A stretch of DNA of 50,546 nucleotides from a virus. The stretch spans positions 1 to 50,546 of IMG/VR virus record IMGVR_UViG_3300021180_000017. One strand, given 5' to 3'. A model generated the notes under the pieces. That model saw nothing but the letters and a program-made list of their open reading frames with translations, searched no databases and was not told the DNA's origin. The position numbers and the translations under genes are program-made. This document shows positions 1 to 50,546 of this stretch, piece by piece. Position 1 is the first letter of the stretch. Every line of letters begins with the position of its first letter.

Positions 1-132
1 CATCGACTGCCAGAGACGGATTGTCCTTCGCCATTTCATCTAGGAAAGACAACTTCTTCGTGAATTCATCTTGAGGAAGAGCGAATAACTTATCGGCAAA
101 TGCCTTGATGTTACTTCCGTAACCTAACGCTC
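1..132. repeat. Terminal redundancy of the circular assembly (left copy)
   Basis: Bases 1-132 recur at 50415-50546. The first 126 bases are identical; position 127 is A here and C at 50541; the last five match again. The redundancy lies inside one open reading frame that continues in phase across the join, so it is an assembly overlap of a circular map and not a gene boundary. It could only be a true phage terminus if packaging happened to cut here, which the sequence does not show. Confidence 0.9.
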
Positions 133-802
133 CAGTCCATCCTATGGCTGAACGTGTCTTGGCTTCCTGGTAGAACTGAGAGAGATTCTTGAGTTGGTCT
201 ATTCCGTACCCGACGTAACTCTGTTGTTTCACCCCTTGTTCGAGATTCTCGACCTTCGTCTGAAGGACTTGTCTTTTAGTCTCCAGATCAGTCGCTTTAT
301 TATCTGTATCTTTAGCCTGCTTAGGAAGAGCAAGACGGGCATCTGCATACGATGAGTCCTGCATGTACCCGGCGGCGGTATTCAGCGATGATACAAAGTT
401 GGTGGCGTACGCCCGTTCGATAATCGACTGGGGGTCAGTCTTGGCATTGATGTTATACGGTGAGATGACATTCCAGACTTCTTCGGGATCAAGTGGTCCT
501 CCTTTTTTATTGGCTAATTCTCTGATGTCGTCGTTGACTTTCTGAGTCCTCTCGACGTCGTATTCGGCAGCAGCCTGAGTACGAATCCGATCTTCCTGGT
601 TATCCAGGATTTGTTGACGAAGTTCTAACTGATCTGCCTTGAGGTATTTCCCTAATCCGCCTGCGGCAGCCTTATAAGCACGACGATCCGCCACTTCCGG
701 AGAAGGCGGTTGTACGTCTGAACCCTGAGGAGCCAACGAGACAGTCGTATCCGTCAGTATCGGACTATCTAAGGATGTAACATTCGATGTCTGGAAAACC
801 AT
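1..802 (-). CDS. Internal virion protein, gp16-like (N-terminal part; continues at 50414)
   Basis: This is the 5' end of the giant gene whose remainder is 45817-50546. The ATG at 802-800 overlaps the stop of the gp14-like gene (TAATG), indicating translational coupling. The frame stays open to base 1 and continues in phase at 50414 once the redundancy is removed, giving 5,400 nt and 1,799 residues. The first 267 residues begin MVFQTSNVTSL and are rich in Q, K, E and A with likely coiled-coil stretches. By position after the tail tube and gp14-like genes it is the ejected core or DNA-translocation protein of T7 gp16 type. No lytic transglycosylase motif is visible here, unlike T7 gp16, whose N-terminus carries one. 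Confidence 0.85.
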   Translation of the reverse strand, partial: MVFQTSNVTSLDSPILTDTTVSLAPQGSDVQPPSPEVADRRAYKAAAGGLGKYLKADQLELRQQILDNQEDRIRTQAAAEYDVERTQKVNDDIRELANKKGGPLDPEEVWNVISPYNINAKTDPQSIIERAYATNFVSSLNTAAGYMQDSSYADARLALPKQAKDTDNKATDLETKRQVLQTKVENLEQGVKQQSYVGYGIDQLKNLSQFYQEAKTRSAIGWTGALGYGSNIKAFADKLFALPQDEFTKKLSFLDEMAKDNPSLAVD

Positions 803-1383
803 TAACTCATATCGCCTGCGGCAGAACTGCCAGGATTGCTAAAACCTTGGAGTAATCTCGATAATGGATCGGCAGCCTTGCTTATTCCTGCACCTATCGC
901 GGCAGTACCTTGGTCAGAAGCCATCTTGCTCTGATAGAAAGACGCGACAAGCTTCTGTTGATTGATCTGATTGCTAAGTCCGAAAAGGTTTTGTCCAATC
1001 TCGAGATTTTTATTAATACCTCCGAGATTAAACAACCCTTCACTTTCAACCTGCTGTTGTCCCCCCTGATACCCTGAAGAGTACTGGGCACCCCCTGAAA
1101 CTGCCCCGGCAGTAGCCTGGGCACGTAACTGTTGGTTTTGACGTAAAGTCTGGAGGGATTGTCTGTTAGCTGATAACACCATAGCCTGTTGACGCTGGGC
1201 ATTCTCTTGTGTTTCCAGGTTAGTTATGTTCTCTTGGGCTTGGTAAACCCCCTGGGCATTCTTACTTTGATCGACGGCCGATCCGACACTCAAACCAAGA
1301 CCAGCCAAAGCTAGACCTGCCCCTAGGAAATTCCCTGTGGCTGCGGATATTCCTGCCCCTGCAAGACCATCAAAAAGAGACAT
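802..1383 (-). CDS. Internal virion protein, gp14-like
   Basis: A 193-residue protein. It starts with a Gly/Ala-rich hydrophobic segment (about residues 6-35, MSLFDGLAGAGISAATG onward) followed by a Gln/Asn-rich helical region. T7 gp14 and its relatives have this architecture and form the outer-membrane channel during ejection. Its start overlaps the stop of tail tubular protein B (TAATG) and its stop overlaps the start of the gp16-like gene, the usual neighbourhood for gp14. Assignment rests on position, length and composition rather than a catalytic motif. Confidence 0.65.
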   Translation of the reverse strand: MSLFDGLAGAGISAATGNFLGAGLALAGLGLSVGSAVDQSKNAQGVYQAQENITNLETQENAQRQQAMVLSANRQSLQTLRQNQQLRAQATAGAVSGGAQYSSGYQGGQQQVESEGLFNLGGINKNLEIGQNLFGLSNQINQQKLVASFYQSKMASDQGTAAIGAGISKAADPLSRLLQGFSNPGSSAAGDMS

Positions 1384-3797
1384 TAAGGACCTGTATTCTG
1401 TGCTTCATACGCACTCCAACCCATGATATCGAAAGGAAGACCTGTTACAGAAGTCACCTGAATTTGAAGGGCTACTCCACGCCCTCTCAGTCGATGTCTT
1501 CGTTGTACCATGCTGAATTTATCTGTATTAATACTCGTGTACTGTGGGATACTCCATCTGTTACTGTCTGGGACAGAAGCGTAATCCCAGATACTCTGGA
1601 TGTAGTAAGCCACCGTCGGTTGTTCCATCCTGGAATAGACGTAGATATACGGCATTTGGAATCGTCTTTGTCCTTGCCCGTGGAGTTTATACCCGGTAGT
1701 AAACGAAGACGTAAAGTTCTGGCCATCACCCGAACTAACCCAATCTGTATAAGTCGGGTCTCGTTCTTCTGCAAATGTATACCCAGTATTTACACTATTG
1801 AGTGTCACGTATTTGATTATACTATCAGGAGCACCAGTCCCGCCAGGACTCTGGACGTACACGACACCACTTATAGTAGGGACATTCCCTGAAGTGTTGA
1901 AAGAATACGGGTAGAATGCTTTGTTGTATACGTTATAACAAAGTATACTATCGTAGGTATACCTGTCTTGTACGTTGATCTCGTTAGTGCTTTTAAACAC
2001 CCACTGGACTACATAATTAATAGGATCGTATACCCCTCTGACAAACTTCTTACTCTGAGTAGGAATAGCATCGTAATACGACTGGATAGTTCCTACCGTT
2101 AATGGAGTAACCTCCCAAGGACTTACATGTAATGGTTGACCTATTACGGACTGTCCTTGTGCGGCAGGGGCAACGACGTATATTCCTTCTTCATTCCAAA
2201 ACATCGGAATACCGTTGACATCGACGTAGCTGGTTCCTGAGATACTTCTGACTTTACTGAGTTGAATAATATTAAAATCGTCAGCGGTAAAACCTATTCC
2301 TGTACTACCCGTGATGTACCAAACACCATTCGCCGCAAATACTAAAAGAGCATTCATTAACGGAACTAATTTATATATAGACCCACAGCCTTGTATCTGG
2401 ATGACTCCTCCATCTGTCGGAAGGAGACCAAACAACGTCTCTGACGTAGGATCATTCGTTTGATAACAATTCCCAAATTGACTGGGATCTGTGATTATCT
2501 GAGAAAAATATATCTGTTCAGACCATGAAAATGCGTTGTTAGTCGTACCTGCGGCTACGCTTGCGTCTACTCCTGCGTACCAGACACGACCTTGAAACCA
2601 TGTTCCCGTCCGAGGTCTGGCTGAAGTTATTACGTCAGACAATCCAGATATACCTGAAATTGCACTTCGTTGCTGTTGAAACACGTTAAGTACGTAATGA
2701 CCCCGTGGGGCGTATCCTGAATTCAGATTGACATTCGTATACGTAGTACTCGGAGAATACACGTCTGAAGAATTCTTGAAATACCACCAGACGTCGGCGT
2801 TACTAGGGTAATTTCCTATCCCAGAAAACCAAGTACTAATAAAACCAACATTAGTTGGAGCGATTCCATACGGAGTAACCTGAGACCAATAAAAACTTGT
2901 TAACGGAATACCTTGTTGTATCGAAAGAGAAGCCTGAGAAATATTAATTGTGAGTGTAGTTCCGGAATAAGAAGTCACTGTTCCTGCAAAAGTACCAATA
3001 CCATCTGGGTAAAATCCCGGAGACGGAACATAAGCATAATACACAGTACAACTCACGATATCTCCATTGTTTATTCCAGAAATACCAGAAGCAACCGTAA
3101 AAGCCGTACTGCCAGATAGTGCTGTAAAACTCCCGACTGGTATTGCCGTAGAAGAAGCCGCAGCCCATGGAGCTTGGGCAGTCCAACCTTGATTTACAAG
3201 ATTATAAAGATGTGGATTACTGTCTGTAGATGGTCGGGTAGTTACTGTCAGTCCGTCAACGACACCGTTGAAATCTCTGACTTGGACTGTAATTAACGTG
3301 GCTGTTATTGTACTGGGGGATGTATACGTTACATAAATCGGATCCATCGTAGGTTGGTACACGAAGAGATACCCGTTGCCGTCTGCGAATTGACATTCTT
3401 GTGTCGTATCGAAAGCACCACCAGAGGCTGTATAAGCCTGAAGATTGATCGTCGAAGTCAGTATTTGTTGTGATAAAGGATTGTTAACTGTCGCCGAAGA
3501 AGATTTATAGAAATATAACGTGGCACCGACTTGAAGAACAACAAATTGTGTCAGTCCGTCACCTGAAGCGTTATTCCATTTATATGTATTGATGGCGACG
3601 AATGTATTACTAACCATGTTTTGAGTGAAGTTGGCTTCGTAGTCAAACCCTTGTCTACGGATGACATCACCGACCAACGTGTAGACACAATTCTCTGTAC
3701 TGGTGGCTGCATTCTCCGGAAAGTTCAATCCGGTGAATTCAGTCAACAGTCCTTTAGTGAAGTTATTCTCTAACGAAACGCCAGGTTGGTTAGGCAT
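1383..3797 (-). CDS. Tail tubular protein B (gp12-like nozzle)
   Basis: An 804-residue protein, close to T7 gp12 (794). The N-terminus MPNQPGVSLENNFTKGLLTE and the following ENCVYTLVGDVIRRQGFDYE resemble the family signature in which the protein announces its start with NF.KGL.TE. Later blocks such as AANGVWYITG and FWNEEGIYV fit the beta-propeller-like nozzle fold. It should form the distal end of the short tail and gate DNA release. The ATG lies inside the stop region of the preceding 104-residue gene (8-nt overlap). Confidence 0.88.
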   Translation of the reverse strand: MPNQPGVSLENNFTKGLLTEFTGLNFPENAATSTENCVYTLVGDVIRRQGFDYEANFTQNMVSNTFVAINTYKWNNASGDGLTQFVVLQVGATLYFYKSSSATVNNPLSQQILTSTINLQAYTASGGAFDTTQECQFADGNGYLFVYQPTMDPIYVTYTSPSTITATLITVQVRDFNGVVDGLTVTTRPSTDSNPHLYNLVNQGWTAQAPWAAASSTAIPVGSFTALSGSTAFTVASGISGINNGDIVSCTVYYAYVPSPGFYPDGIGTFAGTVTSYSGTTLTINISQASLSIQQGIPLTSFYWSQVTPYGIAPTNVGFISTWFSGIGNYPSNADVWWYFKNSSDVYSPSTTYTNVNLNSGYAPRGHYVLNVFQQQRSAISGISGLSDVITSARPRTGTWFQGRVWYAGVDASVAAGTTNNAFSWSEQIYFSQIITDPSQFGNCYQTNDPTSETLFGLLPTDGGVIQIQGCGSIYKLVPLMNALLVFAANGVWYITGSTGIGFTADDFNIIQLSKVRSISGTSYVDVNGIPMFWNEEGIYVVAPAAQGQSVIGQPLHVSPWEVTPLTVGTIQSYYDAIPTQSKKFVRGVYDPINYVVQWVFKSTNEINVQDRYTYDSILCYNVYNKAFYPYSFNTSGNVPTISGVVYVQSPGGTGAPDSIIKYVTLNSVNTGYTFAEERDPTYTDWVSSGDGQNFTSSFTTGYKLHGQGQRRFQMPYIYVYSRMEQPTVAYYIQSIWDYASVPDSNRWSIPQYTSINTDKFSMVQRRHRLRGRGVALQIQVTSVTGLPFDIMGWSAYEAQNTGP

Positions 3798-4104
3798 CTA
3801 TCTCTTTGATTCTGAGATTTCTGGTGTTGTAGTACTGTTCTGCATGTCGTATCGCGGCAGGAAGACTCGTAAATGCGCAACGGAGATCTCTAGGAGGAAG
3901 TCCCTCGTCGTACGCGAAAGACCAGAAGTTCGTTTCAAGGTCTTTCTTGATGTGGAGTTTATTTCCACCTGCGAATAACCTTGGATCAACCATCCCGGTG
4001 ACACTCTTAGGTTGAGTCCCGTCGATAATCTCAAGTCTATACAAACGATCAGTTTTGAGCATCTTGCTTGTATTCATACTGTCAGTCATTGCAACCATCG
4101 TCAT
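3790..4104 (-). CDS. Hypothetical protein between tail tube genes
   Basis: A 104-residue protein of unknown function. Its ATG overlaps the TGA of tail tubular protein A (ATGA) and its end overlaps the start of tail tubular protein B. The C-terminal half contains PPRDLRCAFTSLPAAIRHAE, a pattern that looks like a small conserved phage domain. Tight coupling to two tail genes suggests a tail assembly or accessory role (inference). Confidence 0.7.
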   Translation of the reverse strand: MTMVAMTDSMNTSKMLKTDRLYRLEIIDGTQPKSVTGMVDPRLFAGGNKLHIKKDLETNFWSFAYDEGLPPRDLRCAFTSLPAAIRHAEQYYNTRNLRIKEIDA

Positions 4105-5012
4105 TGTAATGTATCAAACTTTCTTGCTTTGAAATAACTCACCGGAGCGGTGAAGCCTCCACCTTGTCTACCGAAATTAGGTAATGCATCGAAGTAACTC
4201 GGCTTGTTAGAAACACTCTTGTTCTTCTGGACAGAAGTCCAACCACGTTTCTTCTCCTGTTCTGCCAACGAATGGACCTGCTGTTTCAACTCGAAGAAGG
4301 CCAACGCCTTGGCTTCGTTGTAAAGCAACTGGAATTGTTCGTCGTCGAGATCAGGAATGAACGTATCCGTCATTTTCCACTGTGGAATAACTCTAGCCCA
4401 AGCCATTGTTTTATTGCCTTGGAGAGTGCTGTCGACAGAACTGTCGTATGCGTCGAATAATACCTGGTAATTACTTACGATGGTGCAGTACGACGGCGTC
4501 CTATCGGTATACGCATACAACGTGTAATTCCCTGCAAACTCATCTGAGTTAGAGTTGTCTGAAAAGGTATATGTCAGAACGTTAGTCTCGCTAGGGTTAA
4601 ACCCCGTAACCATCTCGATAAAGTCTTTGACTGGTAAGATATCGACAAGTAAATACCCGGGGGCGACATTCGTCGGTCCAGTCGTACTCGTCAGATCCAG
4701 GTTTAAATCATGGATAGTCGAACCCGGAGATGTATTCCCCGTCGTATCGTTGTTGAAATATCTCAACCAAGAAATCTCAGCCACCCCGCCAGGGACGTAC
4801 ATCAACGTCGGACGAGTCACATCCAGAGATGGAGATAACTGCACTATCTGTTGATGTTCAGGGAGATTAACACGAGTTACGAGGTCGTAGTATTTCTCTT
4901 TAAGGATGTTAGCTACTTGGAGAGATTCCACGGTGTCTGAAATGCTGTTGACTTCGTCGGAAGACATCGCACTCAAGATGTCTTGAGTCATTTCCAGGAG
5001 TGTCATTTGCAT
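4101..5012 (-). CDS. Tail tubular protein A (gp11-like gatekeeper)
   Basis: Start chosen at ATG 5012-5010, which overlaps the TAA of the holin-like gene (TAATG), giving 303 residues; a GTG five codons upstream is in frame but less likely. The N-terminus MQMTLLEMTQDILSAM and the mid-region beta-rich segment with W...YF match gp11-type head-tail or tail-tube connectors, which are usually about 200 residues. The extra length sits in the central region. It should join portal and nozzle to make the short tail tube. Confidence 0.75.
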   Translation of the reverse strand: MQMTLLEMTQDILSAMSSDEVNSISDTVESLQVANILKEKYYDLVTRVNLPEHQQIVQLSPSLDVTRPTLMYVPGGVAEISWLRYFNNDTTGNTSPGSTIHDLNLDLTSTTGPTNVAPGYLLVDILPVKDFIEMVTGFNPSETNVLTYTFSDNSNSDEFAGNYTLYAYTDRTPSYCTIVSNYQVLFDAYDSSVDSTLQGNKTMAWARVIPQWKMTDTFIPDLDDEQFQLLYNEAKALAFFELKQQVHSLAEQEKKRGWTSVQKNKSVSNKPSYFDALPNFGRQGGGFTAPVSYFKARKFDTLQ

Positions 5013-5389
5013 TATCGACGGTTCCACATGTTAAGACCGATATTACCTAAAAGAAAAGTAATGACTGCGTAAGGAAGATACGGCACGCTAGTCTTATCAA
5101 AACCAGCCACATGCCACATATAGACCTTCCAAGAGTTCTCGGCTATGATTGTATCCCAACTGACAAGCATGACCCAAACAACAATCGGGAGACACATCGC
5201 GTCACGCATGATACGCAACCCGATGTCATCTGCTGTGGCTTGGATAATCTGAGCAGAAGCTTGTGTCTCAGCGATAGTTACTTGTGCACCAGCTTGAACA
5301 ACAGCGATTTCCTTGTTGAAGAAACCGCTGAAGATAGAGGATATTCCTTGAATTATAGGTCCTAGAAGAGGAATCCAACCAAACATCAT
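5012..5389 (-). CDS. Holin-like membrane protein (GTA holin 3TM type)
   Basis: A 125-residue protein with a hydrophobic N-terminus (GWIPLLGPIIQGISSIFSG), an Ala/Gln-rich amphipathic stretch, and two further membrane segments (LPIVVWVMLVSWD and PYAVITFLLGNIGLNMW). This resembles the three-TM holin family of gene transfer agents and phages (family from memory). It sits directly after two other small membrane proteins and the endolysin, so it is part of the lysis cassette. Its ATG overlaps the stop of the neighbouring gene. Confidence 0.7.
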   Translation of the reverse strand: MMFGWIPLLGPIIQGISSIFSGFFNKEIAVVQAGAQVTIAETQASAQIIQATADDIGLRIMRDAMCLPIVVWVMLVSWDTIIAENSWKVYMWHVAGFDKTSVPYLPYAVITFLLGNIGLNMWNRR

Positions 5390-5637
5390 TCGTCCTTGTG
5401 TCCGTGACAGACGTAAGTAATCAAACCGAATACAACCAAACCTAGAGTTACTTCTTTAGGAAGATTCAACCCATCTAGATAACTCTTGATGGTAGGGTCT
5501 GTTATATACGAATGTAACTGACCGAGAGTAAAAATAACGGCACCAGCAGACGCCTGGATGTAACTCCAAACCTTAGTCTGGGAGTTATTCCAGAAAGTCT
5601 TAGACGCCGACTTTAGCTTTGATATTTGTGATGTCAT
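5386..5637 (-). CDS. Small two-TM protein, candidate holin
   Basis: An 83-residue protein with a basic N-terminus (SKLKSASKTFW), a hydrophobic segment around ASAGAVIFTLGQL, and a second around TLGLVVFGLITYVCH, ending in a short charged tail HGHKDE. Size, topology and position next to the endolysin fit a class II holin or antiholin. It overlaps the upstream membrane gene by 38 nt and the 3TM gene by 4 nt. Which of the two candidates forms the hole cannot be decided from sequence. Confidence 0.6.
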   Translation of the reverse strand: MTSQISKLKSASKTFWNNSQTKVWSYIQASAGAVIFTLGQLHSYITDPTIKSYLDGLNLPKEVTLGLVVFGLITYVCHGHKDE

Positions 5638-5815
5638 TTTTAATGTTATTCAAGTCGTTTTGAACTCCAGTCATACCACGGCCTTTGACGTACCAGCCTG
5701 CGCCGAAGCCAACACCAAGAGAGATGATAGAAGAGATGATTGCGTCCATGTAGGAAACTCCTGAGATTAAATGTGGAATATACGAGGGTGCTTCTGTGAA
5801 ATGTTTAGTTACCAT
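5600..5815 (-). CDS. Small membrane protein of the lysis cassette
   Basis: A 71-residue protein with one membrane segment (about residues 23-42, MDAIISSIISLGVGFGAGWY) and a C-terminal heptad-like helix (VQNDLNNIKNDITNIKAK). A single TM plus a coiled coil is the topology of an inner-membrane spanin or antiholin; no lipobox gene partner was seen. It starts by TAATG overlap with the endolysin stop and overlaps the next gene by 38 nt. Confidence 0.6.
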   Translation of the reverse strand: MVTKHFTEAPSYIPHLISGVSYMDAIISSIISLGVGFGAGWYVKGRGMTGVQNDLNNIKNDITNIKAKVGV

Positions 5816-6447
5816 TATTTACCTTTGTTGATTAATTCATGGACTAGTATTGCAACACCGATGGCAATCACCGAAGCTACACTTAGAACAAGAAATTCGT
5901 GGTTATGCCAGAATTGAGAGATGTACGCTCCTACTCCTACCGTTGCTGTACCAACTACAGGACCAGTAGTGATATTCTTCTGAGTAGCGAGTTGTTTACT
6001 ATAAGCCCTGACACGAGAAACCCTAGCCATCCAACCTTTTAGAAATTTACTATTCTTACCCTGTCCAATAGCCTGTAGGAAGGCCGTACGTTCGTCGTTG
6101 ATGGCGTCTATCAGTTTAGTACCAGACAGTGAATTAAACCTCTGTAGAGCCTTCCTAGGGCGTCCTAGACCCGAATTAACCCCGTAGTCAAAGCAGGTAT
6201 AATCAACACCAGAAGATAGATCGTCACAACCAAGAGCGTCCCAGTATTTCGATTTATAGATAACTTTAGCTTGATCAACCGTCATACTCCTTACATCGGA
6301 CGCAGCCCCATTCTTATTAATATACGCGCGATAGTCGGCGATGGTGATGCCATAGTTAGTAGGACCACCACTATCGTTAGGATCGTTAGTATATCCCCCT
6401 TCGTCCTTAAGAAGTCTAGTAAGACAGTCATTGTAATTCTGTTTCAT
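5815..6447 (-). CDS. Endolysin, glycoside hydrolase 108 type, membrane-anchored
   Basis: A 210-residue muramidase-like protein. Residues 1-40 carry the GH108 signature [20 protein letters not shown] with the catalytic Glu in EGGY, followed by YGIT and [18 protein letters not shown] typical of the family. Unlike soluble relatives, the C-terminus has one or two hydrophobic segments ([15 protein letters not shown] and [20 protein letters not shown]), so the enzyme is probably tethered to the inner membrane. It cleaves peptidoglycan glycan strands at lysis. ATGA coupling with the upstream fibre gene. Confidence 0.9.
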
Positions 6448-7529
6448 GTGATACCGTAGATGTTGACAGTGCCGTTGGTGTAACTTCCACTGCTGTTAAT
6501 TTTAAATTGACATCCGTCGATTGTAGTCGATCCAATCCAATACCCAGCGCAAGTAATTACAAAGGGAGTCGTAAGTCCTGAGTTGATTGACATCGCAGAA
6601 CAAGTAATTGGTTTATAAGTTCCTGATCCAATACCTTCTATGTATATAGAACCTCCCGTAACCCAAGAACTTGATCCAAAGTTTGAACAATATGGAAAAT
6701 ACGTAGTGAGATTACCTGTACCTGAAACTACAACTGAAGACGCATTAACTGAATAGTTTGCATTTAAATAACTGCTTGTTTGATAACTACCGTTAGAATG
6801 TACTAACAAAGCTGGAAAATTAGTAGTGCTTCCACCTATTCCCCAGAAAAGAAGTCTTACTGAACTATACGGTGCCCAAGAAACTGTAGAATTAATGGTA
6901 GTGCCGGATAGCGTTAAAGACTCTAGAAATGTCATTGAAGACGAAGGAGGAGTTACCCATGAGCCATCCCCGCGCCAAAATGTACTTGAAGAAGCTGATG
7001 TTCCTGAATTAAGATTGGTTACAGGGAGATTACCAGATACGTCTGAAGTATTGAGACGGACATTCAATGTATTGCTTACACCAGAGATAGTTTTATTCGT
7101 TAATGTATCTGTAGTACCCCTTGCTACCAATGTATCTGTAGCTGTTGGAAAAGAAACAGTACCTGTGTTAGTAACTGTAGAAAGAGTCGGCGAAGATACC
7201 CAAGTCGGTGTAGCTGTAACTACTTGTAAAATCTGATTAGCAGTTCCACCTAGTGGAAGATTTCCGGTGTTATTAATAGTAACGGTACCACCTGCTCCAA
7301 CAGCATCTGTGAGTCTCATAGGAGAATCTGCAGATATGGGAGGGCCTAGATTAATAATTTGGTTACCGTTCATATCTAGAGTTGAGGCCATTTGATTAGG
7401 CGGTGTACCATCTCTAGACAGAGTATTATCCATTGCAGTCTGGATAGTACTGAAGTTATTATTTATCGTAGTAGCTGCAGTAGTAGCTTGAGTAAGATCA
7501 GCTACGTTAGTCAGTGTGATCTTAGACAT
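6444..7529 (-). CDS. Tail fibre protein 2 (paralogue of the next fibre)
   Basis: A 361-residue protein. Residues 1-80 form an adaptor-like N-terminus with the motifs [22 protein letters not shown] and [11 protein letters not shown], a signature widespread in phage fibres. This is followed by shaft repeats ([28 protein letters not shown]) and a distinct C-terminal beta-rich domain. The N-terminus is homologous to that of the adjacent 434-residue fibre, while the C-terminal domains differ, so the pair likely offers two receptor-binding tips. Its start overlaps the stop of the other fibre. Confidence 0.85.
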
Positions 7530-8833
7530 TATCTAATCCTTCTTGCACGGATCATACCGTAAGCTGTACAAGTACTAGCGGTAAACGTAGCTGTACCTAT
7601 TAAGTAGACTGTTGTTGAACCTGAGACATTAAACCTACAGGTTTGTATAGGCAAAATGTAATCTGTACCAGCGCCGGGAACAACCGCAGAAATATCTTGA
7701 GTAGCTGCCCTACCATTAGTAATATCATTTGTATTGTTTGTAGTTGAAAGAGAAGATTGGATGAAGGTGTAGCTCGTAGTAGAGGTTCCTACAAAACTAA
7801 CACTACCTGTAACATCCCAATCTCCTGCGGTTAAGGTAATACTTGTAATACTTTTTGATGTTGAAGTAGTTAAAGAAGTTGCAGAACCTGAGGCTATGAC
7901 ACTTTCAATATATTCCCCGACAGTACCTGCAGAAGCAGAGTCAGCAGCAGTAGTTCCTATTAACCCTCCTGTTGTTGGAGAAAATGCGAGAGATGTAGCC
8001 GTAGCTGCGCCTAACGTAGGTGTAACAAACGTAGGACTTGTCGTTAAGGAGATAGCACCTGAACCGTTGACGTTAGTTCCTAAGGCAGTTGCTATACCGG
8101 TTCCTAAGCCAGAAATACCTGTACTTACAGGAAGTCCTGTACAACTCGTGAGTGTACCTGAAGAAGGAGTTCCTAAGACTGGAGTTGTCAAAGTAGGTGA
8201 AGTCAACGTCTTATTCGTAAGAGTATCTGTCGTCGCTCTGCCGACTAACGTATCTGTACTCGTCGGGAGTGTAAGTGTTCCTGTGTTTACTACGGTAGAA
8301 AAAACAGGCGAAGTCAGTGTAGGAGAGGTCAGTGTTTTATTGGTAAGGGTATCTGTAGTATTACGTGCTACTAACGTATCGACAGTAGTAGGAACTGTAA
8401 CGGTATTGACTGTAGTAAACGTCGGTGTCGCCGTAGTAGCGACAGTAGTCGGAGTACTCCCAGTCAGAACGATGTTGTTCCCAGCAACAAGTTCTGCAGC
8501 TTCTGAAGTCCATCCTATTTGATAGTCTGTATTGCTTGTCTTGGCTAGGACTTGTCCTGTAGTACCGCCCGCAGGGATGTTAGTGATCGTTCCACCGGTC
8601 TGGACATCCTGGAGTCTGACAGGAGAATCTGCCGTAGCAGGAGTCGGGAGGTTGATTATCTGAAAATTATCCATATCCAGATTGGAACCCATCGTGTTAG
8701 GAGAGGTTCCATCTCTAGATAGCGTGTTATCAAACGCAGTCGTTATGACTGCGTTGTTAGTATTAATAGCGTTAACCGCAGTCGTTTGATTCTGCAAATT
8801 AACGAGGGGAGTTAACGTTATCTTGTCAGTCAT
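7529..8833 (-). CDS. Tail fibre protein 1
   Basis: A 434-residue fibre. The N-terminus carries [22 protein letters not shown] and [10 protein letters not shown], shared with the neighbouring fibre. The shaft has repeats of the form [19 protein letters not shown] and [14 protein letters not shown], typical of trimeric fibre stalks. The last 120 or so residues form a separate beta-rich tip. It should bind the host surface receptor. Confidence 0.85.
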
Positions 8834-9336
8834 TAGAAGTAAACTACGTAAGCCTGTGAACCAGGAATGACGTTAGTCAACCTGACAAAAACATACTTGG
8901 AGGTACCTCCTGTGATTGCGGTATTCGCCTGATGGGTATCAAACGCACCGCTTGCTGGGACTGCCAACGTTATTGTCGTAGCAGACGTCCCGTTGCAAAT
9001 CAGACAGGTAATTACGTCACCCACGGCAGCTCCGGCTGTCACTGCGTTAACGCCAGCCACGATATTCGCGGCAGAGTCAAACGTGGCAGTACAGGCCGTC
9101 GAAGGAGCAAGAGTCATAATCCCGGTCAGGAGTTGTTCAGCCAAGAGCGTTGTAGTAGCACCCGGGGCAGAACTGATTGGAGTCCCAATCCCGTCGATGT
9201 AATTAATACCTAACGGTGCAGCAGGGAAAGTAATCGTCCCTACTGTAATCGGGGTATTTGTGGCACGAACACGAGAGTTGTTGACGACAACGTCTTGCCC
9301 GGCTTCGTCATTTAAATACGCATTAACTATAGTCAT
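8833..9336 (-). CDS. Structural protein, possible head decoration or fibre-like
   Basis: A 167-residue Ala/Thr/Val-rich beta-type protein. The segment [25 protein letters not shown] is a pattern common to phage head-fibre and decoration proteins (from memory). It lies between the capsid-proximal 185-residue protein and the tail fibres, and its start is preceded by a UUCG hairpin. Function is inferred from context. Confidence 0.65.
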
Positions 9337-9354
9337 TTAAACCTTTCTTTGAAA

Positions 9355-9372
9355 GTGGGGCCGAAGCCCCAC
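9355..9372 (-). terminator. UUCG-capped hairpin between structural genes
   Basis: On the minus strand the RNA would form a 7-bp stem GTGGGGC/GCCCCAC closed by a TTCG tetraloop, followed by TTTCAAAG. It lies in the 51-nt gap between the 185- and 167-residue genes, one of few real gaps in the late unit. It may attenuate transcription after the capsid genes or stabilise the upstream mRNA. The U tract is short, so full termination is doubtful. Confidence 0.6.
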
Positions 9373-9387
9373 AATTCAATGATTATC

Positions 9388-9945
9388 TTACTGCGTAATC
9401 GGGGGCAGACCGCGGTAGAATACCCGGATACGGACGGCACCTGCGGTAAACGCAGTTGCAGTACCTGTAGCCGTAATATAATACGGGCCGGTAGCGTTAG
9501 CGGGTTGTGTACCCAGCAAACTGCCACCTTGGGCGCCACCAGCTGGAATACTCGTAGCACCGAAGTATTCAATGACAGAACCAGCACTGGCCATATGGGC
9601 CTGTGTCTCTGCATTGATAAGTGCGGTGGAATACCCGGAAGGAATCGTCGCACGATCCATCTGGATAAGACCGACACTCAGTGTACTAGCACCAGTAACG
9701 CCTGTTTCAACAACAAGTTCAACCTTCTCAATAATCAACTGACCAGTCGGGGGTGCCGGAAAGATCGTTGTATTCGAAATGATTAAAGGAGTTGCAGTCA
9801 GTGAAGTAAGAGTAGTCTGGGGAATAAGAACTTCGATAATCCTGTTAGGACCTTCGAAGGTGAATTCACCAGCTGTCTCTGGGATGGCTTTATCAGCACC
9901 AAACTGAATAAAGAGACCATCCGCATTAAGCCAATTTTGAGCCAT
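9388..9945 (-). CDS. Probable capsid decoration protein
   Basis: A 185-residue protein immediately downstream of the major capsid protein (10-nt gap). It starts MAQNWLNADGLFIQFGADKA and is followed by a beta-rich body with Ile/Thr-rich strands. No catalytic motif is seen. Position next to the capsid gene and composition suggest a head decoration or cement protein (inference). Downstream is a stable UUCG hairpin. Confidence 0.6.
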   Translation of the reverse strand: MAQNWLNADGLFIQFGADKAIPETAGEFTFEGPNRIIEVLIPQTTLTSLTATPLIISNTTIFPAPPTGQLIIEKVELVVETGVTGASTLSVGLIQMDRATIPSGYSTALINAETQAHMASAGSVIEYFGATSIPAGGAQGGSLLGTQPANATGPYYITATGTATAFTAGAVRIRVFYRGLPPITQ

Positions 9946-9955
9946 ATTATAATCC

Positions 9956-10930
9956 TTAGCTAGGCAAAGCAGATTTGCTGGTTAGAATTGTAACAAGGTT
10001 CTCAGGGCGGTACAATTTGAAACCCCATTCTGCGATGGTGAGATACTCATCTTGCTGGAGATCTTTGTTGAACTCCGTATACACAGTCGGCATCTGACGG
10101 AACGCACCCACTATGGGACAGGTATCGCCAGTCGTCGCTGAGAAGAAGTAGTTACACACACCGTTCGTGACGGAGACGGAGTTGATGGTTTCAGATCCAG
10201 AACCAGCCGTACCCGGTAGGGGAAGGTAGTTCGAGATGTAGATATCAAATCCATAGACGTTGAATACAAACTTAAACCCAGAAATACCACCTGAGACTGT
10301 CAAGTCGGTCCATTTCTGGACAGGCGAAATCAGCGACACGAGGTTAGCCTGAGTCTGAAGCGTATACGCAACAGAGGGATCAACAACCGCTACGAGGTTA
10401 TTCAGCGGGACATTCGCCTTGACCAGACCGATCTGGGCTTTGACGAAATCCTGAAGAGTAATGGTCTGGTTGGTACCAGAAGCCACCCAACGGTGAGAAG
10501 CGTTGTTAATTGTATTGAGACCACTAAGGGTTTGACCCGCGTTCATCTTTGAGAAGATGTTCGTTTCGACGGCTTCCATCAACGCACGATGTTGACGTGG
10601 CACGAATGCCGCGATAACGTCTTGGGCGTAGAAAGAGTCGCGTTTGAACTTCTCTGAGATGGCGTTAGCTGAGTACTTGTAGGTGTCAAACGCGAACTGG
10701 AAGTTACCAGTATCCATTGCGTTGTATTTGACAGCCTGTCCTTCGTTGAAGTCTGCAGTCTCTGCAGCACCAATCGAGGGAATATTCAGAGTATAACCAT
10801 CCGGGAAATCGGAGATGATTCGGACAAACTTCATGGCATTCAGATCGTCTAGAAGTAACTCTTTGATCTGACGAGACCAAAGGTTAGTCCTAATAAGATT
10901 CTGATTATTTGAGTCGGTAAAACCGGCCAT
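9956..10930 (-). CDS. Major capsid protein (HK97 fold)
   Basis: A 324-residue protein. The N-terminal half has LIRTNLWSRQIKELLLDDLN, an ETADFNEGQAVKYN block and SEKFKRDSFYAQD, all features of podoviral HK97-fold capsid proteins. PTVYTEFNKDLQQDEYL near the C-terminus is consistent with the P-domain end. It follows the scaffold gene and precedes decoration proteins, the standard order. AGGA lies upstream of the ATG at 10930-10928. Confidence 0.85.
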   Translation of the reverse strand: MAGFTDSNNQNLIRTNLWSRQIKELLLDDLNAMKFVRIISDFPDGYTLNIPSIGAAETADFNEGQAVKYNAMDTGNFQFAFDTYKYSANAISEKFKRDSFYAQDVIAAFVPRQHRALMEAVETNIFSKMNAGQTLSGLNTINNASHRWVASGTNQTITLQDFVKAQIGLVKANVPLNNLVAVVDPSVAYTLQTQANLVSLISPVQKWTDLTVSGGISGFKFVFNVYGFDIYISNYLPLPGTAGSGSETINSVSVTNGVCNYFFSATTGDTCPIVGAFRQMPTVYTEFNKDLQQDEYLTIAEWGFKLYRPENLVTILTSKSALPS

Positions 10931-10984
10931 TTCAGTATCCTAGCGTTGACTGCTTGGAAGGAGCCAACATATTAGAGTTTTGTT

Positions 10985-11728
10985 TTATCCATAAAATGCC
11001 TTTTCGCCTAATTCTAGGACGTCATTCTGCATCTGGACAGCGGTTTTGGGATCTAACCACGCAGCAGGATCTTTCTTTTTAAGCGAGAGGTAGTAATTCC
11101 AATCTCGCTTCTCTCCACCTCTCGGTAAGAAACTGTCATTCCTTTGAGTTCTCGGGGGAGTCAGTTGATTCTGAGTCGTCTGCTGGTTGAGTCCTAACGT
11201 GTTGAAAAACGCCGTAGGAGACTTCTTAGCAAGACGATCGATGTCTTCTGCTGTTAGTTCTAATGATTCCATTTGTTCCTTAAGGACAGTCTGGTAATTA
11301 CTACCGAATTGTTCCTTTAGTTTTCGTTGAACCTGATTGAAATTCTCGGTCTCTTTATCTTGCTGTTTAGTCTGGACTATCTCAGTCTGGATAAGAGATT
11401 TGATTTCATTCATGTCAACAGCCGGCTTCTTCTCTAGATCATTCATCACGGGTGAGGGAGTATTATTATCTATCTTTGCAATCTCTAGTCGGTCTATGAG
11501 ATCCTGCAGTTTAGCCTGAGCCTTGCTTTCCTCGAGAACACGACGATAATCTGTGTTGATCTCGTCTTGTCTCTTCGTAAGCGTATCGATGTATACATCA
11601 GCCTCGAATTTACCACGTGCAAGGTCTTGCACTGTCTTAAACTTCTTGCCTTCTCCAACTAATTCGGAGAGGTAATCTTTATTCGGGTCTGATGCCGGGG
11701 CGGAGTTCTGGTCGAACAGCGTGTTCAT
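10985..11728 (-). CDS. Capsid assembly scaffold protein
   Basis: A 247-residue highly charged, helical protein with no hydrophobic core, as expected of a scaffold. The N-terminus has ELVGEGKKFKTVQDLARGKFEAD, the signature seen in many podoviral scaffolds; the centre is a long coiled coil; the C-terminus is WLDPKTAVQMQNDVLELGEKAFYG. It is adjacent to the capsid gene and preceded by AAAGGATAACA. It should guide procapsid assembly and then be released. Confidence 0.85.
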   Translation of the reverse strand: MNTLFDQNSAPASDPNKDYLSELVGEGKKFKTVQDLARGKFEADVYIDTLTKRQDEINTDYRRVLEESKAQAKLQDLIDRLEIAKIDNNTPSPVMNDLEKKPAVDMNEIKSLIQTEIVQTKQQDKETENFNQVQRKLKEQFGSNYQTVLKEQMESLELTAEDIDRLAKKSPTAFFNTLGLNQQTTQNQLTPPRTQRNDSFLPRGGEKRDWNYYLSLKKKDPAAWLDPKTAVQMQNDVLELGEKAFYG

Positions 11729-11984
11729 TGTTATCCTTTATGTCAAGGTTTAGTAACGTTAAGTATTCATTAAGACAAGACATATACCCGTTGGCATGTG
11801 CCTGTCTGTAAGCCCAGTTAGGATTGTCGTATACCTTAGGACTTGTCTCTCTCAGAGAGAGATTATCTTTGTCTTTCTGGATGATTTCTTTCAATCTTTC
11901 CAGAATTAACGAAGAACGAAGGTCTTTTTCAAACGCCTTCTTGTCTTCTTCAGTCTTTAAGTGCTGGGTCCATGCACTGATCAT
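11679..11984 (-). CDS. Hypothetical protein upstream of scaffold
   Basis: A 101-residue charged protein beginning MISAWTQHLKTEEDKKAFEK, which resembles a small conserved family next to portal genes. The motif W...L....E...F...L..S..LERL suggests a helical protein. It overlaps the scaffold start by 50 nt, with AAGGAATTACA before its ATG. Function unknown; a head-completion role is plausible from location. Confidence 0.7.
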   Translation of the reverse strand: MISAWTQHLKTEEDKKAFEKDLRSSLILERLKEIIQKDKDNLSLRETSPKVYDNPNWAYRQAHANGYMSCLNEYLTLLNLDIKDNNEHAVRPELRPGIRPE

Positions 11985-11993
11985 TGTAATTCC

Positions 11994-12146
11994 TTAGTTA
12001 GGTTCTGTTCGTTCACCTGGACCTGGAGCTTTATTCTCGACTCCGTCGAGTTTACCCGCGACGTGTTTCTTGACTTTTTCTTTTCCTGGTTTAGGGAATG
12101 ACTCATGCATCTGATTCATTCCTTCCATTCCGGTATATCCTGGCAT
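11994..12146 (-). CDS. 50-residue basic hypothetical protein
   Basis: The ORF from ATG 12146-12144 reads MPGYTGMEGMNQMHESFPKP then a Lys-rich KEKVKKHVAGKLDG and a Pro-rich end. Its ATG overlaps the portal stop (TAATG), so it is expressed by coupling. Short size and lack of motifs leave function open. Confidence 0.65.
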   Translation of the reverse strand: MPGYTGMEGMNQMHESFPKPGKEKVKKHVAGKLDGVENKAPGPGERTEPN

Positions 12147-14029
12147 TACTGTGTTCCTAATGTTCCTGTTGGAGTTGCGTTAGCTGGAGGATTACGTTGT
12201 AATCCAAAGCCAGGTCTAACGGGTTGGGGTGATTGTTGGGGAGGTTGGATACTCCCGTCAACGTCATAGTCGTGTCCTATACCTGTAGCCGTACCAGTCT
12301 CCTGATGGAGCTGTTCTTCCAACGCCTGGACTTGTCTCTGTCCATCAGCCTGTTCTGCCAAAGCGATGTACGGAGTCATGACGTTGTAGTCCTTTAAGTT
12401 AAAGACATCCTCGATGATCTTGGCTAACTTGATTGTACTGAAATGTGGTTGTACAGTCGGCCAAAGACCACTTCCTGTTAATGAAGTTAAATTCTGGATG
12501 AGTTCTGCCTGTTCGGCGAAATGTCTGGCTGCGACGGGTTTGATCCGTCCAATTCCTGTAATGTCTTGGACGGTAAGTGTCTGGAAAGTCGCCATCTTGA
12601 ATTCGTCGTCAAAGACACGAATGGCGGTTGTTCCTGTGAAATTCCTTCTAGACAATTCAAGCATGGCGTTAAGAAGTGGCTCAAGCATCTGTTCTTCGAA
12701 CTGTTTAATCTTGTTCTGAAAGACACGAGATGCGGCATTCTCTAATCTCTGGACTTCGTATTTAGTCTTCTCACCCGGAGAACGAAAGCCCATGGCTTCC
12801 TTGGGAGCTCCAGCCATCTCTTCCATAGTGTTGGCGAGATACCCGACCTCCATGTTACTTTGCATGATCTGGACGTCAGGTTGGACGAGTTCGACCTTGC
12901 CTTCATCTGACGTGAATATCTTCTCACCTGGTTGCCACGTATACTCGTCGACGAAGCCTGTAATCATCTGAACTGGATAAGTCACCAAATCCCAGATATC
13001 AGCCTTCATGTTCTCTACGTGGTCCATCCGGTATTGCATACCCACGAGGTTGTCCAGAGGACCCATTCCCCAAAGATTATCCTGCTTCTTTCGCCATGGC
13101 ACGTGATATATTGGTGCATAACCGAAGAAGCTGGCGTTAGGCACATTGTTGACCAACTTATGACGATCAACGATAGTGATGACACGGTTCTTCTCAAATT
13201 GATCGGTGTAATGATCATACCAGTCTCCGTAATAGGTCAGGACTTCTACGTAATCAGACTGGAGATAAGCCCGGAAGGATGAGAAACCATCCATCGCATA
13301 AAGACGATCCTTCTGACTCCAATCGCCAGAAAACGTCCTGGCGTGGAATCTGATCTTCTTCATGTAATCGTATAATTCTTGATACGTCTCTCTGTTTTCA
13401 TCGTTAGATAACTTCTCAAGCATAGCCCGGAGTTCACCCATCCCGATGATGGAACGGACGAACTTAGGAGATTCCAGGAAGTTTGGAGCCGTCGGGTTCA
13501 TCACGATATCTAACGGTGATATCCTACGAACACTTGGTCCGACGAAACCTACCTGAGTTCCGTCTTTTGTTTTTACTCGAAGATCCATCCACTCTACGGT
13601 GGCGAAGCAATTCCCGAAGTCGATGTAGTCTTCAATGATCTTATCCATCTCTTGCTTGAAGAGAATCTGGTCTGTACACCATCCGATATATGAAGTAATT
13701 GCGTTAGCCTTATCGACAGAGTTATCATCCTGCTGGTCTGCCAACCAAATCAACCACTGGGATTGTGTCGGGAAGAGTGTGGCTGTGTAGTTCGACATGA
13801 GATTGTCACGGATCTGACACAACTTCGGAATGGTAGTGCTATTCTTCCAGGGAGTCTGCGAAGACGTCGTCTGTTTCGTATCTGTGGCGTAGACGTACCT
13901 TCGGATTTCTTCCTTCTCGTTCTTCCAGATAGTTCTTAGTGTATCCCATTGGATAAACCTCTCAGTCAGACGTGTGGCAAGTAAGTCAGGAGATAGTATA
14001 TTTACGAGTTCTTCGACTTTACCAGTTAT
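12146..14029 (-). CDS. Portal protein; apparent ATA start codon
   Basis: A 627-residue head-to-tail connector. The region from about 14020 to 13800 clearly encodes portal sequence (KVEELVNILSPDLLATR, then PWKNSTTIPKLCQIRDNL). Yet there is no ATG, GTG or TTG in frame between the upstream in-frame stop, which is the TerL TGA at 14053-14051, and a TTG at 13822 that lies inside this block. The best start is ATA at 14029-14027, eight bases after GGAG (14041-14038). The family's usual length of 600-700 residues supports it. Alternatives are a one-base error or frameshift joining a GTG at 14054 that overlaps the TerL stop. The protein forms the dodecameric DNA channel. Confidence 0.88.
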   Translation of the reverse strand: MTGKVEELVNILSPDLLATRLTERFIQWDTLRTIWKNEKEEIRRYVYATDTKQTTSSQTPWKNSTTIPKLCQIRDNLMSNYTATLFPTQSQWLIWLADQQDDNSVDKANAITSYIGWCTDQILFKQEMDKIIEDYIDFGNCFATVEWMDLRVKTKDGTQVGFVGPSVRRISPLDIVMNPTAPNFLESPKFVRSIIGMGELRAMLEKLSNDENRETYQELYDYMKKIRFHARTFSGDWSQKDRLYAMDGFSSFRAYLQSDYVEVLTYYGDWYDHYTDQFEKNRVITIVDRHKLVNNVPNASFFGYAPIYHVPWRKKQDNLWGMGPLDNLVGMQYRMDHVENMKADIWDLVTYPVQMITGFVDEYTWQPGEKIFTSDEGKVELVQPDVQIMQSNMEVGYLANTMEEMAGAPKEAMGFRSPGEKTKYEVQRLENAASRVFQNKIKQFEEQMLEPLLNAMLELSRRNFTGTTAIRVFDDEFKMATFQTLTVQDITGIGRIKPVAARHFAEQAELIQNLTSLTGSGLWPTVQPHFSTIKLAKIIEDVFNLKDYNVMTPYIALAEQADGQRQVQALEEQLHQETGTATGIGHDYDVDGSIQPPQQSPQPVRPGFGLQRNPPANATPTGTLGTQ

Positions 14030-14050
14030 GACACATACTCCAAAGTTTCG

Positions 14051-15622
14051 TCACGCGACGCCGCCGTATCTAGAATGAAATTGAAATGAATTAGGTTTAT
14101 CCGCCACTGCTCTGTACATATTCAACGGAGGTACTGCGAAATCAACCGCCGCAGAAAGGGCGTCTTTGATGTCGTCATGGGGAGGTTTCTGGTAGAGGAG
14201 TTCTTCTTCAAGTAGTTGGGTATTTCCTGATTGGTAATGCCATATCTGACGATTGGCGTACTTAGGTTCGAGAATAGTAAGGATACGTTCTTCCTTCGTT
14301 CCTTGCCAACGTGAAGGTGAAGACTCGTCGATAGCAAGACTCAACCCGTACTTCCGGATGTAATTCTCTTTCAGGTCTTTCACAATGACTGACTGGGCTG
14401 CCGTGATTTCACAACGGATCTTACGGTACCCCCATTTATTGTAAGTCGCGAGAATATGATTGAAGTACTCGGATATCTTATCCGTCTTAAACCGATCTAT
14501 CTCAAGGATGTAATAATTATTAGTGCCGTCGACACCGATGACGACAATACTCGTACTGTCCGATCTGTTTGCAGTCGTGTACGCGAAGTCAATCGCGGCT
14601 ACGACGTTGAGGCGTTCTCGTTTGAAAAACCACTGTCCGTCTTTACGTCCTAGGTAATTGCTGTCGTAGTACTGGAATTGATCTCTCTTGATCGGGGCGG
14701 AATCTACGTCTTGAGGGTTGTTGTAGTATTGAGCCCTGAAGTGAACCTTGTTATCGAATTTGCTTCTCTTCTCGGCAAGAACCTTCTCGTCGAAGCCATA
14801 CCACTTCCCGTCTGGGTTACGTGACCGTGGCCAGAGGAATTGTCCTGTTCCATCCCCGGCTGTTTCAACTTCCCGTTGAAAAACATCAAACAGTGGTTCA
14901 GACTTCTTGATATTTCCGAATTCATCATACTCGTCGACTTCCATCTCCATCAGGTTGGAATACAAGTCCAACGGATGGTATCTAGTCCCTACGACCCATT
15001 CTTGAGACCCGACTCCTTCGACTGCCGTGAGATACCCGTACTGTGCAAGAACCTTCGCACGAGTGTCTTCGAGGTAAGCGTTGTTAACCACAACGACGTC
15101 ATCAAGAACAGTAATATCTGAGTGAAGACCAACAATATTAGAGGTAAGACCCGCAGTAAATATGGAGGGGTCGCGGATAGCATCAGCCTTCCTTTGTGGG
15201 TGATCGACGGAGATTTCCCGTTGTGTCCATTGTTCTCGTTTGGCCTCTTCTGATAGAACCATGTCAGGCCAATACAACCTGTAGTTATCCGAAGTAAGAA
15301 TATCTTTTATGAACTTCAACTGTTTGACAGCAAGGTTACTTGTGCTTGAGATATACAGGATGCGCAAAGAAGGGTTCTTAGTAAGTTCCCATGCACATCT
15401 GTACGCTACCAACGCAGACTTCATGTGGTCTCGAGGCAGAAGAAGTAACTGATGAGACTTCTTACTCGAAGAAGTCCACCAGGATATTACTTCCCTGTGG
15501 ATATTACCCAACCAACGACGTGGATGGACTAACTTGATGAATTCCTCTAAGTCTGACTCAGCGAGGAGACGTCTGGCGTCTCTGGCTGCCTCTACGTCAG
15601 ATTTCTTTTTTCGGCCTGCCAC
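14051..15622 (-). CDS. terL: Terminase large subunit
   Basis: A 523-residue packaging motor. The ATPase domain has a Walker A-like LLPRDHMKS near residue 60 and a Walker B segment ITVLDDVVV near residue 170. The nuclease domain shows VVAAIDFAYTTANRSDST (first catalytic Asp) near residue 340 and HDDIKDALSAA near the C-terminus (last Asp). It cuts and packages concatemeric DNA through the portal. A 39-residue ORF overlaps its 5' end; no convincing small subunit was identified. Confidence 0.93.
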   Translation of the reverse strand: MAGRKKKSDVEAARDARRLLAESDLEEFIKLVHPRRWLGNIHREVISWWTSSSKKSHQLLLLPRDHMKSALVAYRCAWELTKNPSLRILYISSTSNLAVKQLKFIKDILTSDNYRLYWPDMVLSEEAKREQWTQREISVDHPQRKADAIRDPSIFTAGLTSNIVGLHSDITVLDDVVVVNNAYLEDTRAKVLAQYGYLTAVEGVGSQEWVVGTRYHPLDLYSNLMEMEVDEYDEFGNIKKSEPLFDVFQREVETAGDGTGQFLWPRSRNPDGKWYGFDEKVLAEKRSKFDNKVHFRAQYYNNPQDVDSAPIKRDQFQYYDSNYLGRKDGQWFFKRERLNVVAAIDFAYTTANRSDSTSIVVIGVDGTNNYYILEIDRFKTDKISEYFNHILATYNKWGYRKIRCEITAAQSVIVKDLKENYIRKYGLSLAIDESSPSRWQGTKEERILTILEPKYANRQIWHYQSGNTQLLEEELLYQKPPHDDIKDALSAAVDFAVPPLNMYRAVADKPNSFQFHSRYGGVA

Positions 15623-15716
15623 CTAGTTGTCCTAGTGTTTTAGCATGTTTGGAGATGCTTGCTGGTTTTTGTTTGGTAACAACAGTATGCTTGCTGGTTT
15701 TAGGTCTTGGAGTCAT
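15597..15716 (-). CDS. 39-residue basic protein overlapping terL
   Basis: ATG 15716-15714 opens a frame of 39 residues ending LGQLGGRPKKEI that overlaps the terL start by 26 nt. The LGGRPKK ending resembles an AT-hook-like basic patch, and the neighbouring upstream protein ends with a related LSKLGGHARAA motif. Two of the three 12-bp repeats at 15656-15730 lie inside it. No strong ribosome site is visible, so it may be coupled to the upstream gene. A DNA-binding role is only a guess. Confidence 0.5.
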   Translation of the reverse strand: MTPRPKTSKHTVVTKQKPASISKHAKTLGQLGGRPKKEI

Positions 15717-15730
15717 CGTGCTTGCTGGTT
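15656..15730 (-). repeat. Three direct copies of a 12-bp sequence
   Basis: AACCAGCAAGCA (minus strand) occurs at 15730-15719, 15699-15688 and 15667-15656, spaced 31 and 32 bp, about three helical turns apart. The copies fall in different reading frames (TSKH, PASI), so they are not a protein repeat. Location just before terL makes a packaging or regulatory site possible (inference). Confidence 0.7.
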
Positions 15731-16943
15731 ATTTCTTTTTAGGGTTCCAACGTGTATTGGCGGCTACCGTGGCGATGTTCGTTCTTTGTTTAGCTGATAA
15801 TGCTGCTGCTCTGGCGTGTCCACCTAGTTTAGACAGAACTGCCGCTGCTTTTCGGACATCCTCTGGAGTGACGTGTCTTTCAGGAGGTTGTTTCCTGATG
15901 ATACTTTCGTGTTCTTCCCGCCACTTCCCTTCACGTCCTCCGAAGATTAATACAGGAGGTGGTGTAACAGGAGTTAGTAACGGAACCTGATTGACAAAAA
16001 AGACATCAGGTCTTGGAGGAGAAACCGGAACCGGCCAATCGTAATTGATTGGCGGTAAAGGCGTGATTGCAACCTTCAGACTTGGATTAAACCAAAATCC
16101 ATCGATAGGTTGAGGTGTTCTAGGATTAGGCCAGTCGTATTGATTATGAGGCAGATTAGCCGGAGGCTGTACCTGCTGGACCCAAATCCAAGTTTCGTCT
16201 AGTCTTGGAGGTTGTCCCGGAAGGGGCCAACTATACTGATTAAACGGAAAGGCAGTTTCAGTCTCTGGGAAGTACCAGACCCATGTTTCATCAGGTCTTG
16301 GATATTGTCCAGGTAAAGACCAATCGTATTGGTTCTTGCCCATCACTGGCGGAGGGATATTCGCCGGTGTTGTAGTCGTACTCCACGTCTGATCTAGACG
16401 GAAAGGCTGTATCGGTAGTGACCAGTCGTAATTGTTATTCGGATGAAAGAACTGGAACGGCGGAAGGTTATTCCCCGCTTCTACCCAAGTCGCATCTATT
16501 CTGTAATTAGGAATAGGCAGCGGCCAATCAGTCTGCCTAAACGGTTGGTTTAGTAAGAAGTTATTACCAGATTCTACCCAGGTCTGGTCGATACGGAATG
16601 GTTGGACTGGGTTAGGCCAGTCGTACTGGTTCTTACCCATAACCGGAGGTGGTATACTTCCGGGTGTTCTACTCCAAATCCATGTCTCGTCTAATCTAGA
16701 CGGTTGAACAGGAAGTGGCCAGTCTTGTTGTCTTAGAATTAAGAAACTAAGTAACGGAGGGAAGTTATTCCCTGACTCCATCCAAGTCTCATCGAGACGA
16801 TTAGGAGGAGTCGGTAACGGCCAATCTTGTTGATTAAACGGTTTAACCGGAGGAGGAACACTCGCCGGTATTTCCGTCGTTATCGTCAGAGGACTCCAAA
16901 CAACCGTATTCGGATTAGTATATAACGGTGCTCGGAATGTCAT
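15729..16943 (-). CDS. Pro/Trp-rich tandem repeat protein
   Basis: A 404-residue protein, nearly all of it about nine imperfect repeats of 25-35 residues. Each is centred on a motif close to Q/Y-DWPLP..P.RLDETW, with linkers such as NIPPPVMGKNQ and ESGNNFPP. A final 60-residue tail is basic and ends LSKLGGHARAAALSAKQR and NTRWNPKKK. There is no signal peptide or membrane segment. The repeats suggest an extended structural or decoration protein. It is read as virion-associated because it starts the block before terL, but the function is unknown. Confidence 0.75.
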   Translation of the reverse strand: MTFRAPLYTNPNTVVWSPLTITTEIPASVPPPVKPFNQQDWPLPTPPNRLDETWMESGNNFPPLLSFLILRQQDWPLPVQPSRLDETWIWSRTPGSIPPPVMGKNQYDWPNPVQPFRIDQTWVESGNNFLLNQPFRQTDWPLPIPNYRIDATWVEAGNNLPPFQFFHPNNNYDWSLPIQPFRLDQTWSTTTTPANIPPPVMGKNQYDWSLPGQYPRPDETWVWYFPETETAFPFNQYSWPLPGQPPRLDETWIWVQQVQPPANLPHNQYDWPNPRTPQPIDGFWFNPSLKVAITPLPPINYDWPVPVSPPRPDVFFVNQVPLLTPVTPPPVLIFGGREGKWREEHESIIRKQPPERHVTPEDVRKAAAVLSKLGGHARAAALSAKQRTNIATVAANTRWNPKKK

Positions 16944-16944
16944 G

Positions 16945-17733
16945 TTACAACATTATTTGTGGATAAAGAATATCCGTAATAGGAGAACTCAGAAAACTAA
17001 GGTCAAACGTGTGCGGATACCAGAAGGACCAAGGATCCATCCCCCATCGGAAAAGTTCAGGGACCGACAAAAACGCCGTCGAGAACATCACCGCACTCAT
17101 GTCCCCCAAGGTCGGTAGACCGAACGGGATGATGTTGCCAACTTCGTAAGTGCCGTTCGGCGCTGTGGGGGCAGAGATGGTGAACGCAGTCGCTGTATTA
17201 AAATTTCCGTTTGAAAGATTAACTACGACCGCGTTGGCTTTCGTTCCGTTGATGCTGACGGCCAGAAAGAAAGGAATGCCGGGAGTGTTCGTGAAGGCGA
17301 AGTTTTGCCAAGGAATAGTGGTGTTGGTGCTTGCACAGCGGACAAACAATGGCCCCGTGCCGCATCCCAAAAAAGCCCCCGCGTCGGTCGTGCTGGTTCC
17401 TAATAATGCTTGATTGGTGCTGATCGATGTAAATTTGGCAATGCACGCCAGAGTTATCGTTTGATCGTTCGTTGTCGGGTTGCCGCTGAATGTCCAAGCA
17501 TCTGTCGAACTGCTGAATTTGCAAGCGGGACCGAGCTGGCTATCTATCAGGGAAGTTGGTGTACCAGCCTTCGCACCGGCCTTCCCAGTCAACAAATTGG
17601 TAAAAGCACCCCCACTCGCGATTGCCGAAAGGCGAACTGTGGCACCTTTCACCGCCAAATGCGTTGGATCAAACCCCGGATTGCCACCGGGGAATGCGAA
17701 CGGTGAAAGCCGCTTAAGGAGTACGCGCGCCAT
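16945..17733 (-). CDS. LamG/concanavalin-like domain protein
   Basis: A 262-residue protein. The central region (about 75-215) alternates short beta strands with TITLACIAKF, GTYEVGNI and a final VPELFRWGMDPWSFWYP, the pattern of LamG-like jelly-roll domains in phage proteins. Such domains bind carbohydrate, so a host-surface or capsid-decorating adhesin is likely. Its base usage looks more like that of the next two genes than of the rest of the late unit. Assignment is by pattern only. Confidence 0.65.
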   Translation of the reverse strand: MARVLLKRLSPFAFPGGNPGFDPTHLAVKGATVRLSAIASGGAFTNLLTGKAGAKAGTPTSLIDSQLGPACKFSSSTDAWTFSGNPTTNDQTITLACIAKFTSISTNQALLGTSTTDAGAFLGCGTGPLFVRCASTNTTIPWQNFAFTNTPGIPFFLAVSINGTKANAVVVNLSNGNFNTATAFTISAPTAPNGTYEVGNIIPFGLPTLGDMSAVMFSTAFLSVPELFRWGMDPWSFWYPHTFDLSFLSSPITDILYPQIML

Positions 17734-18221
17734 TAACTGGTCTGCAAATTATAGGTCTTGTACTTGACTGTCTGCGTGCCGCTCGTCAGCGTGAAGCCTG
17801 AGTTGTTCTGGATTGCAACCCGGAACGATCCAGGAGGAATAATGATCTGCTGGGCAAATCCATACATGTTAGTTGTGGCCGCAACAGCTGGGATTCCGAC
17901 CGTGGCGCACGGCGGAAATGCTGGTGTCAAGCTCGCTGCCGTACCATTGGTAAATTGATTGTCGCCATAATGCGTTCCATCCTCATTGAGAGCATAAATC
18001 CAGAATGCAAAATTAGCACCCGCTACAACCGTGCTCGACGCAATTGCCAATAGGTACGATATGTCCATGAACATATCTAGGTTAGTGCCGTTGGTGATAT
18101 CCGAGACACTTGAAACAACAGTCTGCCCGTTAGTCATGCTCGCCATGTCGGCAGAGTTGATAAGCGTTGTCCACGTAAGGCCAGCGCCATTACCTGCAAT
18201 CCATTGTGCATGAGTCGTCAT
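17733..18221 (-). CDS. Structural protein of unknown function
   Basis: A 162-residue protein beginning MTTHAQWIAGNGAGLTW. The body is beta-rich (VAGANFAFWIYALNEDGTHY, PPGSFRVAIQNNSG), suggesting a jelly-roll module. It is coupled at both ends to its neighbours (start overlaps the stop of the 157-residue gene; stop abuts the LamG gene). A fibre, decoration or adhesin subunit is likely. Confidence 0.6.
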   Translation of the reverse strand: MTTHAQWIAGNGAGLTWTTLINSADMASMTNGQTVVSSVSDITNGTNLDMFMDISYLLAIASSTVVAGANFAFWIYALNEDGTHYGDNQFTNGTAASLTPAFPPCATVGIPAVAATTNMYGFAQQIIIPPGSFRVAIQNNSGFTLTSGTQTVKYKTYNLQTS

Positions 18222-18691
18222 GTTAAACCAGCCGCCTGTGTATCAGAAAGAGAAACTGGACCGTTAAGTCCTGCTCCGCCTTGAGCAACCGTAGCTTGCC
18301 AGAATGGCAATGCACCGGGAGCAAATGCGGAAAGATTTGTAATTGTTGCCCCGCCAGAAGGAAAATAAGCGACGATCATACCGTCTGCGAATAATGCAAG
18401 TTCACCTGCGCTACTACCGACAGATATCGGTCCTTGAATTGCAAGGAGTGCCCTGACGTCTAATTGTTGGGATGCTGATAAAGCAGCATATTCCGACCAC
18501 TTAATGCAACTAGCGATTTGATTCGCTGTAATTGTATAAGAAGCCGGAATAGTAACTGTAACAGTCCAACCATTTACTGCCGCAATCTTCTGCGCAGTAG
18601 TCATACCGCCATTTAAAGCTGTTCCAACTACGCCGGTAGGGGGCTGTGTGCCCCCGTTCCAAGCATTGATTAAAGCAGTATAGTAAGCCAT
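18218..18691 (-). CDS. Hypothetical protein, structural block
   Basis: A 157-residue protein starting MAYYTALINAWNGGTQPP, followed by KIAAVNGWTVTVTIPASYTI. The N-terminal pattern looks like a conserved small phage or prophage family associated with tail or capsid accessory proteins. No enzymatic motif. It is ATGA-coupled to the downstream gene and start-coupled to the 171-residue gene. Confidence 0.6.
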   Translation of the reverse strand: MAYYTALINAWNGGTQPPTGVVGTALNGGMTTAQKIAAVNGWTVTVTIPASYTITANQIASCIKWSEYAALSASQQLDVRALLAIQGPISVGSSAGELALFADGMIVAYFPSGGATITNLSAFAPGALPFWQATVAQGGAGLNGPVSLSDTQAAGLT

Positions 18692-19206
18692 TAGTACGGC
18701 TCGTACATGATGTGGGCGTTGGCAGAAGCCGTGGCGCCACCGCCGGTAGACGAGTTGAAGAGCAGGAATGAACCTGTGCTGGCTGCGTTACCGATGATCT
18801 GAACCTGTTGGGTAGGAGCGGCGTTCCAGCGGATGATACCGCCGAAGGCATTCATACCTAGGTTGAGTTTAGGAAGTGTGGCGGAGTTACTCGCCTGAGG
18901 ACCTGTCGCCGCTGCGACGTAAGTCGTAACGGTGGTAGACAACGCCGTAGCGTTGGCAACCAACGGACCGTCGGAGTTAGGCGTAGCCAAAGCAGTCGGA
19001 GTCGTCGGGGCTGTACTTGCAGGAGAGAAAGTAAAGGCCGCGACGGTAGAGGCCGAGGCAAAGCCAGAGACAAGAATCTCCAGGACGTCAACGACTTGCG
19101 TCGAAGCACCACCCTGGATACCCATGTACGTAGCGTTGGTGAGAGTTGCGGCAGTAGCCTGAGCTGTCCAAGACTGAGCCTGTGCCGTAAATAAGCGTTT
19201 AGCCAT
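18691..19206 (-). CDS. Ala/Thr-rich structural protein
   Basis: A 171-residue protein rich in Ala, Ser and Thr, starting MAKRLFTAQAQSWTAQA. Composition and small beta segments (QVVDVLEILVSGF, IIRWNAAPTQQVQIIG) resemble capsid decoration proteins. It sits at the head of the 15.7-19.2 kb block of likely surface proteins. Function is inferred. Confidence 0.6.
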   Translation of the reverse strand: MAKRLFTAQAQSWTAQATAATLTNATYMGIQGGASTQVVDVLEILVSGFASASTVAAFTFSPASTAPTTPTALATPNSDGPLVANATALSTTVTTYVAAATGPQASNSATLPKLNLGMNAFGGIIRWNAAPTQQVQIIGNAASTGSFLLFNSSTGGGATASANAHIMYEPY

Positions 19207-19209
19207 AGT

Positions 19210-19494
19210 TTACCTTATGTTTATAGAATCGTATAGTTCTTGATTCTTCTGTTGATATGTTTTGTGGGTATAATCTGGAAGCTTCATTTCTAAAGCACAG
19301 GTGTCACAGATGTACATGTACCCACATTTTGCACAATCTGCTCTATCTCGGGTTCTACCCGGATTCTTAATTTGCATAGAATTACAATGAGCGCATTGTA
19401 ATACGGCGGCTTCTAGGAGGGTTCCGCCGGGGACTACGTCCGTACCTGGAGAGGCACGGTGGTCCACCATGATGTAACCTTCGTGGGCTTTCAT
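19210..19494 (-). CDS. Zinc-ribbon protein
   Basis: A 94-residue protein with three CxxC-type pairs: CAHC, CAKC and CDTC, spaced as in a double zinc ribbon. The N-terminus MKAHEGYIMVDHRASPGTD is hydrophilic. It is TAATG-coupled to the preceding gene. Zinc binding is well supported. The role (structural, or nucleic acid binding) is unknown. Confidence 0.75.
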   Translation of the reverse strand: MKAHEGYIMVDHRASPGTDVVPGGTLLEAAVLQCAHCNSMQIKNPGRTRDRADCAKCGYMYICDTCALEMKLPDYTHKTYQQKNQELYDSINIR

Positions 19495-19802
19495 TACGCA
19501 GGCGCCGTAATTGCCGAGACCTTCAATCCAGAAGAGAAAGGGATCTGGAAGTCAAGGACTTGTCCGGCAGAAAGACGAAGATTCTGTCCTGCGACTGCCG
19601 TCGGGTTAGTCCCGAAAAGGATGTTAGCTACGCCGTCGACTGTTATTCTGACACAACGTGTGTTATTCTGGAAGGCAGCTGACTGTCCGGCGGTACCCGT
19701 GAAGGTAACGTGTTGGTCTGTATTGGCGGGTTCCATCGGGATGGATTGTCCTGACGTGTAATTCCCGGAGTCGCCGTACTCACGGATGTATAGGATGCTC
19801 AT
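19494..19802 (-). CDS. Hypothetical 102-residue protein
   Basis: A beta-rich protein beginning MSILYIREYGDSGNYTSGQS. The segments NNTRCVRITVDGVANILFG and GQVLDFQIPF look like a small structural subunit found near head genes. Coupled by overlaps on both sides. Function unknown. Confidence 0.65.
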   Translation of the reverse strand: MSILYIREYGDSGNYTSGQSIPMEPANTDQHVTFTGTAGQSAAFQNNTRCVRITVDGVANILFGTNPTAVAGQNLRLSAGQVLDFQIPFSSGLKVSAITAPA

Positions 19803-20068
19803 TCATGTTCTTTTCTATTTGGGAGGATTATCTTGTCGAACGCCGCGTTACGGACCCGGATATCCCAGATGTCGTCTCTGATTTCTGCAAATCTCTTGTC
19901 GTCATGACGTTCGTGGTACTCAAGTTTATCTATGATTTCTTTACCTAACGCTATGAAATCTTTACGGAGGTTGTTGAAATGACCATTCAGCCACCAAGCC
20001 AGACTCCAGACGGAACCTGCAGTGGCTAGGATGATTCCTATGGCGTTGACGGAGATATTCTCAAACAT
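19799..20068 (-). CDS. Single-TM coiled-coil protein
   Basis: An 89-residue protein with a membrane helix at about residues 9-28 (AIGIILATAGSVWSLAWWL), then a charged helix (KLEYHERHDDKRFAEIRDD). This topology resembles inner-membrane spanin or holin-associated subunits, though it is far from the lysis cassette. TAATG overlap with the upstream gene. Function not assigned. Confidence 0.65.
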   Translation of the reverse strand: MFENISVNAIGIILATAGSVWSLAWWLNGHFNNLRKDFIALGKEIIDKLEYHERHDDKRFAEIRDDIWDIRVRNAAFDKIILPNRKEHE

Positions 20069-20274
20069 TATTTCTTATTAATACGGGTGTAATCCCCGTC
20101 GTTCTTGCCGGAAGTGACCGAATCAGTCTCGGTTATACCCGAGGTATCTCCCGCCATGAGATCAGCCAGCGTATAGACCTGTTCGATCTGGACGCCTGGG
20201 AAATTCCGTCTTTCCGCCTGGACGTCACACTCCGGGAGTCTGTATTCACTCTCCCACATCATCGTTTCAGACAT
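20068..20274 (-). CDS. Hypothetical 68-residue acidic protein
   Basis: Starts MSETMMWESEYRLPECDVQAE and contains FPGVQIEQVYTLADLMAGD. No known motif. It is the fourth gene of the late unit and is coupled to the TM/coiled-coil gene by a TAATG overlap. Confidence 0.6.
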   Translation of the reverse strand: MSETMMWESEYRLPECDVQAERRNFPGVQIEQVYTLADLMAGDTSGITETDSVTSGKNDGDYTRINKK

Positions 20275-20278
20275 CAGT

Positions 20279-20371
20279 TTAATCCCTTCTTGTGTCCTTC
20301 TTTGAGTCTATTTTCTTCTTCATGTCGGACTTTCTGTCCTTGGCCTTCCGGCCGTCGAATGCTTTAGCCAT
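20279..20371 (-). CDS. 30-residue Lys/Arg/Asp-rich peptide
   Basis: MAKAFDGRKAKDRKSDMKKK and a short charged end; 12 of 30 residues are Lys or Arg. It lies 4 nt before the next gene. Regular spacing in the operon supports translation, but size makes it uncertain. Confidence 0.5.
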   Translation of the reverse strand: MAKAFDGRKAKDRKSDMKKKIDSKKDTRRD

Positions 20372-20404
20372 TGTTAAATCTCCGATTTAACGGGAATGAT
20401 GTAA

Positions 20405-20506
20405 TCATTCTTTCTTGTCTTTCTTTTTCTGAATCTTCTTGATTAACTTCTTATGAAGACGATCCAACTTAAGACGAGCCTTCATAATCTTCTGGACGAT
20501 GCCCAT
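20405..20506 (-). CDS. 33-residue basic peptide
   Basis: MGIVQKIMKARLKLDRLHKK followed by a Lys-rich tail. Its ATG overlaps the stop of the 44-residue gene (TGATG). The amphipathic basic helix could bind nucleic acid. Function unknown. Confidence 0.55.
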   Translation of the reverse strand: MGIVQKIMKARLKLDRLHKKLIKKIQKKKDKKE

Positions 20507-20640
20507 CACGTATACCTACCTACCGAAGAAGAACCCTTGTGCTTGGAATTCCAGATCTTGGCGGCTCTTGTCTTGGCTTCCTCTGTCGACATCCCGCCGT
20601 GGATGAACTTATCTCGAATCTCTTCGTATCCTTTAGGCAC
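20506..20640 (-). CDS. 44-residue protein with GTG start, first gene of late unit
   Basis: GTG at 20640-20638 opens MPKGYEEIRDKFIHGGMSTE then EAKTRAAKIWNSKHKG. The EAK.RAAKIWNS core is a pattern I recognise from short conserved phage ORFs. It is the first gene after the leftward promoter (minus 10 at 20688-20683). AAAGGATACG overlaps the start, so the exact initiation codon is less sure than the frame. Confidence 0.65.
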   Translation of the reverse strand: MPKGYEEIRDKFIHGGMSTEEAKTRAAKIWNSKHKGSSSVGRYT

Positions 20641-20669
20641 TTGACATTCCTATGTATATGATATATTAT
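20641..20669 (+). promoter_or_regulatory. Rightward sigma70 promoter
   Basis: TTGACA at 20641-20646 and TATTAT at 20664-20669 with 17-bp spacing. The first gene downstream starts at 20715. This is the closest match to the sigma70 consensus seen in the divergent region and should fire on infection using host RNA polymerase. Confidence 0.75.
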
Positions 20670-20682
20670 TATTTCCTACATA

Positions 20683-20711
20683 ATTATACACTATGTGGAG
20701 AAAGAAGTAAA
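20683..20711 (-). promoter_or_regulatory. Leftward sigma70 promoter
   Basis: On the minus strand TTTACT (20711-20706) and TATAAT (20688-20683) are 17 bp apart. It would transcribe the whole late unit. It is face to face with the rightward promoter, so the two could interfere with each other. The minus 35 is weak (4 of 6), suggesting activation may be needed for late expression. Confidence 0.55.
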
Positions 20712-20714
20712 GAA

Positions 20715-20876
20715 ATGGATACAGAAGAGGTAGAAAGCTATTCCAAAGCTTATACATTGACCGAGTTTATTGAGATTGATCCTATGAAGGAATTGATGAA
20801 ATTATACTACATCTGGGTCAAAGACGGCAATACTTTGAATATACGAGTAAGAATGGGGGTCGAGGATGCATCGTAG
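20715..20876 (+). CDS. 53-residue acidic early protein
   Basis: ATG 20715 starts MDTEEVESYSKAYTLTEFIE; an upstream in-frame ATG at 20652 falls inside the promoter and is rejected. GTGGAGAAAGAAG precedes the start. First gene of the rightward unit. Small acidic early proteins often inhibit host enzymes, but no motif supports this here. Confidence 0.65.
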   Translation: MDTEEVESYSKAYTLTEFIEIDPMKELMKLYYIWVKDGNTLNIRVRMGVEDAS

Positions 20877-20948
20877 ATAGGCCCTAGGATTCAATTAGAA
20901 GGTCATGGGTGAGTTATTTCATTAAGTATGAGGGTAAGTAGCTAAATT

Positions 20949-21119
20949 ATGGTAAAACGCACGTACGGGCTTCCTAATCGATTTAAAGGCTATTTGGAAA
21001 ATAAGCCTAAATATGTGGATTGGAAGGTAGTTGCGGGAGGAAAAATCAGTTCTATCCAGACGTATGACGTTGTATTCGACGATTATGATTTGAAAATAAG
21101 ACAAATAGGTATGAAATGA
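20949..21119 (+). CDS. 56-residue basic early protein
   Basis: MVKRTYGLPNRFKGYLENKP onward to DDYDLKIRQIGMK. No recognised domain. Its stop overlaps the next start (ATGAAATGA). Function unknown. Confidence 0.6.
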   Translation: MVKRTYGLPNRFKGYLENKPKYVDWKVVAGGKISSIQTYDVVFDDYDLKIRQIGMK

Positions 21120-21226
21120 AAGAATGGAAATATGATTGTCTTTCTGAAGAAGATTTTAAGAAAGCTAGAGAGGCTTTGATTAAAGCTAATGTTAGAGGTC
21201 CTTTCATGATAATTTACTATGAGTAA
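21116..21226 (+). CDS. 36-residue early protein
   Basis: MKEWKYDCLSEEDFKKAREA then LIKANVRGPFMIIYYE. Part of a chain of ATG/stop-overlapped micro-genes (21116-21412). Function unknown. Confidence 0.55.
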   Translation: MKEWKYDCLSEEDFKKAREALIKANVRGPFMIIYYE

Positions 21227-21311
21227 TTCTATGACTGACTATACCGATTTTGTTTTAGTTGAATACTCGGATTGTTGGAGGTATTTCCATAAGATGTGGT
21301 TAGAAGTATGA
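21219..21311 (+). CDS. 30-residue early peptide
   Basis: MSNSMTDYTDFVLVEYSDCW then RYFHKMWLEV. The start overlaps the previous gene by 8 nt and the stop overlaps the next start (ATGA). Translation is supported mainly by this coupling. Confidence 0.45.
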   Translation: MSNSMTDYTDFVLVEYSDCWRYFHKMWLEV

Positions 21312-21412
21312 CTGATTATCAGATGAAAAGAAATCTAGGATTTATCTTTTTTGTTTTAGCTTTATTTGGAATTTGGAAGATTTCAGAAATTTTAGTTAGA
21401 TTTTTGGTGTAA
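21308..21412 (+). CDS. 34-residue single-TM peptide
   Basis: MTDYQMKRNLGFIFFVLALF then GIWKISEILVRFLV; a clear hydrophobic helix after a short polar, basic N-terminus. Last of the early micro-genes. Such peptides act at the inner membrane; target unknown. Confidence 0.5.
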   Translation: MTDYQMKRNLGFIFFVLALFGIWKISEILVRFLV

Positions 21413-21564
21413 AATTTCTGTGAGATATATTTTTCGTGTGATTCATTCGGCCGCGACAACCCCCCGTTCCCCCTTTGTACCCCTTTTGATCTCAGAAAAG
21501 AACGGATGGAGAACAAAACAAGTACGAAAACCTACGGTTGCAAAGGTAGTGCTCTGAACGTGCA

Positions 21565-21671
21565 TATCTTAGTTATACCTAAGTTACTTAGGTAACTAAG
21601 TTATACTTTACACTAGGAATAACTGCGAGTTACTTAGTTACCTAAGTACAACCTAAGCTATAACTAAGATA
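21565..21671. repeat. Long interrupted inverted repeat rich in CTTAG/CTAAG
   Basis: Left arm 21565-21601 and right arm 21632-21671 are reverse complements over 16 bp next to the spacer and 13 bp at the outer ends, with an imperfect middle. The left arm is itself palindromic (CCTAAGT T ACTTAGG). The spacer is 30 bp. The arrangement suits a protein-binding array, a cruciform or an origin. Confidence 0.85.
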
Positions 21672-21685
21672 CTTCTGATTATCCG

Positions 21686-21756
21686 AATAAGGCAGGACAG
21701 ACCAAATAAGGCACAGTAAGTTACTAGGCCTTAATCTCAGTTTGTTCTGCCTTATT
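21686..21756 (+). repeat. 17-bp stem with G-U wobbles
   Basis: 21686-21702 pairs with 21740-21756 along all 17 positions if two G-U pairs are allowed. G-U tolerance suggests the structure matters in RNA and not only in DNA. The loop of 37 nt contains TTACTAGGCCTTAA. Confidence 0.75.
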
Positions 21757-21962
21757 CTTATTCTTGCCACAATCCTGCGACGACTTGTCGCAGCAGTTAC
21801 AACCTCCGATGTCTTGGATTGCCTTTACACAACTTCTCTGGTTTGCTACCATCTATGTACGGTCAAGTTGTGTCACGGCACTTGTGCAACGCACACATTA
21901 GACCGGGCTGTCGTGGACTAAAATCGTAAACCGATACAGCATTGCCTACGCCTTGCCAGCTA

Positions 21963-21983
21963 GGCCAAGCATTCCGCTTGGCC
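21963..21983 (+). other. Hairpin before the 22006 gene
   Basis: GGCCAAGC and GCTTGGCC form a perfect 8-bp stem with an ATTCC loop, ending 22 nt before the ATG at 22006. It could protect the mRNA 5' end or tune translation. No U tract follows, so it is not a terminator. Confidence 0.65.
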
Positions 21984-22005
21984 GTAAATGGAAAGGACAA
22001 GGCAA

Positions 22006-22218
22006 ATGAAACACGTCTACTATTGCCAAGGCGACGGCGGACAATGGAACGTCAAGGTTGAGGTATTACAGCCTGAGCCGGGATATAACATTCTCGCCGG
22101 TACTCAATTGAAGGTTGTTCGCGCTATTGAAAGCGGAGCAACCGGAACACTCGGTAGTGACGGGCATATGTACATGCTCGTTCCTGATTGTGATCTATAC
22201 GACAAGCCTCAGGATTAG
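22006..22218 (+). CDS. 70-residue hypothetical protein
   Basis: Start chosen at ATG 22006 (MKHVYYCQGDGGQWNVKVEV) with GGAAAGGACAAGG upstream; ATG 21988 is in frame but has no site. Beta-rich with a Gly/Thr core (GATGTLGSDGHMY). Function unknown. Confidence 0.65.
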   Translation: MKHVYYCQGDGGQWNVKVEVLQPEPGYNILAGTQLKVVRAIESGATGTLGSDGHMYMLVPDCDLYDKPQD

Positions 22219-22226
22219 GTGCAATC

Positions 22227-22295
22227 ATGTATGATTACAACCATCACGTGTTTGCGTATCTCCTTTATTGGTACATGAAAGGGGTACGTAAATGA
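22227..22295 (+). CDS. Possible 22-residue peptide
   Basis: MYDYNHHVFAYLLYWYMKGV then RK, aromatic-rich. Its TGA overlaps the next ATG (ATGA). This is the only support, so it may be a leader peptide coupling translation of the next gene. Confidence 0.3.
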   Translation: MYDYNHHVFAYLLYWYMKGVRK

Positions 22296-22597
22296 CAAGC
22301 CGAGTTGATATTCACATAGCAACAGAGCAGGCGAAACGCGACAAGTATCTCTATTTGAAGTATGTCCAAAAGATAGTACGCTTACCTGCCCAAGTAGTAT
22401 CTATCTTGTACAAGATGGGAGAAATACCGCCTGCGTTTCCGTTACCTGCAATCGCTTTGCAGGTTATTCACGCCTATGAACCGGATGACGGTTACAATGG
22501 CGATGTCCACTATATTGTTATTGAGGACTATACCAATCGGAAAGCTGATGTTTATTGGCCTAACGATAAGCCTCAATACAATATCCCTTGGAAATAA
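22292..22597 (+). CDS. 101-residue hypothetical protein
   Basis: Starts MTSRVDIHIATEQAKRDKYL. The C-terminal half (HYIVIEDYTNRKADVYWPND) is acidic and aromatic. AAAGGGGTACGTAA precedes the ATG. No recognised domain. Confidence 0.6.
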   Translation: MTSRVDIHIATEQAKRDKYLYLKYVQKIVRLPAQVVSILYKMGEIPPAFPLPAIALQVIHAYEPDDGYNGDVHYIVIEDYTNRKADVYWPNDKPQYNIPWK

Positions 22598-22659
22598 ACC
22601 TGTCATCAAACGCTGGCAAGACGCGGGCAATGTTGTATCACAACCGAAAGGGACTACAC

Positions 22660-23907
22660 ATGACTACCAATACAGAACATCGTAGAGTTGCTGGCGTTAA
22701 TCCGTTGGCTATCAAGTTGGCAGCCAAACTCCCGGAAGAGTTCTTCGAGAGTGCCGACATGGTATTCGACGCCGATCTGGTTAAGAAAACCAGCGCGGTT
22801 GTGATCCTGCCAATCATCAAGTCTGTCTACACTAGAGACGAGCGGAAGGTTTGGCCTCGTCTCGATGCCGGCCGTGTTGATGGCGAAGTTGACTACACCT
22901 GCAACAACCCTGATTGGACGAAGGCCATGAACGGCAAGCGGACTGTCTGGGTTTCGTTCTTCGATACCATCGTATTGCGTTCAGCCAAGGCGATGGCGAT
23001 AACGTCTCAGATTGAAAACGTTGAGACACTCGCTAAGGCCGAAGGCAAAACGTCCGGCGGTATCGGTATCAAGCTAGACCGGGATAGTGACGTCGCCACA
23101 CTTGAGGCGAAGTTGTCGTCCTACAAGAATACTTTCCGCAAGGCGATCCGTCTCATGCAGGCGGAAGAGGCAGCGGCGGAGTATTACCCGGAGATGAAGT
23201 TCTCTTACCGGAAGGACACGGACGGCGGAATCAAGCAATGTGCTGAACCGATCATGGCATACCCGCAGGAATTGCCACTACTCGGCGAGAACTTCACTGT
23301 TACCCAATTCACCGGGCTTGACTTCAAAGCTGTTCAAGACAGCGGTGAGACGGACCCGGAGAAGCGATGGCAGATACTCCTAGCGACGAAGGCGAAGGGT
23401 ACGTCTGAGGACGAGGACGACGAGGACAACATCGAGATCAACAACTACAAACGCTTTGAGACAGGCGCGGCCTCGATGCTGTACTACCTCGAACAGGCGG
23501 CGAACACGACGAAACTCTATTCGACTTTCGACAAGGCGAAAGAGATCACGTCGGTTGCCGACTTCATCAAGACACTTGTTGAGTTGGCCGTCGAATTGGG
23601 CAGCATCGCTCAACACCTGAAGGCACCTCGAAAGGGAGGCAAGGGCAGCCTCTACGAACAGGCGATGGCAGCGAGTGAACAGACGGAAGAGGAAGCCGAG
23701 GCCGAGACAATCCAATCGGCTGAGGTGTATTCGCCTGAGAACTACATCGCCCTTGAGATCGGACAATACCGGACTGACTACCCCGCCGAAACCAAGGGGA
23801 TGTCCGACGAGTACCTGTTCAATCTCGTCATGTCTACGACGGATGACATGGAACCCGCCGCTTGGAAGGCCTTGCTCAAGGCCAACCCGCAACGGCGTAT
23901 CGCCTAA
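22660..23907 (+). CDS. 415-residue hypothetical early protein
   Basis: Start at ATG 22660 (MTTNTEHRRVAGVNPLAIKL), after AAAGGGACTACAC. The N-terminal 190 residues contain a mixed fold (VVILPIIKSVYTRDERKVWP). There is an acidic patch SEDEDDEDNIEINN at about residue 250, and a helical C-terminal half. It stands alone between a structured region and a strong terminator, so it is probably expressed at high level as a monocistronic message. Not recognised; a DNA-mimic or inhibitor role is conceivable from the acidic patch but unsupported. Confidence 0.75.
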   Translation: MTTNTEHRRVAGVNPLAIKLAAKLPEEFFESADMVFDADLVKKTSAVVILPIIKSVYTRDERKVWPRLDAGRVDGEVDYTCNNPDWTKAMNGKRTVWVSFFDTIVLRSAKAMAITSQIENVETLAKAEGKTSGGIGIKLDRDSDVATLEAKLSSYKNTFRKAIRLMQAEEAAAEYYPEMKFSYRKDTDGGIKQCAEPIMAYPQELPLLGENFTVTQFTGLDFKAVQDSGETDPEKRWQILLATKAKGTSEDEDDEDNIEINNYKRFETGAASMLYYLEQAANTTKLYSTFDKAKEITSVADFIKTLVELAVELGSIAQHLKAPRKGGKGSLYEQAMAASEQTEEEAEAETIQSAEVYSPENYIALEIGQYRTDYPAETKGMSDEYLFNLVMSTTDDMEPAAWKALLKANPQRRIA

Positions 23908-23924
23908 TCTGACCTGACTACTAA

Positions 23925-23956
23925 CCCCATGCTCTTAACCGGGCATGGGGTTTTTT
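23925..23956 (+). terminator. Rho-independent terminator
   Basis: CCCCATGC/GCATGGGG 8-bp stem, 10-nt loop, then six Ts (23951-23956). It ends the transcript of the 415-residue gene 17 nt after its stop. Confidence 0.9.
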
Positions 23957-24011
23957 ATTGTCTTAATCGATGCAATTGCATTTAACTCTTTAGTTAACAA
24001 TCTGAATCAAC

Positions 24012-24027
24012 TGTGATGTAAATCACA
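24012..24027. promoter_or_regulatory. CRP-like palindrome
   Basis: TGTGA (24012-24016), six bases, TCACA (24023-24027). The surrounding 22-mer matches the E. coli CRP consensus at about 18 positions by eye. A second element, TCACACTGTGA, lies about 20 bp downstream, and a 12-bp palindrome ATGCAATTGCAT about 40 bp upstream. The nearest recognised promoter is 160 bp downstream. Function is inferred. Confidence 0.5.
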
Positions 24028-24188
24028 TTCATCTGTTGCGGGTTTATCACACTGTGACATTTATGCCACACCCGAAAAAAGTGACAGGAACAACACGCGC
24101 GCGACACAAACCCCTCCCCGACAACACCAACCTACATGCGGAGAATACTACTTCCGCGTGCCATCGTCTAAACCTCGGCCATGTAAGG

Positions 24189-24217
24189 TTGCATCATCTC
24201 GGTTGGTTTGCTATAAT
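24189..24217 (+). promoter_or_regulatory. Sigma70 promoter with extended minus 10 (copy 1)
   Basis: TTGCAT (24189-24194), 17 bp, TATAAT (24212-24217), with TGC before the minus 10. The same sequence layout recurs at 26964-26992. It drives the gene cluster starting at 24472. Confidence 0.85.
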
Positions 24218-24471
24218 TATAGGGTAAGGTAGAGATCGGGGAATTAACCGGTCTCGCCTTGCTACCGAACATGAATGTGCGGGTTCGTTTCCTGAAGATG
24301 CGGGTTCGTTTCCCGACGGGCGTCCGTTGGCCTCCGATCTGTCAGTACAACAACGGCATGCTGGAACAGCATCAAATAGCAGCCGAGCAACTGCCTACAA
24401 AACTGTTCACTCCCTTCCGGATTAGTGTCCGCGGAGGGAGCATTTACTCATACTCTCGGAAGGAGAATCAA
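24218..24471 (+). other. Structured 5' leader of the 24.5-kb gene cluster
   Basis: A 254-nt untranslated leader. It begins with a long imperfect stem (GAGATCGG...CCGGTCTC). It contains two direct copies of TGCGGGTTCGTTTCC 23 bp apart (24277-24291 and 24300-24314) and a stem around CTCCCTTCC...GGAGGGAG (24412-24442). An ORF opens at TTG 24259 in frame with the gene but lacks a good start. The repeats resemble a T-arm (CGGG-TTCGTTT-CCCG), but no tRNA body is seen. Confidence 0.55.
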
Positions 24472-24705
24472 ATGGGTGTACGTCAATTTCGATTGGGCTA
24501 TAAACACGGATTAGAAGGGATTCGTGCGTTATCTCATCGTAAATGTCGTCGTTACGATAGCACTTCTGCCAACGAGGGCTATCTTTTTGGATACTCAAAA
24601 GGTTTGCGTGAACGTTTTGAACAAAACAAAAAGGTAGGTTTAGATTATTCCAAACCTCTGAATAACCAAAACTTTACGCACGGATGGAGGAAGACATGCA
24701 AATGA
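24472..24705 (+). CDS. 77-residue basic protein
   Basis: ATG 24472 follows GGAAGGAGAATCAA, a strong site. MGVRQFRLGYKHGLEGIRAL then SHRKCRRYDS; contains two G-Y-x-x-G-L repeats (LGYKHGLEG and FGYSKGLRE). Basic and possibly nucleic-acid-binding. Unknown function. Confidence 0.65.
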   Translation: MGVRQFRLGYKHGLEGIRALSHRKCRRYDSTSANEGYLFGYSKGLRERFEQNKKVGLDYSKPLNNQNFTHGWRKTCK

Positions 24706-24875
24706 CTAACAAAGAACTGCTTGTACTTGCTAACACCGTGAAGCACAATCTCGATCTGCTCAATCCGCCACAACTCCAACGGACGTATCTCAGGAACGCC
24801 CAGGTGAATATCCACAAGATCATCACCGAACTCGAAGATCGCATCACGAAGACTGCGGAGGGATGGAGTTTTTGA
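24696..24875 (+). CDS. 59-residue hypothetical protein
   Basis: Starts at ATG 24696 (MQMTNKELLVLANTVKHNLD) with GGAGG five bases before it; overlaps the preceding gene by 10 nt. Helical, ends TKTAEGWSF. Function unknown. Confidence 0.6.
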   Translation: MQMTNKELLVLANTVKHNLDLLNPPQLQRTYLRNAQVNIHKIITELEDRITKTAEGWSF

Positions 24876-24877
24876 AA

Positions 24878-25063
24878 ATGAAACCTCAGACTATCCGTGA
24901 GATCGAAGAACAGATGGCTGACGTGATGACGTCTGAAAACATCCCGTACCAGCCTATCGTCGACGAATTCCACCGTCTGCTATCCATCATGGGTAACGCT
25001 GACGGTGATGAACTGATCGCCCTTACTTTAGTAGCAATGGTCAACTCTGTACGGGAGGGTTGA
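24878..25063 (+). CDS. 61-residue acidic helical protein
   Basis: ATG 24878 (MKPQTIREIEEQMADVMTSE) is preferred over the in-frame ATG 24863, which touches its own GGAGGG. Two helices predicted by pattern; acidic. Unknown. Confidence 0.6.
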   Translation: MKPQTIREIEEQMADVMTSENIPYQPIVDEFHRLLSIMGNADGDELIALTLVAMVNSVREG

Positions 25064-25192
25064 ATGCGCCACGTCGTCTACACCCTGTATCTGGGTGACT
25101 ACCATCTCCGTCTGCTTCAGCGGGGATGGCGTGAACATCACTGTCTATTCGTGGATGGTGAAGTCTACATCAAACTCACAATAGGAGGATGA
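25064..25192 (+). CDS. 42-residue hypothetical protein
   Basis: MRHVVYTLYLGDYHLRLLQR then GWREHHCLFVDGEVYIKL. GGGAGGGTTGA lies before the ATG. Unknown. Confidence 0.55.
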   Translation: MRHVVYTLYLGDYHLRLLQRGWREHHCLFVDGEVYIKLTIGG

Positions 25193-25561
25193 ATGGCAGG
25201 CAACAGAGGGAAGACGATGCGTCTTAGACGCTGGGAGAAAAGACGGATGTACGGCAGACGCAAGTACTGCACAGGCTGCGGTCGGCTGTTTGCCTATACT
25301 CACTGGTTGTTGAACCATCGCTATACCTTTCGTTGCGGTGGTATGTTTCGTATTCGGGATGAGCTTACCGGCATACCTCATGTGCCTTTGGTTCCTCCTG
25401 AAATGGAATCTATCCGACAGAGAGTAAGACGTCGCCACAAAGGCAGAATCCCCGGCACTGTCCGTCCATCACGTATGCCGGGAGGGAGTGGCTTCCGTAA
25501 CCATATTCAGGAGGAGAACGGTTATGCGCATCCAATGTACCTGCGGAGAAATCTGCCGTAG
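25193..25561 (+). CDS. Basic protein with CxxC zinc-knuckle-like motif
   Basis: A 122-residue Arg-rich protein. The core YCTGCGRLFAYTHWLLNH followed by FRCGG gives C-x2-C-x14-H-x6-C, a plausible zinc knuckle. AGGAGGATGA overlaps its start. Likely binds nucleic acid; role unknown. Confidence 0.6.
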   Translation: MAGNRGKTMRLRRWEKRRMYGRRKYCTGCGRLFAYTHWLLNHRYTFRCGGMFRIRDELTGIPHVPLVPPEMESIRQRVRRRHKGRIPGTVRPSRMPGGSGFRNHIQEENGYAHPMYLRRNLP

Positions 25562-25727
25562 TCGTACGGTATTTAAGATTCATTGCAGGACCACGCCAGT
25601 CGACGGACTGCACACACAGAACCGGCTGATCCGTCGGTTCAGACCTGCCGGCCCTAACAAGGTCGACCGGAGGAAGGAACGAGAACTGCAGGAAAGGGAA
25701 CGCAATGAGCTTCGGCGGTTCACTTAA
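25524..25727 (+). CDS. Small Cys/His basic protein
   Basis: ATG 25524 (MRIQCTCGEICRSRTVFKIH then CRTTPVDGL) follows CAGGAGGAGAACGG. CTCGEIC and H-C give a compact zinc-finger-like pattern; the C-terminal third is a charged helix KVDRRKERELQERERNE. It overlaps both neighbours in other frames. Confidence 0.6.
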   Translation: MRIQCTCGEICRSRTVFKIHCRTTPVDGLHTQNRLIRRFRPAGPNKVDRRKERELQERERNELRRFT

Positions 25728-26253
25728 ACAATCGTCCCAACTATTCCGACGCTTCGCCCTGTTCATCGACGGGGCGAACGTCTACGCCTCGGCGAAAGCC
25801 CTAGGCTGGGAGATAGATTGGGATAAAGTTTTGGTATACTACAGGAAGAACGATCTCGTCAGGGCGTACTACTACACTGCGATAGCCGAAGGGGAAAGTC
25901 GGCTTCGTCCTATGGTGGATTACCTGGCGTTTAATGGATACGTCCTTAAGACTAAACCGATGAAGATATTCCGAGACCCCGTGACGGGTGTCGTGAAAGA
26001 GAAAGGCAACGTCGATATGGAGCTCGCGCTCGACGCTCTGGACATCTCCGAGTTCGTGACCGACATCGTGATATTCACAGGAGATGGCGACTTCCGTATC
26101 CTAGTCGAAAGACTACAACAGCGTGGTGTTCGTATCCATATCGTATCGACGGTGAAGTCTGATCCGCCGATGTGTGCGAACGAACTCCGTGCACAGTGTG
26201 ATTACTTCGTCGATCTCCAAGACTTACAACTCATATTCAGGAGGGATAAATGA
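25705..26253 (+). CDS. NYN-domain (LabA/DUF88-like) putative ribonuclease
   Basis: A 182-residue protein with the family signatures in order: ALFIDGANVYASAKALG (residues 19-35, catalytic Asp in DGAN), KGNVDMELALDALD (about 98-111) and IVIFTGDGDFRILVERL (about 121-137). These acidic residues build the PIN-like metal site. NYN proteins cleave RNA. In a lytic phage this could process host or phage RNA, or attack a host system. ATGA-coupled to the next gene. Confidence 0.88.
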   Translation: MSFGGSLKQSSQLFRRFALFIDGANVYASAKALGWEIDWDKVLVYYRKNDLVRAYYYTAIAEGESRLRPMVDYLAFNGYVLKTKPMKIFRDPVTGVVKEKGNVDMELALDALDISEFVTDIVIFTGDGDFRILVERLQQRGVRIHIVSTVKSDPPMCANELRAQCDYFVDLQDLQLIFRRDK

Positions 26254-26507
26254 TACTCTGGAAAATAGAATACATCCGTCCTCCTTACATTCACAACAAC
26301 GACGAGATCGTATTCAGACGACACATGTGTGAGTGGTTGTTGCCGCAATCTCTCGCTTCTCACTTGAAGTATAATCCTCGTCATCTCCCTGTGGTAAGGA
26401 AGGAGCCAGACAATGAATACTATTATCTACGGATGTCTATTCGTCGTGCTCTCGACGGTTATCGCGCACTCCGAACCTATCTCCCGCCATCATCCTTCAA
26501 CGATTGA
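26250..26507 (+). CDS. 85-residue hypothetical protein
   Basis: Starts MILWKIEYIRPPYIHNNDEI by ATGA coupling to the NYN gene. The 3' 95 nt overlap another ORF in a different frame. No domain recognised. Confidence 0.55.
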   Translation: MILWKIEYIRPPYIHNNDEIVFRRHMCEWLLPQSLASHLKYNPRHLPVVRKEPDNEYYYLRMSIRRALDGYRALRTYLPPSSFND

Positions 26508-26775
26508 AAGAAAGGTCGAGCATGTCCGTCACCACAGTCGTACTCGCTGTGATCGTCTTCTCGATGACCAGCGCAATCGCCTTAGTCTTAGCTTACCTCT
26601 GGCTAAGCCTGATAGCGTGCGAGATATACCTTCAGGATCGTCGGGATGGGGAGTCGTAAGTCCTGAAGTTATCTACCCGGAAGCGACCGGCACGGCGGTT
26701 TTAGATGCCTGGTCAGGTCGAGTTCCTGTCATAATTTTGGCGCAAATCTACTGGACGTGGAGGCCTGAGACATGA
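26413..26775 (+). CDS. Possible exported 120-residue protein
   Basis: MNTIIYGCLFVVLSTVIAHS is a convincing signal peptide or membrane anchor, and AAGGAGCCAGACA precedes it. The mid-region is less protein-like and is overlapped in another frame by a TM ORF. Its TGA overlaps the start of the next gene (ATGA), which supports it. Confidence 0.4.
   Translation: MNTIIYGCLFVVLSTVIAHSEPISRHHPSTIERKVEHVRHHSRTRCDRLLDDQRNRLSLSLPLAKPDSVRDIPSGSSGWGVVSPEVIYPEATGTAVLDAWSGRVPVIILAQIYWTWRPET
26522..26659 (+). CDS. 45-residue single-TM protein (nested)
   Basis: MSVTTVVLAVIVFSMTSAIA then LVLAYLWLSLIACEIYLQ is nearly all membrane helix, ending in a charged DRRDGES tail. It lies inside the preceding ORF in another frame, with GAAAGGTCGAGC upstream. 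Either or both may be expressed. Confidence 0.45.
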   Translation: MSVTTVVLAVIVFSMTSAIALVLAYLWLSLIACEIYLQDRRDGES

Positions 26776-26963
26776 CTAAGTATTATTTCGGATACCGGAC
26801 AGAGAGAGGAATGATCTGGCCGGTGAAGTACGTCACACACGACGGAAGGAAAGTCGGCGGTGAGTTCGAAGCTGTACAAGTGGTGGAACTTTCAGAGGCT
26901 GACTTCTACGGCAAGAGTTTAAACAGATGTGTGTCTGACAACGAATACAAGCCAGTCGTGTAG
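26772..26963 (+). CDS. 63-residue hypothetical protein
   Basis: MTKYYFGYRTERGMIWPVKY onward, ATGA-coupled. Beta-rich; ends just before a strong promoter. Unknown function. Confidence 0.55.
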   Translation: MTKYYFGYRTERGMIWPVKYVTHDGRKVGGEFEAVQVVELSEADFYGKSLNRCVSDNEYKPVV

Positions 26964-26992
26964 TTGCATCATCTTCCTTCTTTTGCTATAAT
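26964..26992 (+). promoter_or_regulatory. Sigma70 promoter with extended minus 10 (copy 2)
   Basis: TTGCAT (26964-26969), 17 bp, TATAAT (26987-26992), TGC before the minus 10. It shares TTGCATCATCT and TTTGCTATAAT with the promoter at 24189. It drives the genes from 27022. Confidence 0.85.
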
Positions 26993-27021
26993 ATAAGAAC
27001 AATCAAAAAGGGAGAAAATCC

Positions 27022-27273
27022 GTGGTTAGGATAACCCGCGTTCATGGCTTTAGAGAACGTACTAACCAACTCTACCGTAACAGTACGTTAGAAGGCGGTC
27101 ATTCATTGCATGATGACTGTCTAATGTATGGTGGTAGTTGTAAATGTGTATTTATCCAACAATGTCGATACGTCAAGAAGGATGACGGAAATGGGGAACA
27201 GGGTGATCAAAGCGAAGGAACTCAAGATCAAACATCGTCGGATGCGCCAACAAGGCAAGTTCACGATGAATGA
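27022..27273 (+). CDS. Possible 83-residue Cys-rich protein (GTG start)
   Basis: GTG 27022 follows AGGGAGAAAATCC. The protein has a CLMYGGSCKCVFIQQC cluster and a polar end. It overlaps the next gene in a different frame, so the 3' part may be chance. First ORF after the promoter. Confidence 0.4.
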   Translation: MVRITRVHGFRERTNQLYRNSTLEGGHSLHDDCLMYGGSCKCVFIQQCRYVKKDDGNGEQGDQSEGTQDQTSSDAPTRQVHDE

Positions 27274-27808
27274 GATCAAGAAAGATCGTTGGTCTACCAA
27301 CGGCAAACAATTCATCAACACTGGTCGCGTCCCTGTAGCGTCGGTGATGCAGGAATACAAATCCCACACGGGGAACACCCTCTTTAGAACACGGACCGGC
27401 GAGATATTCGTCGCCCGTGATCCGATGGAGTTGTATTTTGTGAGTAAGTTCGCGAAGAAGTACACAGACGCGGAAATCATCGCACTCGGCAAACCCAACG
27501 CAGAAGGATGGAAGACAGCCGAGAGTACACCGTTGGGTGCCGTCAAGGAGAAGTTGTTGCGTCTCGATGCTGATAAAGGCATCATGAAATGGAATCATTT
27601 CAGAATTCGTCGGGAAGATCACATCCATATCGATTTGTTTTTCTCTCCGACGAAAGACCGATGGCTGTACATCCAGGTCAATCCCAAGACTGGCGTGGCC
27701 CATCGTTCTGTCATTTACGGAAGCAAAGAAGTCGCGGAATTCAAAAGAAAGAAAAAGATCGTAACGTGGATTCCGTTGTCTGATCCGAAACAACCTATAC
27801 GCATCTAA
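27182..27808 (+). CDS. 208-residue hypothetical protein
   Basis: Start chosen at ATG 27182 (MTEMGNRVIKAKELKIKHRR) behind AAGAAGG. The N-terminal 35 residues are basic, followed by a mixed alpha/beta domain (KDRWLYIQVNPKTGVAHRSV). Basic surface suggests nucleic-acid contact. Followed by a terminator. Not recognised. Confidence 0.65.
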   Translation: MTEMGNRVIKAKELKIKHRRMRQQGKFTMNEIKKDRWSTNGKQFINTGRVPVASVMQEYKSHTGNTLFRTRTGEIFVARDPMELYFVSKFAKKYTDAEIIALGKPNAEGWKTAESTPLGAVKEKLLRLDADKGIMKWNHFRIRREDHIHIDLFFSPTKDRWLYIQVNPKTGVAHRSVIYGSKEVAEFKRKKKIVTWIPLSDPKQPIRI

Positions 27809-27889
27809 TAACCTTCAGTTAACGATCTAGCCGCGTCGGCTCTGGTCTCTCCCCGGGACTTTGGGCTCCTTCCCCTCGTGGCTGGATAA

Positions 27890-27927
27890 CCCCCGAGTTG
27901 AGTGCGTGAGCATTCCTCGGGGGTTTT
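27890..27927 (+). terminator. Rho-independent terminator
   Basis: CCCCCGAG and CTCGGGGG pair across a 17-nt loop, then TTTT and CATTT. Upstream (27810-27885) lies another GC-rich fold. It separates the 27.2-kb gene from the gene at 27958. Confidence 0.8.
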
Positions 27928-27957
27928 CATTTGCCCATACTTTAAAAGGAGGTAGGG

Positions 27958-28500
27958 ATGGATTGGTTGTATCGGCATTACCCGGAATTACTTGCGATGA
28001 CGTTGGCGTTAATGGTTGTAGCCGGGGGAGTTTACCTCGATCTGTACAAGCGGAAGGTTCGGAAGGCCTTCAGGAAATTCAAGACATCACTACGGGGAAA
28101 AATCATGACGCGGGAAGAACGGGTACAACACAACAAGACAATACAGGGGGATGCGATATACGAGGCGTTGATGAAACTCGTCGAAGATAACAAGCAAACA
28201 AGATACGACGTCCGACATACACTCCGTCGTCTGGCGAATGTCCTAAATATGCCTGACTTTGTCCCAGTCAAGAACCTCTCGATGGAAAATCTCACGACAG
28301 AAGAATTTGAACTTATTCAAGGCATACTGCGAAGCAAGGCAGAACTCAACAAGCTTCTGTTTGCTAAAAAGAAAACTCCAATTCCGGGTCCTAAGCCGGG
28401 TGAAGTCGATAACGTCATGGTGTTTCCGACTGATACGAAGTATCAACCGGGGAAAAAGAAATTCGGTGGTAATCTTCTAAAGAAAGCCGCCATCGTCTAA
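27958..28500 (+). CDS. Membrane-anchored basic protein with FGGN-LLKK tail
   Basis: A 180-residue protein with strong AAAGGAGGTAGGG before the ATG. Residues 10-29 are a TM segment (ELLAMTLALMVVAGGVYLDL), then a Lys/Arg-rich cytoplasmic helix (KRKVRKAFRKFK) and an alpha-helical domain. The C-terminus KKKFGGNLLKKAAIV resembles motifs in the 483- and 101-residue proteins of this cluster. Function unknown; possibly anchors replication at the membrane. Confidence 0.65.
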   Translation: MDWLYRHYPELLAMTLALMVVAGGVYLDLYKRKVRKAFRKFKTSLRGKIMTREERVQHNKTIQGDAIYEALMKLVEDNKQTRYDVRHTLRRLANVLNMPDFVPVKNLSMENLTTEEFELIQGILRSKAELNKLLFAKKKTPIPGPKPGEVDNVMVFPTDTKYQPGKKKFGGNLLKKAAIV

Positions 28501-28523
28501 ACTCATGCAATGAGGAACTGAAC

Positions 28524-29975
28524 ATGGCTAAATACGATTACGTGCATGCGTGTAAGCTCGCCGACAAAGAGTTTCCGGATGCATTGCTGGATGCGCTGTT
28601 GAAGGAACACAAGTCCGGCGCGGGTATCGCAGTGATGGGGGCATTCCCTGATTACCTCGGTACTTTCCATCAACTGGTAAGTCCGAGTACAAAGGACGTC
28701 CAGGAACTCCTCGCCGGTCATAAAGACAAATGTTGTGTCTTGTCTTTCGTCCGTGGACCTGACAAGATGGAGGAAAAACAACTCCAACCTTACGTCGGAT
28801 TGTTCGACACCGACGGCAACACGACTCTCGCAGGATTTCTTTCAGGCAATTTCGAATCGAAAGCCAAAGCCGGAGGAGATTCCGCTGAATTACAGGTATG
28901 GACCAGGCTGGTGGTACCTCAAATCCTCCGGACTGCGAAGAACCACGAAGACGACGCCGCTGAGACATACACTGACATGGCGTCAGACCCGGCGACGGCC
29001 GAACTGATGAAGATGTTCTACGACAAAGTCGGGAACATCACGGTTGTCACCAACGAGGGTCTCATCACGTGGGGTGAAGGCAGGACTGATTTTGATTTTG
29101 GTTGGACTACAGATGCGTGTGGATACGCCGAAGCTACTAAGGTCAACGCCGAACCGGCGAAGCCGGCTGACAAGTCAAGCGGTAAACTCAGTGGCTTCGG
29201 GAAATCCCACAAACCTGAAGGACTATCAGAGACACAGAAGACCCATTCGTCTCAGGTGTCTCTTCCAACTCCCAAGGATGCACCGGGAATTACCCCTGCT
29301 GATGAAGAATGGATCTTCTCTTGTCCTCCGTCGGCCTGGACGAAAGACCAGAAACGAAAGTGGTACCTTGAACACAACATATACATTGACGGAAAAGTCC
29401 TCAATGTGGGAGCCGGTATTGTCCCTGAAGGTTACAAGAATTGTCCGAAGGTAAGAATCAAGAAGAGCCAGATCACGGCTCCAGCTTCGGCTCCGATCAA
29501 ATCTCTCCAAGAAATCCCGAAGGACAAGATCGTCACCAACAGCGGACCGGCAGTCACGACGGAACTCGTCCCGATGATTCCGCCGGCAGAGAAACGTTGG
29601 CTGGCTGAGTATTTCCAGAAGAAAGGTCACGTCCAAGGCACTCTCTCTGAAGGGAAATCAATCATCGATCCGAAGAGGATCGAGAAACTCGAAGAGGACT
29701 GGCCGGCGTTTGTCGAGGCTGCCGGTCTCGACAAGACTATCCAGACGATCTTCTTCACCAACGAGGAACGGAACGACATCATCAAGAACGCCCCGATGTC
29801 TGCCCTCGTGGCGTGGCAAGACATATGTCTTGCACACTACAATCTACTGAAAGAAACAGGCCGTCTCGACAAGGAAATCATCAGTCAGACCGCCGTCGAC
29901 GAGAAAACGAAGGCAAGTCTGGCGAAGACTATCCTCGCACCAGCCAAGAAATTCGGCAACTTCGGCAAGAAGTAA
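28524..29975 (+). CDS. 483-residue hypothetical protein upstream of replication genes
   Basis: N-terminal domain (1-130) has GAGIAVMGAFPDYLGTFHQL and CCVLSFVRGP, then QPYVGLFDTDG, an alpha/beta fold. A Ser/Pro/Lys-rich linker spans about 205-255, and the C-terminal half is helical, ending PAKKFGNFGKK. AGGAACTGAAC precedes the ATG. The multi-domain layout and location before primase suggest a role in early DNA metabolism, but no family is recognised. Confidence 0.6.
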   Translation: MAKYDYVHACKLADKEFPDALLDALLKEHKSGAGIAVMGAFPDYLGTFHQLVSPSTKDVQELLAGHKDKCCVLSFVRGPDKMEEKQLQPYVGLFDTDGNTTLAGFLSGNFESKAKAGGDSAELQVWTRLVVPQILRTAKNHEDDAAETYTDMASDPATAELMKMFYDKVGNITVVTNEGLITWGEGRTDFDFGWTTDACGYAEATKVNAEPAKPADKSSGKLSGFGKSHKPEGLSETQKTHSSQVSLPTPKDAPGITPADEEWIFSCPPSAWTKDQKRKWYLEHNIYIDGKVLNVGAGIVPEGYKNCPKVRIKKSQITAPASAPIKSLQEIPKDKIVTNSGPAVTTELVPMIPPAEKRWLAEYFQKKGHVQGTLSEGKSIIDPKRIEKLEEDWPAFVEAAGLDKTIQTIFFTNEERNDIIKNAPMSALVAWQDICLAHYNLLKETGRLDKEIISQTAVDEKTKASLAKTILAPAKKFGNFGKK

Positions 29976-30110
29976 TACGAACCGCCCGGTATGGCGATCA
30001 CGCCCGATCGGCGGAGAGCCGGGCTGGTACCTAGCATTAAGCTAGGGGCGGAGACACAGGATGATCCACCGTCCTGATGTCTCCGTCATTAGTTTTTATT
30101 GGAGGATGAA
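29976..30110 (+). other. Structured intergenic RNA
   Basis: A 135-nt gap with several perfect stems: GCCCGG/CCGGGC (29983-30024), CCTAGC/GCTAGG (30030-30046), and a long stem that ends in a U tract (30049-30097). It lies between the 483-residue protein and the GGCT-like gene. Probably a termination, processing or regulatory element. Confidence 0.6.
30049..30097 (+). terminator. Terminator-like hairpin
   Basis: CGGAGAC and GTCTCCG with inner CAGGA/TCCTG form a long stem (30049-30085), followed by TCATTAG and TTTTT. The next gene starts only 14 nt later, so it may be a leaky terminator or an mRNA 5' stabiliser. Confidence 0.55.
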
Positions 30111-30737
30111 ATGTTCTTCTCAAGGAAGGTTAAACATCTCGACGGGGAATTATCCCGATACGGAAAGGCCCGGGTGTATACTCCGGATTTGCCTGAGTTG
30201 GAAAAGAAGATGCGATGTACCGTGTTCGTCTACGACGACATGTTGAAGGGCGGTAAACTCCACGAGTACGTCACCCAGACGAACGTCTCAGGACGTTGGC
30301 CTGTCTTTGCAGGCTATACCGTCGATCCGTTCTACCACTGGAAGAAAGACCTCGGCAACGAAAGCACTTCTGTCGTCCTTGAAGATCAAGTGTCAGGCTT
30401 TCAACGTGATCCAATCAAACCCCATCGAGTATGGGGGGAAGTCTATTCTATCCGTCCTATCCAGCTGGTAAAGCTTGACTTTATCAGGGAGAATGGGTTA
30501 CAATTCTTCCGCAAGCGGGTTGACATCTACGTCCCTAACTATAAACTGATTTATTCCAAACAGAACCCACTGCCTGTCTTGGTTGAACCCGAGAAACAGA
30601 CAGTCGAGGCCTATATGTATGTCGGCAACCATTACTATTGGGACAACCAACTCGCCGGTGTTCTCCCATCAAGTCCTGTCGATACGTCAATTCATTTGAA
30701 AGAAGAAATTGGTACATTCACAAAGTTCAAAGTCTAA
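30111..30737 (+). CDS. Gamma-glutamyl cyclotransferase-like (AIG2/GGCT fold) protein
   Basis: Start at ATG 30111, behind GGAGGATGAA. Residues about 40-125 show VFVYDDMLKGGKLHEYV, VFAGYTVDPFYHW and HRVWGEVYSIRPIQLVKLD, the successive elements of the GGCT/AIG2 barrel, in which VYGTL is usual and VYDDM stands here. The loss of the canonical GTL loop suggests altered or lost catalysis. It sits directly before the primase and overlaps it by 29 nt. Role in the phage unknown. Confidence 0.65.
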   Translation: MFFSRKVKHLDGELSRYGKARVYTPDLPELEKKMRCTVFVYDDMLKGGKLHEYVTQTNVSGRWPVFAGYTVDPFYHWKKDLGNESTSVVLEDQVSGFQRDPIKPHRVWGEVYSIRPIQLVKLDFIRENGLQFFRKRVDIYVPNYKLIYSKQNPLPVLVEPEKQTVEAYMYVGNHYYWDNQLAGVLPSSPVDTSIHLKEEIGTFTKFKV

Positions 30738-32283
30738 AGTTGTAGAACTCCATCAGCCTTGTCCTAATCCAGATTGCGGCAGCAGTGACGCGTACTGCGA
30801 GTACGACGACGGCCACGGCTGGTGCTTTTCCTGTAATTACTACAAACCTGGAGATAACGATGCTATCGATAACACAAACTATAGTTATCAATACCTCGAT
30901 CATCGCGGGATTGACGCTAACACTTATGCCTTTTACGGTGCGAAAACGAAAGTTAATCCTACTGGCAAACCTGTATCTATTGGTTTTGAATACAGTAATG
31001 GTAGTATTAAAATCCGTCAATTAGATAAGAAAGCGTTTCATTCTGTCGGAGACATCGGAAAGGCAGGACTGTATGGCAAAAACAAATTCCCAGCAGGAAG
31101 TGCGAGGTACATCACAGTCACAGAAGGAGAACATGATGCGCACAGTCTGTATCAGGTCCTTAAAGCACCTGTCGTTTCTGTTCAATCTAGTGTTACTGCT
31201 GTCCGTGATTGCTCTATTGACAGAGCCTACCTTAACTCATTCGAACGGATATATCTCGCTTTCGATAACGACACTCAAGGTCGAGAGGCTTGTAGGCAAG
31301 TTGCAAGACTTTTTGACTTTAACAAAATCTATGTGGTCAGACTTTCGCCACTGAAGGATGCCAACGATTGGGTTCAGGCGGGTAAGTCCGAAGAGTTAAA
31401 GAAGATATGGTGGAACTCCAAGAAGTATCTACCAGAAACGGTGATATCTTCTTTCTACGAATTTGAGAATATTCTCAAGGAAGAACCTCAGTACGGTATT
31501 CCGTATCCGTTTCCGACCCTGAACCATATGACGTATGGCATCAGACGTGGGGAATCAGTCCTGTTGACTGCCCAAGAAGGTGTCGGCAAGACTGAGATAA
31601 TGCACACGATAGAGCATCAAATCTTGAAGGAGACGAAAGATGCACTGGCGGCAATCTATCTCGAAGAGCCTAAACGGCGACATCTTCAAGCCCTTGCTGG
31701 GATTGAACTTCGCCGACCTATCCACCTTCCCGAGTATGATCCAGGAGTGGGTGAAGTCTACCGTACTCTCACGGAAGTTGTGGGAGTGGATGACCGGCTT
31801 CACGTTTACTCTCACTTTGGGAGCGACGATCCAGAAATACTCCTCGACACAATCAGATTCTTGGTTTCAGCCCGCAATTGCTACTACGTTCTGTTTGACC
31901 ACATTTCAATGGCTGTTAGCGGTCTGGGGGGCGAGGATGAACGCAAAGCCCTCGACTACCTCTCAACCAGACTTGAAATGATGGTGAAGGAGTTGAACTT
32001 CGCACTGATATTCGTGAGCCATGTGAATGATTTAGGCCAGACCCGTGGCTCACGGAACATCGCTAAGGTCGCAGATATCCGTATAGATGCAGTCCGAGAC
32101 CTTATAAATCCTGATCCTGTCATCAGAAATACGACTAAACTGACAATCAGTAAGAATAGATTTAGTGGTAAAACCGGACCAGCCGGCAATCTACTATTCG
32201 ATCCGGCGACTTACACGTTATCTGAATTCACAGGGGAACCAGCAAATGACAACTCAATCGCAAGAAGCAGCAGAGTTGCGTAG
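30709..32283 (+). CDS. Primase-helicase (T7 gp4-like)
   Basis: A 524-residue protein with TTG start (AAGAAGAAA upstream). Domains in order: an N-terminal zinc-binding CPNPDCGSSDAYC...CFSC ribbon (18-42), TOPRIM-type primase motifs EGEHDAHSL and FDNDTQGREA (about 140-195), RecA-like helicase with Walker A AQEGVGKTE (about 288) and Walker B YYVLFDHISM (about 400). T7 gp4 has this organisation (566 residues). It synthesises primers and unwinds DNA at the replication fork. Confidence 0.93.
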   Translation: MVHSQSSKSKVVELHQPCPNPDCGSSDAYCEYDDGHGWCFSCNYYKPGDNDAIDNTNYSYQYLDHRGIDANTYAFYGAKTKVNPTGKPVSIGFEYSNGSIKIRQLDKKAFHSVGDIGKAGLYGKNKFPAGSARYITVTEGEHDAHSLYQVLKAPVVSVQSSVTAVRDCSIDRAYLNSFERIYLAFDNDTQGREACRQVARLFDFNKIYVVRLSPLKDANDWVQAGKSEELKKIWWNSKKYLPETVISSFYEFENILKEEPQYGIPYPFPTLNHMTYGIRRGESVLLTAQEGVGKTEIMHTIEHQILKETKDALAAIYLEEPKRRHLQALAGIELRRPIHLPEYDPGVGEVYRTLTEVVGVDDRLHVYSHFGSDDPEILLDTIRFLVSARNCYYVLFDHISMAVSGLGGEDERKALDYLSTRLEMMVKELNFALIFVSHVNDLGQTRGSRNIAKVADIRIDAVRDLINPDPVIRNTTKLTISKNRFSGKTGPAGNLLFDPATYTLSEFTGEPANDNSIARSSRVA

Positions 32284-32512
32284 ATGGTGGCGTGAACGTG
32301 ATAGTATTTGGGGGTATGTCTACTGCGACCCGAATGGCATCTGGGAAGACGGAGACCTCGGGGCATTCAAGATTGTAAATCTAATAGATTGTGGACAATT
32401 CTTTGTCCTTTCCTCACTAGGAAGAACTGTCCTAAAGTTAAATAAACAAGAAGAAAATCATGTCAAAACTAAGCAATTCAAAGATCGCTTCAATACTCGA
32501 TCGGATAACTGA
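32246..32512 (+). CDS. 88-residue hypothetical protein
   Basis: ATG 32246 (MTTQSQEAAELRRWWRERDS) after GGGGAACCAGCAA; the first 38 nt overlap the primase end. WGYVYCDPNGIWEDGD suggests a small beta domain. Unknown. Confidence 0.6.
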   Translation: MTTQSQEAAELRRWWRERDSIWGYVYCDPNGIWEDGDLGAFKIVNLIDCGQFFVLSSLGRTVLKLNKQEENHVKTKQFKDRFNTRSDN

Positions 32513-32636
32513 AGGCGGCGGATACGACAAGATAGCCGAAGATGTGAAATGTTCTCCCGCGACGATAATGAAGTTAGTAAAGGATTATCCTCTTTGGGCA
32601 TACCTCCGTAAACCGAAGGATTTTCACTATGACTGA
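32460..32636 (+). CDS. Small helix-turn-helix protein
   Basis: A 58-residue protein. YDKIAEDVKCSPATIMKLVK is a classical HTH (about residues 23-42) of the type in resolvase-like or sigma-4-like domains. Short length suggests a DNA-binding regulator. Its stop is ATGA-coupled to the next gene. Confidence 0.6.
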   Translation: MSKLSNSKIASILDRITEGGGYDKIAEDVKCSPATIMKLVKDYPLWAYLRKPKDFHYD

Positions 32637-32862
32637 GAAACTCCGCTACAAATGTAAGTTGTACAATTTCAGAGCAGTCGGTCCTGGACGATTCATCGCT
32701 CAAATCCAACGGTTAGAACCACATAAATTGTTGGGAGAACCAAGGATGGTTAACATCTGTTTTGGTAATCATCTTCAGTTTACTACCACCTCACTGGTAA
32801 CTAGGATTGATTTAGAAAAACGGGAATTCGAGACATTAAACAGCATTTATTGGTATGACTAG
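32629..32862 (+). CDS. 77-residue hypothetical protein
   Basis: MTEKLRYKCKLYNFRAVGPG onward; beta-rich with a central QRLEPHKLLGEPRMV. Coupled to the HTH gene. Unknown. Confidence 0.55.
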   Translation: MTEKLRYKCKLYNFRAVGPGRFIAQIQRLEPHKLLGEPRMVNICFGNHLQFTTTSLVTRIDLEKREFETLNSIYWYD

Positions 32863-32928
32863 GAAATGTACCTGAATTGAAAAATAACGCACCAGCGGGC
32901 TTCTAATTCAATCCTGGGGGTATTATAA

Positions 32929-33438
32929 ATGCTATATGACTTCGGGGAAATCTTCGCAAATAAAGAGGATTTTCTTGATTGGAAAGACTTCTGCTATCAC
33001 GTAGCGAAAGACCATACTTACCGAGAAGTCTCGAGTAAATTTTTAGATAAGCTGGATGCATTCCAGGCTTGGAGAAATCAAATGAAAGACGAAGCCCCCG
33101 CCGAGGAAAAGATCGACGAGATCGATCCTAGGAAGGCGAATGTCATCCCTTTTGAACCCAAGCTTGCACTCTTGACGGGAGGTCGAGGAACAGGAGACGG
33201 GACGTGGCTGATGTCTCTCGAAGAAGGTGCAGTCTTCGTCTCTAAACAAAAGAAAGACATTTCCCCGTTGGCTGAGCAGTGGCACGTCTCCATCAAATGG
33301 AAGAAATCAGTAGTTTTGTACAGTAATTTCCCCCATAAGGGAGAAGTCTACATCTTAGTCGATGCCAAGTCGTTTTCAGAACAGAACGAATTGATTGAAA
33401 TCCTCCAAGAGAGGAAACAGGAGATACAGTATGACTGA
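32929..33438 (+). CDS. 169-residue hypothetical protein
   Basis: MLYDFGEIFANKEDFLDWKD with an N-terminal helical bundle, a linker PAEEKIDEIDPRKAN, and a C-terminal beta-rich domain (EQWHVSIKWKKSVVLYSNF). Two-domain layout. Not recognised. Confidence 0.6.
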   Translation: MLYDFGEIFANKEDFLDWKDFCYHVAKDHTYREVSSKFLDKLDAFQAWRNQMKDEAPAEEKIDEIDPRKANVIPFEPKLALLTGGRGTGDGTWLMSLEEGAVFVSKQKKDISPLAEQWHVSIKWKKSVVLYSNFPHKGEVYILVDAKSFSEQNELIEILQERKQEIQYD

Positions 33439-33736
33439 ATTCGGTGGAAATCTAAAGAAACAAACGGAAGAACCTGAACTTCATGATTACTCTGAACATG
33501 ATGAAACTGTAGCTGAGATATCTCAAAAACCCATAAAGAAAACAGCCAGTATTAGTTTCACGATTTCCGGTGAGGACGTCGACAAAATTGATTGGTATGA
33601 ATGGCTAAGAGATGTTCAACAAGAAAGTAAATTTTGTATTGAACGCGGAGTAGTCAATATCGGATATTCAGAATGGATAGAAAAAACAATAGATTTAAAG
33701 GATAATAGTGACCGAAATTATTTATTTAAGAAATAA
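33431..33736 (+). CDS. 101-residue acidic protein with EFGGN-LKK start
   Basis: Starts MTEFGGNLKKQTEEPELHDY by an 8-nt overlap. The FGGNLKK motif matches the C-terminus of the 180-residue protein at 28500. The rest is acidic and helical. Function unknown; possible partner-binding peptide. Confidence 0.6.
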   Translation: MTEFGGNLKKQTEEPELHDYSEHDETVAEISQKPIKKTASISFTISGEDVDKIDWYEWLRDVQQESKFCIERGVVNIGYSEWIEKTIDLKDNSDRNYLFKK

Positions 33737-33884
33737 AGACGATACCCGGACGATGAATAATCTTCGACTAAGTATCGAGTTCTACAAGGAGAATAACACA
33801 GACGGTCGGTACGACAGAGCTTTACAAAAGGAAACCAAGATGTTAGAGTGGTACCGGTCTAACATCCAGAGAGAAGCAGCATGA
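33708..33884 (+). CDS. 58-residue protein (GTG start)
   Basis: GTG 33708 after AAAGGATAATA gives MTEIIYLRNKDDTRTMNNLR onward. A helical charged protein. Overlaps the previous end by 29 nt and the next start by 4 nt. Unknown. Confidence 0.5.
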   Translation: MTEIIYLRNKDDTRTMNNLRLSIEFYKENNTDGRYDRALQKETKMLEWYRSNIQREAA

Positions 33885-34009
33885 AAATTCTATCAAAGAT
33901 TATCCAGTATACAGCCATCGTTGGATGGATGTTCATAGGGTTGTTGTACCTGACAGACCATCTCAGGGCGTATTCGATATTCTCTAAGTATGTCATATTC
34001 ATAGATTAG
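33881..34009 (+). CDS. 42-residue TM peptide
   Basis: MKILSKIIQYTAIVGWMFIG then LLYLTDHLRA; single membrane helix. ATGA-coupled. Unknown target. Confidence 0.5.
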   Translation: MKILSKIIQYTAIVGWMFIGLLYLTDHLRAYSIFSKYVIFID

Positions 34010-34033
34010 CCAATACTGGCAAAGGAGAGCACC

Positions 34034-34171
34034 ATGAGGACTGTCGTCGCTATCTGTCTAGTCGCAGGGGTCTTGTTCGTCGGAGCAACATCCATCAACA
34101 AAGCCTTCTACGACTGCAAAATCGACCATCTCCCGTGTATCGAGTTCAAGTCGGTGAAGTCGCCGGCGTAA
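34034..34171 (+). CDS. 45-residue signal-peptide or TM protein
   Basis: MRTVVAICLVAGVLFVGATS then INKAFYDCKIDHLPCIEF; AAAGGAGAGCACC upstream. Two Cys in the mature part could form a disulphide in the periplasm. A hairpin GGCCCC/GGGGCC (34177-34194) follows. Confidence 0.55.
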   Translation: MRTVVAICLVAGVLFVGATSINKAFYDCKIDHLPCIEFKSVKSPA

Positions 34172-34207
34172 ATATTGGCCCCGGTGACGGGGCCTCTTAG
34201 GTGGTAA

Positions 34208-36172
34208 TTGAAGATAGCATTAGACATCGAGACTGATTCCCTTCATAACCCGACTAACATCTGGTGTGTCGTCTGTAAAGACCTAGACACAGGTGTGTAC
34301 GAGGTATTCAAAGACATAAAGAAAGACGACAATGAGCGTGAAAGATTTTCTAGGTATATGCAAAGACTACGGGATGAAACCGATAGTGTATGCATCGGGC
34401 ATAACATTCTGGGTTTTGATTGGCCTATCTTATGTTCCGCAGTACAGCTTTGTAACGAAATACTTCCTGTTAAATTTATTGACACGTTAGTCATCTCCAA
34501 GATGGTTGACTTCTCCAGGAAGAAGCACAGCCTTGAAGACTACGGTGTAGAATTCGGACTGAGCAAGATCGACCACAAGGATTTTTCTAAATTAGACGAT
34601 AGATTAATAGAATACTGTAAGAGAGACGTAGATATAACTACCTTAGTTTATACTAAGTATACAAAGTATATAGAAGATAGTAAACATAAGGAAGCTATTA
34701 ACTTAGAGAATAACTTTGTATACTACGTAGTTAATACCTTAGGTAAGAATGGCTTTAGTTTTAACCTAAGTAAAGCTAAGGATATACTTAAGGTAGTAGA
34801 AGAAGATATACTTAAGTTAGATAAGGATATACTTAGGTCTTTTCCTAAGAAACTTAAGCCTATACGCGAGATATTACCGAGAATTACTAAGTACGGCACG
34901 ATATCACTCTCGAATATCCCTCGCGATATGCGCGGTAGAGTCTCCGAACTTACAGCAGGAGTTCCCTTCACGTACTGCAAATGGGTGGAGTTCAACCCGT
35001 CGTCTCATAAACAGATCGTCGATGTCCTGAACGAAGCTGGATGGTCTCCTATAAACAAGACCGACACACACGTCGAGACAGAGAGGGAATTATCCAGAGT
35101 TAGATACGGCAGGCATACTCCTGAAGAGTTGGAATCAATCAAGACTAAGCTGAAGAAGATGGAAGTCTACGGCTGGAAAGTCGACGAGGAAAACCTCGAT
35201 ACTCTCCCACCTACAGCCCCGGCGTCTACACGTACCCTAGCCAGGAGAATACTCCTTGAGTCCCGTAGAAGAACCTTAGTAGAATGGATAGAATTGGTTC
35301 AACCAGACGGTCGAATTCATGGTGAGTTCCAAGGAATTGGAGCCTGGTCTCACAGGATGAGTCATCGCCATCCCAACACGGCTAACATCCCGAACGAACT
35401 AGACACCAACGGGAAGAAGAAACTCCTTGGTAAAGAGTTTCGCCAGTTGTGGCGTGCACCGAAGAATAGACTTCTCGTCGGTGTCGACGCCGAGGGTATT
35501 CAACTCCGTATATTTGCTCATTACATCGACGACAAGGAATTCACTCAGTCGCTCGAACAAGGCAAGAAGGAGGACAAGAGTGACCCCCACAGTCTCAACC
35601 AAAGAATTCTGGGAAGTGTCTGTCGAACTCGACAACAGGCTAAGCGATTTGTATACGCGTTACTCCTCGGAGGAGGTATCGGAAAACTCTCTGCAATACT
35701 GGGTTGTCAACAAGTGGAAGCCGAGGCTGCTCTTGAGCGTCTTCTGGATAGATATACAGGCTTCGCGTATCTTAAGAGAGAAGTTATTCCGAAAGATGCT
35801 AGACGGGGATGGTTTACCGGTCTTGACGGAAGAAGTGTTGCCATACCTGCCGATACGGTTGGAGGGCGGAAGCATCTTGCAATGTCCGGATATCTCCAGA
35901 ACGGAGAGAAGGTCGTTATGGCGAGAGCCACCCTCGAGTGGATACATCGCCTCGGAGATTACGGGGCACTCCTTGTTGATCTCGTCCATGACGAGTGGCA
36001 GATCGAGTGTCCCAACGACGTCAAGGTCGCTACGGAGATTGCGGAAATGGTGTCCGGGAGTCTCCCGAAGGTTGGAAGAGACCTCAAACTGAAATGTAAA
36101 CTCGCGGGGAGTTACTGGAATGACGACCACAAGGATTACACTATCGGTGCCAACTGGTACCAGACGCATTGA
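34208..36172 (+). CDS. DNA polymerase, family A (T7 gp5-like) with 3'-5' exonuclease
   Basis: A 654-residue polymerase; TTG start at 34208 behind AGGTGG. Exo I LDIETDSL (residues 4-11), Exo II HNILGFDWPIL (about 66-76), Exo III IEYCKRDVDITTLVY (about 134-148). Polymerase motif A VGVDAEGIQLRIF (about 422-434), motif B RQQAKRFVYALLLGGG, motif C VDLVHDEWQIE (about 597). All catalytic acidic residues are present. It replicates the phage genome. An AT-rich segment at 34630-34860 departs from the codon use of the rest. No thioredoxin-binding loop is obvious. Confidence 0.95.
   Translation: MKIALDIETDSLHNPTNIWCVVCKDLDTGVYEVFKDIKKDDNERERFSRYMQRLRDETDSVCIGHNILGFDWPILCSAVQLCNEILPVKFIDTLVISKMVDFSRKKHSLEDYGVEFGLSKIDHKDFSKLDDRLIEYCKRDVDITTLVYTKYTKYIEDSKHKEAINLENNFVYYVVNTLGKNGFSFNLSKAKDILKVVEEDILKLDKDILRSFPKKLKPIREILPRITKYGTISLSNIPRDMRGRVSELTAGVPFTYCKWVEFNPSSHKQIVDVLNEAGWSPINKTDTHVETERELSRVRYGRHTPEELESIKTKLKKMEVYGWKVDEENLDTLPPTAPASTRTLARRILLESRRRTLVEWIELVQPDGRIHGEFQGIGAWSHRMSHRHPNTANIPNELDTNGKKKLLGKEFRQLWRAPKNRLLVGVDAEGIQLRIFAHYIDDKEFTQSLEQGKKEDKSDPHSLNQRILGSVCRTRQQAKRFVYALLLGGGIGKLSAILGCQQVEAEAALERLLDRYTGFAYLKREVIPKDARRGWFTGLDGRSVAIPADTVGGRKHLAMSGYLQNGEKVVMARATLEWIHRLGDYGALLVDLVHDEWQIECPNDVKVATEIAEMVSGSLPKVGRDLKLKCKLAGSYWNDDHKDYTIGANWYQTH
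34630..34860 (+). other. AT-rich motif island inside the polymerase gene
   Basis: Across this span the coding sequence is unusually AT-rich and repeats CTTAG, CTAAG and CTTAAG about eleven times, including three near-identical GATATACTTA(A/G)G units at 34781, 34805 and 34826. Codons for Leu and Lys are chosen so that these sequences arise. The same motif family forms the dyad at 21565-21671. A protein-binding or origin-like function is possible while protein function is kept. Confidence 0.5.
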
Positions 36173-36189
36173 ATGGAATGGAGAGCCGA

Positions 36190-36393
36190 ATGAAAGACAC
36201 AACAACTGGACGCTTGAAGGACCAGCATGGTGGAGGAGAGTTGAAATGCCCATGCCCGTACTGCCAGAGCCAGGAATACGAGAACATCACGGAGAGGCCT
36301 TACTCAGGTGTTGGTTGTCTCGTAGCGGCAATCTTATTCTTACTGACAGTTTATGGGGGGATGCTCCTGTTTCGTACGTACTGGATTTATTGA
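36190..36393 (+). CDS. CxCxxC zinc-finger/TM protein
   Basis: A 67-residue protein from ATG 36190 (GGAGAG upstream). A LKCPCPYCQSQE cluster precedes one membrane helix (GCLVAAILFLLTVYGGMLL). Probably a membrane protein with a cytoplasmic metal site. The 3' half overlaps another ORF. Confidence 0.6.
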   Translation: MKDTTTGRLKDQHGGGELKCPCPYCQSQEYENITERPYSGVGCLVAAILFLLTVYGGMLLFRTYWIY

Positions 36394-36506
36394 AAGACAA
36401 CGGAATTCATCTGCGATGGCATGACACTGTCGAAGATCGAGGATGTCACAATCATATCCGTGACGTCTACATAACTTCGTCAATACTGGAGAAACTATAT
36501 GTTTAA
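36246..36506 (+). CDS. Possible 86-residue overlapping protein
   Basis: ATG 36246 follows GGAGGAGAGTTGAA, a very strong site, and opens MPMPVLPEPGIREHHGEALL. The C-terminal part (LLKDNGIHLRWHDTVEDRGC) is protein-like and extends beyond the end of the overlapped TM gene. Both frames may be used. Confidence 0.45.
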   Translation: MPMPVLPEPGIREHHGEALLRCWLSRSGNLILTDSLWGDAPVSYVLDLLKDNGIHLRWHDTVEDRGCHNHIRDVYITSSILEKLYV

Positions 36507-36666
36507 ATGTACAATGTGTAATGGAGTTTTTGAAAGTGATTGGTCTGATGAAGAAGCTAAACAAGAATTAAAAGAAAATTTTGGAGATAATTGTCTGAAG
36601 AAATATTGTAATATTGTTTGTGATGATTGTTATAATATACTTATAAAGGAAATAAAATGCGCGTAA
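36499..36666 (+). CDS. 55-residue zinc-ribbon protein
   Basis: MFKCTMCNGVFESDWSDEEA, then CLKKYCNIVCDDCY; two CxxC pairs as in a zinc ribbon. Notably AT-rich, so possibly acquired. Start overlaps the previous stop. Confidence 0.6.
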   Translation: MFKCTMCNGVFESDWSDEEAKQELKENFGDNCLKKYCNIVCDDCYNILIKEIKCA

Positions 36667-36821
36667 TTAACACGTTAGAAACAGACTTGTTGCTTTACGG
36701 AGAATGTCGGTGTATAGTCAAGAACACACCGACGGAATACTGTATCCAACGACTACATCCGTGGTGTAGTGTGGTAGAAATCGAACAAGCATGGAATAGA
36801 CATGACTGCATTTATTGGTAA
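36657..36821 (+). CDS. 54-residue Cys-rich protein
   Basis: MRVINTLETDLLLYGECRCI then a CIQRLHPWCS segment. Overlaps its neighbours by 10 and 20 nt. Unknown function. Confidence 0.5.
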   Translation: MRVINTLETDLLLYGECRCIVKNTPTEYCIQRLHPWCSVVEIEQAWNRHDCIYW

Positions 36822-36969
36822 GATCAAATACGTAATGGAGGAAGATGTATTCGCCGACGCTCTTGATATCGAGGACGCAGAATACAAGATGCAAGAGGCC
36901 TTCATGGAGGACTTCCCTGAAGCCACCTCTATAGAAGTCTTTGATATCGAAGAGGTCAAGAAGAAGTAA
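36802..36969 (+). CDS. 55-residue acidic protein
   Basis: MTAFIGKIKYVMEEDVFADA onward; about a third Asp/Glu. Its TAA overlaps the next ATG (TAATG). Strong acidity could mimic DNA, but this is only a guess. Confidence 0.55.
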   Translation: MTAFIGKIKYVMEEDVFADALDIEDAEYKMQEAFMEDFPEATSIEVFDIEEVKKK

Positions 36970-37463
36970 TGGCAAAGAAGAGTTACAATGAGTATTTCCA
37001 AGGTAAAGGCAAGTGGATCAAGGTTAACATCCCTGATCCGAAGTTTCGTAAATGGAGTATGCAGCTATATCCTAACGACCAGAGTTTGGATAAGTTTCGT
37101 AAACTCCAAGAAGAAGGTCTCCTTACTCGTCTCAGGAAAGACGAAGAAGGTTATCACTTCATCCTGAGCCGTCATCAGTCAAAAGTAATGAAGGGTGAAC
37201 TCGTCACATTCGGTCCACCTAGATTACTCGACAAAGACGGATCAGTCTTAGAAAATAACCTCAAGATTGGTGATGGTTCAGACTGTACTGCTAAAGTCCA
37301 GGTGTACTATTACAACAAACCTACCGGAGGCCAAGGCGTAGCGATGCGCTGGGAGGCATTGAAGGTAGACAACCTCGTTCCTTACCCGATCGACGATCTT
37401 CCTCCACATGAGTTGGAGCAAGTCCAAGGTTTGAAGGAACAACCACCCGAACAGTTATGGTAA
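36969..37463 (+). CDS. Putative single-stranded DNA-binding protein
   Basis: A 164-residue protein starting MAKKSYNEYFQGKGKWIKVN with W/Y-rich strands (KWSMQLYPND, KVQVYYYNKPT, GVAMRWEALKV), an OB-like spacing, and an acidic C-terminal tail ending in an aromatic residue (EQPPEQLW), a hallmark of gp2.5-type SSBs. Its place among the replication genes supports it. Exact family uncertain. Confidence 0.65.
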   Translation: MAKKSYNEYFQGKGKWIKVNIPDPKFRKWSMQLYPNDQSLDKFRKLQEEGLLTRLRKDEEGYHFILSRHQSKVMKGELVTFGPPRLLDKDGSVLENNLKIGDGSDCTAKVQVYYYNKPTGGQGVAMRWEALKVDNLVPYPIDDLPPHELEQVQGLKEQPPEQLW

Positions 37464-37469
37464 CTGTTC
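37449..37469 (+). other. Palindromic hairpin across the SSB stop codon
   Basis: GAACAGTTA and TAACTGTTC are a perfect 9-bp stem with a TGG loop. The TAA stop (37461-37463) lies in the right arm. It may stabilise the SSB mRNA or bind a regulator. Confidence 0.6.
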
Positions 37470-37488
37470 CAATAAGAAAGAACGACCC

Positions 37489-37686
37489 ATGTCTTTTGAT
37501 AAAACTAAACTGTATATGTCCGGCGATGGATATTACAACTCCGAGAAGTTCGCCACTGTAGATGAAGCGTTGAACTCGGCCAAACAAAGATCAGCCCTAA
37601 AATTCGAGGATACCCCGGTCTGGAAGGCCATTCAACTCGTGAATGCCCCAATCCCGAAGGATATCGTCGTCGAATCATTGAGCTGA
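37489..37686 (+). CDS. 65-residue small protein, paralogue A
   Basis: MSFDKTKLYMSGDGYYNSEK, then FATVDEALNSAKQR and VWKAIQLV...PIPKDIVVE. The layout aligns with the next gene (FDTLDEAVAYASRR, VYKAVKEV...PTTPNVIVT). A tandem duplicate of unknown role. Confidence 0.6.
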   Translation: MSFDKTKLYMSGDGYYNSEKFATVDEALNSAKQRSALKFEDTPVWKAIQLVNAPIPKDIVVESLS

Positions 37687-37689
37687 ACC

Positions 37690-37938
37690 ATGTCTTGCTG
37701 GAATTGCTTTGACGACTGTGACTGCGATTTATGCTCCAACTACGACTACGAGGAAAAGAAAATGTCAATCAAGAACTACGCTGTGTCTTCCAGCGGAGAT
37801 TTCGACACGTTAGACGAAGCCGTCGCTTACGCTTCTAGACGTGCCCAGAAGAACACCGACACCTTCCGCGTCTACAAAGCCGTGAAGGAAGTCGGTCCTA
37901 CGACACCGAACGTGATCGTCACCGACGTGACGGTCTGA
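37690..37938 (+). CDS. Small protein, paralogue B, with Cys-rich N-terminus
   Basis: From ATG 37690 the product has a MSCWNCFDDCDCDLCSN start (five Cys in 15), then the paralogue domain starting MSIKNYAVSSSGD at ATG 37762. GAGGAAAAGAAA before 37762 makes the shorter start (58 residues) also likely. Last ORF before the giant non-coding region. Confidence 0.55.
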   Translation: MSCWNCFDDCDCDLCSNYDYEEKKMSIKNYAVSSSGDFDTLDEAVAYASRRAQKNTDTFRVYKAVKEVGPTTPNVIVTDVTV

Positions 37939-37945
37939 TAAGATT

Positions 37946-37979
37946 GGGCGGGAGATTTCGCCTCCTTTCCCTCCCGCCC
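37946..37979 (+). terminator. Strong GC hairpin after paralogue B
   Basis: GGGCGGGAG and CTCCCGCCC form a perfect 9-bp stem with a 16-nt loop; ATTCCTTAGTTT follows. The weak U tract makes it either a terminator or the 5' boundary of the structured RNA. Confidence 0.65.
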
Positions 37980-37984
37980 ATTCC

Positions 37985-39200
37985 TTAGTTTATAGACACC
38001 CCGCGAGTATCAAACCTACGGTTGGCTGGATAACAGGTGAGGGAATAAACTCAATACAGCCCTAGGGATCAGGTCCTAGACTTGCGGCAAGAGCGCACCT
38101 GTAGGACTAACCGTCCAAAGGTGTAAACTACTGAGTGTGCGCTTGGTTCCCCCAAGATACGATCGAAGGGGCAATACCTACCCGGGAGCCTAAACCGGAT
38201 ATGTATTCAGCCGGGTGGCCGGTAGAGCTGTCCGTCTTTAGCAGCAGACTGCAACGGACTGGATTAACTCAAACCACTGCTGTTGCGATACGGCGTCTGC
38301 TGAAGAGTGACGACACGTGCAATACAGCAGAGTAGACCAGACCGTGGTGTCTGGTGAAATAATAGCGTCGCGGTACGAGTGCGCCCGGTGCTGCCGGGAG
38401 TGAGCGGGACGACCATCCTGTGAATAACTCTGACCTATTGGACCGAGGGTACCGTAAGGCTTAGCGACATCCGGTTAGTCGTACTATCCGGAACTGCGAA
38501 GTACAGTGTGATGTCTGTGAGGACCAGTAGTAGTCATGGAGGGTTGAAGTCCCTTCCCCCTCGTAGAGGGGCCACGGATCAGGGTGCGAACATAAACTCA
38601 CATGTAGAGACAACTCAGCTCGAAATATCAACGGAATAGCTAGGCAAAAGAACGGCTGAAGGTTTAATCCGATCGCCGACGTGCCAGTAAGGTAAGCCCT
38701 GAACTTACCCCAGTGGTGGTCTCGACAAACCTCGACGGTGTGAAAGCCGTTTCTCTTAGGAGACTTGACATAGCGGAGGGGTAAGAAGATCAAGAGAAGT
38801 CGTTCATCCGATTGTCTATCGGACGAGGAACGCAATTCATCGTGTCGCCCCCGTCGCCAACGCGCAGAGCTAGGGAATGGGGTTATGGCTGTGGGAAACC
38901 CCCCACGTAACTGAAGAGGTGACTGTGAGTATCGCGGGTACATTGCCTTGACCTTCTCTTATACACAGAGAAACGCAACGGGATGCTAAACCGATAAACC
39001 GCACGAAAACCTGCCCTGAACCTACGACACCCCTAAATCTTCATTCACTCTGGACGAGAGTGTGCAGCATCGGCGAGAGCCGAGTAGGAGGTTGCTTATG
39101 AAGGAGACAATCGGATACATCCATGACATCCAACCACCTTAAGAGAAAGGGGTCATACACCCCTGATCTAGTCATCTACAGATGACGTATTTATTAACAG
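37985..39200 (+). ncRNA. Giant structured non-coding RNA candidate (about 1.2 kb)
   Basis: No ORF here has a ribosome site or protein-like composition. The two longest frames (plus 38135-38335; minus 38461-38943) run across hairpins and against the local gene direction or context. At least fourteen perfect hairpins are visible, e.g. 38104-38116, 38142-38156, 38337-38354, 38384-38398, 38557-38571, 38691-38709, 38807-38823, 39046-39062, 39070-39083 (GAGA, a GNRA loop), 39148-39164 and 39171-39186. Long-range stems also occur: 38242-38249 with 38295-38302, and 38093-38098 with 38137-38142. A 38540-38554 stem-loop has a 7-nt TTGAAGT loop like a T-arm. The size and ornateness recall GOLLD/ROOL-type phage RNAs, but no family match can be claimed. 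Ends are uncertain by tens of bases. Confidence 0.75.
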
Positions 39201-39212
39201 CAGGAGAGGAAA

Positions 39213-39551
39213 ATGTGGAACCAACCATATTTCAACATGCCTCCTCAGTCTAACGGAGGCTACATCTTAGTCCCCGTCGGAGGACCCACGAGTCCGACAA
39301 ATCTTACAGATAAACCCAAGTCGTTGAAGCGGGCGTTGAAGCAAGCAATACGTGACCGTGAGACGATCGACGAGACAATCAAGTTGTTACAAGAAAAAAG
39401 TAAAGGCAAACACGGCAAGAAACCTTCAGAAGGCAGTCCGTTCAATTACGTCTACGCCAGCATGCTGATGATGTTATCAGCTCCATTCCTAGGACTGGCT
39501 GAACTGTACGGTCTGAAGATGATGCTATCGTATATCACCGCAACTCCATAA
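39213..39551 (+). CDS. 112-residue C-terminal-TM protein
   Basis: MWNQPYFNMPPQSNGGYILV with GCAGGAGAGGAAA before the ATG. A Pro/Lys-rich centre and charged helix (LKRALKQAIRDRETIDETIK) precede hydrophobic segments (YVYASMLMMLSAPFLGLAEL). First gene after the giant RNA. Unknown; possibly tethers something to the membrane. Confidence 0.6.
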   Translation: MWNQPYFNMPPQSNGGYILVPVGGPTSPTNLTDKPKSLKRALKQAIRDRETIDETIKLLQEKSKGKHGKKPSEGSPFNYVYASMLMMLSAPFLGLAELYGLKMMLSYITATP

Positions 39552-39564
39552 TAGAAATCATAAT

Positions 39565-40431
39565 TTGAATATTCATACTTTAGTACAGGACATATATGAC
39601 GTCGTTGGAAGTAAACAAGGATGGTTCGACGACGCACTCGCTGAAGGATTTAGCAGAGAACTTGGACTTAAGCTTGTGGAAAAAACTAAACCACGAGACG
39701 AAGTTCCTACTCTCCGTCTATCTCAGATGGGTGAAGTCTGCCCAAAACAACTGTGGTACTCCATTCATAGCCCAGGCTCACAAGAAGACGTCCCACCCTA
39801 CGTCAAAATCAAATTCACATACGGAGATATTCTAGAAAGTCTTTTAATCGCTATGGCGAAGGCCGCCGGCCATGAAGTGACGGGAGAACAAGATGTTGTC
39901 TACGTTGATGGGATTGCCGGCCACCGTGACTGTGTTATCGACGGTTACGTTGTGGATGTCAAGTCTGCTGCTTCTCGTCCTTTTCAGGAAATCAAGAACA
40001 AAAGGATGGCTCAAGACCCTTTTCTTTCTGTTTACCTGGACCAACTTGACGGGTACTTGGTTGGGAGCGCAGATGATCCTCTGGTCAGGGTCAAAGACCG
40101 CGGTTATATCTTGGCTATTGACAAAACCTTAGGACATCTGACACTCTATGAACATACACTCAGAGATTTGCATATCCGACAAAGAATTAAAAAGTATAAA
40201 GAAATTATTAATCAAGATGTTTCCCCAGGATGCGAATGTAAAACAGTTGCTGACGGAAAGTCCGGGAATATTAAACTTGACACTAAAGCCAGCTACTCTG
40301 CCTACAAACACTGCTGTTTTCCACATCTTAGGACTTTCTTATACAGTTCAGGACCAGTCTACCTCACCAAAGTCGTGAGGAAGCCGGATGTTCCGGAAGT
40401 TGACAGAAACGGTAAAATAGTTTATAATTAA
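39565..40431 (+). CDS. PD-(D/E)XK exonuclease with cysteine cluster
   Basis: A 288-residue nuclease (TTG start at 39565; weak ribosome site). The core GHRDCVIDGYVVDVKSA (about 118-134) supplies the Asp and the D-x-K of the PD-(D/E)XK site. Cysteines in GEVCPKQLWY, GCECK and KHCCF are arranged like the Fe-S cluster of Cas4/AddB-type nucleases. The C-terminal FPHLRTFLYSSGPVYLTKV block looks like a conserved phage signature. It likely replaces T7 gp6 in host DNA degradation and recombination. Confidence 0.75.
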   Translation: MNIHTLVQDIYDVVGSKQGWFDDALAEGFSRELGLKLVEKTKPRDEVPTLRLSQMGEVCPKQLWYSIHSPGSQEDVPPYVKIKFTYGDILESLLIAMAKAAGHEVTGEQDVVYVDGIAGHRDCVIDGYVVDVKSAASRPFQEIKNKRMAQDPFLSVYLDQLDGYLVGSADDPLVRVKDRGYILAIDKTLGHLTLYEHTLRDLHIRQRIKKYKEIINQDVSPGCECKTVADGKSGNIKLDTKASYSAYKHCCFPHLRTFLYSSGPVYLTKVVRKPDVPEVDRNGKIVYN

Positions 40432-40440
40432 GAGGTCATT

Positions 40441-40620
40441 ATGGTTCCGAAGTGGTACAGACGTGCTAGGAGATTTATCCTCCAGCAACGTCAGACAGAA
40501 TTGCAGAAGGCAATTAAGAGATATCCGTTGTCAGAACGGTATCAGATGAGATGTGAAGAATTACTTTCAATTGAAACAGAACTCAAAGAACTCGAGGCGG
40601 AACTCGTATCTGCTTCATAA
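40441..40620 (+). CDS. 59-residue basic coiled-coil protein
   Basis: MVPKWYRRARRFILQQRQTE then LQKAIKRYPLSERYQMRCEE; AAGAGGTCATT upstream. Long helix with basic N-terminus and acidic heptads at the end. It overlaps endonuclease VII by 68 nt. Confidence 0.55.
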   Translation: MVPKWYRRARRFILQQRQTELQKAIKRYPLSERYQMRCEELLSIETELKELEAELVSAS

Positions 40621-40924
40621 GTACGGTATTACTGAAGATGATTACCAAGCATTATTTCAGAAACAAAGAGGATTGTGTGGATGCTGTGGGAGGCCTGCTT
40701 CCGTATTTAAACGAAGGTTCGCACTTGACCATGACCATTCGACAGGTGAGATCAGGGGATTACTCTGTTTATTTTGTAACAGATACGTCATCGGGAGATA
40801 TCGTAGACCCGATGGAATTACGCAATTACAAAAAGCAATAAAATACCTTAATAAAAAATATACCGGATGGTTCGTACCAAAAAGAAAGAAACGCCATGTA
40901 CGACGAAGAAGTAAACATAAATAG
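40553..40924 (+). CDS. Recombination endonuclease VII (HNH-type)
   Basis: A 123-residue protein, GTG start at 40553 (overlapping the previous gene by 68 nt). YGITEDDYQALFQKQRGLCG then CGRPA, LDHDHSTGEIRGLLCLFCN and the Cys pairs C..C...C..C match the T4 gp49 family: two zinc-binding CxxC and an HNH-like LDHDH. It resolves branched DNA before packaging, replacing T7 endonuclease I. The start codon is the least certain part. Confidence 0.88.
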   Translation: MKNYFQLKQNSKNSRRNSYLLHKYGITEDDYQALFQKQRGLCGCCGRPASVFKRRFALDHDHSTGEIRGLLCLFCNRYVIGRYRRPDGITQLQKAIKYLNKKYTGWFVPKRKKRHVRRRSKHK

Positions 40925-41042
40925 AATATACGACAGAATTGATGTCCAGAACGCCTTCAGCACCGGATTCTGGATTGGATGTATCTCGGCAGGTAGTATT
41001 GTCTTTCTTAGTTGTCTATTAGTAGGAATATACCTGACCTGA
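40896..41042 (+). CDS. 48-residue TM protein
   Basis: MYDEEVNINRIYDRIDVQNA then a membrane helix (FWIGCISAGSIVFLSCLLVG). It overlaps the end of endonuclease VII and the next gene. Unknown. Confidence 0.5.
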   Translation: MYDEEVNINRIYDRIDVQNAFSTGFWIGCISAGSIVFLSCLLVGIYLT

Positions 41043-41185
41043 CCGACTACGCTGCAGTTCTAGACGTATATACTTTGGAAGAACTCCTAGAACATAACGA
41101 CATAACTACCGAAGAATGTCTGGAATATCTCGTTGAAACAAGATTTGTCAAACTACCCGAAGTAGAGCCACTTGAATTTGAATGA
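41012..41185 (+). CDS. 57-residue acidic protein (TTG start)
   Basis: TTG 41012 gives MSISRNIPDLTDYAAVLDVY, then TLEELLEHNDITTEECLEYL and a Pro/Glu end. TDYAAVLDVYTLEELLE looks like a family signature of short phage proteins. A stop codon just upstream makes this the first possible start; CTG 41039 is an alternative. No clear ribosome site. Confidence 0.5.
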   Translation: MSISRNIPDLTDYAAVLDVYTLEELLEHNDITTEECLEYLVETRFVKLPEVEPLEFE

Positions 41186-41319
41186 AACACCCCAGTAATC
41201 GTAGAGAACGTATCTTAATCGCTAAAAAGAAAGCGACAAAGAAGGGAAACCACGATGACATTCGGCGGTCCGTTGTTGCAGAAGAACTCGAAGATGACAG
41301 TCAGATTCAGACCGATTGA
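41182..41319 (+). CDS. 45-residue basic protein
   Basis: MKHPSNRRERILIAKKKATK then KGNHDDIRRSVVAEELED; ATGA-coupled. Basic N-terminus and acidic end. Unknown. Confidence 0.5.
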   Translation: MKHPSNRRERILIAKKKATKKGNHDDIRRSVVAEELEDDSQIQTD

Positions 41320-41440
41320 GGACATCGAACCAATCCTTCGCACTCTCGGGTACATCCGCCCGAAAGAAACTATAATCGTAATTCCAAGTAATATCAAAAA
41401 AGAGGTAATCAGTCTAAGAGATGAAAATCACAGGAGGTAA
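41255..41440 (+). CDS. 61-residue hypothetical protein
   Basis: MTFGGPLLQKNSKMTVRFRP then IEDIEPILRTLGYIRPKE and IIVIPSNIKKEV; a second start at ATG 41294 is possible. It overlaps the neighbouring genes at both ends. Unknown. Confidence 0.5.
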   Translation: MTFGGPLLQKNSKMTVRFRPIEDIEPILRTLGYIRPKETIIVIPSNIKKEVISLRDENHRR

Positions 41441-41678
41441 ACGTGGCAATCACAATTACCCGAAAGAGAATGCCTGGGAAGACACCCCTGCTCAAGTTAA
41501 ACGACGAGAGGCACGCAACCGTGTCAGACGTCGAGCAGCAAAGGCAGGTCGTGTTCACAAGGGAGATCAACTCGAACTCGACCACGTCGGGTTCCACAGG
41601 AAAGGTTCTCTGGATCATGTCGCTGCTCGTGTTGTCAGCCGCCATGCTAATCGAATTAGACAACCGCCGAGACATTGA
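41421..41678 (+). CDS. HNH-like endonuclease/structural HNH protein
   Basis: An 85-residue protein. AQVKRREARNRVRRRAAKAG leads into KGDQLELDHVGFHRKGSLD and RVVSRHANRIRQPPR, the spacing of short phage HNH proteins of the form D.DH.......N.R......N. The first His of DH and the later His/Asn are present. A GTG frame (41443-41685) with a strong AGGAGG site crosses it and is probably a shadow. It may nick DNA or support packaging. Confidence 0.65.
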   Translation: MKITGGKRGNHNYPKENAWEDTPAQVKRREARNRVRRRAAKAGRVHKGDQLELDHVGFHRKGSLDHVAARVVSRHANRIRQPPRH

Positions 41679-41745
41679 TACTTAGGTAATACCAACCGAG
41701 CTCAAGAAAGAGCTCTAACGCCACTACGTGGCTAAGGAGAAGAAA

Positions 41746-41907
41746 ATGGAAAACATCCATACAGAAGAAATCATCGACGGTGTTCATGCCGAGTTCGATC
41801 CAGTCACAGGTGAATTCCTCGGCTACAAGAAGGCCGACGAGACCGAAGTCGTCGTCCAAGCCGATGCCGATCTGACTGGTACGCCAGAAGGCGAGACAAT
41901 TCACTGA
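41746..41907 (+). CDS. 53-residue acidic protein
   Basis: MENIHTEEIIDGVHAEFDPV then TGEFLGYKKADETEVVVQ; GGAGAAGAAA upstream. The leader (41700-41735) contains GAGCTC..GAGCTC and GCCAC..GTGGC hairpins. Very acidic. Unknown. Confidence 0.55.
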   Translation: MENIHTEEIIDGVHAEFDPVTGEFLGYKKADETEVVVQADADLTGTPEGETIH

Positions 41908-42090
41908 CAGTGGTTGGTGGAGATTTTGATCCGGCGGAGCCGGGGAATCTTAGAAGCCAATCTGAAGTGAAGAGGGAGCAGCCGCCCTTAAACTTTGGGA
42001 AACGGTACTCCCTCATTAAATCATAGGTGCACGATGTGTAGTCCTAGAACACTCAAACGAAGAAACCAAAGAAAAAGAAATAGGGAGAAA

Positions 42091-42612
42091 ATGTTTACTT
42101 CTGCAAATACAAACTGGATCGGTCCTTTAGGTGGTACTGTAACCATCCCTGCACCTCTGCCTTTACCTGAGTTGCAACATAACAAGAAGGGAAAACCCAT
42201 GGACGATTATTACGATCAGCCGACTGTCGAGAACCGTCGGTTAACTTACGCCCAGAACCGTATTCAGGAAATCTTCTACGAGAAGAACGTTGAATTACGG
42301 AAGCAGTTTCATGTCGATAACGACGACGCCCCCCGTACCGGCAAGGAACTCGTGAAGCGTATCGAGGACAAGAGATTCGTCCTGAAGACGGATGAGGAAC
42401 TCCAAGGCCATGTGTTTTGGTCTATCGTTGATTACTTCATCTGGCGTGATCCTGATGCGAAAATAGACCTGGAGGGATACGACATCGCATCCGAAGATCT
42501 TAAGGCTGCGAAGTCTTCCGCCTCGGATGCAGTGACGCTGTCGGTCAACGAGGATGCACTGAAGGCTATCGAAACCTTCTCGAATTGGACCTACAAGAAG
42601 TCCAAGAAGTAA
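42091..42612 (+). CDS. 173-residue hypothetical protein, last gene of the rightward unit
   Basis: ATG 42091 (MFTSANTNWIGPLGGTVTIP) has TAGGGAGAAA immediately before it; an upstream ATG (42034) in frame lacks a site. Body is charged and helical (TYAQNRIQEIFYEKNVELRK, HVFWSIVDYFIWRDPDAK). It ends just before the bidirectional terminator. Gap 41908-42090 holds an imperfect fold but no gene. Unknown function. Confidence 0.65.
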   Translation: MFTSANTNWIGPLGGTVTIPAPLPLPELQHNKKGKPMDDYYDQPTVENRRLTYAQNRIQEIFYEKNVELRKQFHVDNDDAPRTGKELVKRIEDKRFVLKTDEELQGHVFWSIVDYFIWRDPDAKIDLEGYDIASEDLKAAKSSASDAVTLSVNEDALKAIETFSNWTYKKSKK

Positions 42613-42635
42613 GAAGAGCATAAGCTCTCAAGAAT

Positions 42636-42673
42636 AAAGCCACCTTAGGGTTAAACCTAGGGTGGCTTTTTTT
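42636..42673. terminator. Bidirectional terminator between the two transcription units
   Basis: AAGCCACC and GGTGGCTT with inner TAGG/CCTA form a long stem, followed by seven Ts on the plus strand (42667-42673) and TTTATTC on the minus strand. It sits between the convergent ends of the rightward (42612) and leftward (42699) genes. Confidence 0.9.
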
Positions 42674-42698
42674 GTGCCTATATGAGATCGTGACAGGA

Positions 42699-43535
42699 TT
42701 ACTCTCCTGCGAAGTAATCTCCAGTGTCTTTTTCCATATATTTATGCATCTCCATGTATCGTGAATTGGCTTCTTCTTGTGTGTTATACGAAGGAAATCT
42801 CTCTATACCTTCTTGTTCGGCTCGAACTAATGCTTCACTTGGTGAAAGAATCTTACCTTCATAAACAGAAGGAAGTACGTACGTCTTATTATTTAAATCG
42901 TATGTATTTACGAAGAGTGTACTGCGACTTGGAGGAGAAATCGGATTATTCTGATCGTAATTATTTACACCACCTGTTCCGTATAAATTAGTAAGATGTC
43001 TCTGGTAGAGATCTTGTTCCTGTTGATTCAGTTTCATAGTATCTTTAGCTACAGTAAAATTAATATTACGAGTACCTAGTTCATCGGCTAATGGAGTATC
43101 ATAAGGTTTAGGTTGAGCAAGTGTATTCTTCTCGGTCAACCAATGGTTATAACTCTCACCATTCAAAGGATTAGGATGTTCCATAATGAACTGGAGTTTA
43201 TCTGCGGAGAAGTTCTGGGATAGATAAGACGAAGCCTTACTTATGAATGACTCGTCCCGTCTGTCTTCTACGTCAGGTACAGTCGGTTGGTTCTTCTCGT
43301 ATAACTTCTGACGTTGTTCTGGAGTGCTATAATCTACTGCATTGCCTTTGTCATCGATAATAACGTTAGGATCTTCCTGACCTGACTTTTGGCCTTGGAG
43401 TGTCCTGGGGGACATCTCGTTCTTATCTTTAGTCTCAGGAGGTTCTCTGATGTTATCATCCATAGCTACATACGGCTGGGAAGCCATATGGAACGCATCT
43501 TCGTAGTAATCTCCCTTACTCGTTCCGATACTCAT
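42699..43535 (-). CDS. Virion-associated protein, last gene of the late unit
   Basis: A 278-residue protein. The C-terminus STLFVNTYDLNNKTYVLPSV then ILSPSEALVRAEQEG and a YNTQEEANSRYMEMHKY end matches a domain often found in phage internal or core virion proteins. The N-terminus is polar and disordered. ATGA-coupled to the gp15-like gene, so likely co-assembled with the ejected core. Confidence 0.7.
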   Translation of the reverse strand: MSIGTSKGDYYEDAFHMASQPYVAMDDNIREPPETKDKNEMSPRTLQGQKSGQEDPNVIIDDKGNAVDYSTPEQRQKLYEKNQPTVPDVEDRRDESFISKASSYLSQNFSADKLQFIMEHPNPLNGESYNHWLTEKNTLAQPKPYDTPLADELGTRNINFTVAKDTMKLNQQEQDLYQRHLTNLYGTGGVNNYDQNNPISPPSRSTLFVNTYDLNNKTYVLPSVYEGKILSPSEALVRAEQEGIERFPSYNTQEEANSRYMEMHKYMEKDTGDYFAGE

Positions 43536-45817
43536 GGGATACCAAACGTCGGTGAACCACCAATGTTACCAGCCCCGGCAGGACGTTCTTTACTTCGTCC
43601 TTCCTCTGCAGGAGGTGTGAATTTCAGTCCGGTCTTTCCTTCAAGATTTTGTCTGCTTGTGGCTATCGCCTTCAACATCTGCTGAGACGCAATGCTAGTC
43701 ATACCTGAGTGTTCTAAGACACCAATCAAATACGAGTTGACGTCTCCGCCGAATTCCTTCTGGACTCCTGCTAATTGTTTAATCCCGACATTCATATCAT
43801 CAAGATGGTGTTTCACGCTAGACAGATATGTCTGTTCGATAGGTGTGGCAGCCCTGGTGACTTCTCTATTCTTTCCGTCGAGGAGTAACACACGAGGTCC
43901 TTTCTCATCGTTGTCCCACCCGAGATGGATCTCACCTAACTTGGCTGTAGTATTCGGAAGGGCCTGTCCTTGGAGAATGTCATTCACAGAATGGATAGTC
44001 TCGGAGAATATCTTCTGTCCGAATTCATACTCCAGAAGATCCTTGTAATTCTTCTGAATATTAGGATCTTGAGTTTCCTTCACACCCTTGACTACAGCAG
44101 GGTTGGTAAAGACGTTGAAGATACTCTCCCGTCCTGGGATCTTCCTGTTCTGACTGTCCCAGACGTCTAACTCGAAGTTAGACAACGTCCCTCTGTTACG
44201 TGGATTGAAGAAATACTCTGCGATGTTTTTCTTGCCTTCAAGTTCTTCTTTGTTCTTCGCGGGCGTAGCCAGAAGATTGATGTTGTCTAACAATCTATCG
44301 AAATACCTAGTCTCAGGAGGAACAGGCCTACCGTCAGAAGTCACCCTGCCATCCTTGGCGTCTGCGACGTCATCCTTAAACGACGGGACGGGTTGTCCCG
44401 GGATAGGACCGGCAGCGGCGGCTATAGTCTTGTTAGCCAGAAGATTCTTAAACACGACGTCGACATCAGCCTTCAAAGCCTGGGTAGTGACGAGGTTAGT
44501 CCAGTTAGGACCTGTATGGGTGTTCATCCAGTCAATCATATTCAACTGTTTATTGGCAGGATCGGTGATGACTGCATTATCGAGATCGGCCCGAACACGT
44601 TGGTTGACTGTCGCCGTAAAGACGGCAGTTCCGGTCTTGTCGTTAGTGATACTGTCTTTTACGACATCATACCGACGAAGAAGGTTAGTCTTCAACGCGT
44701 TGAATTTCTCACTCCCCATCGCGGCTTCGTAAGAGGTAGTCGCTATACTTCCGTCTGACTTCTTGTAACGAAGAGGTTGTTGCCCCATCGCTATCAACCG
44801 ACTTTCCATCTCAGCCCGTTGGGCTGCGATATTCAAGGCAGCCGCTTGCATCTTCGAACTATCAATTCTTCCGCCGACTCCTACGGCCTTGTCGTTGACC
44901 ATCTTCTCTATCTGGGCAGGAGTATCCACGTTGGCTCTCATGCTGGCGGCAGACCAGGCGGCGTTGACTTCGCTCTCACCCTTCAAAGTGAAGGCTTTTT
45001 CTAATTTACGACCGACTTGTTCGTCTGAATTCTTATCGAGTGTCAATCCCTGCTCGATCTCACCAATCTTATACGTATTGCTTTTGACGGCGTTGATCCA
45101 CTTCAACGCACCTGCGGTATCCCCTGTGGATTGGAAGTGGGCGATGGCATCGACGGCACCGGGGGTTCCCGCTGCGTTAGCCGACATGAGTTCCTTCAAA
45201 ACCATATCTGGAAACTTCTGAGCAGCAGTCCTGCCGGCGTTGATGTCTTGCATCAGGTTGGTGATGTACTCCTTAGCAGGATTAATCCCAGTAATATGAT
45301 GGATTTCCTCGTCGATGTAATCTCTATAGCCGGGATATTTCGTTCGAAGATTCTTCGCAAGGGCAGTCAGCTGAGCGGTATAGTACGTATCGTTGATCTT
45401 ACCGCCATCTCTGGCGTTAGATATAGTCTGGATACGACTTATCCCGTCGTCTACTCCGTCAGGTATATCAGCCTGGGCGTTGGCATCCATTAGACTCTTC
45501 TGGTCAGGAGTGATCCTCACGGATTGTCCTGCGGCACCCACAGTCTGTACCGGCTGGGGGATGACAGACGGATCAGGAGTCTGTGTCTTCAATATCTGTG
45601 TGAAGATATCTTGGATGGCGTCGGAACCCTCTGCGGCTTCGTTCTTAGCACTCGTCTTGACAAACTTATCGGCTATCTCGGCCAATCCACCTACGGCTTC
45701 TCCGATGGCTTTACCCACGAATTCACCACGTTGATTGGCAGCCGGGGCTGTCGCACTCTTGCTGTAGTTTAGATAGTTAGGATCTTGTCCGGGTTGTTCA
45801 GGGTTAAATACTGCCAT
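43532..45817 (-). CDS. Internal virion protein, gp15-like
   Basis: A 761-residue protein from ATG 45817, overlapping the gp16-like stop (TGATG); a GTG one codon upstream is also in frame. Length and helical, Ala/Lys/Gln-rich composition match T7 gp15 (747). N-terminus MAVFNPEQPGQDPNYLNYSK; then GKAIGEAVGGLAEIADKFVK. It should form part of the ejectosome that crosses the periplasm. Confidence 0.75.
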   Translation of the reverse strand: MAVFNPEQPGQDPNYLNYSKSATAPAANQRGEFVGKAIGEAVGGLAEIADKFVKTSAKNEAAEGSDAIQDIFTQILKTQTPDPSVIPQPVQTVGAAGQSVRITPDQKSLMDANAQADIPDGVDDGISRIQTISNARDGGKINDTYYTAQLTALAKNLRTKYPGYRDYIDEEIHHITGINPAKEYITNLMQDINAGRTAAQKFPDMVLKELMSANAAGTPGAVDAIAHFQSTGDTAGALKWINAVKSNTYKIGEIEQGLTLDKNSDEQVGRKLEKAFTLKGESEVNAAWSAASMRANVDTPAQIEKMVNDKAVGVGGRIDSSKMQAAALNIAAQRAEMESRLIAMGQQPLRYKKSDGSIATTSYEAAMGSEKFNALKTNLLRRYDVVKDSITNDKTGTAVFTATVNQRVRADLDNAVITDPANKQLNMIDWMNTHTGPNWTNLVTTQALKADVDVVFKNLLANKTIAAAAGPIPGQPVPSFKDDVADAKDGRVTSDGRPVPPETRYFDRLLDNINLLATPAKNKEELEGKKNIAEYFFNPRNRGTLSNFELDVWDSQNRKIPGRESIFNVFTNPAVVKGVKETQDPNIQKNYKDLLEYEFGQKIFSETIHSVNDILQGQALPNTTAKLGEIHLGWDNDEKGPRVLLLDGKNREVTRAATPIEQTYLSSVKHHLDDMNVGIKQLAGVQKEFGGDVNSYLIGVLEHSGMTSIASQQMLKAIATSRQNLEGKTGLKFTPPAEEGRSKERPAGAGNIGGSPTFGIP

Positions 45818-48800
45818 CACTGTTTCCTATAGTCATTCAATCGTGCTTGATTTTTAAACGTCTCGAGGTATTGTTCTTTCCGATCGGTCGGAACATCCTT
45901 GAGATAGAAGTCAAAGTCAGCTCTCTCTATCCGACTCTCCCAGTTTTTACTGGCGATGGATATCGCCTGGGCTTTCAACTCATCGGGATATCCAGTGACA
46001 TCTAGATAATAAAAAGCACGATTCCAATACTGATGAGCAGACTCACGATCATTATCTTCTGCAGCCTGGATGCCTCTGTGGATTTCTTCAATGAATTTTT
46101 GTAAGGCATACTTCTGGCTTTCCTTCCTAGCTTTTACGATATTACCCTTAGCGTAGATGTCGTCCTGTTCCTGCGGGGACAAACCAGTCAATGTCATGAA
46201 GATACTCTCAGGTTTAGCTACGTCTGTGATATACCCTTCGTTCTTAGCTAGGAGTTTACCTGTGTTCATAGCCACCCATAACTTCCAAAAGGCGTTGACA
46301 GAAGATATCTCCTTCGCCATATCTACGATATCATCTGACTTAAGAGCGAAGCGAGCATCACTTGAGTCTCGTTTAAGGAAAGACCACAATGCTTTTGTAG
46401 CTCCATCTGCAGACACGATGGTGTTTGCGAACGAAGATACTGAAGCACCTCCGAGTATACGCCACCACGCTCCATCGGATCGCAGGGCTTCTCTGAGTGA
46501 GGTAAATCCTTGAGCTCCATACCTGTCTCCAATGTTATAAAATTTACCCTTCTGGAGTGAACCCTCTCCAGTGACGAGTGCCGTGATTATACTCGGTATA
46601 CCTTCCATAAGTAAAGAAGAAACGAAGTTATCTCCCATGACATACCCGTGGTCGATGGCGGCCTCTCTGATGTCTGTACTGATAGGCAGGCCAGTCAACC
46701 CGAAGGCACACGGAACGCCGTATAACCCTGAGTACATACCGAACAACCTAAGACGAGCCATCGCTCTATCCCAGGGTGTCTCTCCTATCCGTTTGCTGAG
46801 AAATAGTTCAGCCAGACGTAACTGGTAAGACAAGAACTGTGTAGTTACGGATAGAACTCCACCGTGAAGGACTGACGAAGAGGCTCTAGACATGTTAGTC
46901 GTTAGAAGATCTGCCTCTTGAAGGATTTTATTCCGATCAGCCTGTGTGAGTAATCCTGTAGGATTTTCCTCTCGGAATTTCCTGAACGCAGTATACCAGG
47001 CTGTCAGACGGGTCGATTTCTCTCCTTCTTTGAAGAATACCTGACCGGCAGAAAGAAAATTATCGAAATCATTCTTGATAAACTTATGGTTGAAGAAGTC
47101 ATCCTTGATGGCGTACTCGCCTCCTACATGTTCAAAGCCTGTCTTGGCGAGTTCCTTCCTGGCTTCCAGCCATTCTCCTGGTTTGAAATTACTTCCTATA
47201 TTTAACTTCGTGGCGTACTCATCTAACGCCCGAAGAATTTCTTCATGTCCGGCGTATCTACTCCATTGATGGAGAAGCATCCCGAACATACCGACCGTAC
47301 CATGTTGTGGTTCCAAAGCCCATATCGTTGCATGTGTCTGTGCTTGGACGAGAATCTGAGGGATGTTGAACAACCCTAATTTCTCGTTGAAGACAACGCT
47401 CCGCATCCAAGTAATGGGCTCTTTCACATTCATCAATAGACGTGTCGGAACTATCACTAAGTCTTTGGTAGATCTGATTTCTGACAACCTCTTAGCCTCA
47501 GTCGGACCGAAACGGACGTACGTCGCATCGACTAGCTGTTGGGCAATCCCGTGCATGAAGTTATCGAATTTGTTCGGAACTCCTATGAACTGTTGGATCT
47601 TATACCTGTTAGACATCAGGTTGTGTTGGATGTCTGTCGGTGTTCCTGACTTGAATTCAGGGTTGTTGAAGTGGTAGAACGGGGAAGACCTTATGTCTGA
47701 AAAGGCCTCTCCTGCATTCTTGAAGTAAGGTTCTGCTTCTCTAAGCCAGTGTTCGACGGCATAGATCTTATAGTCATCCATGAAAAACGACTTCATCGCT
47801 CTATTCAACGCCCGTTGCATCGTAGGCATCGCAGCGACGAGTTGTGCAGGTTCGTAGGCATACAAGGGATTCCCCTTCGTGCCGGTGTCTTTCAAAGTCT
47901 TAAGACCGAAGGAGTCTCTTTCTTTCGTGTAAGCAACCTGGTACTGACGGGCAAGACTGCCATGTCTGGTACCATCCCTCCAAGTTCCTTGGTATCTTTG
48001 TTCAAGACTGGTGTCTAAGTCGTATATACTCTTCCCACGAGGTACGACGTAGAACGGTTCATCGACAGAAAGACGAGGAGGTAAGATATTTCCATCTGGA
48101 CCACGTCCTGGTTTAAACCAAGAATGGACTTCATCGAAGGACATCATCAGGTTAGTCCTGGTGTAATCCCGTGCTTCAGCCAGACGGTCTTCTTTGATAA
48201 GTTTACGTACAGTATCCAACTTAAGACCGATATCTCTGCCCATGGCACGGTTATCGACGGGCATCACCGTAGTATCGCCTTCGTAATGGTCGATGACTTT
48301 ATTTCCGATGATATCTCTCTTAACCCTGGCTTGCTTCAGATAGTGTTCGTAGTCATACTCGAAGTGACCCCCGCCACGTCGGTTAACCTGTTGGTATGAA
48401 ATGGGTTTGCTGTCTATCGCATCAGAAAGGATGTACTGGATACGTTCGTCTCCGATGTTGGCAAATCCCTTTAACGGACGAAGTTCAGGATCATACACCT
48501 CAACGACTTTGTATTTACCTGAAGCAACACCGTCGATCCATCTCTTACGAAGAAGAGGTGGAATGTTAGTTCCTGCCAAGGAATACACACGACTGGCCTT
48601 GCCGGAAGAACTATCCATCACGACGATACTTCCGTCACCGCCTGGAAAATCCTTTCGATTTACTCCGTCGAAGTAAGGAGATACAACACGAGTCCCAAGA
48701 TTAGTATAGGTAACAGCGTGTTGTTCAGTACCGAGACGAGCTTTATTGCGATATTCTGCGATATTAGTAAGGACTCGATGAAATTCATCTAACTCAACCT

Positions 48801-50546
48801 TGCTGAAGTACGCCTCGGTCTCTGCGTAAGACGGAAGACGGTTAAACATCGTTTGATATAAATCTTGGAGTTCTTCTACGTTTTGTTTGAAATAGCCCTG
48901 TAGTCCAGTCCTTGGATCTACGTCATGGCGGGCGAAGTCTACCGCTCGTTCCCATTCTTTATAGACTTGTCTGGAAGATAACTTACCGAACCACGCACGA
49001 GGACGGTTGATATACCAAGGTATTTCCTTGCCGGTCTTTTCGTCGAATGTGATAATCCCACGAGAGAGATTTTCTATACTTCTACCTAATTCGTCTGCGA
49101 GTTTCTCCAGTACGGCATTGCCGTAGACGGCGGCCTTCCTCTGTTCGAGTTCTCTCTTAGCAAGAGTATCCTCGGGAGAACGTACCCATCCTAGGAGAGC
49201 GTTCTTCCAAGAGTTCATACCTGTAGTCTGACTGGTAGAGACGGAATCCGTCACAGTCGATCCTGATGTGTCTTTAATCATCAGATCACGAACGACAGGC
49301 ATCGTCTCATCCAACGGACGAGTTACCTCGATGTAGTAACCGACACCTTGCTGTCTAATCTGAGGACCAACGGTATTACCCAAGGCTTCTCTCTGGAGGT
49401 ATAGCTTGTTGAGTTCGTCGACCTTCTTGTTAACACCGACGTCTTGGATACCACGGATTTCTTCCTTTAATTTCTTAGTCTCTTCAGGAGTCAATCCACC
49501 TTTAGCAAGAGTCCGCTTGTGTTTCTCTATAGTTTGTTGGTATTCATTCCTGAGAGCTTCGGTATCTCTGATTTTCTTCTCGATAGCTTCTGACCTAGAA
49601 GAGGCAAGAATGCCTTTCTCGGATACTATCCTGGCGTTGGTATACCCGTAATACTTAGCGAAATTTCTTGCAGTCTCTGGGTTAGAAAAGAGTTCACCGC
49701 TGTGATTTACAATCTTAAGGACGTAATCATACGTGTTAGTAAAACGATTCAATACTGGGGTAGAGATATCCGCCAAAGTGTTGGTAGCACCCTTGTAGAA
49801 TTCTCGGATTGCATCTTTCAACTTCCCTATACGTTCTTCTCCTTCAAGAAGGAGTGGGAGTCTCTGGATACGGTTGGCTTCCAGGATTGTACTAGGGATA
49901 TTCTCCGTGGCAGTAATGAGATGGTCTTGTAGTCTCGTGACTAACTCACGAGCCATACTTCCTATCCGTTGACCGACAGAGACGATGTCTTTCGAGAAAT
50001 TCTCCGTCATAGTCTCGGCTGTCAACTTAGATGCATCGACAGTCCCTTGAATGGCATTCGTGACATTCTGGGCAACATGAGACACGGCGGCTTGACCGAT
50101 ATTACCGGAAGCCTCCGCTACTGTGGCTTTACTTGGATTACCGAAGACGTCTACGCCGGTTTCACCAGTCCATACAGAAGGAACTGGGTTAGGCCCTTCG
50201 GCTGTCCATGGGACGTTAGTCGGAATGTCTTTGTTCTTCGCACCATTCTTCAGGAGTGTCTTTACGGCTCCTTGGATTTCGTTGTACTGTGCGAGTTTCT
50301 TCAGGACGTTAACACCTAGTTTACTTCCTTCGTAAACATCCAGAGGGGCTAAGACAGTAAAGAGATTACTAAGATGTTCGTCTGAAATACTCTGACCGAG
50401 AAGACGATGACCGACATCGACTGCCAGAGACGGATTGTCCTTCGCCATTTCATCTAGGAAAGACAACTTCTTCGTGAATTCATCTTGAGGAAGAGCGAAT
50501 AACTTATCGGCAAATGCCTTGATGTTACTTCCGTAACCTACCGCTC
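45817..50546 (-). CDS. Internal virion protein, gp16-like (C-terminal part; continues at 132)
   Basis: About 1,530 residues of the 1,799-residue protein; the frame runs off the end of the window and continues at base 132 of the left copy, so the TTG at 50466 is not its start. Long helical stretches (residues 400-700 of the whole), a mid-region with PYFDGVNRKDFPGGDGSIVV, and a C-terminal region with LGLFNIPQILVQAQTHATIW, HGGVLSVTTQFLSYQLRLAE and RLFGMYSGLYGVPCAFGLTG that is typical of gp16-like translocation proteins. It is ejected into the host to pull in DNA. No muramidase motif is seen in the visible sequence. Confidence 0.88.
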   Translation of the reverse strand, partial: AVGYGSNIKAFADKLFALPQDEFTKKLSFLDEMAKDNPSLAVDVGHRLLGQSISDEHLSNLFTVLAPLDVYEGSKLGVNVLKKLAQYNEIQGAVKTLLKNGAKNKDIPTNVPWTAEGPNPVPSVWTGETGVDVFGNPSKATVAEASGNIGQAAVSHVAQNVTNAIQGTVDASKLTAETMTENFSKDIVSVGQRIGSMARELVTRLQDHLITATENIPSTILEANRIQRLPLLLEGEERIGKLKDAIREFYKGATNTLADISTPVLNRFTNTYDYVLKIVNHSGELFSNPETARNFAKYYGYTNARIVSEKGILASSRSEAIEKKIRDTEALRNEYQQTIEKHKRTLAKGGLTPEETKKLKEEIRGIQDVGVNKKVDELNKLYLQREALGNTVGPQIRQQGVGYYIEVTRPLDETMPVVRDLMIKDTSGSTVTDSVSTSQTTGMNSWKNALLGWVRSPEDTLAKRELEQRKAAVYGNAVLEKLADELGRSIENLSRGIITFDEKTGKEIPWYINRPRAWFGKLSSRQVYKEWERAVDFARHDVDPRTGLQGYFKQNVEELQDLYQTMFNRLPSYAETEAYFSKVELDEFHRVLTNIAEYRNKARLGTEQHAVTYTNLGTRVVSPYFDGVNRKDFPGGDGSIVVMDSSSGKASRVYSLAGTNIPPLLRKRWIDGVASGKYKVVEVYDPELRPLKGFANIGDERIQYILSDAIDSKPISYQQVNRRGGGHFEYDYEHYLKQARVKRDIIGNKVIDHYEGDTTVMPVDNRAMGRDIGLKLDTVRKLIKEDRLAEARDYTRTNLMMSFDEVHSWFKPGRGPDGNILPPRLSVDEPFYVVPRGKSIYDLDTSLEQRYQGTWRDGTRHGSLARQYQVAYTKERDSFGLKTLKDTGTKGNPLYAYEPAQLVAAMPTMQRALNRAMKSFFMDDYKIYAVEHWLREAEPYFKNAGEAFSDIRSSPFYHFNNPEFKSGTPTDIQHNLMSNRYKIQQFIGVPNKFDNFMHGIAQQLVDATYVRFGPTEAKRLSEIRSTKDLVIVPTRLLMNVKEPITWMRSVVFNEKLGLFNIPQILVQAQTHATIWALEPQHGTVGMFGMLLHQWSRYAGHEEILRALDEYATKLNIGSNFKPGEWLEARKELAKTGFEHVGGEYAIKDDFFNHKFIKNDFDNFLSAGQVFFKEGEKSTRLTAWYTAFRKFREENPTGLLTQADRNKILQEADLLTTNMSRASSSVLHGGVLSVTTQFLSYQLRLAELFLSKRIGETPWDRAMARLRLFGMYSGLYGVPCAFGLTGLPISTDIREAAIDHGYVMGDNFVSSLLMEGIPSIITALVTGEGSLQKGKFYNIGDRYGAQGFTSLREALRSDGAWWRILGGASVSSFANTIVSADGATKALWSFLKRDSSDARFALKSDDIVDMAKEISSVNAFWKLWVAMNTGKLLAKNEGYITDVAKPESIFMTLTGLSPQEQDDIYAKGNIVKARKESQKYALQKFIEEIHRGIQAAEDNDRESAHQYWNRAFYYLDVTGYPDELKAQAISIASKNWESRIERADFDFYLKDVPTDRKEQYLETFKNQARLNDYRKQ
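50415..50546. repeat. Terminal redundancy of the circular assembly (right copy)
   Basis: Same as 1-132, with C at 50541 where the left copy has A at 127. On the coding (minus) strand this turns TTA (Leu) into GTA (Val) in the gp16-like protein. Either a sequencing or assembly edge error or a true variant in the population. Confidence 0.9.

Follow-up and report, generated by a model that had tools for sequence, protein, structure and literature searches.

A probable new class of large structured phage RNA with permuted tRNA-like domains, a Pro-Pro-stop micro-ORF, and a linked membrane-protein gene

The locus and searches for known RNAs

The window analyzed here, meaning the whole stretch of DNA under study, is IMG/VR record IMGVR_UViG_3300021180_000017, which comprises 50,546 nt from an uncultured phage. 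Positions 37943-39551 hold an ORF-poor stretch, a micro-ORF with its own Shine-Dalgarno sequence and a Pro-Pro-stop ending, and a gene for a protein of the tail-anchored type, all located between genes for a single-stranded DNA-binding protein (SSB) and a Cas4-like exonuclease (Table 1). Two small ORFs lie between the SSB gene and the gene-free stretch. Directly 3' of the exonuclease gene is an endonuclease VII-type gene (40553-40924; Pfam PF02945, E 1e-21) of a kind that only some relatives carry. At three loci (L016, L017, and L019), the DNA polymerase gene is split by a stretch matching this endonuclease VII-like protein, and the interruption resembles intron- or intein-like homing.

Table 1. 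Positions of the cassette, its internal features, and the flanking genes in the window
Feature	Position	Strand	Basis or remark
Gp2.5-like ssDNA-binding protein, flanking gene	36969..37463	+	PHROG 112, E 1.6e-4
GC hairpin, 10 bp, TGGGCGGGAG/CTCCCGCCCA	37945-37954/37971-37980	+	Directly 5' of the RNA; from sequence
Large structured noncoding RNA, ~1.1 kb	37981..39086	+	Ends approximate
Degenerate permuted tRNA-like module (probable); closing helix TGTGAG (38516-38521) / CTCACA (38597-38602)	38516..38602	+	Relaxed descriptor
T-arm-like hairpin GAGGG-TTGAAGT-CCCTT	38539..38555	+	Loop departs from tRNA TTCRANY at position 56 (G)
Capped 6-bp hairpin CCCCTC-GTA-GAGGGG, in the place of an acceptor stem	38557..38571	+	Sequence; directly after the T-arm-like hairpin
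GNRA (GAGA) tetraloop hairpin TCGGC-GAGA-GCCGA	39070..39083	+	Adjoins the micro-ORF Shine-Dalgarno
Shine-Dalgarno GGAGG of the micro-ORF	39087..39091	+	Sequence
Micro-ORF MKETIGYIHDIQPP*, 14 codons, ends Pro-Pro-TAA	39098..39142	+	Conserved ORF type
Hairpin AGGGG-TCATACA-CCCCT	39148..39164	+	5 nt past the stop
Second hairpin GTCATC-TACA-GATGAC, T-rich tail	39171..39186	+	Before the ribosome site of the next gene
Small protein, tail-anchored type	39213..39551	+	Shine-Dalgarno AGGAGAGG at 39202
Cas4-domain exonuclease, flanking gene	39565..40431	+	PHROG 1990, E 2e-24

An ORF scan of the window revealed no credible ORF within 37943-39097, in agreement with the initial annotation, which had described this region as free of genes. 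The longest candidates (66 aa on the + strand and 160 aa on the - strand) and others within the RNA are without evident counterparts in relatives, and no conserved reading frame runs through the RNA except for the micro-ORF at its 3' end. The GNRA tetraloop and the well-formed downstream gene that had been reported are present as described. The upstream GC hairpin is also present, with 10 bp rather than the 9 bp originally given. It might possibly serve as a 5' boundary or processing element, and was rejected as a canonical terminator because it has no T run.

The many hairpins noted in the initial annotation do exist, but their abundance alone does not exceed chance. The minimum free energy of 37985-38980 has a z-score of -1.25, and three of 20 shuffled sequences fold as stably. 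The evidence that lifts this RNA above chance is therefore comparative, and consists of its constant position and length, covariation, and + strand T-arms and D-arms of the tRNA type in the corresponding gaps of relatives. The assignment of a large RNA to this stretch is likewise based on the absence of an ORF, the ORF-poor slot in relatives, the lack of an Rfam match, covariation within a related cluster, and the restriction of T-arms in relatives to the + strand.

No Rfam family matches any part of the window at gathering score, and a permissive Rfam search of 37900-39260 yielded nothing convincing. Models for GOLLD and ROOL gave no match in either search, even up to E 10 in the latter. Weak Rfam matches to the glutamine riboswitch (21.9 bits) and to microRNAs were dismissed because they fall below gathering scores. 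Among 10 relatives, Rfam found nothing in the gap and only two ordinary tRNAs outside of it, and the model for OLE RNA matches neither the window nor these 10 genomes. Rfam 15 holds no such family as the one described here.

ARAGORN recognized no tRNA and no tmRNA in the window. When applied to 23 relatives, it called only three ordinary tRNAs, present in three of the 23 and located kilobases upstream of the gap, and none inside the gap. A canonical tRNA array was rejected because no tRNA is called in the window. A tRNA gene with an anticodon cloverleaf and a tmRNA were rejected because neither program recognizes one, in the case of tmRNA both in the window and in relatives.

It is very unlikely that the RNA is a diverged member of the GOLLD or ROOL class. 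Both are phage-borne and similar in size, and the linker of GOLLD can sometimes hold tRNAs (PMC12286853), but the negative model searches of the window and of the 10 relatives argue against membership, as does the lack of an adjacent tRNA array.

A DNA similarity search of phage records revealed none that resembles the window. Similarly, nucleotide comparison of the RNA with phages and all fetched relatives recovered no homologue, and the sequences are too diverged to align. The nucleotide search for homologues proposed in the initial annotation was unproductive for the RNA in the window. Relatives do carry gaps in the same slot, and one cluster of these exhibits covariation.

Comparative evidence from related phages

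Relatives were gathered by searches with the DNA polymerase and the Cas4-like exonuclease, which produced well over 100 viral loci. After removal of duplicates, 84 loci (window included) span the region from the SSB (or polymerase) to the exonuclease. In ~75 related uncultured phages, the order of the slot is SSB, gap, small membrane protein, and Cas4-like exonuclease, and its gene-free portion is typically 1.2-1.8 kb. The ORF-free run has a median of 1495 nt (quartiles 1216-1760) among the 61 loci with an identified membrane gene, a value that depends on the definition of an ORF. Closer relatives have the same layout, in which a long ORF-poor stretch is followed by the small gene and then the exonuclease. 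The RNA, micro-ORF, and membrane gene of relatives lie on one strand in constant order, and the cassette has a fixed position across a clade of uncultured phages, with all three parts jointly missing in sister phages. Specifically, in eight more distant phages (L106, L108-L111, L114, L193, and L194) that share the polymerase and exonuclease, the long gap RNA, the Pro-Pro-stop ORF, and a membrane gene of the cassette type are all absent. One of them, L194, carries a single stray T-arm. Cultured roseophages with related genes have only ~0.6-1.0 kb in the slot, as calculated from coordinates.

Gap sequences evolve fast and can be aligned only within clusters. Full-length alignments of the larger clusters contained too many gaps for structural analysis, and so covariation was tested on one well-aligned domain. 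This alignment, from the best cluster, includes six sequences and 401 columns of a central domain with 74% mean column identity, and the copy in the window is not among the alignable sequences. Changes on both sides were observed for 33 of the 82 predicted pairs, compared to 15.6 +/- 2.6 in shuffles and 1-8 with slid strands. In the same cluster, 92.6% of cells pair versus 34-45% when slid, a control that is biased for the percentage paired because the structure was predicted from the same alignment. That bias alone does not by itself account for the two-sided changes. Together with the Rfam negatives, the gaps in the same slot, and the lack of any frame other than the 3' micro-ORF, the covariation in this one cluster supports the earlier suggestion of a new class of large structured phage RNA.

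A separate motif, CCGGTGRCAGACGTGATCAGYC, recurs in the gaps of L006, L010, L016, L017, L018, L059, L092, L105, and others, ~1 kb before the membrane gene. Its ends form a short covarying stem (TGAC/GTCA, TGGC/GCCA), and GGAGGCTAAA often lies ~50 nt upstream of it.

A k-mer survey of 77 gap regions, among which the sister phage L111 was counted, identified GGTTCRANYCC, corresponding to the tRNA T-loop, as the most over-represented motif. When a full T-arm is defined as a 5-bp stem with the loop TTCRANN, 91 examples (71 different 17-mers) are found on the + strand in 112,699 nt of gaps, whereas 0.1 would be expected from first-order Markov randomisations. There are none on the - strand of the gaps and none in 590,525 nt of flanks. 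These T-arms are distributed over 54 of the 77 loci, and many relatives have one to four per RNA. Because the other 23 loci lack a strict T-arm, the module is frequent rather than universal.

Ordinary intergenic debris, composed of decayed tRNA genes and lost ORFs in a permissive spot, would also generate fast-diverging sequences, and the copy in the window is no more stable than its shuffles. Nonetheless, such an origin is hardly credible when weighed against the two-sided covariation, the confinement of T-arms to one strand with zero in the flanks, the constant slot and size, and the linkage to a micro-ORF and a membrane gene.

Many T-arms are followed on their 3' side by a short hairpin, a tRNA-Leu-like D-arm (UGGCGNAANNGGYANACGC), and a strand complementary to the sequence immediately 5' of the T-arm. 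The clearest module, from L025, reads GCCCAU UGUU [GCAGG UUCAAAU CCUGC] [GGGGGA CAGC UCCCCC] UG [GCG CAAUUGGUAGA CGC] AUGGGU. This module is a tRNA in circularly permuted order, which proceeds from the anticodon 3' strand through the variable region, T-arm, loop-closed acceptor stem, positions 8-9, and D-arm to the anticodon 5' strand. The invariant features of the tRNA core fit this arrangement (U8 with A14, U48, G18G19 with U55 and C56, and T54 with A58).

A strict descriptor, requiring a 5-bp T-arm, a capped acceptor or linker, a D-arm with GG, and a closing helix, identifies 20 modules in 20 loci, compared to 0.2 per shuffle (mostly 0), none on the - strand, and one in the flanks. A first scan for permuted modules with gaps of up to 24 was set aside because 97 of its 123 matches were adjacent ordinary tRNA genes, and it was repeated with gaps of no more than 17. 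In 11 diverse modules sharing a 19-pair structure, 57 cells show two-sided change (19.2 when shuffled, 7-14 when slid), and covariation extends to all six closing-helix pairs. This covariation is supportive rather than independent, given that some helices were selected by the descriptor and that long variable arms were trimmed for alignment. A covariance model built from the 11 modules found ~30 further loci at E <= 0.01, or ~40 when the training loci are included. Its matches are on the + strand and almost all within the gap, and the few outside are mainly at real tRNA-Leu genes.

The closing helix that joins the module to the RNA is 5-10 bp in length and mostly exceeds the 5-bp anticodon stem, and the variable arms and acceptor loops often carry insertions such as the conserved loop GUAUCCUAGAA. 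These features indicate that the modules are grafted tRNA-like domains, not tRNA genes. Overall, a permuted tRNA-like domain is very probably a component of this RNA class.

The probable corresponding module in the window is degenerate. A relaxed descriptor (T-arm-like hairpin, capped hairpin, and enclosing helix) is matched there and in 22 of the 77 family loci, and by 0.2% of randomised stretches (p ~0.002). There is no clear D-arm after the capped hairpin of the window, and the covariance model gives a partial, non-significant match at this module (9.1 bits, E 0.64). We consider it somewhat probable that the window's copy does hold a permuted tRNA-like domain in degenerate form.

Permuted modules are also present in unrelated viral contigs (L198, L200, L214, L216, L218, L225, L229, L276, L280, L288, L310, and L314). 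Several of these contigs exceed 100 kb, and the modules often reside within or beside ordinary tRNA arrays, where Rfam and ARAGORN detect only the ordinary tRNAs. In genomes of Bacteroidota (Dokdonia, Aquimarina, Tenacibaculum, and other; L315, L317, L320, L321, L325, L326, L328, L329, L333, and L334), a T-arm, a capped short hairpin, and a tRNA-Leu-like D-arm occur in line, and further T-arms are often ~65-100 nt away. These bacterial arrays look like fused or chained tRNA-like units and mostly fall outside of ARAGORN calls.

The micro-ORF and the membrane protein

The initial annotation held that no ORF with a ribosome site exists in this region, which proved incorrect. A GGAGG sequence at 39087 and an ATG at 39098 open the 14-codon micro-ORF, and this type of ORF is widely retained. 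In 58 of 61 loci (window included), the membrane gene is closely preceded by a Shine-Dalgarno sequence, a start codon, and 8-24 codons ending in Pro-Pro-stop, whereas 0.32 loci would be expected from randomised sequence, and none occur in the interior of the RNA. The first Pro codon varies over all four synonyms (CCT in 22, CCA in 17, CCG in 11, and CCC in 8), which indicates that the micro-ORF is translated. CCT serves as the last Pro codon in 49 and UAA as the stop in 57, suggesting an added constraint at the RNA level. The residue preceding Pro-Pro is mostly Arg (25) or Gln (22). Beyond Pro-Pro-stop, the peptide sequence is not conserved and varies freely. The sequence CCTCCTTAA was first read as an RNA motif, an interpretation abandoned because its codon pattern is that of Pro-Pro-stop. 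Past the Pro-Pro-stop, a GC hairpin was counted in 46 of 59 loci, a raw figure not set against shuffles.

The protein encoded next in the window has a Pro/Tyr-rich N terminus, a charged middle, and a C-terminal transmembrane helix. A profile made only from relatives finds it with E 1.5e-9, and the next best ORF of the window scores 0.46. Proteins of this family are 67-118 aa long, and have a charged fraction of ~0.39 before a transmembrane stretch whose end lies at a median distance of 13 residues from the C terminus. They correspond to no Pfam or PHROG family. The protein of one relative has no match among known phages, and that of the window has no close relatives among viral contigs. The initial annotation had overlooked the Pro-Pro-stop ORF and its linked membrane protein, as well as the tRNA-like modules. 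We are highly confident that the locus represents a new RNA class with a three-part cassette formed by the large RNA, the Pro-Pro-stop micro-ORF, and the tail-anchored membrane protein.

Ribosome stalling at Pro-Pro-stop is known for E. coli (PMC2998420; see also PMC7246954), and by analogy it is assumed here to occur in the host of the phage. Stalling of a leader peptide at termination is a known cis-acting device, as represented by TnaC (PMC8429421). The phage micro-ORF resembles such termination-arrest leaders in being a short ORF that ends with proline(s) and a stop directly upstream of a gene. It differs from leaders of the TnaC type by its location at the 3' end of a large structured RNA, ahead of a phage membrane protein, and by the conservation of Pro-Pro-stop only.

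These features can be combined into a proposed mechanism, which we regard as the most likely one. One transcript might extend through the RNA, micro-ORF, and membrane gene. The RNA would fold to form a stable scaffold, in which the tRNA-like elbows perhaps serve as modules of tertiary structure and also lure tRNA-binding or ribosomal partners. A ribosome on the micro-ORF would stall at the Pro-Pro-stop, at the 3' end of the RNA. Because CCNCCUUAA is complementary to Shine-Dalgarno sequences, the stalled ribosome could free the ribosome site of the next gene: by keeping this anti-Shine-Dalgarno-like sequence and the following hairpin occupied, it would turn membrane-protein translation on. The stall may also tie the ribosome to the RNA, and the membrane protein, through its charged cytoplasmic part, would set the complex at the membrane. 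As a whole, an RNA of a new class on the + strand, set in a cassette with a scaffold and arrest mechanism, is the best explanation and has an even chance of being right. Arrest-gated expression of the membrane protein is plausible at slightly below an even chance, and a trans-acting scaffold that engages translation is rather less likely than that.

The main alternative is that the RNA is a giant cis-acting 5' leader whose sole job is to control the translation or stability of the Pro-Pro-stop ORF and the membrane gene, in which case the tRNA-like domains would serve folding, processing by RNase P or RNase Z, or mRNA protection. This possibility is a serious one, though rather unlikely. The parts always share one order and one strand, no clear terminator or promoter-like site was found between them, and TnaC provides a precedent. 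However, known leader controls are far smaller than a 1.1-kb multi-domain RNA, the commitment of 2% of the genome to one leader is rare for phages of ~50 kb, and the tRNA-like modules lie several hundred bases away from the genes.

Known RNAs and possible roles

GOLLD and ROOL form homo-oligomeric RNA cages and often, but not always, occur beside tRNA islands. The RNA described here is likewise a large, multi-hairpin RNA encoded by a phage, but it has permuted capped tRNA-like domains, a Pro-Pro-stop ORF, and a membrane gene, and it has neither a match to their models nor a tRNA array beside it. Giant phage RNAs are grouped as a kind by size only, and the content of this RNA is unlike that of any of them, which sets the class apart. 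The OLE RNA of Firmicutes also adjoins a membrane-protein gene, whose product, OapA, binds the RNA. In contrast, the phage RNA has no Rfam match to OLE, is carried by a phage rather than by Firmicutes, and neighbors the gene for an unrelated, small, single-helix protein without a Pfam family.

The modules themselves can be compared to two types of permuted RNA. Circularly permuted tmRNA precursors, found in alpha-proteobacteria and cyanobacteria, share the succession of T-arm, acceptor strand, loop, acceptor strand, and D-arm, joined via an anticodon-like helix. Unlike these, the phage modules give no tmRNA match with Rfam or ARAGORN, often have an acceptor loop of 3-5 nt with no CCA to release, can lack the acceptor entirely, and accompany up to four T-arms per RNA. 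Algae and Archaea have circularly permuted tRNA genes (PMC3218864), which similarly present tRNA halves in permuted order with the acceptor closed in the transcript. The phage module differs in having no anticodon, a joining helix of mostly 6-10 bp, a core that is like class II tRNA-Leu, and a location inside a kilobase RNA. A full-text literature search, which covered few subscription journals, returned no title or abstract reporting permuted tRNA-like domains in phages. We conclude that this is a new RNA class, and is not GOLLD, ROOL, tmRNA, or tRNA.

The structure of the modules also raises the possibility of a tRNA decoy, in which permuted capped elbows titrate host factors that act on tRNAs during infection, with defence nucleases, T-arm modification enzymes, and rescue of the tmRNA/SmpB type as proposed targets. 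The elbow core is preserved nearly letter for letter (U8, A14, U48, G18G19, T54, U55, C56, and A58), the acceptor end is not free, which would be expected for a decoy but not for a substrate, and the nearby Pro-Pro-stop peptide is a motif that triggers rescue. Still, this role is unlikely: the anticodon loop is gone, such that anticodon nucleases would not bind, and the T-loop of the window's copy is degenerate. The scaffold and arrest mechanism can be extended to a kilobase-sized RNA machine through which the phage would act on host translation, using permuted uncharged tRNA mimics, arrest at the Pro-Pro-stop of its own 3' micro-ORF, and membrane docking by its own tail-anchored protein, a scheme that we regard as quite improbable in its entirety.

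To our knowledge, very few RNA classes approach or exceed 1 kb outside of rRNAs and introns, and the phage examples, GOLLD and ROOL, have no known function. The class described here provides two handles that those RNAs lack, namely a recognizable permuted capped tRNA elbow and a pair of linked gene products (a putative termination-arrest peptide and a membrane protein). The latter suggest a testable link to translation. Moreover, permuted tRNA-like domains escape tRNA finders and Rfam, and pattern scans have now found them in other phages and in some bacterial genomes. If the machine acting on host translation proves true, the cassette would in effect trap ribosomes or ribosome-rescue factors at the membrane, or offer them a membrane-bound platform.
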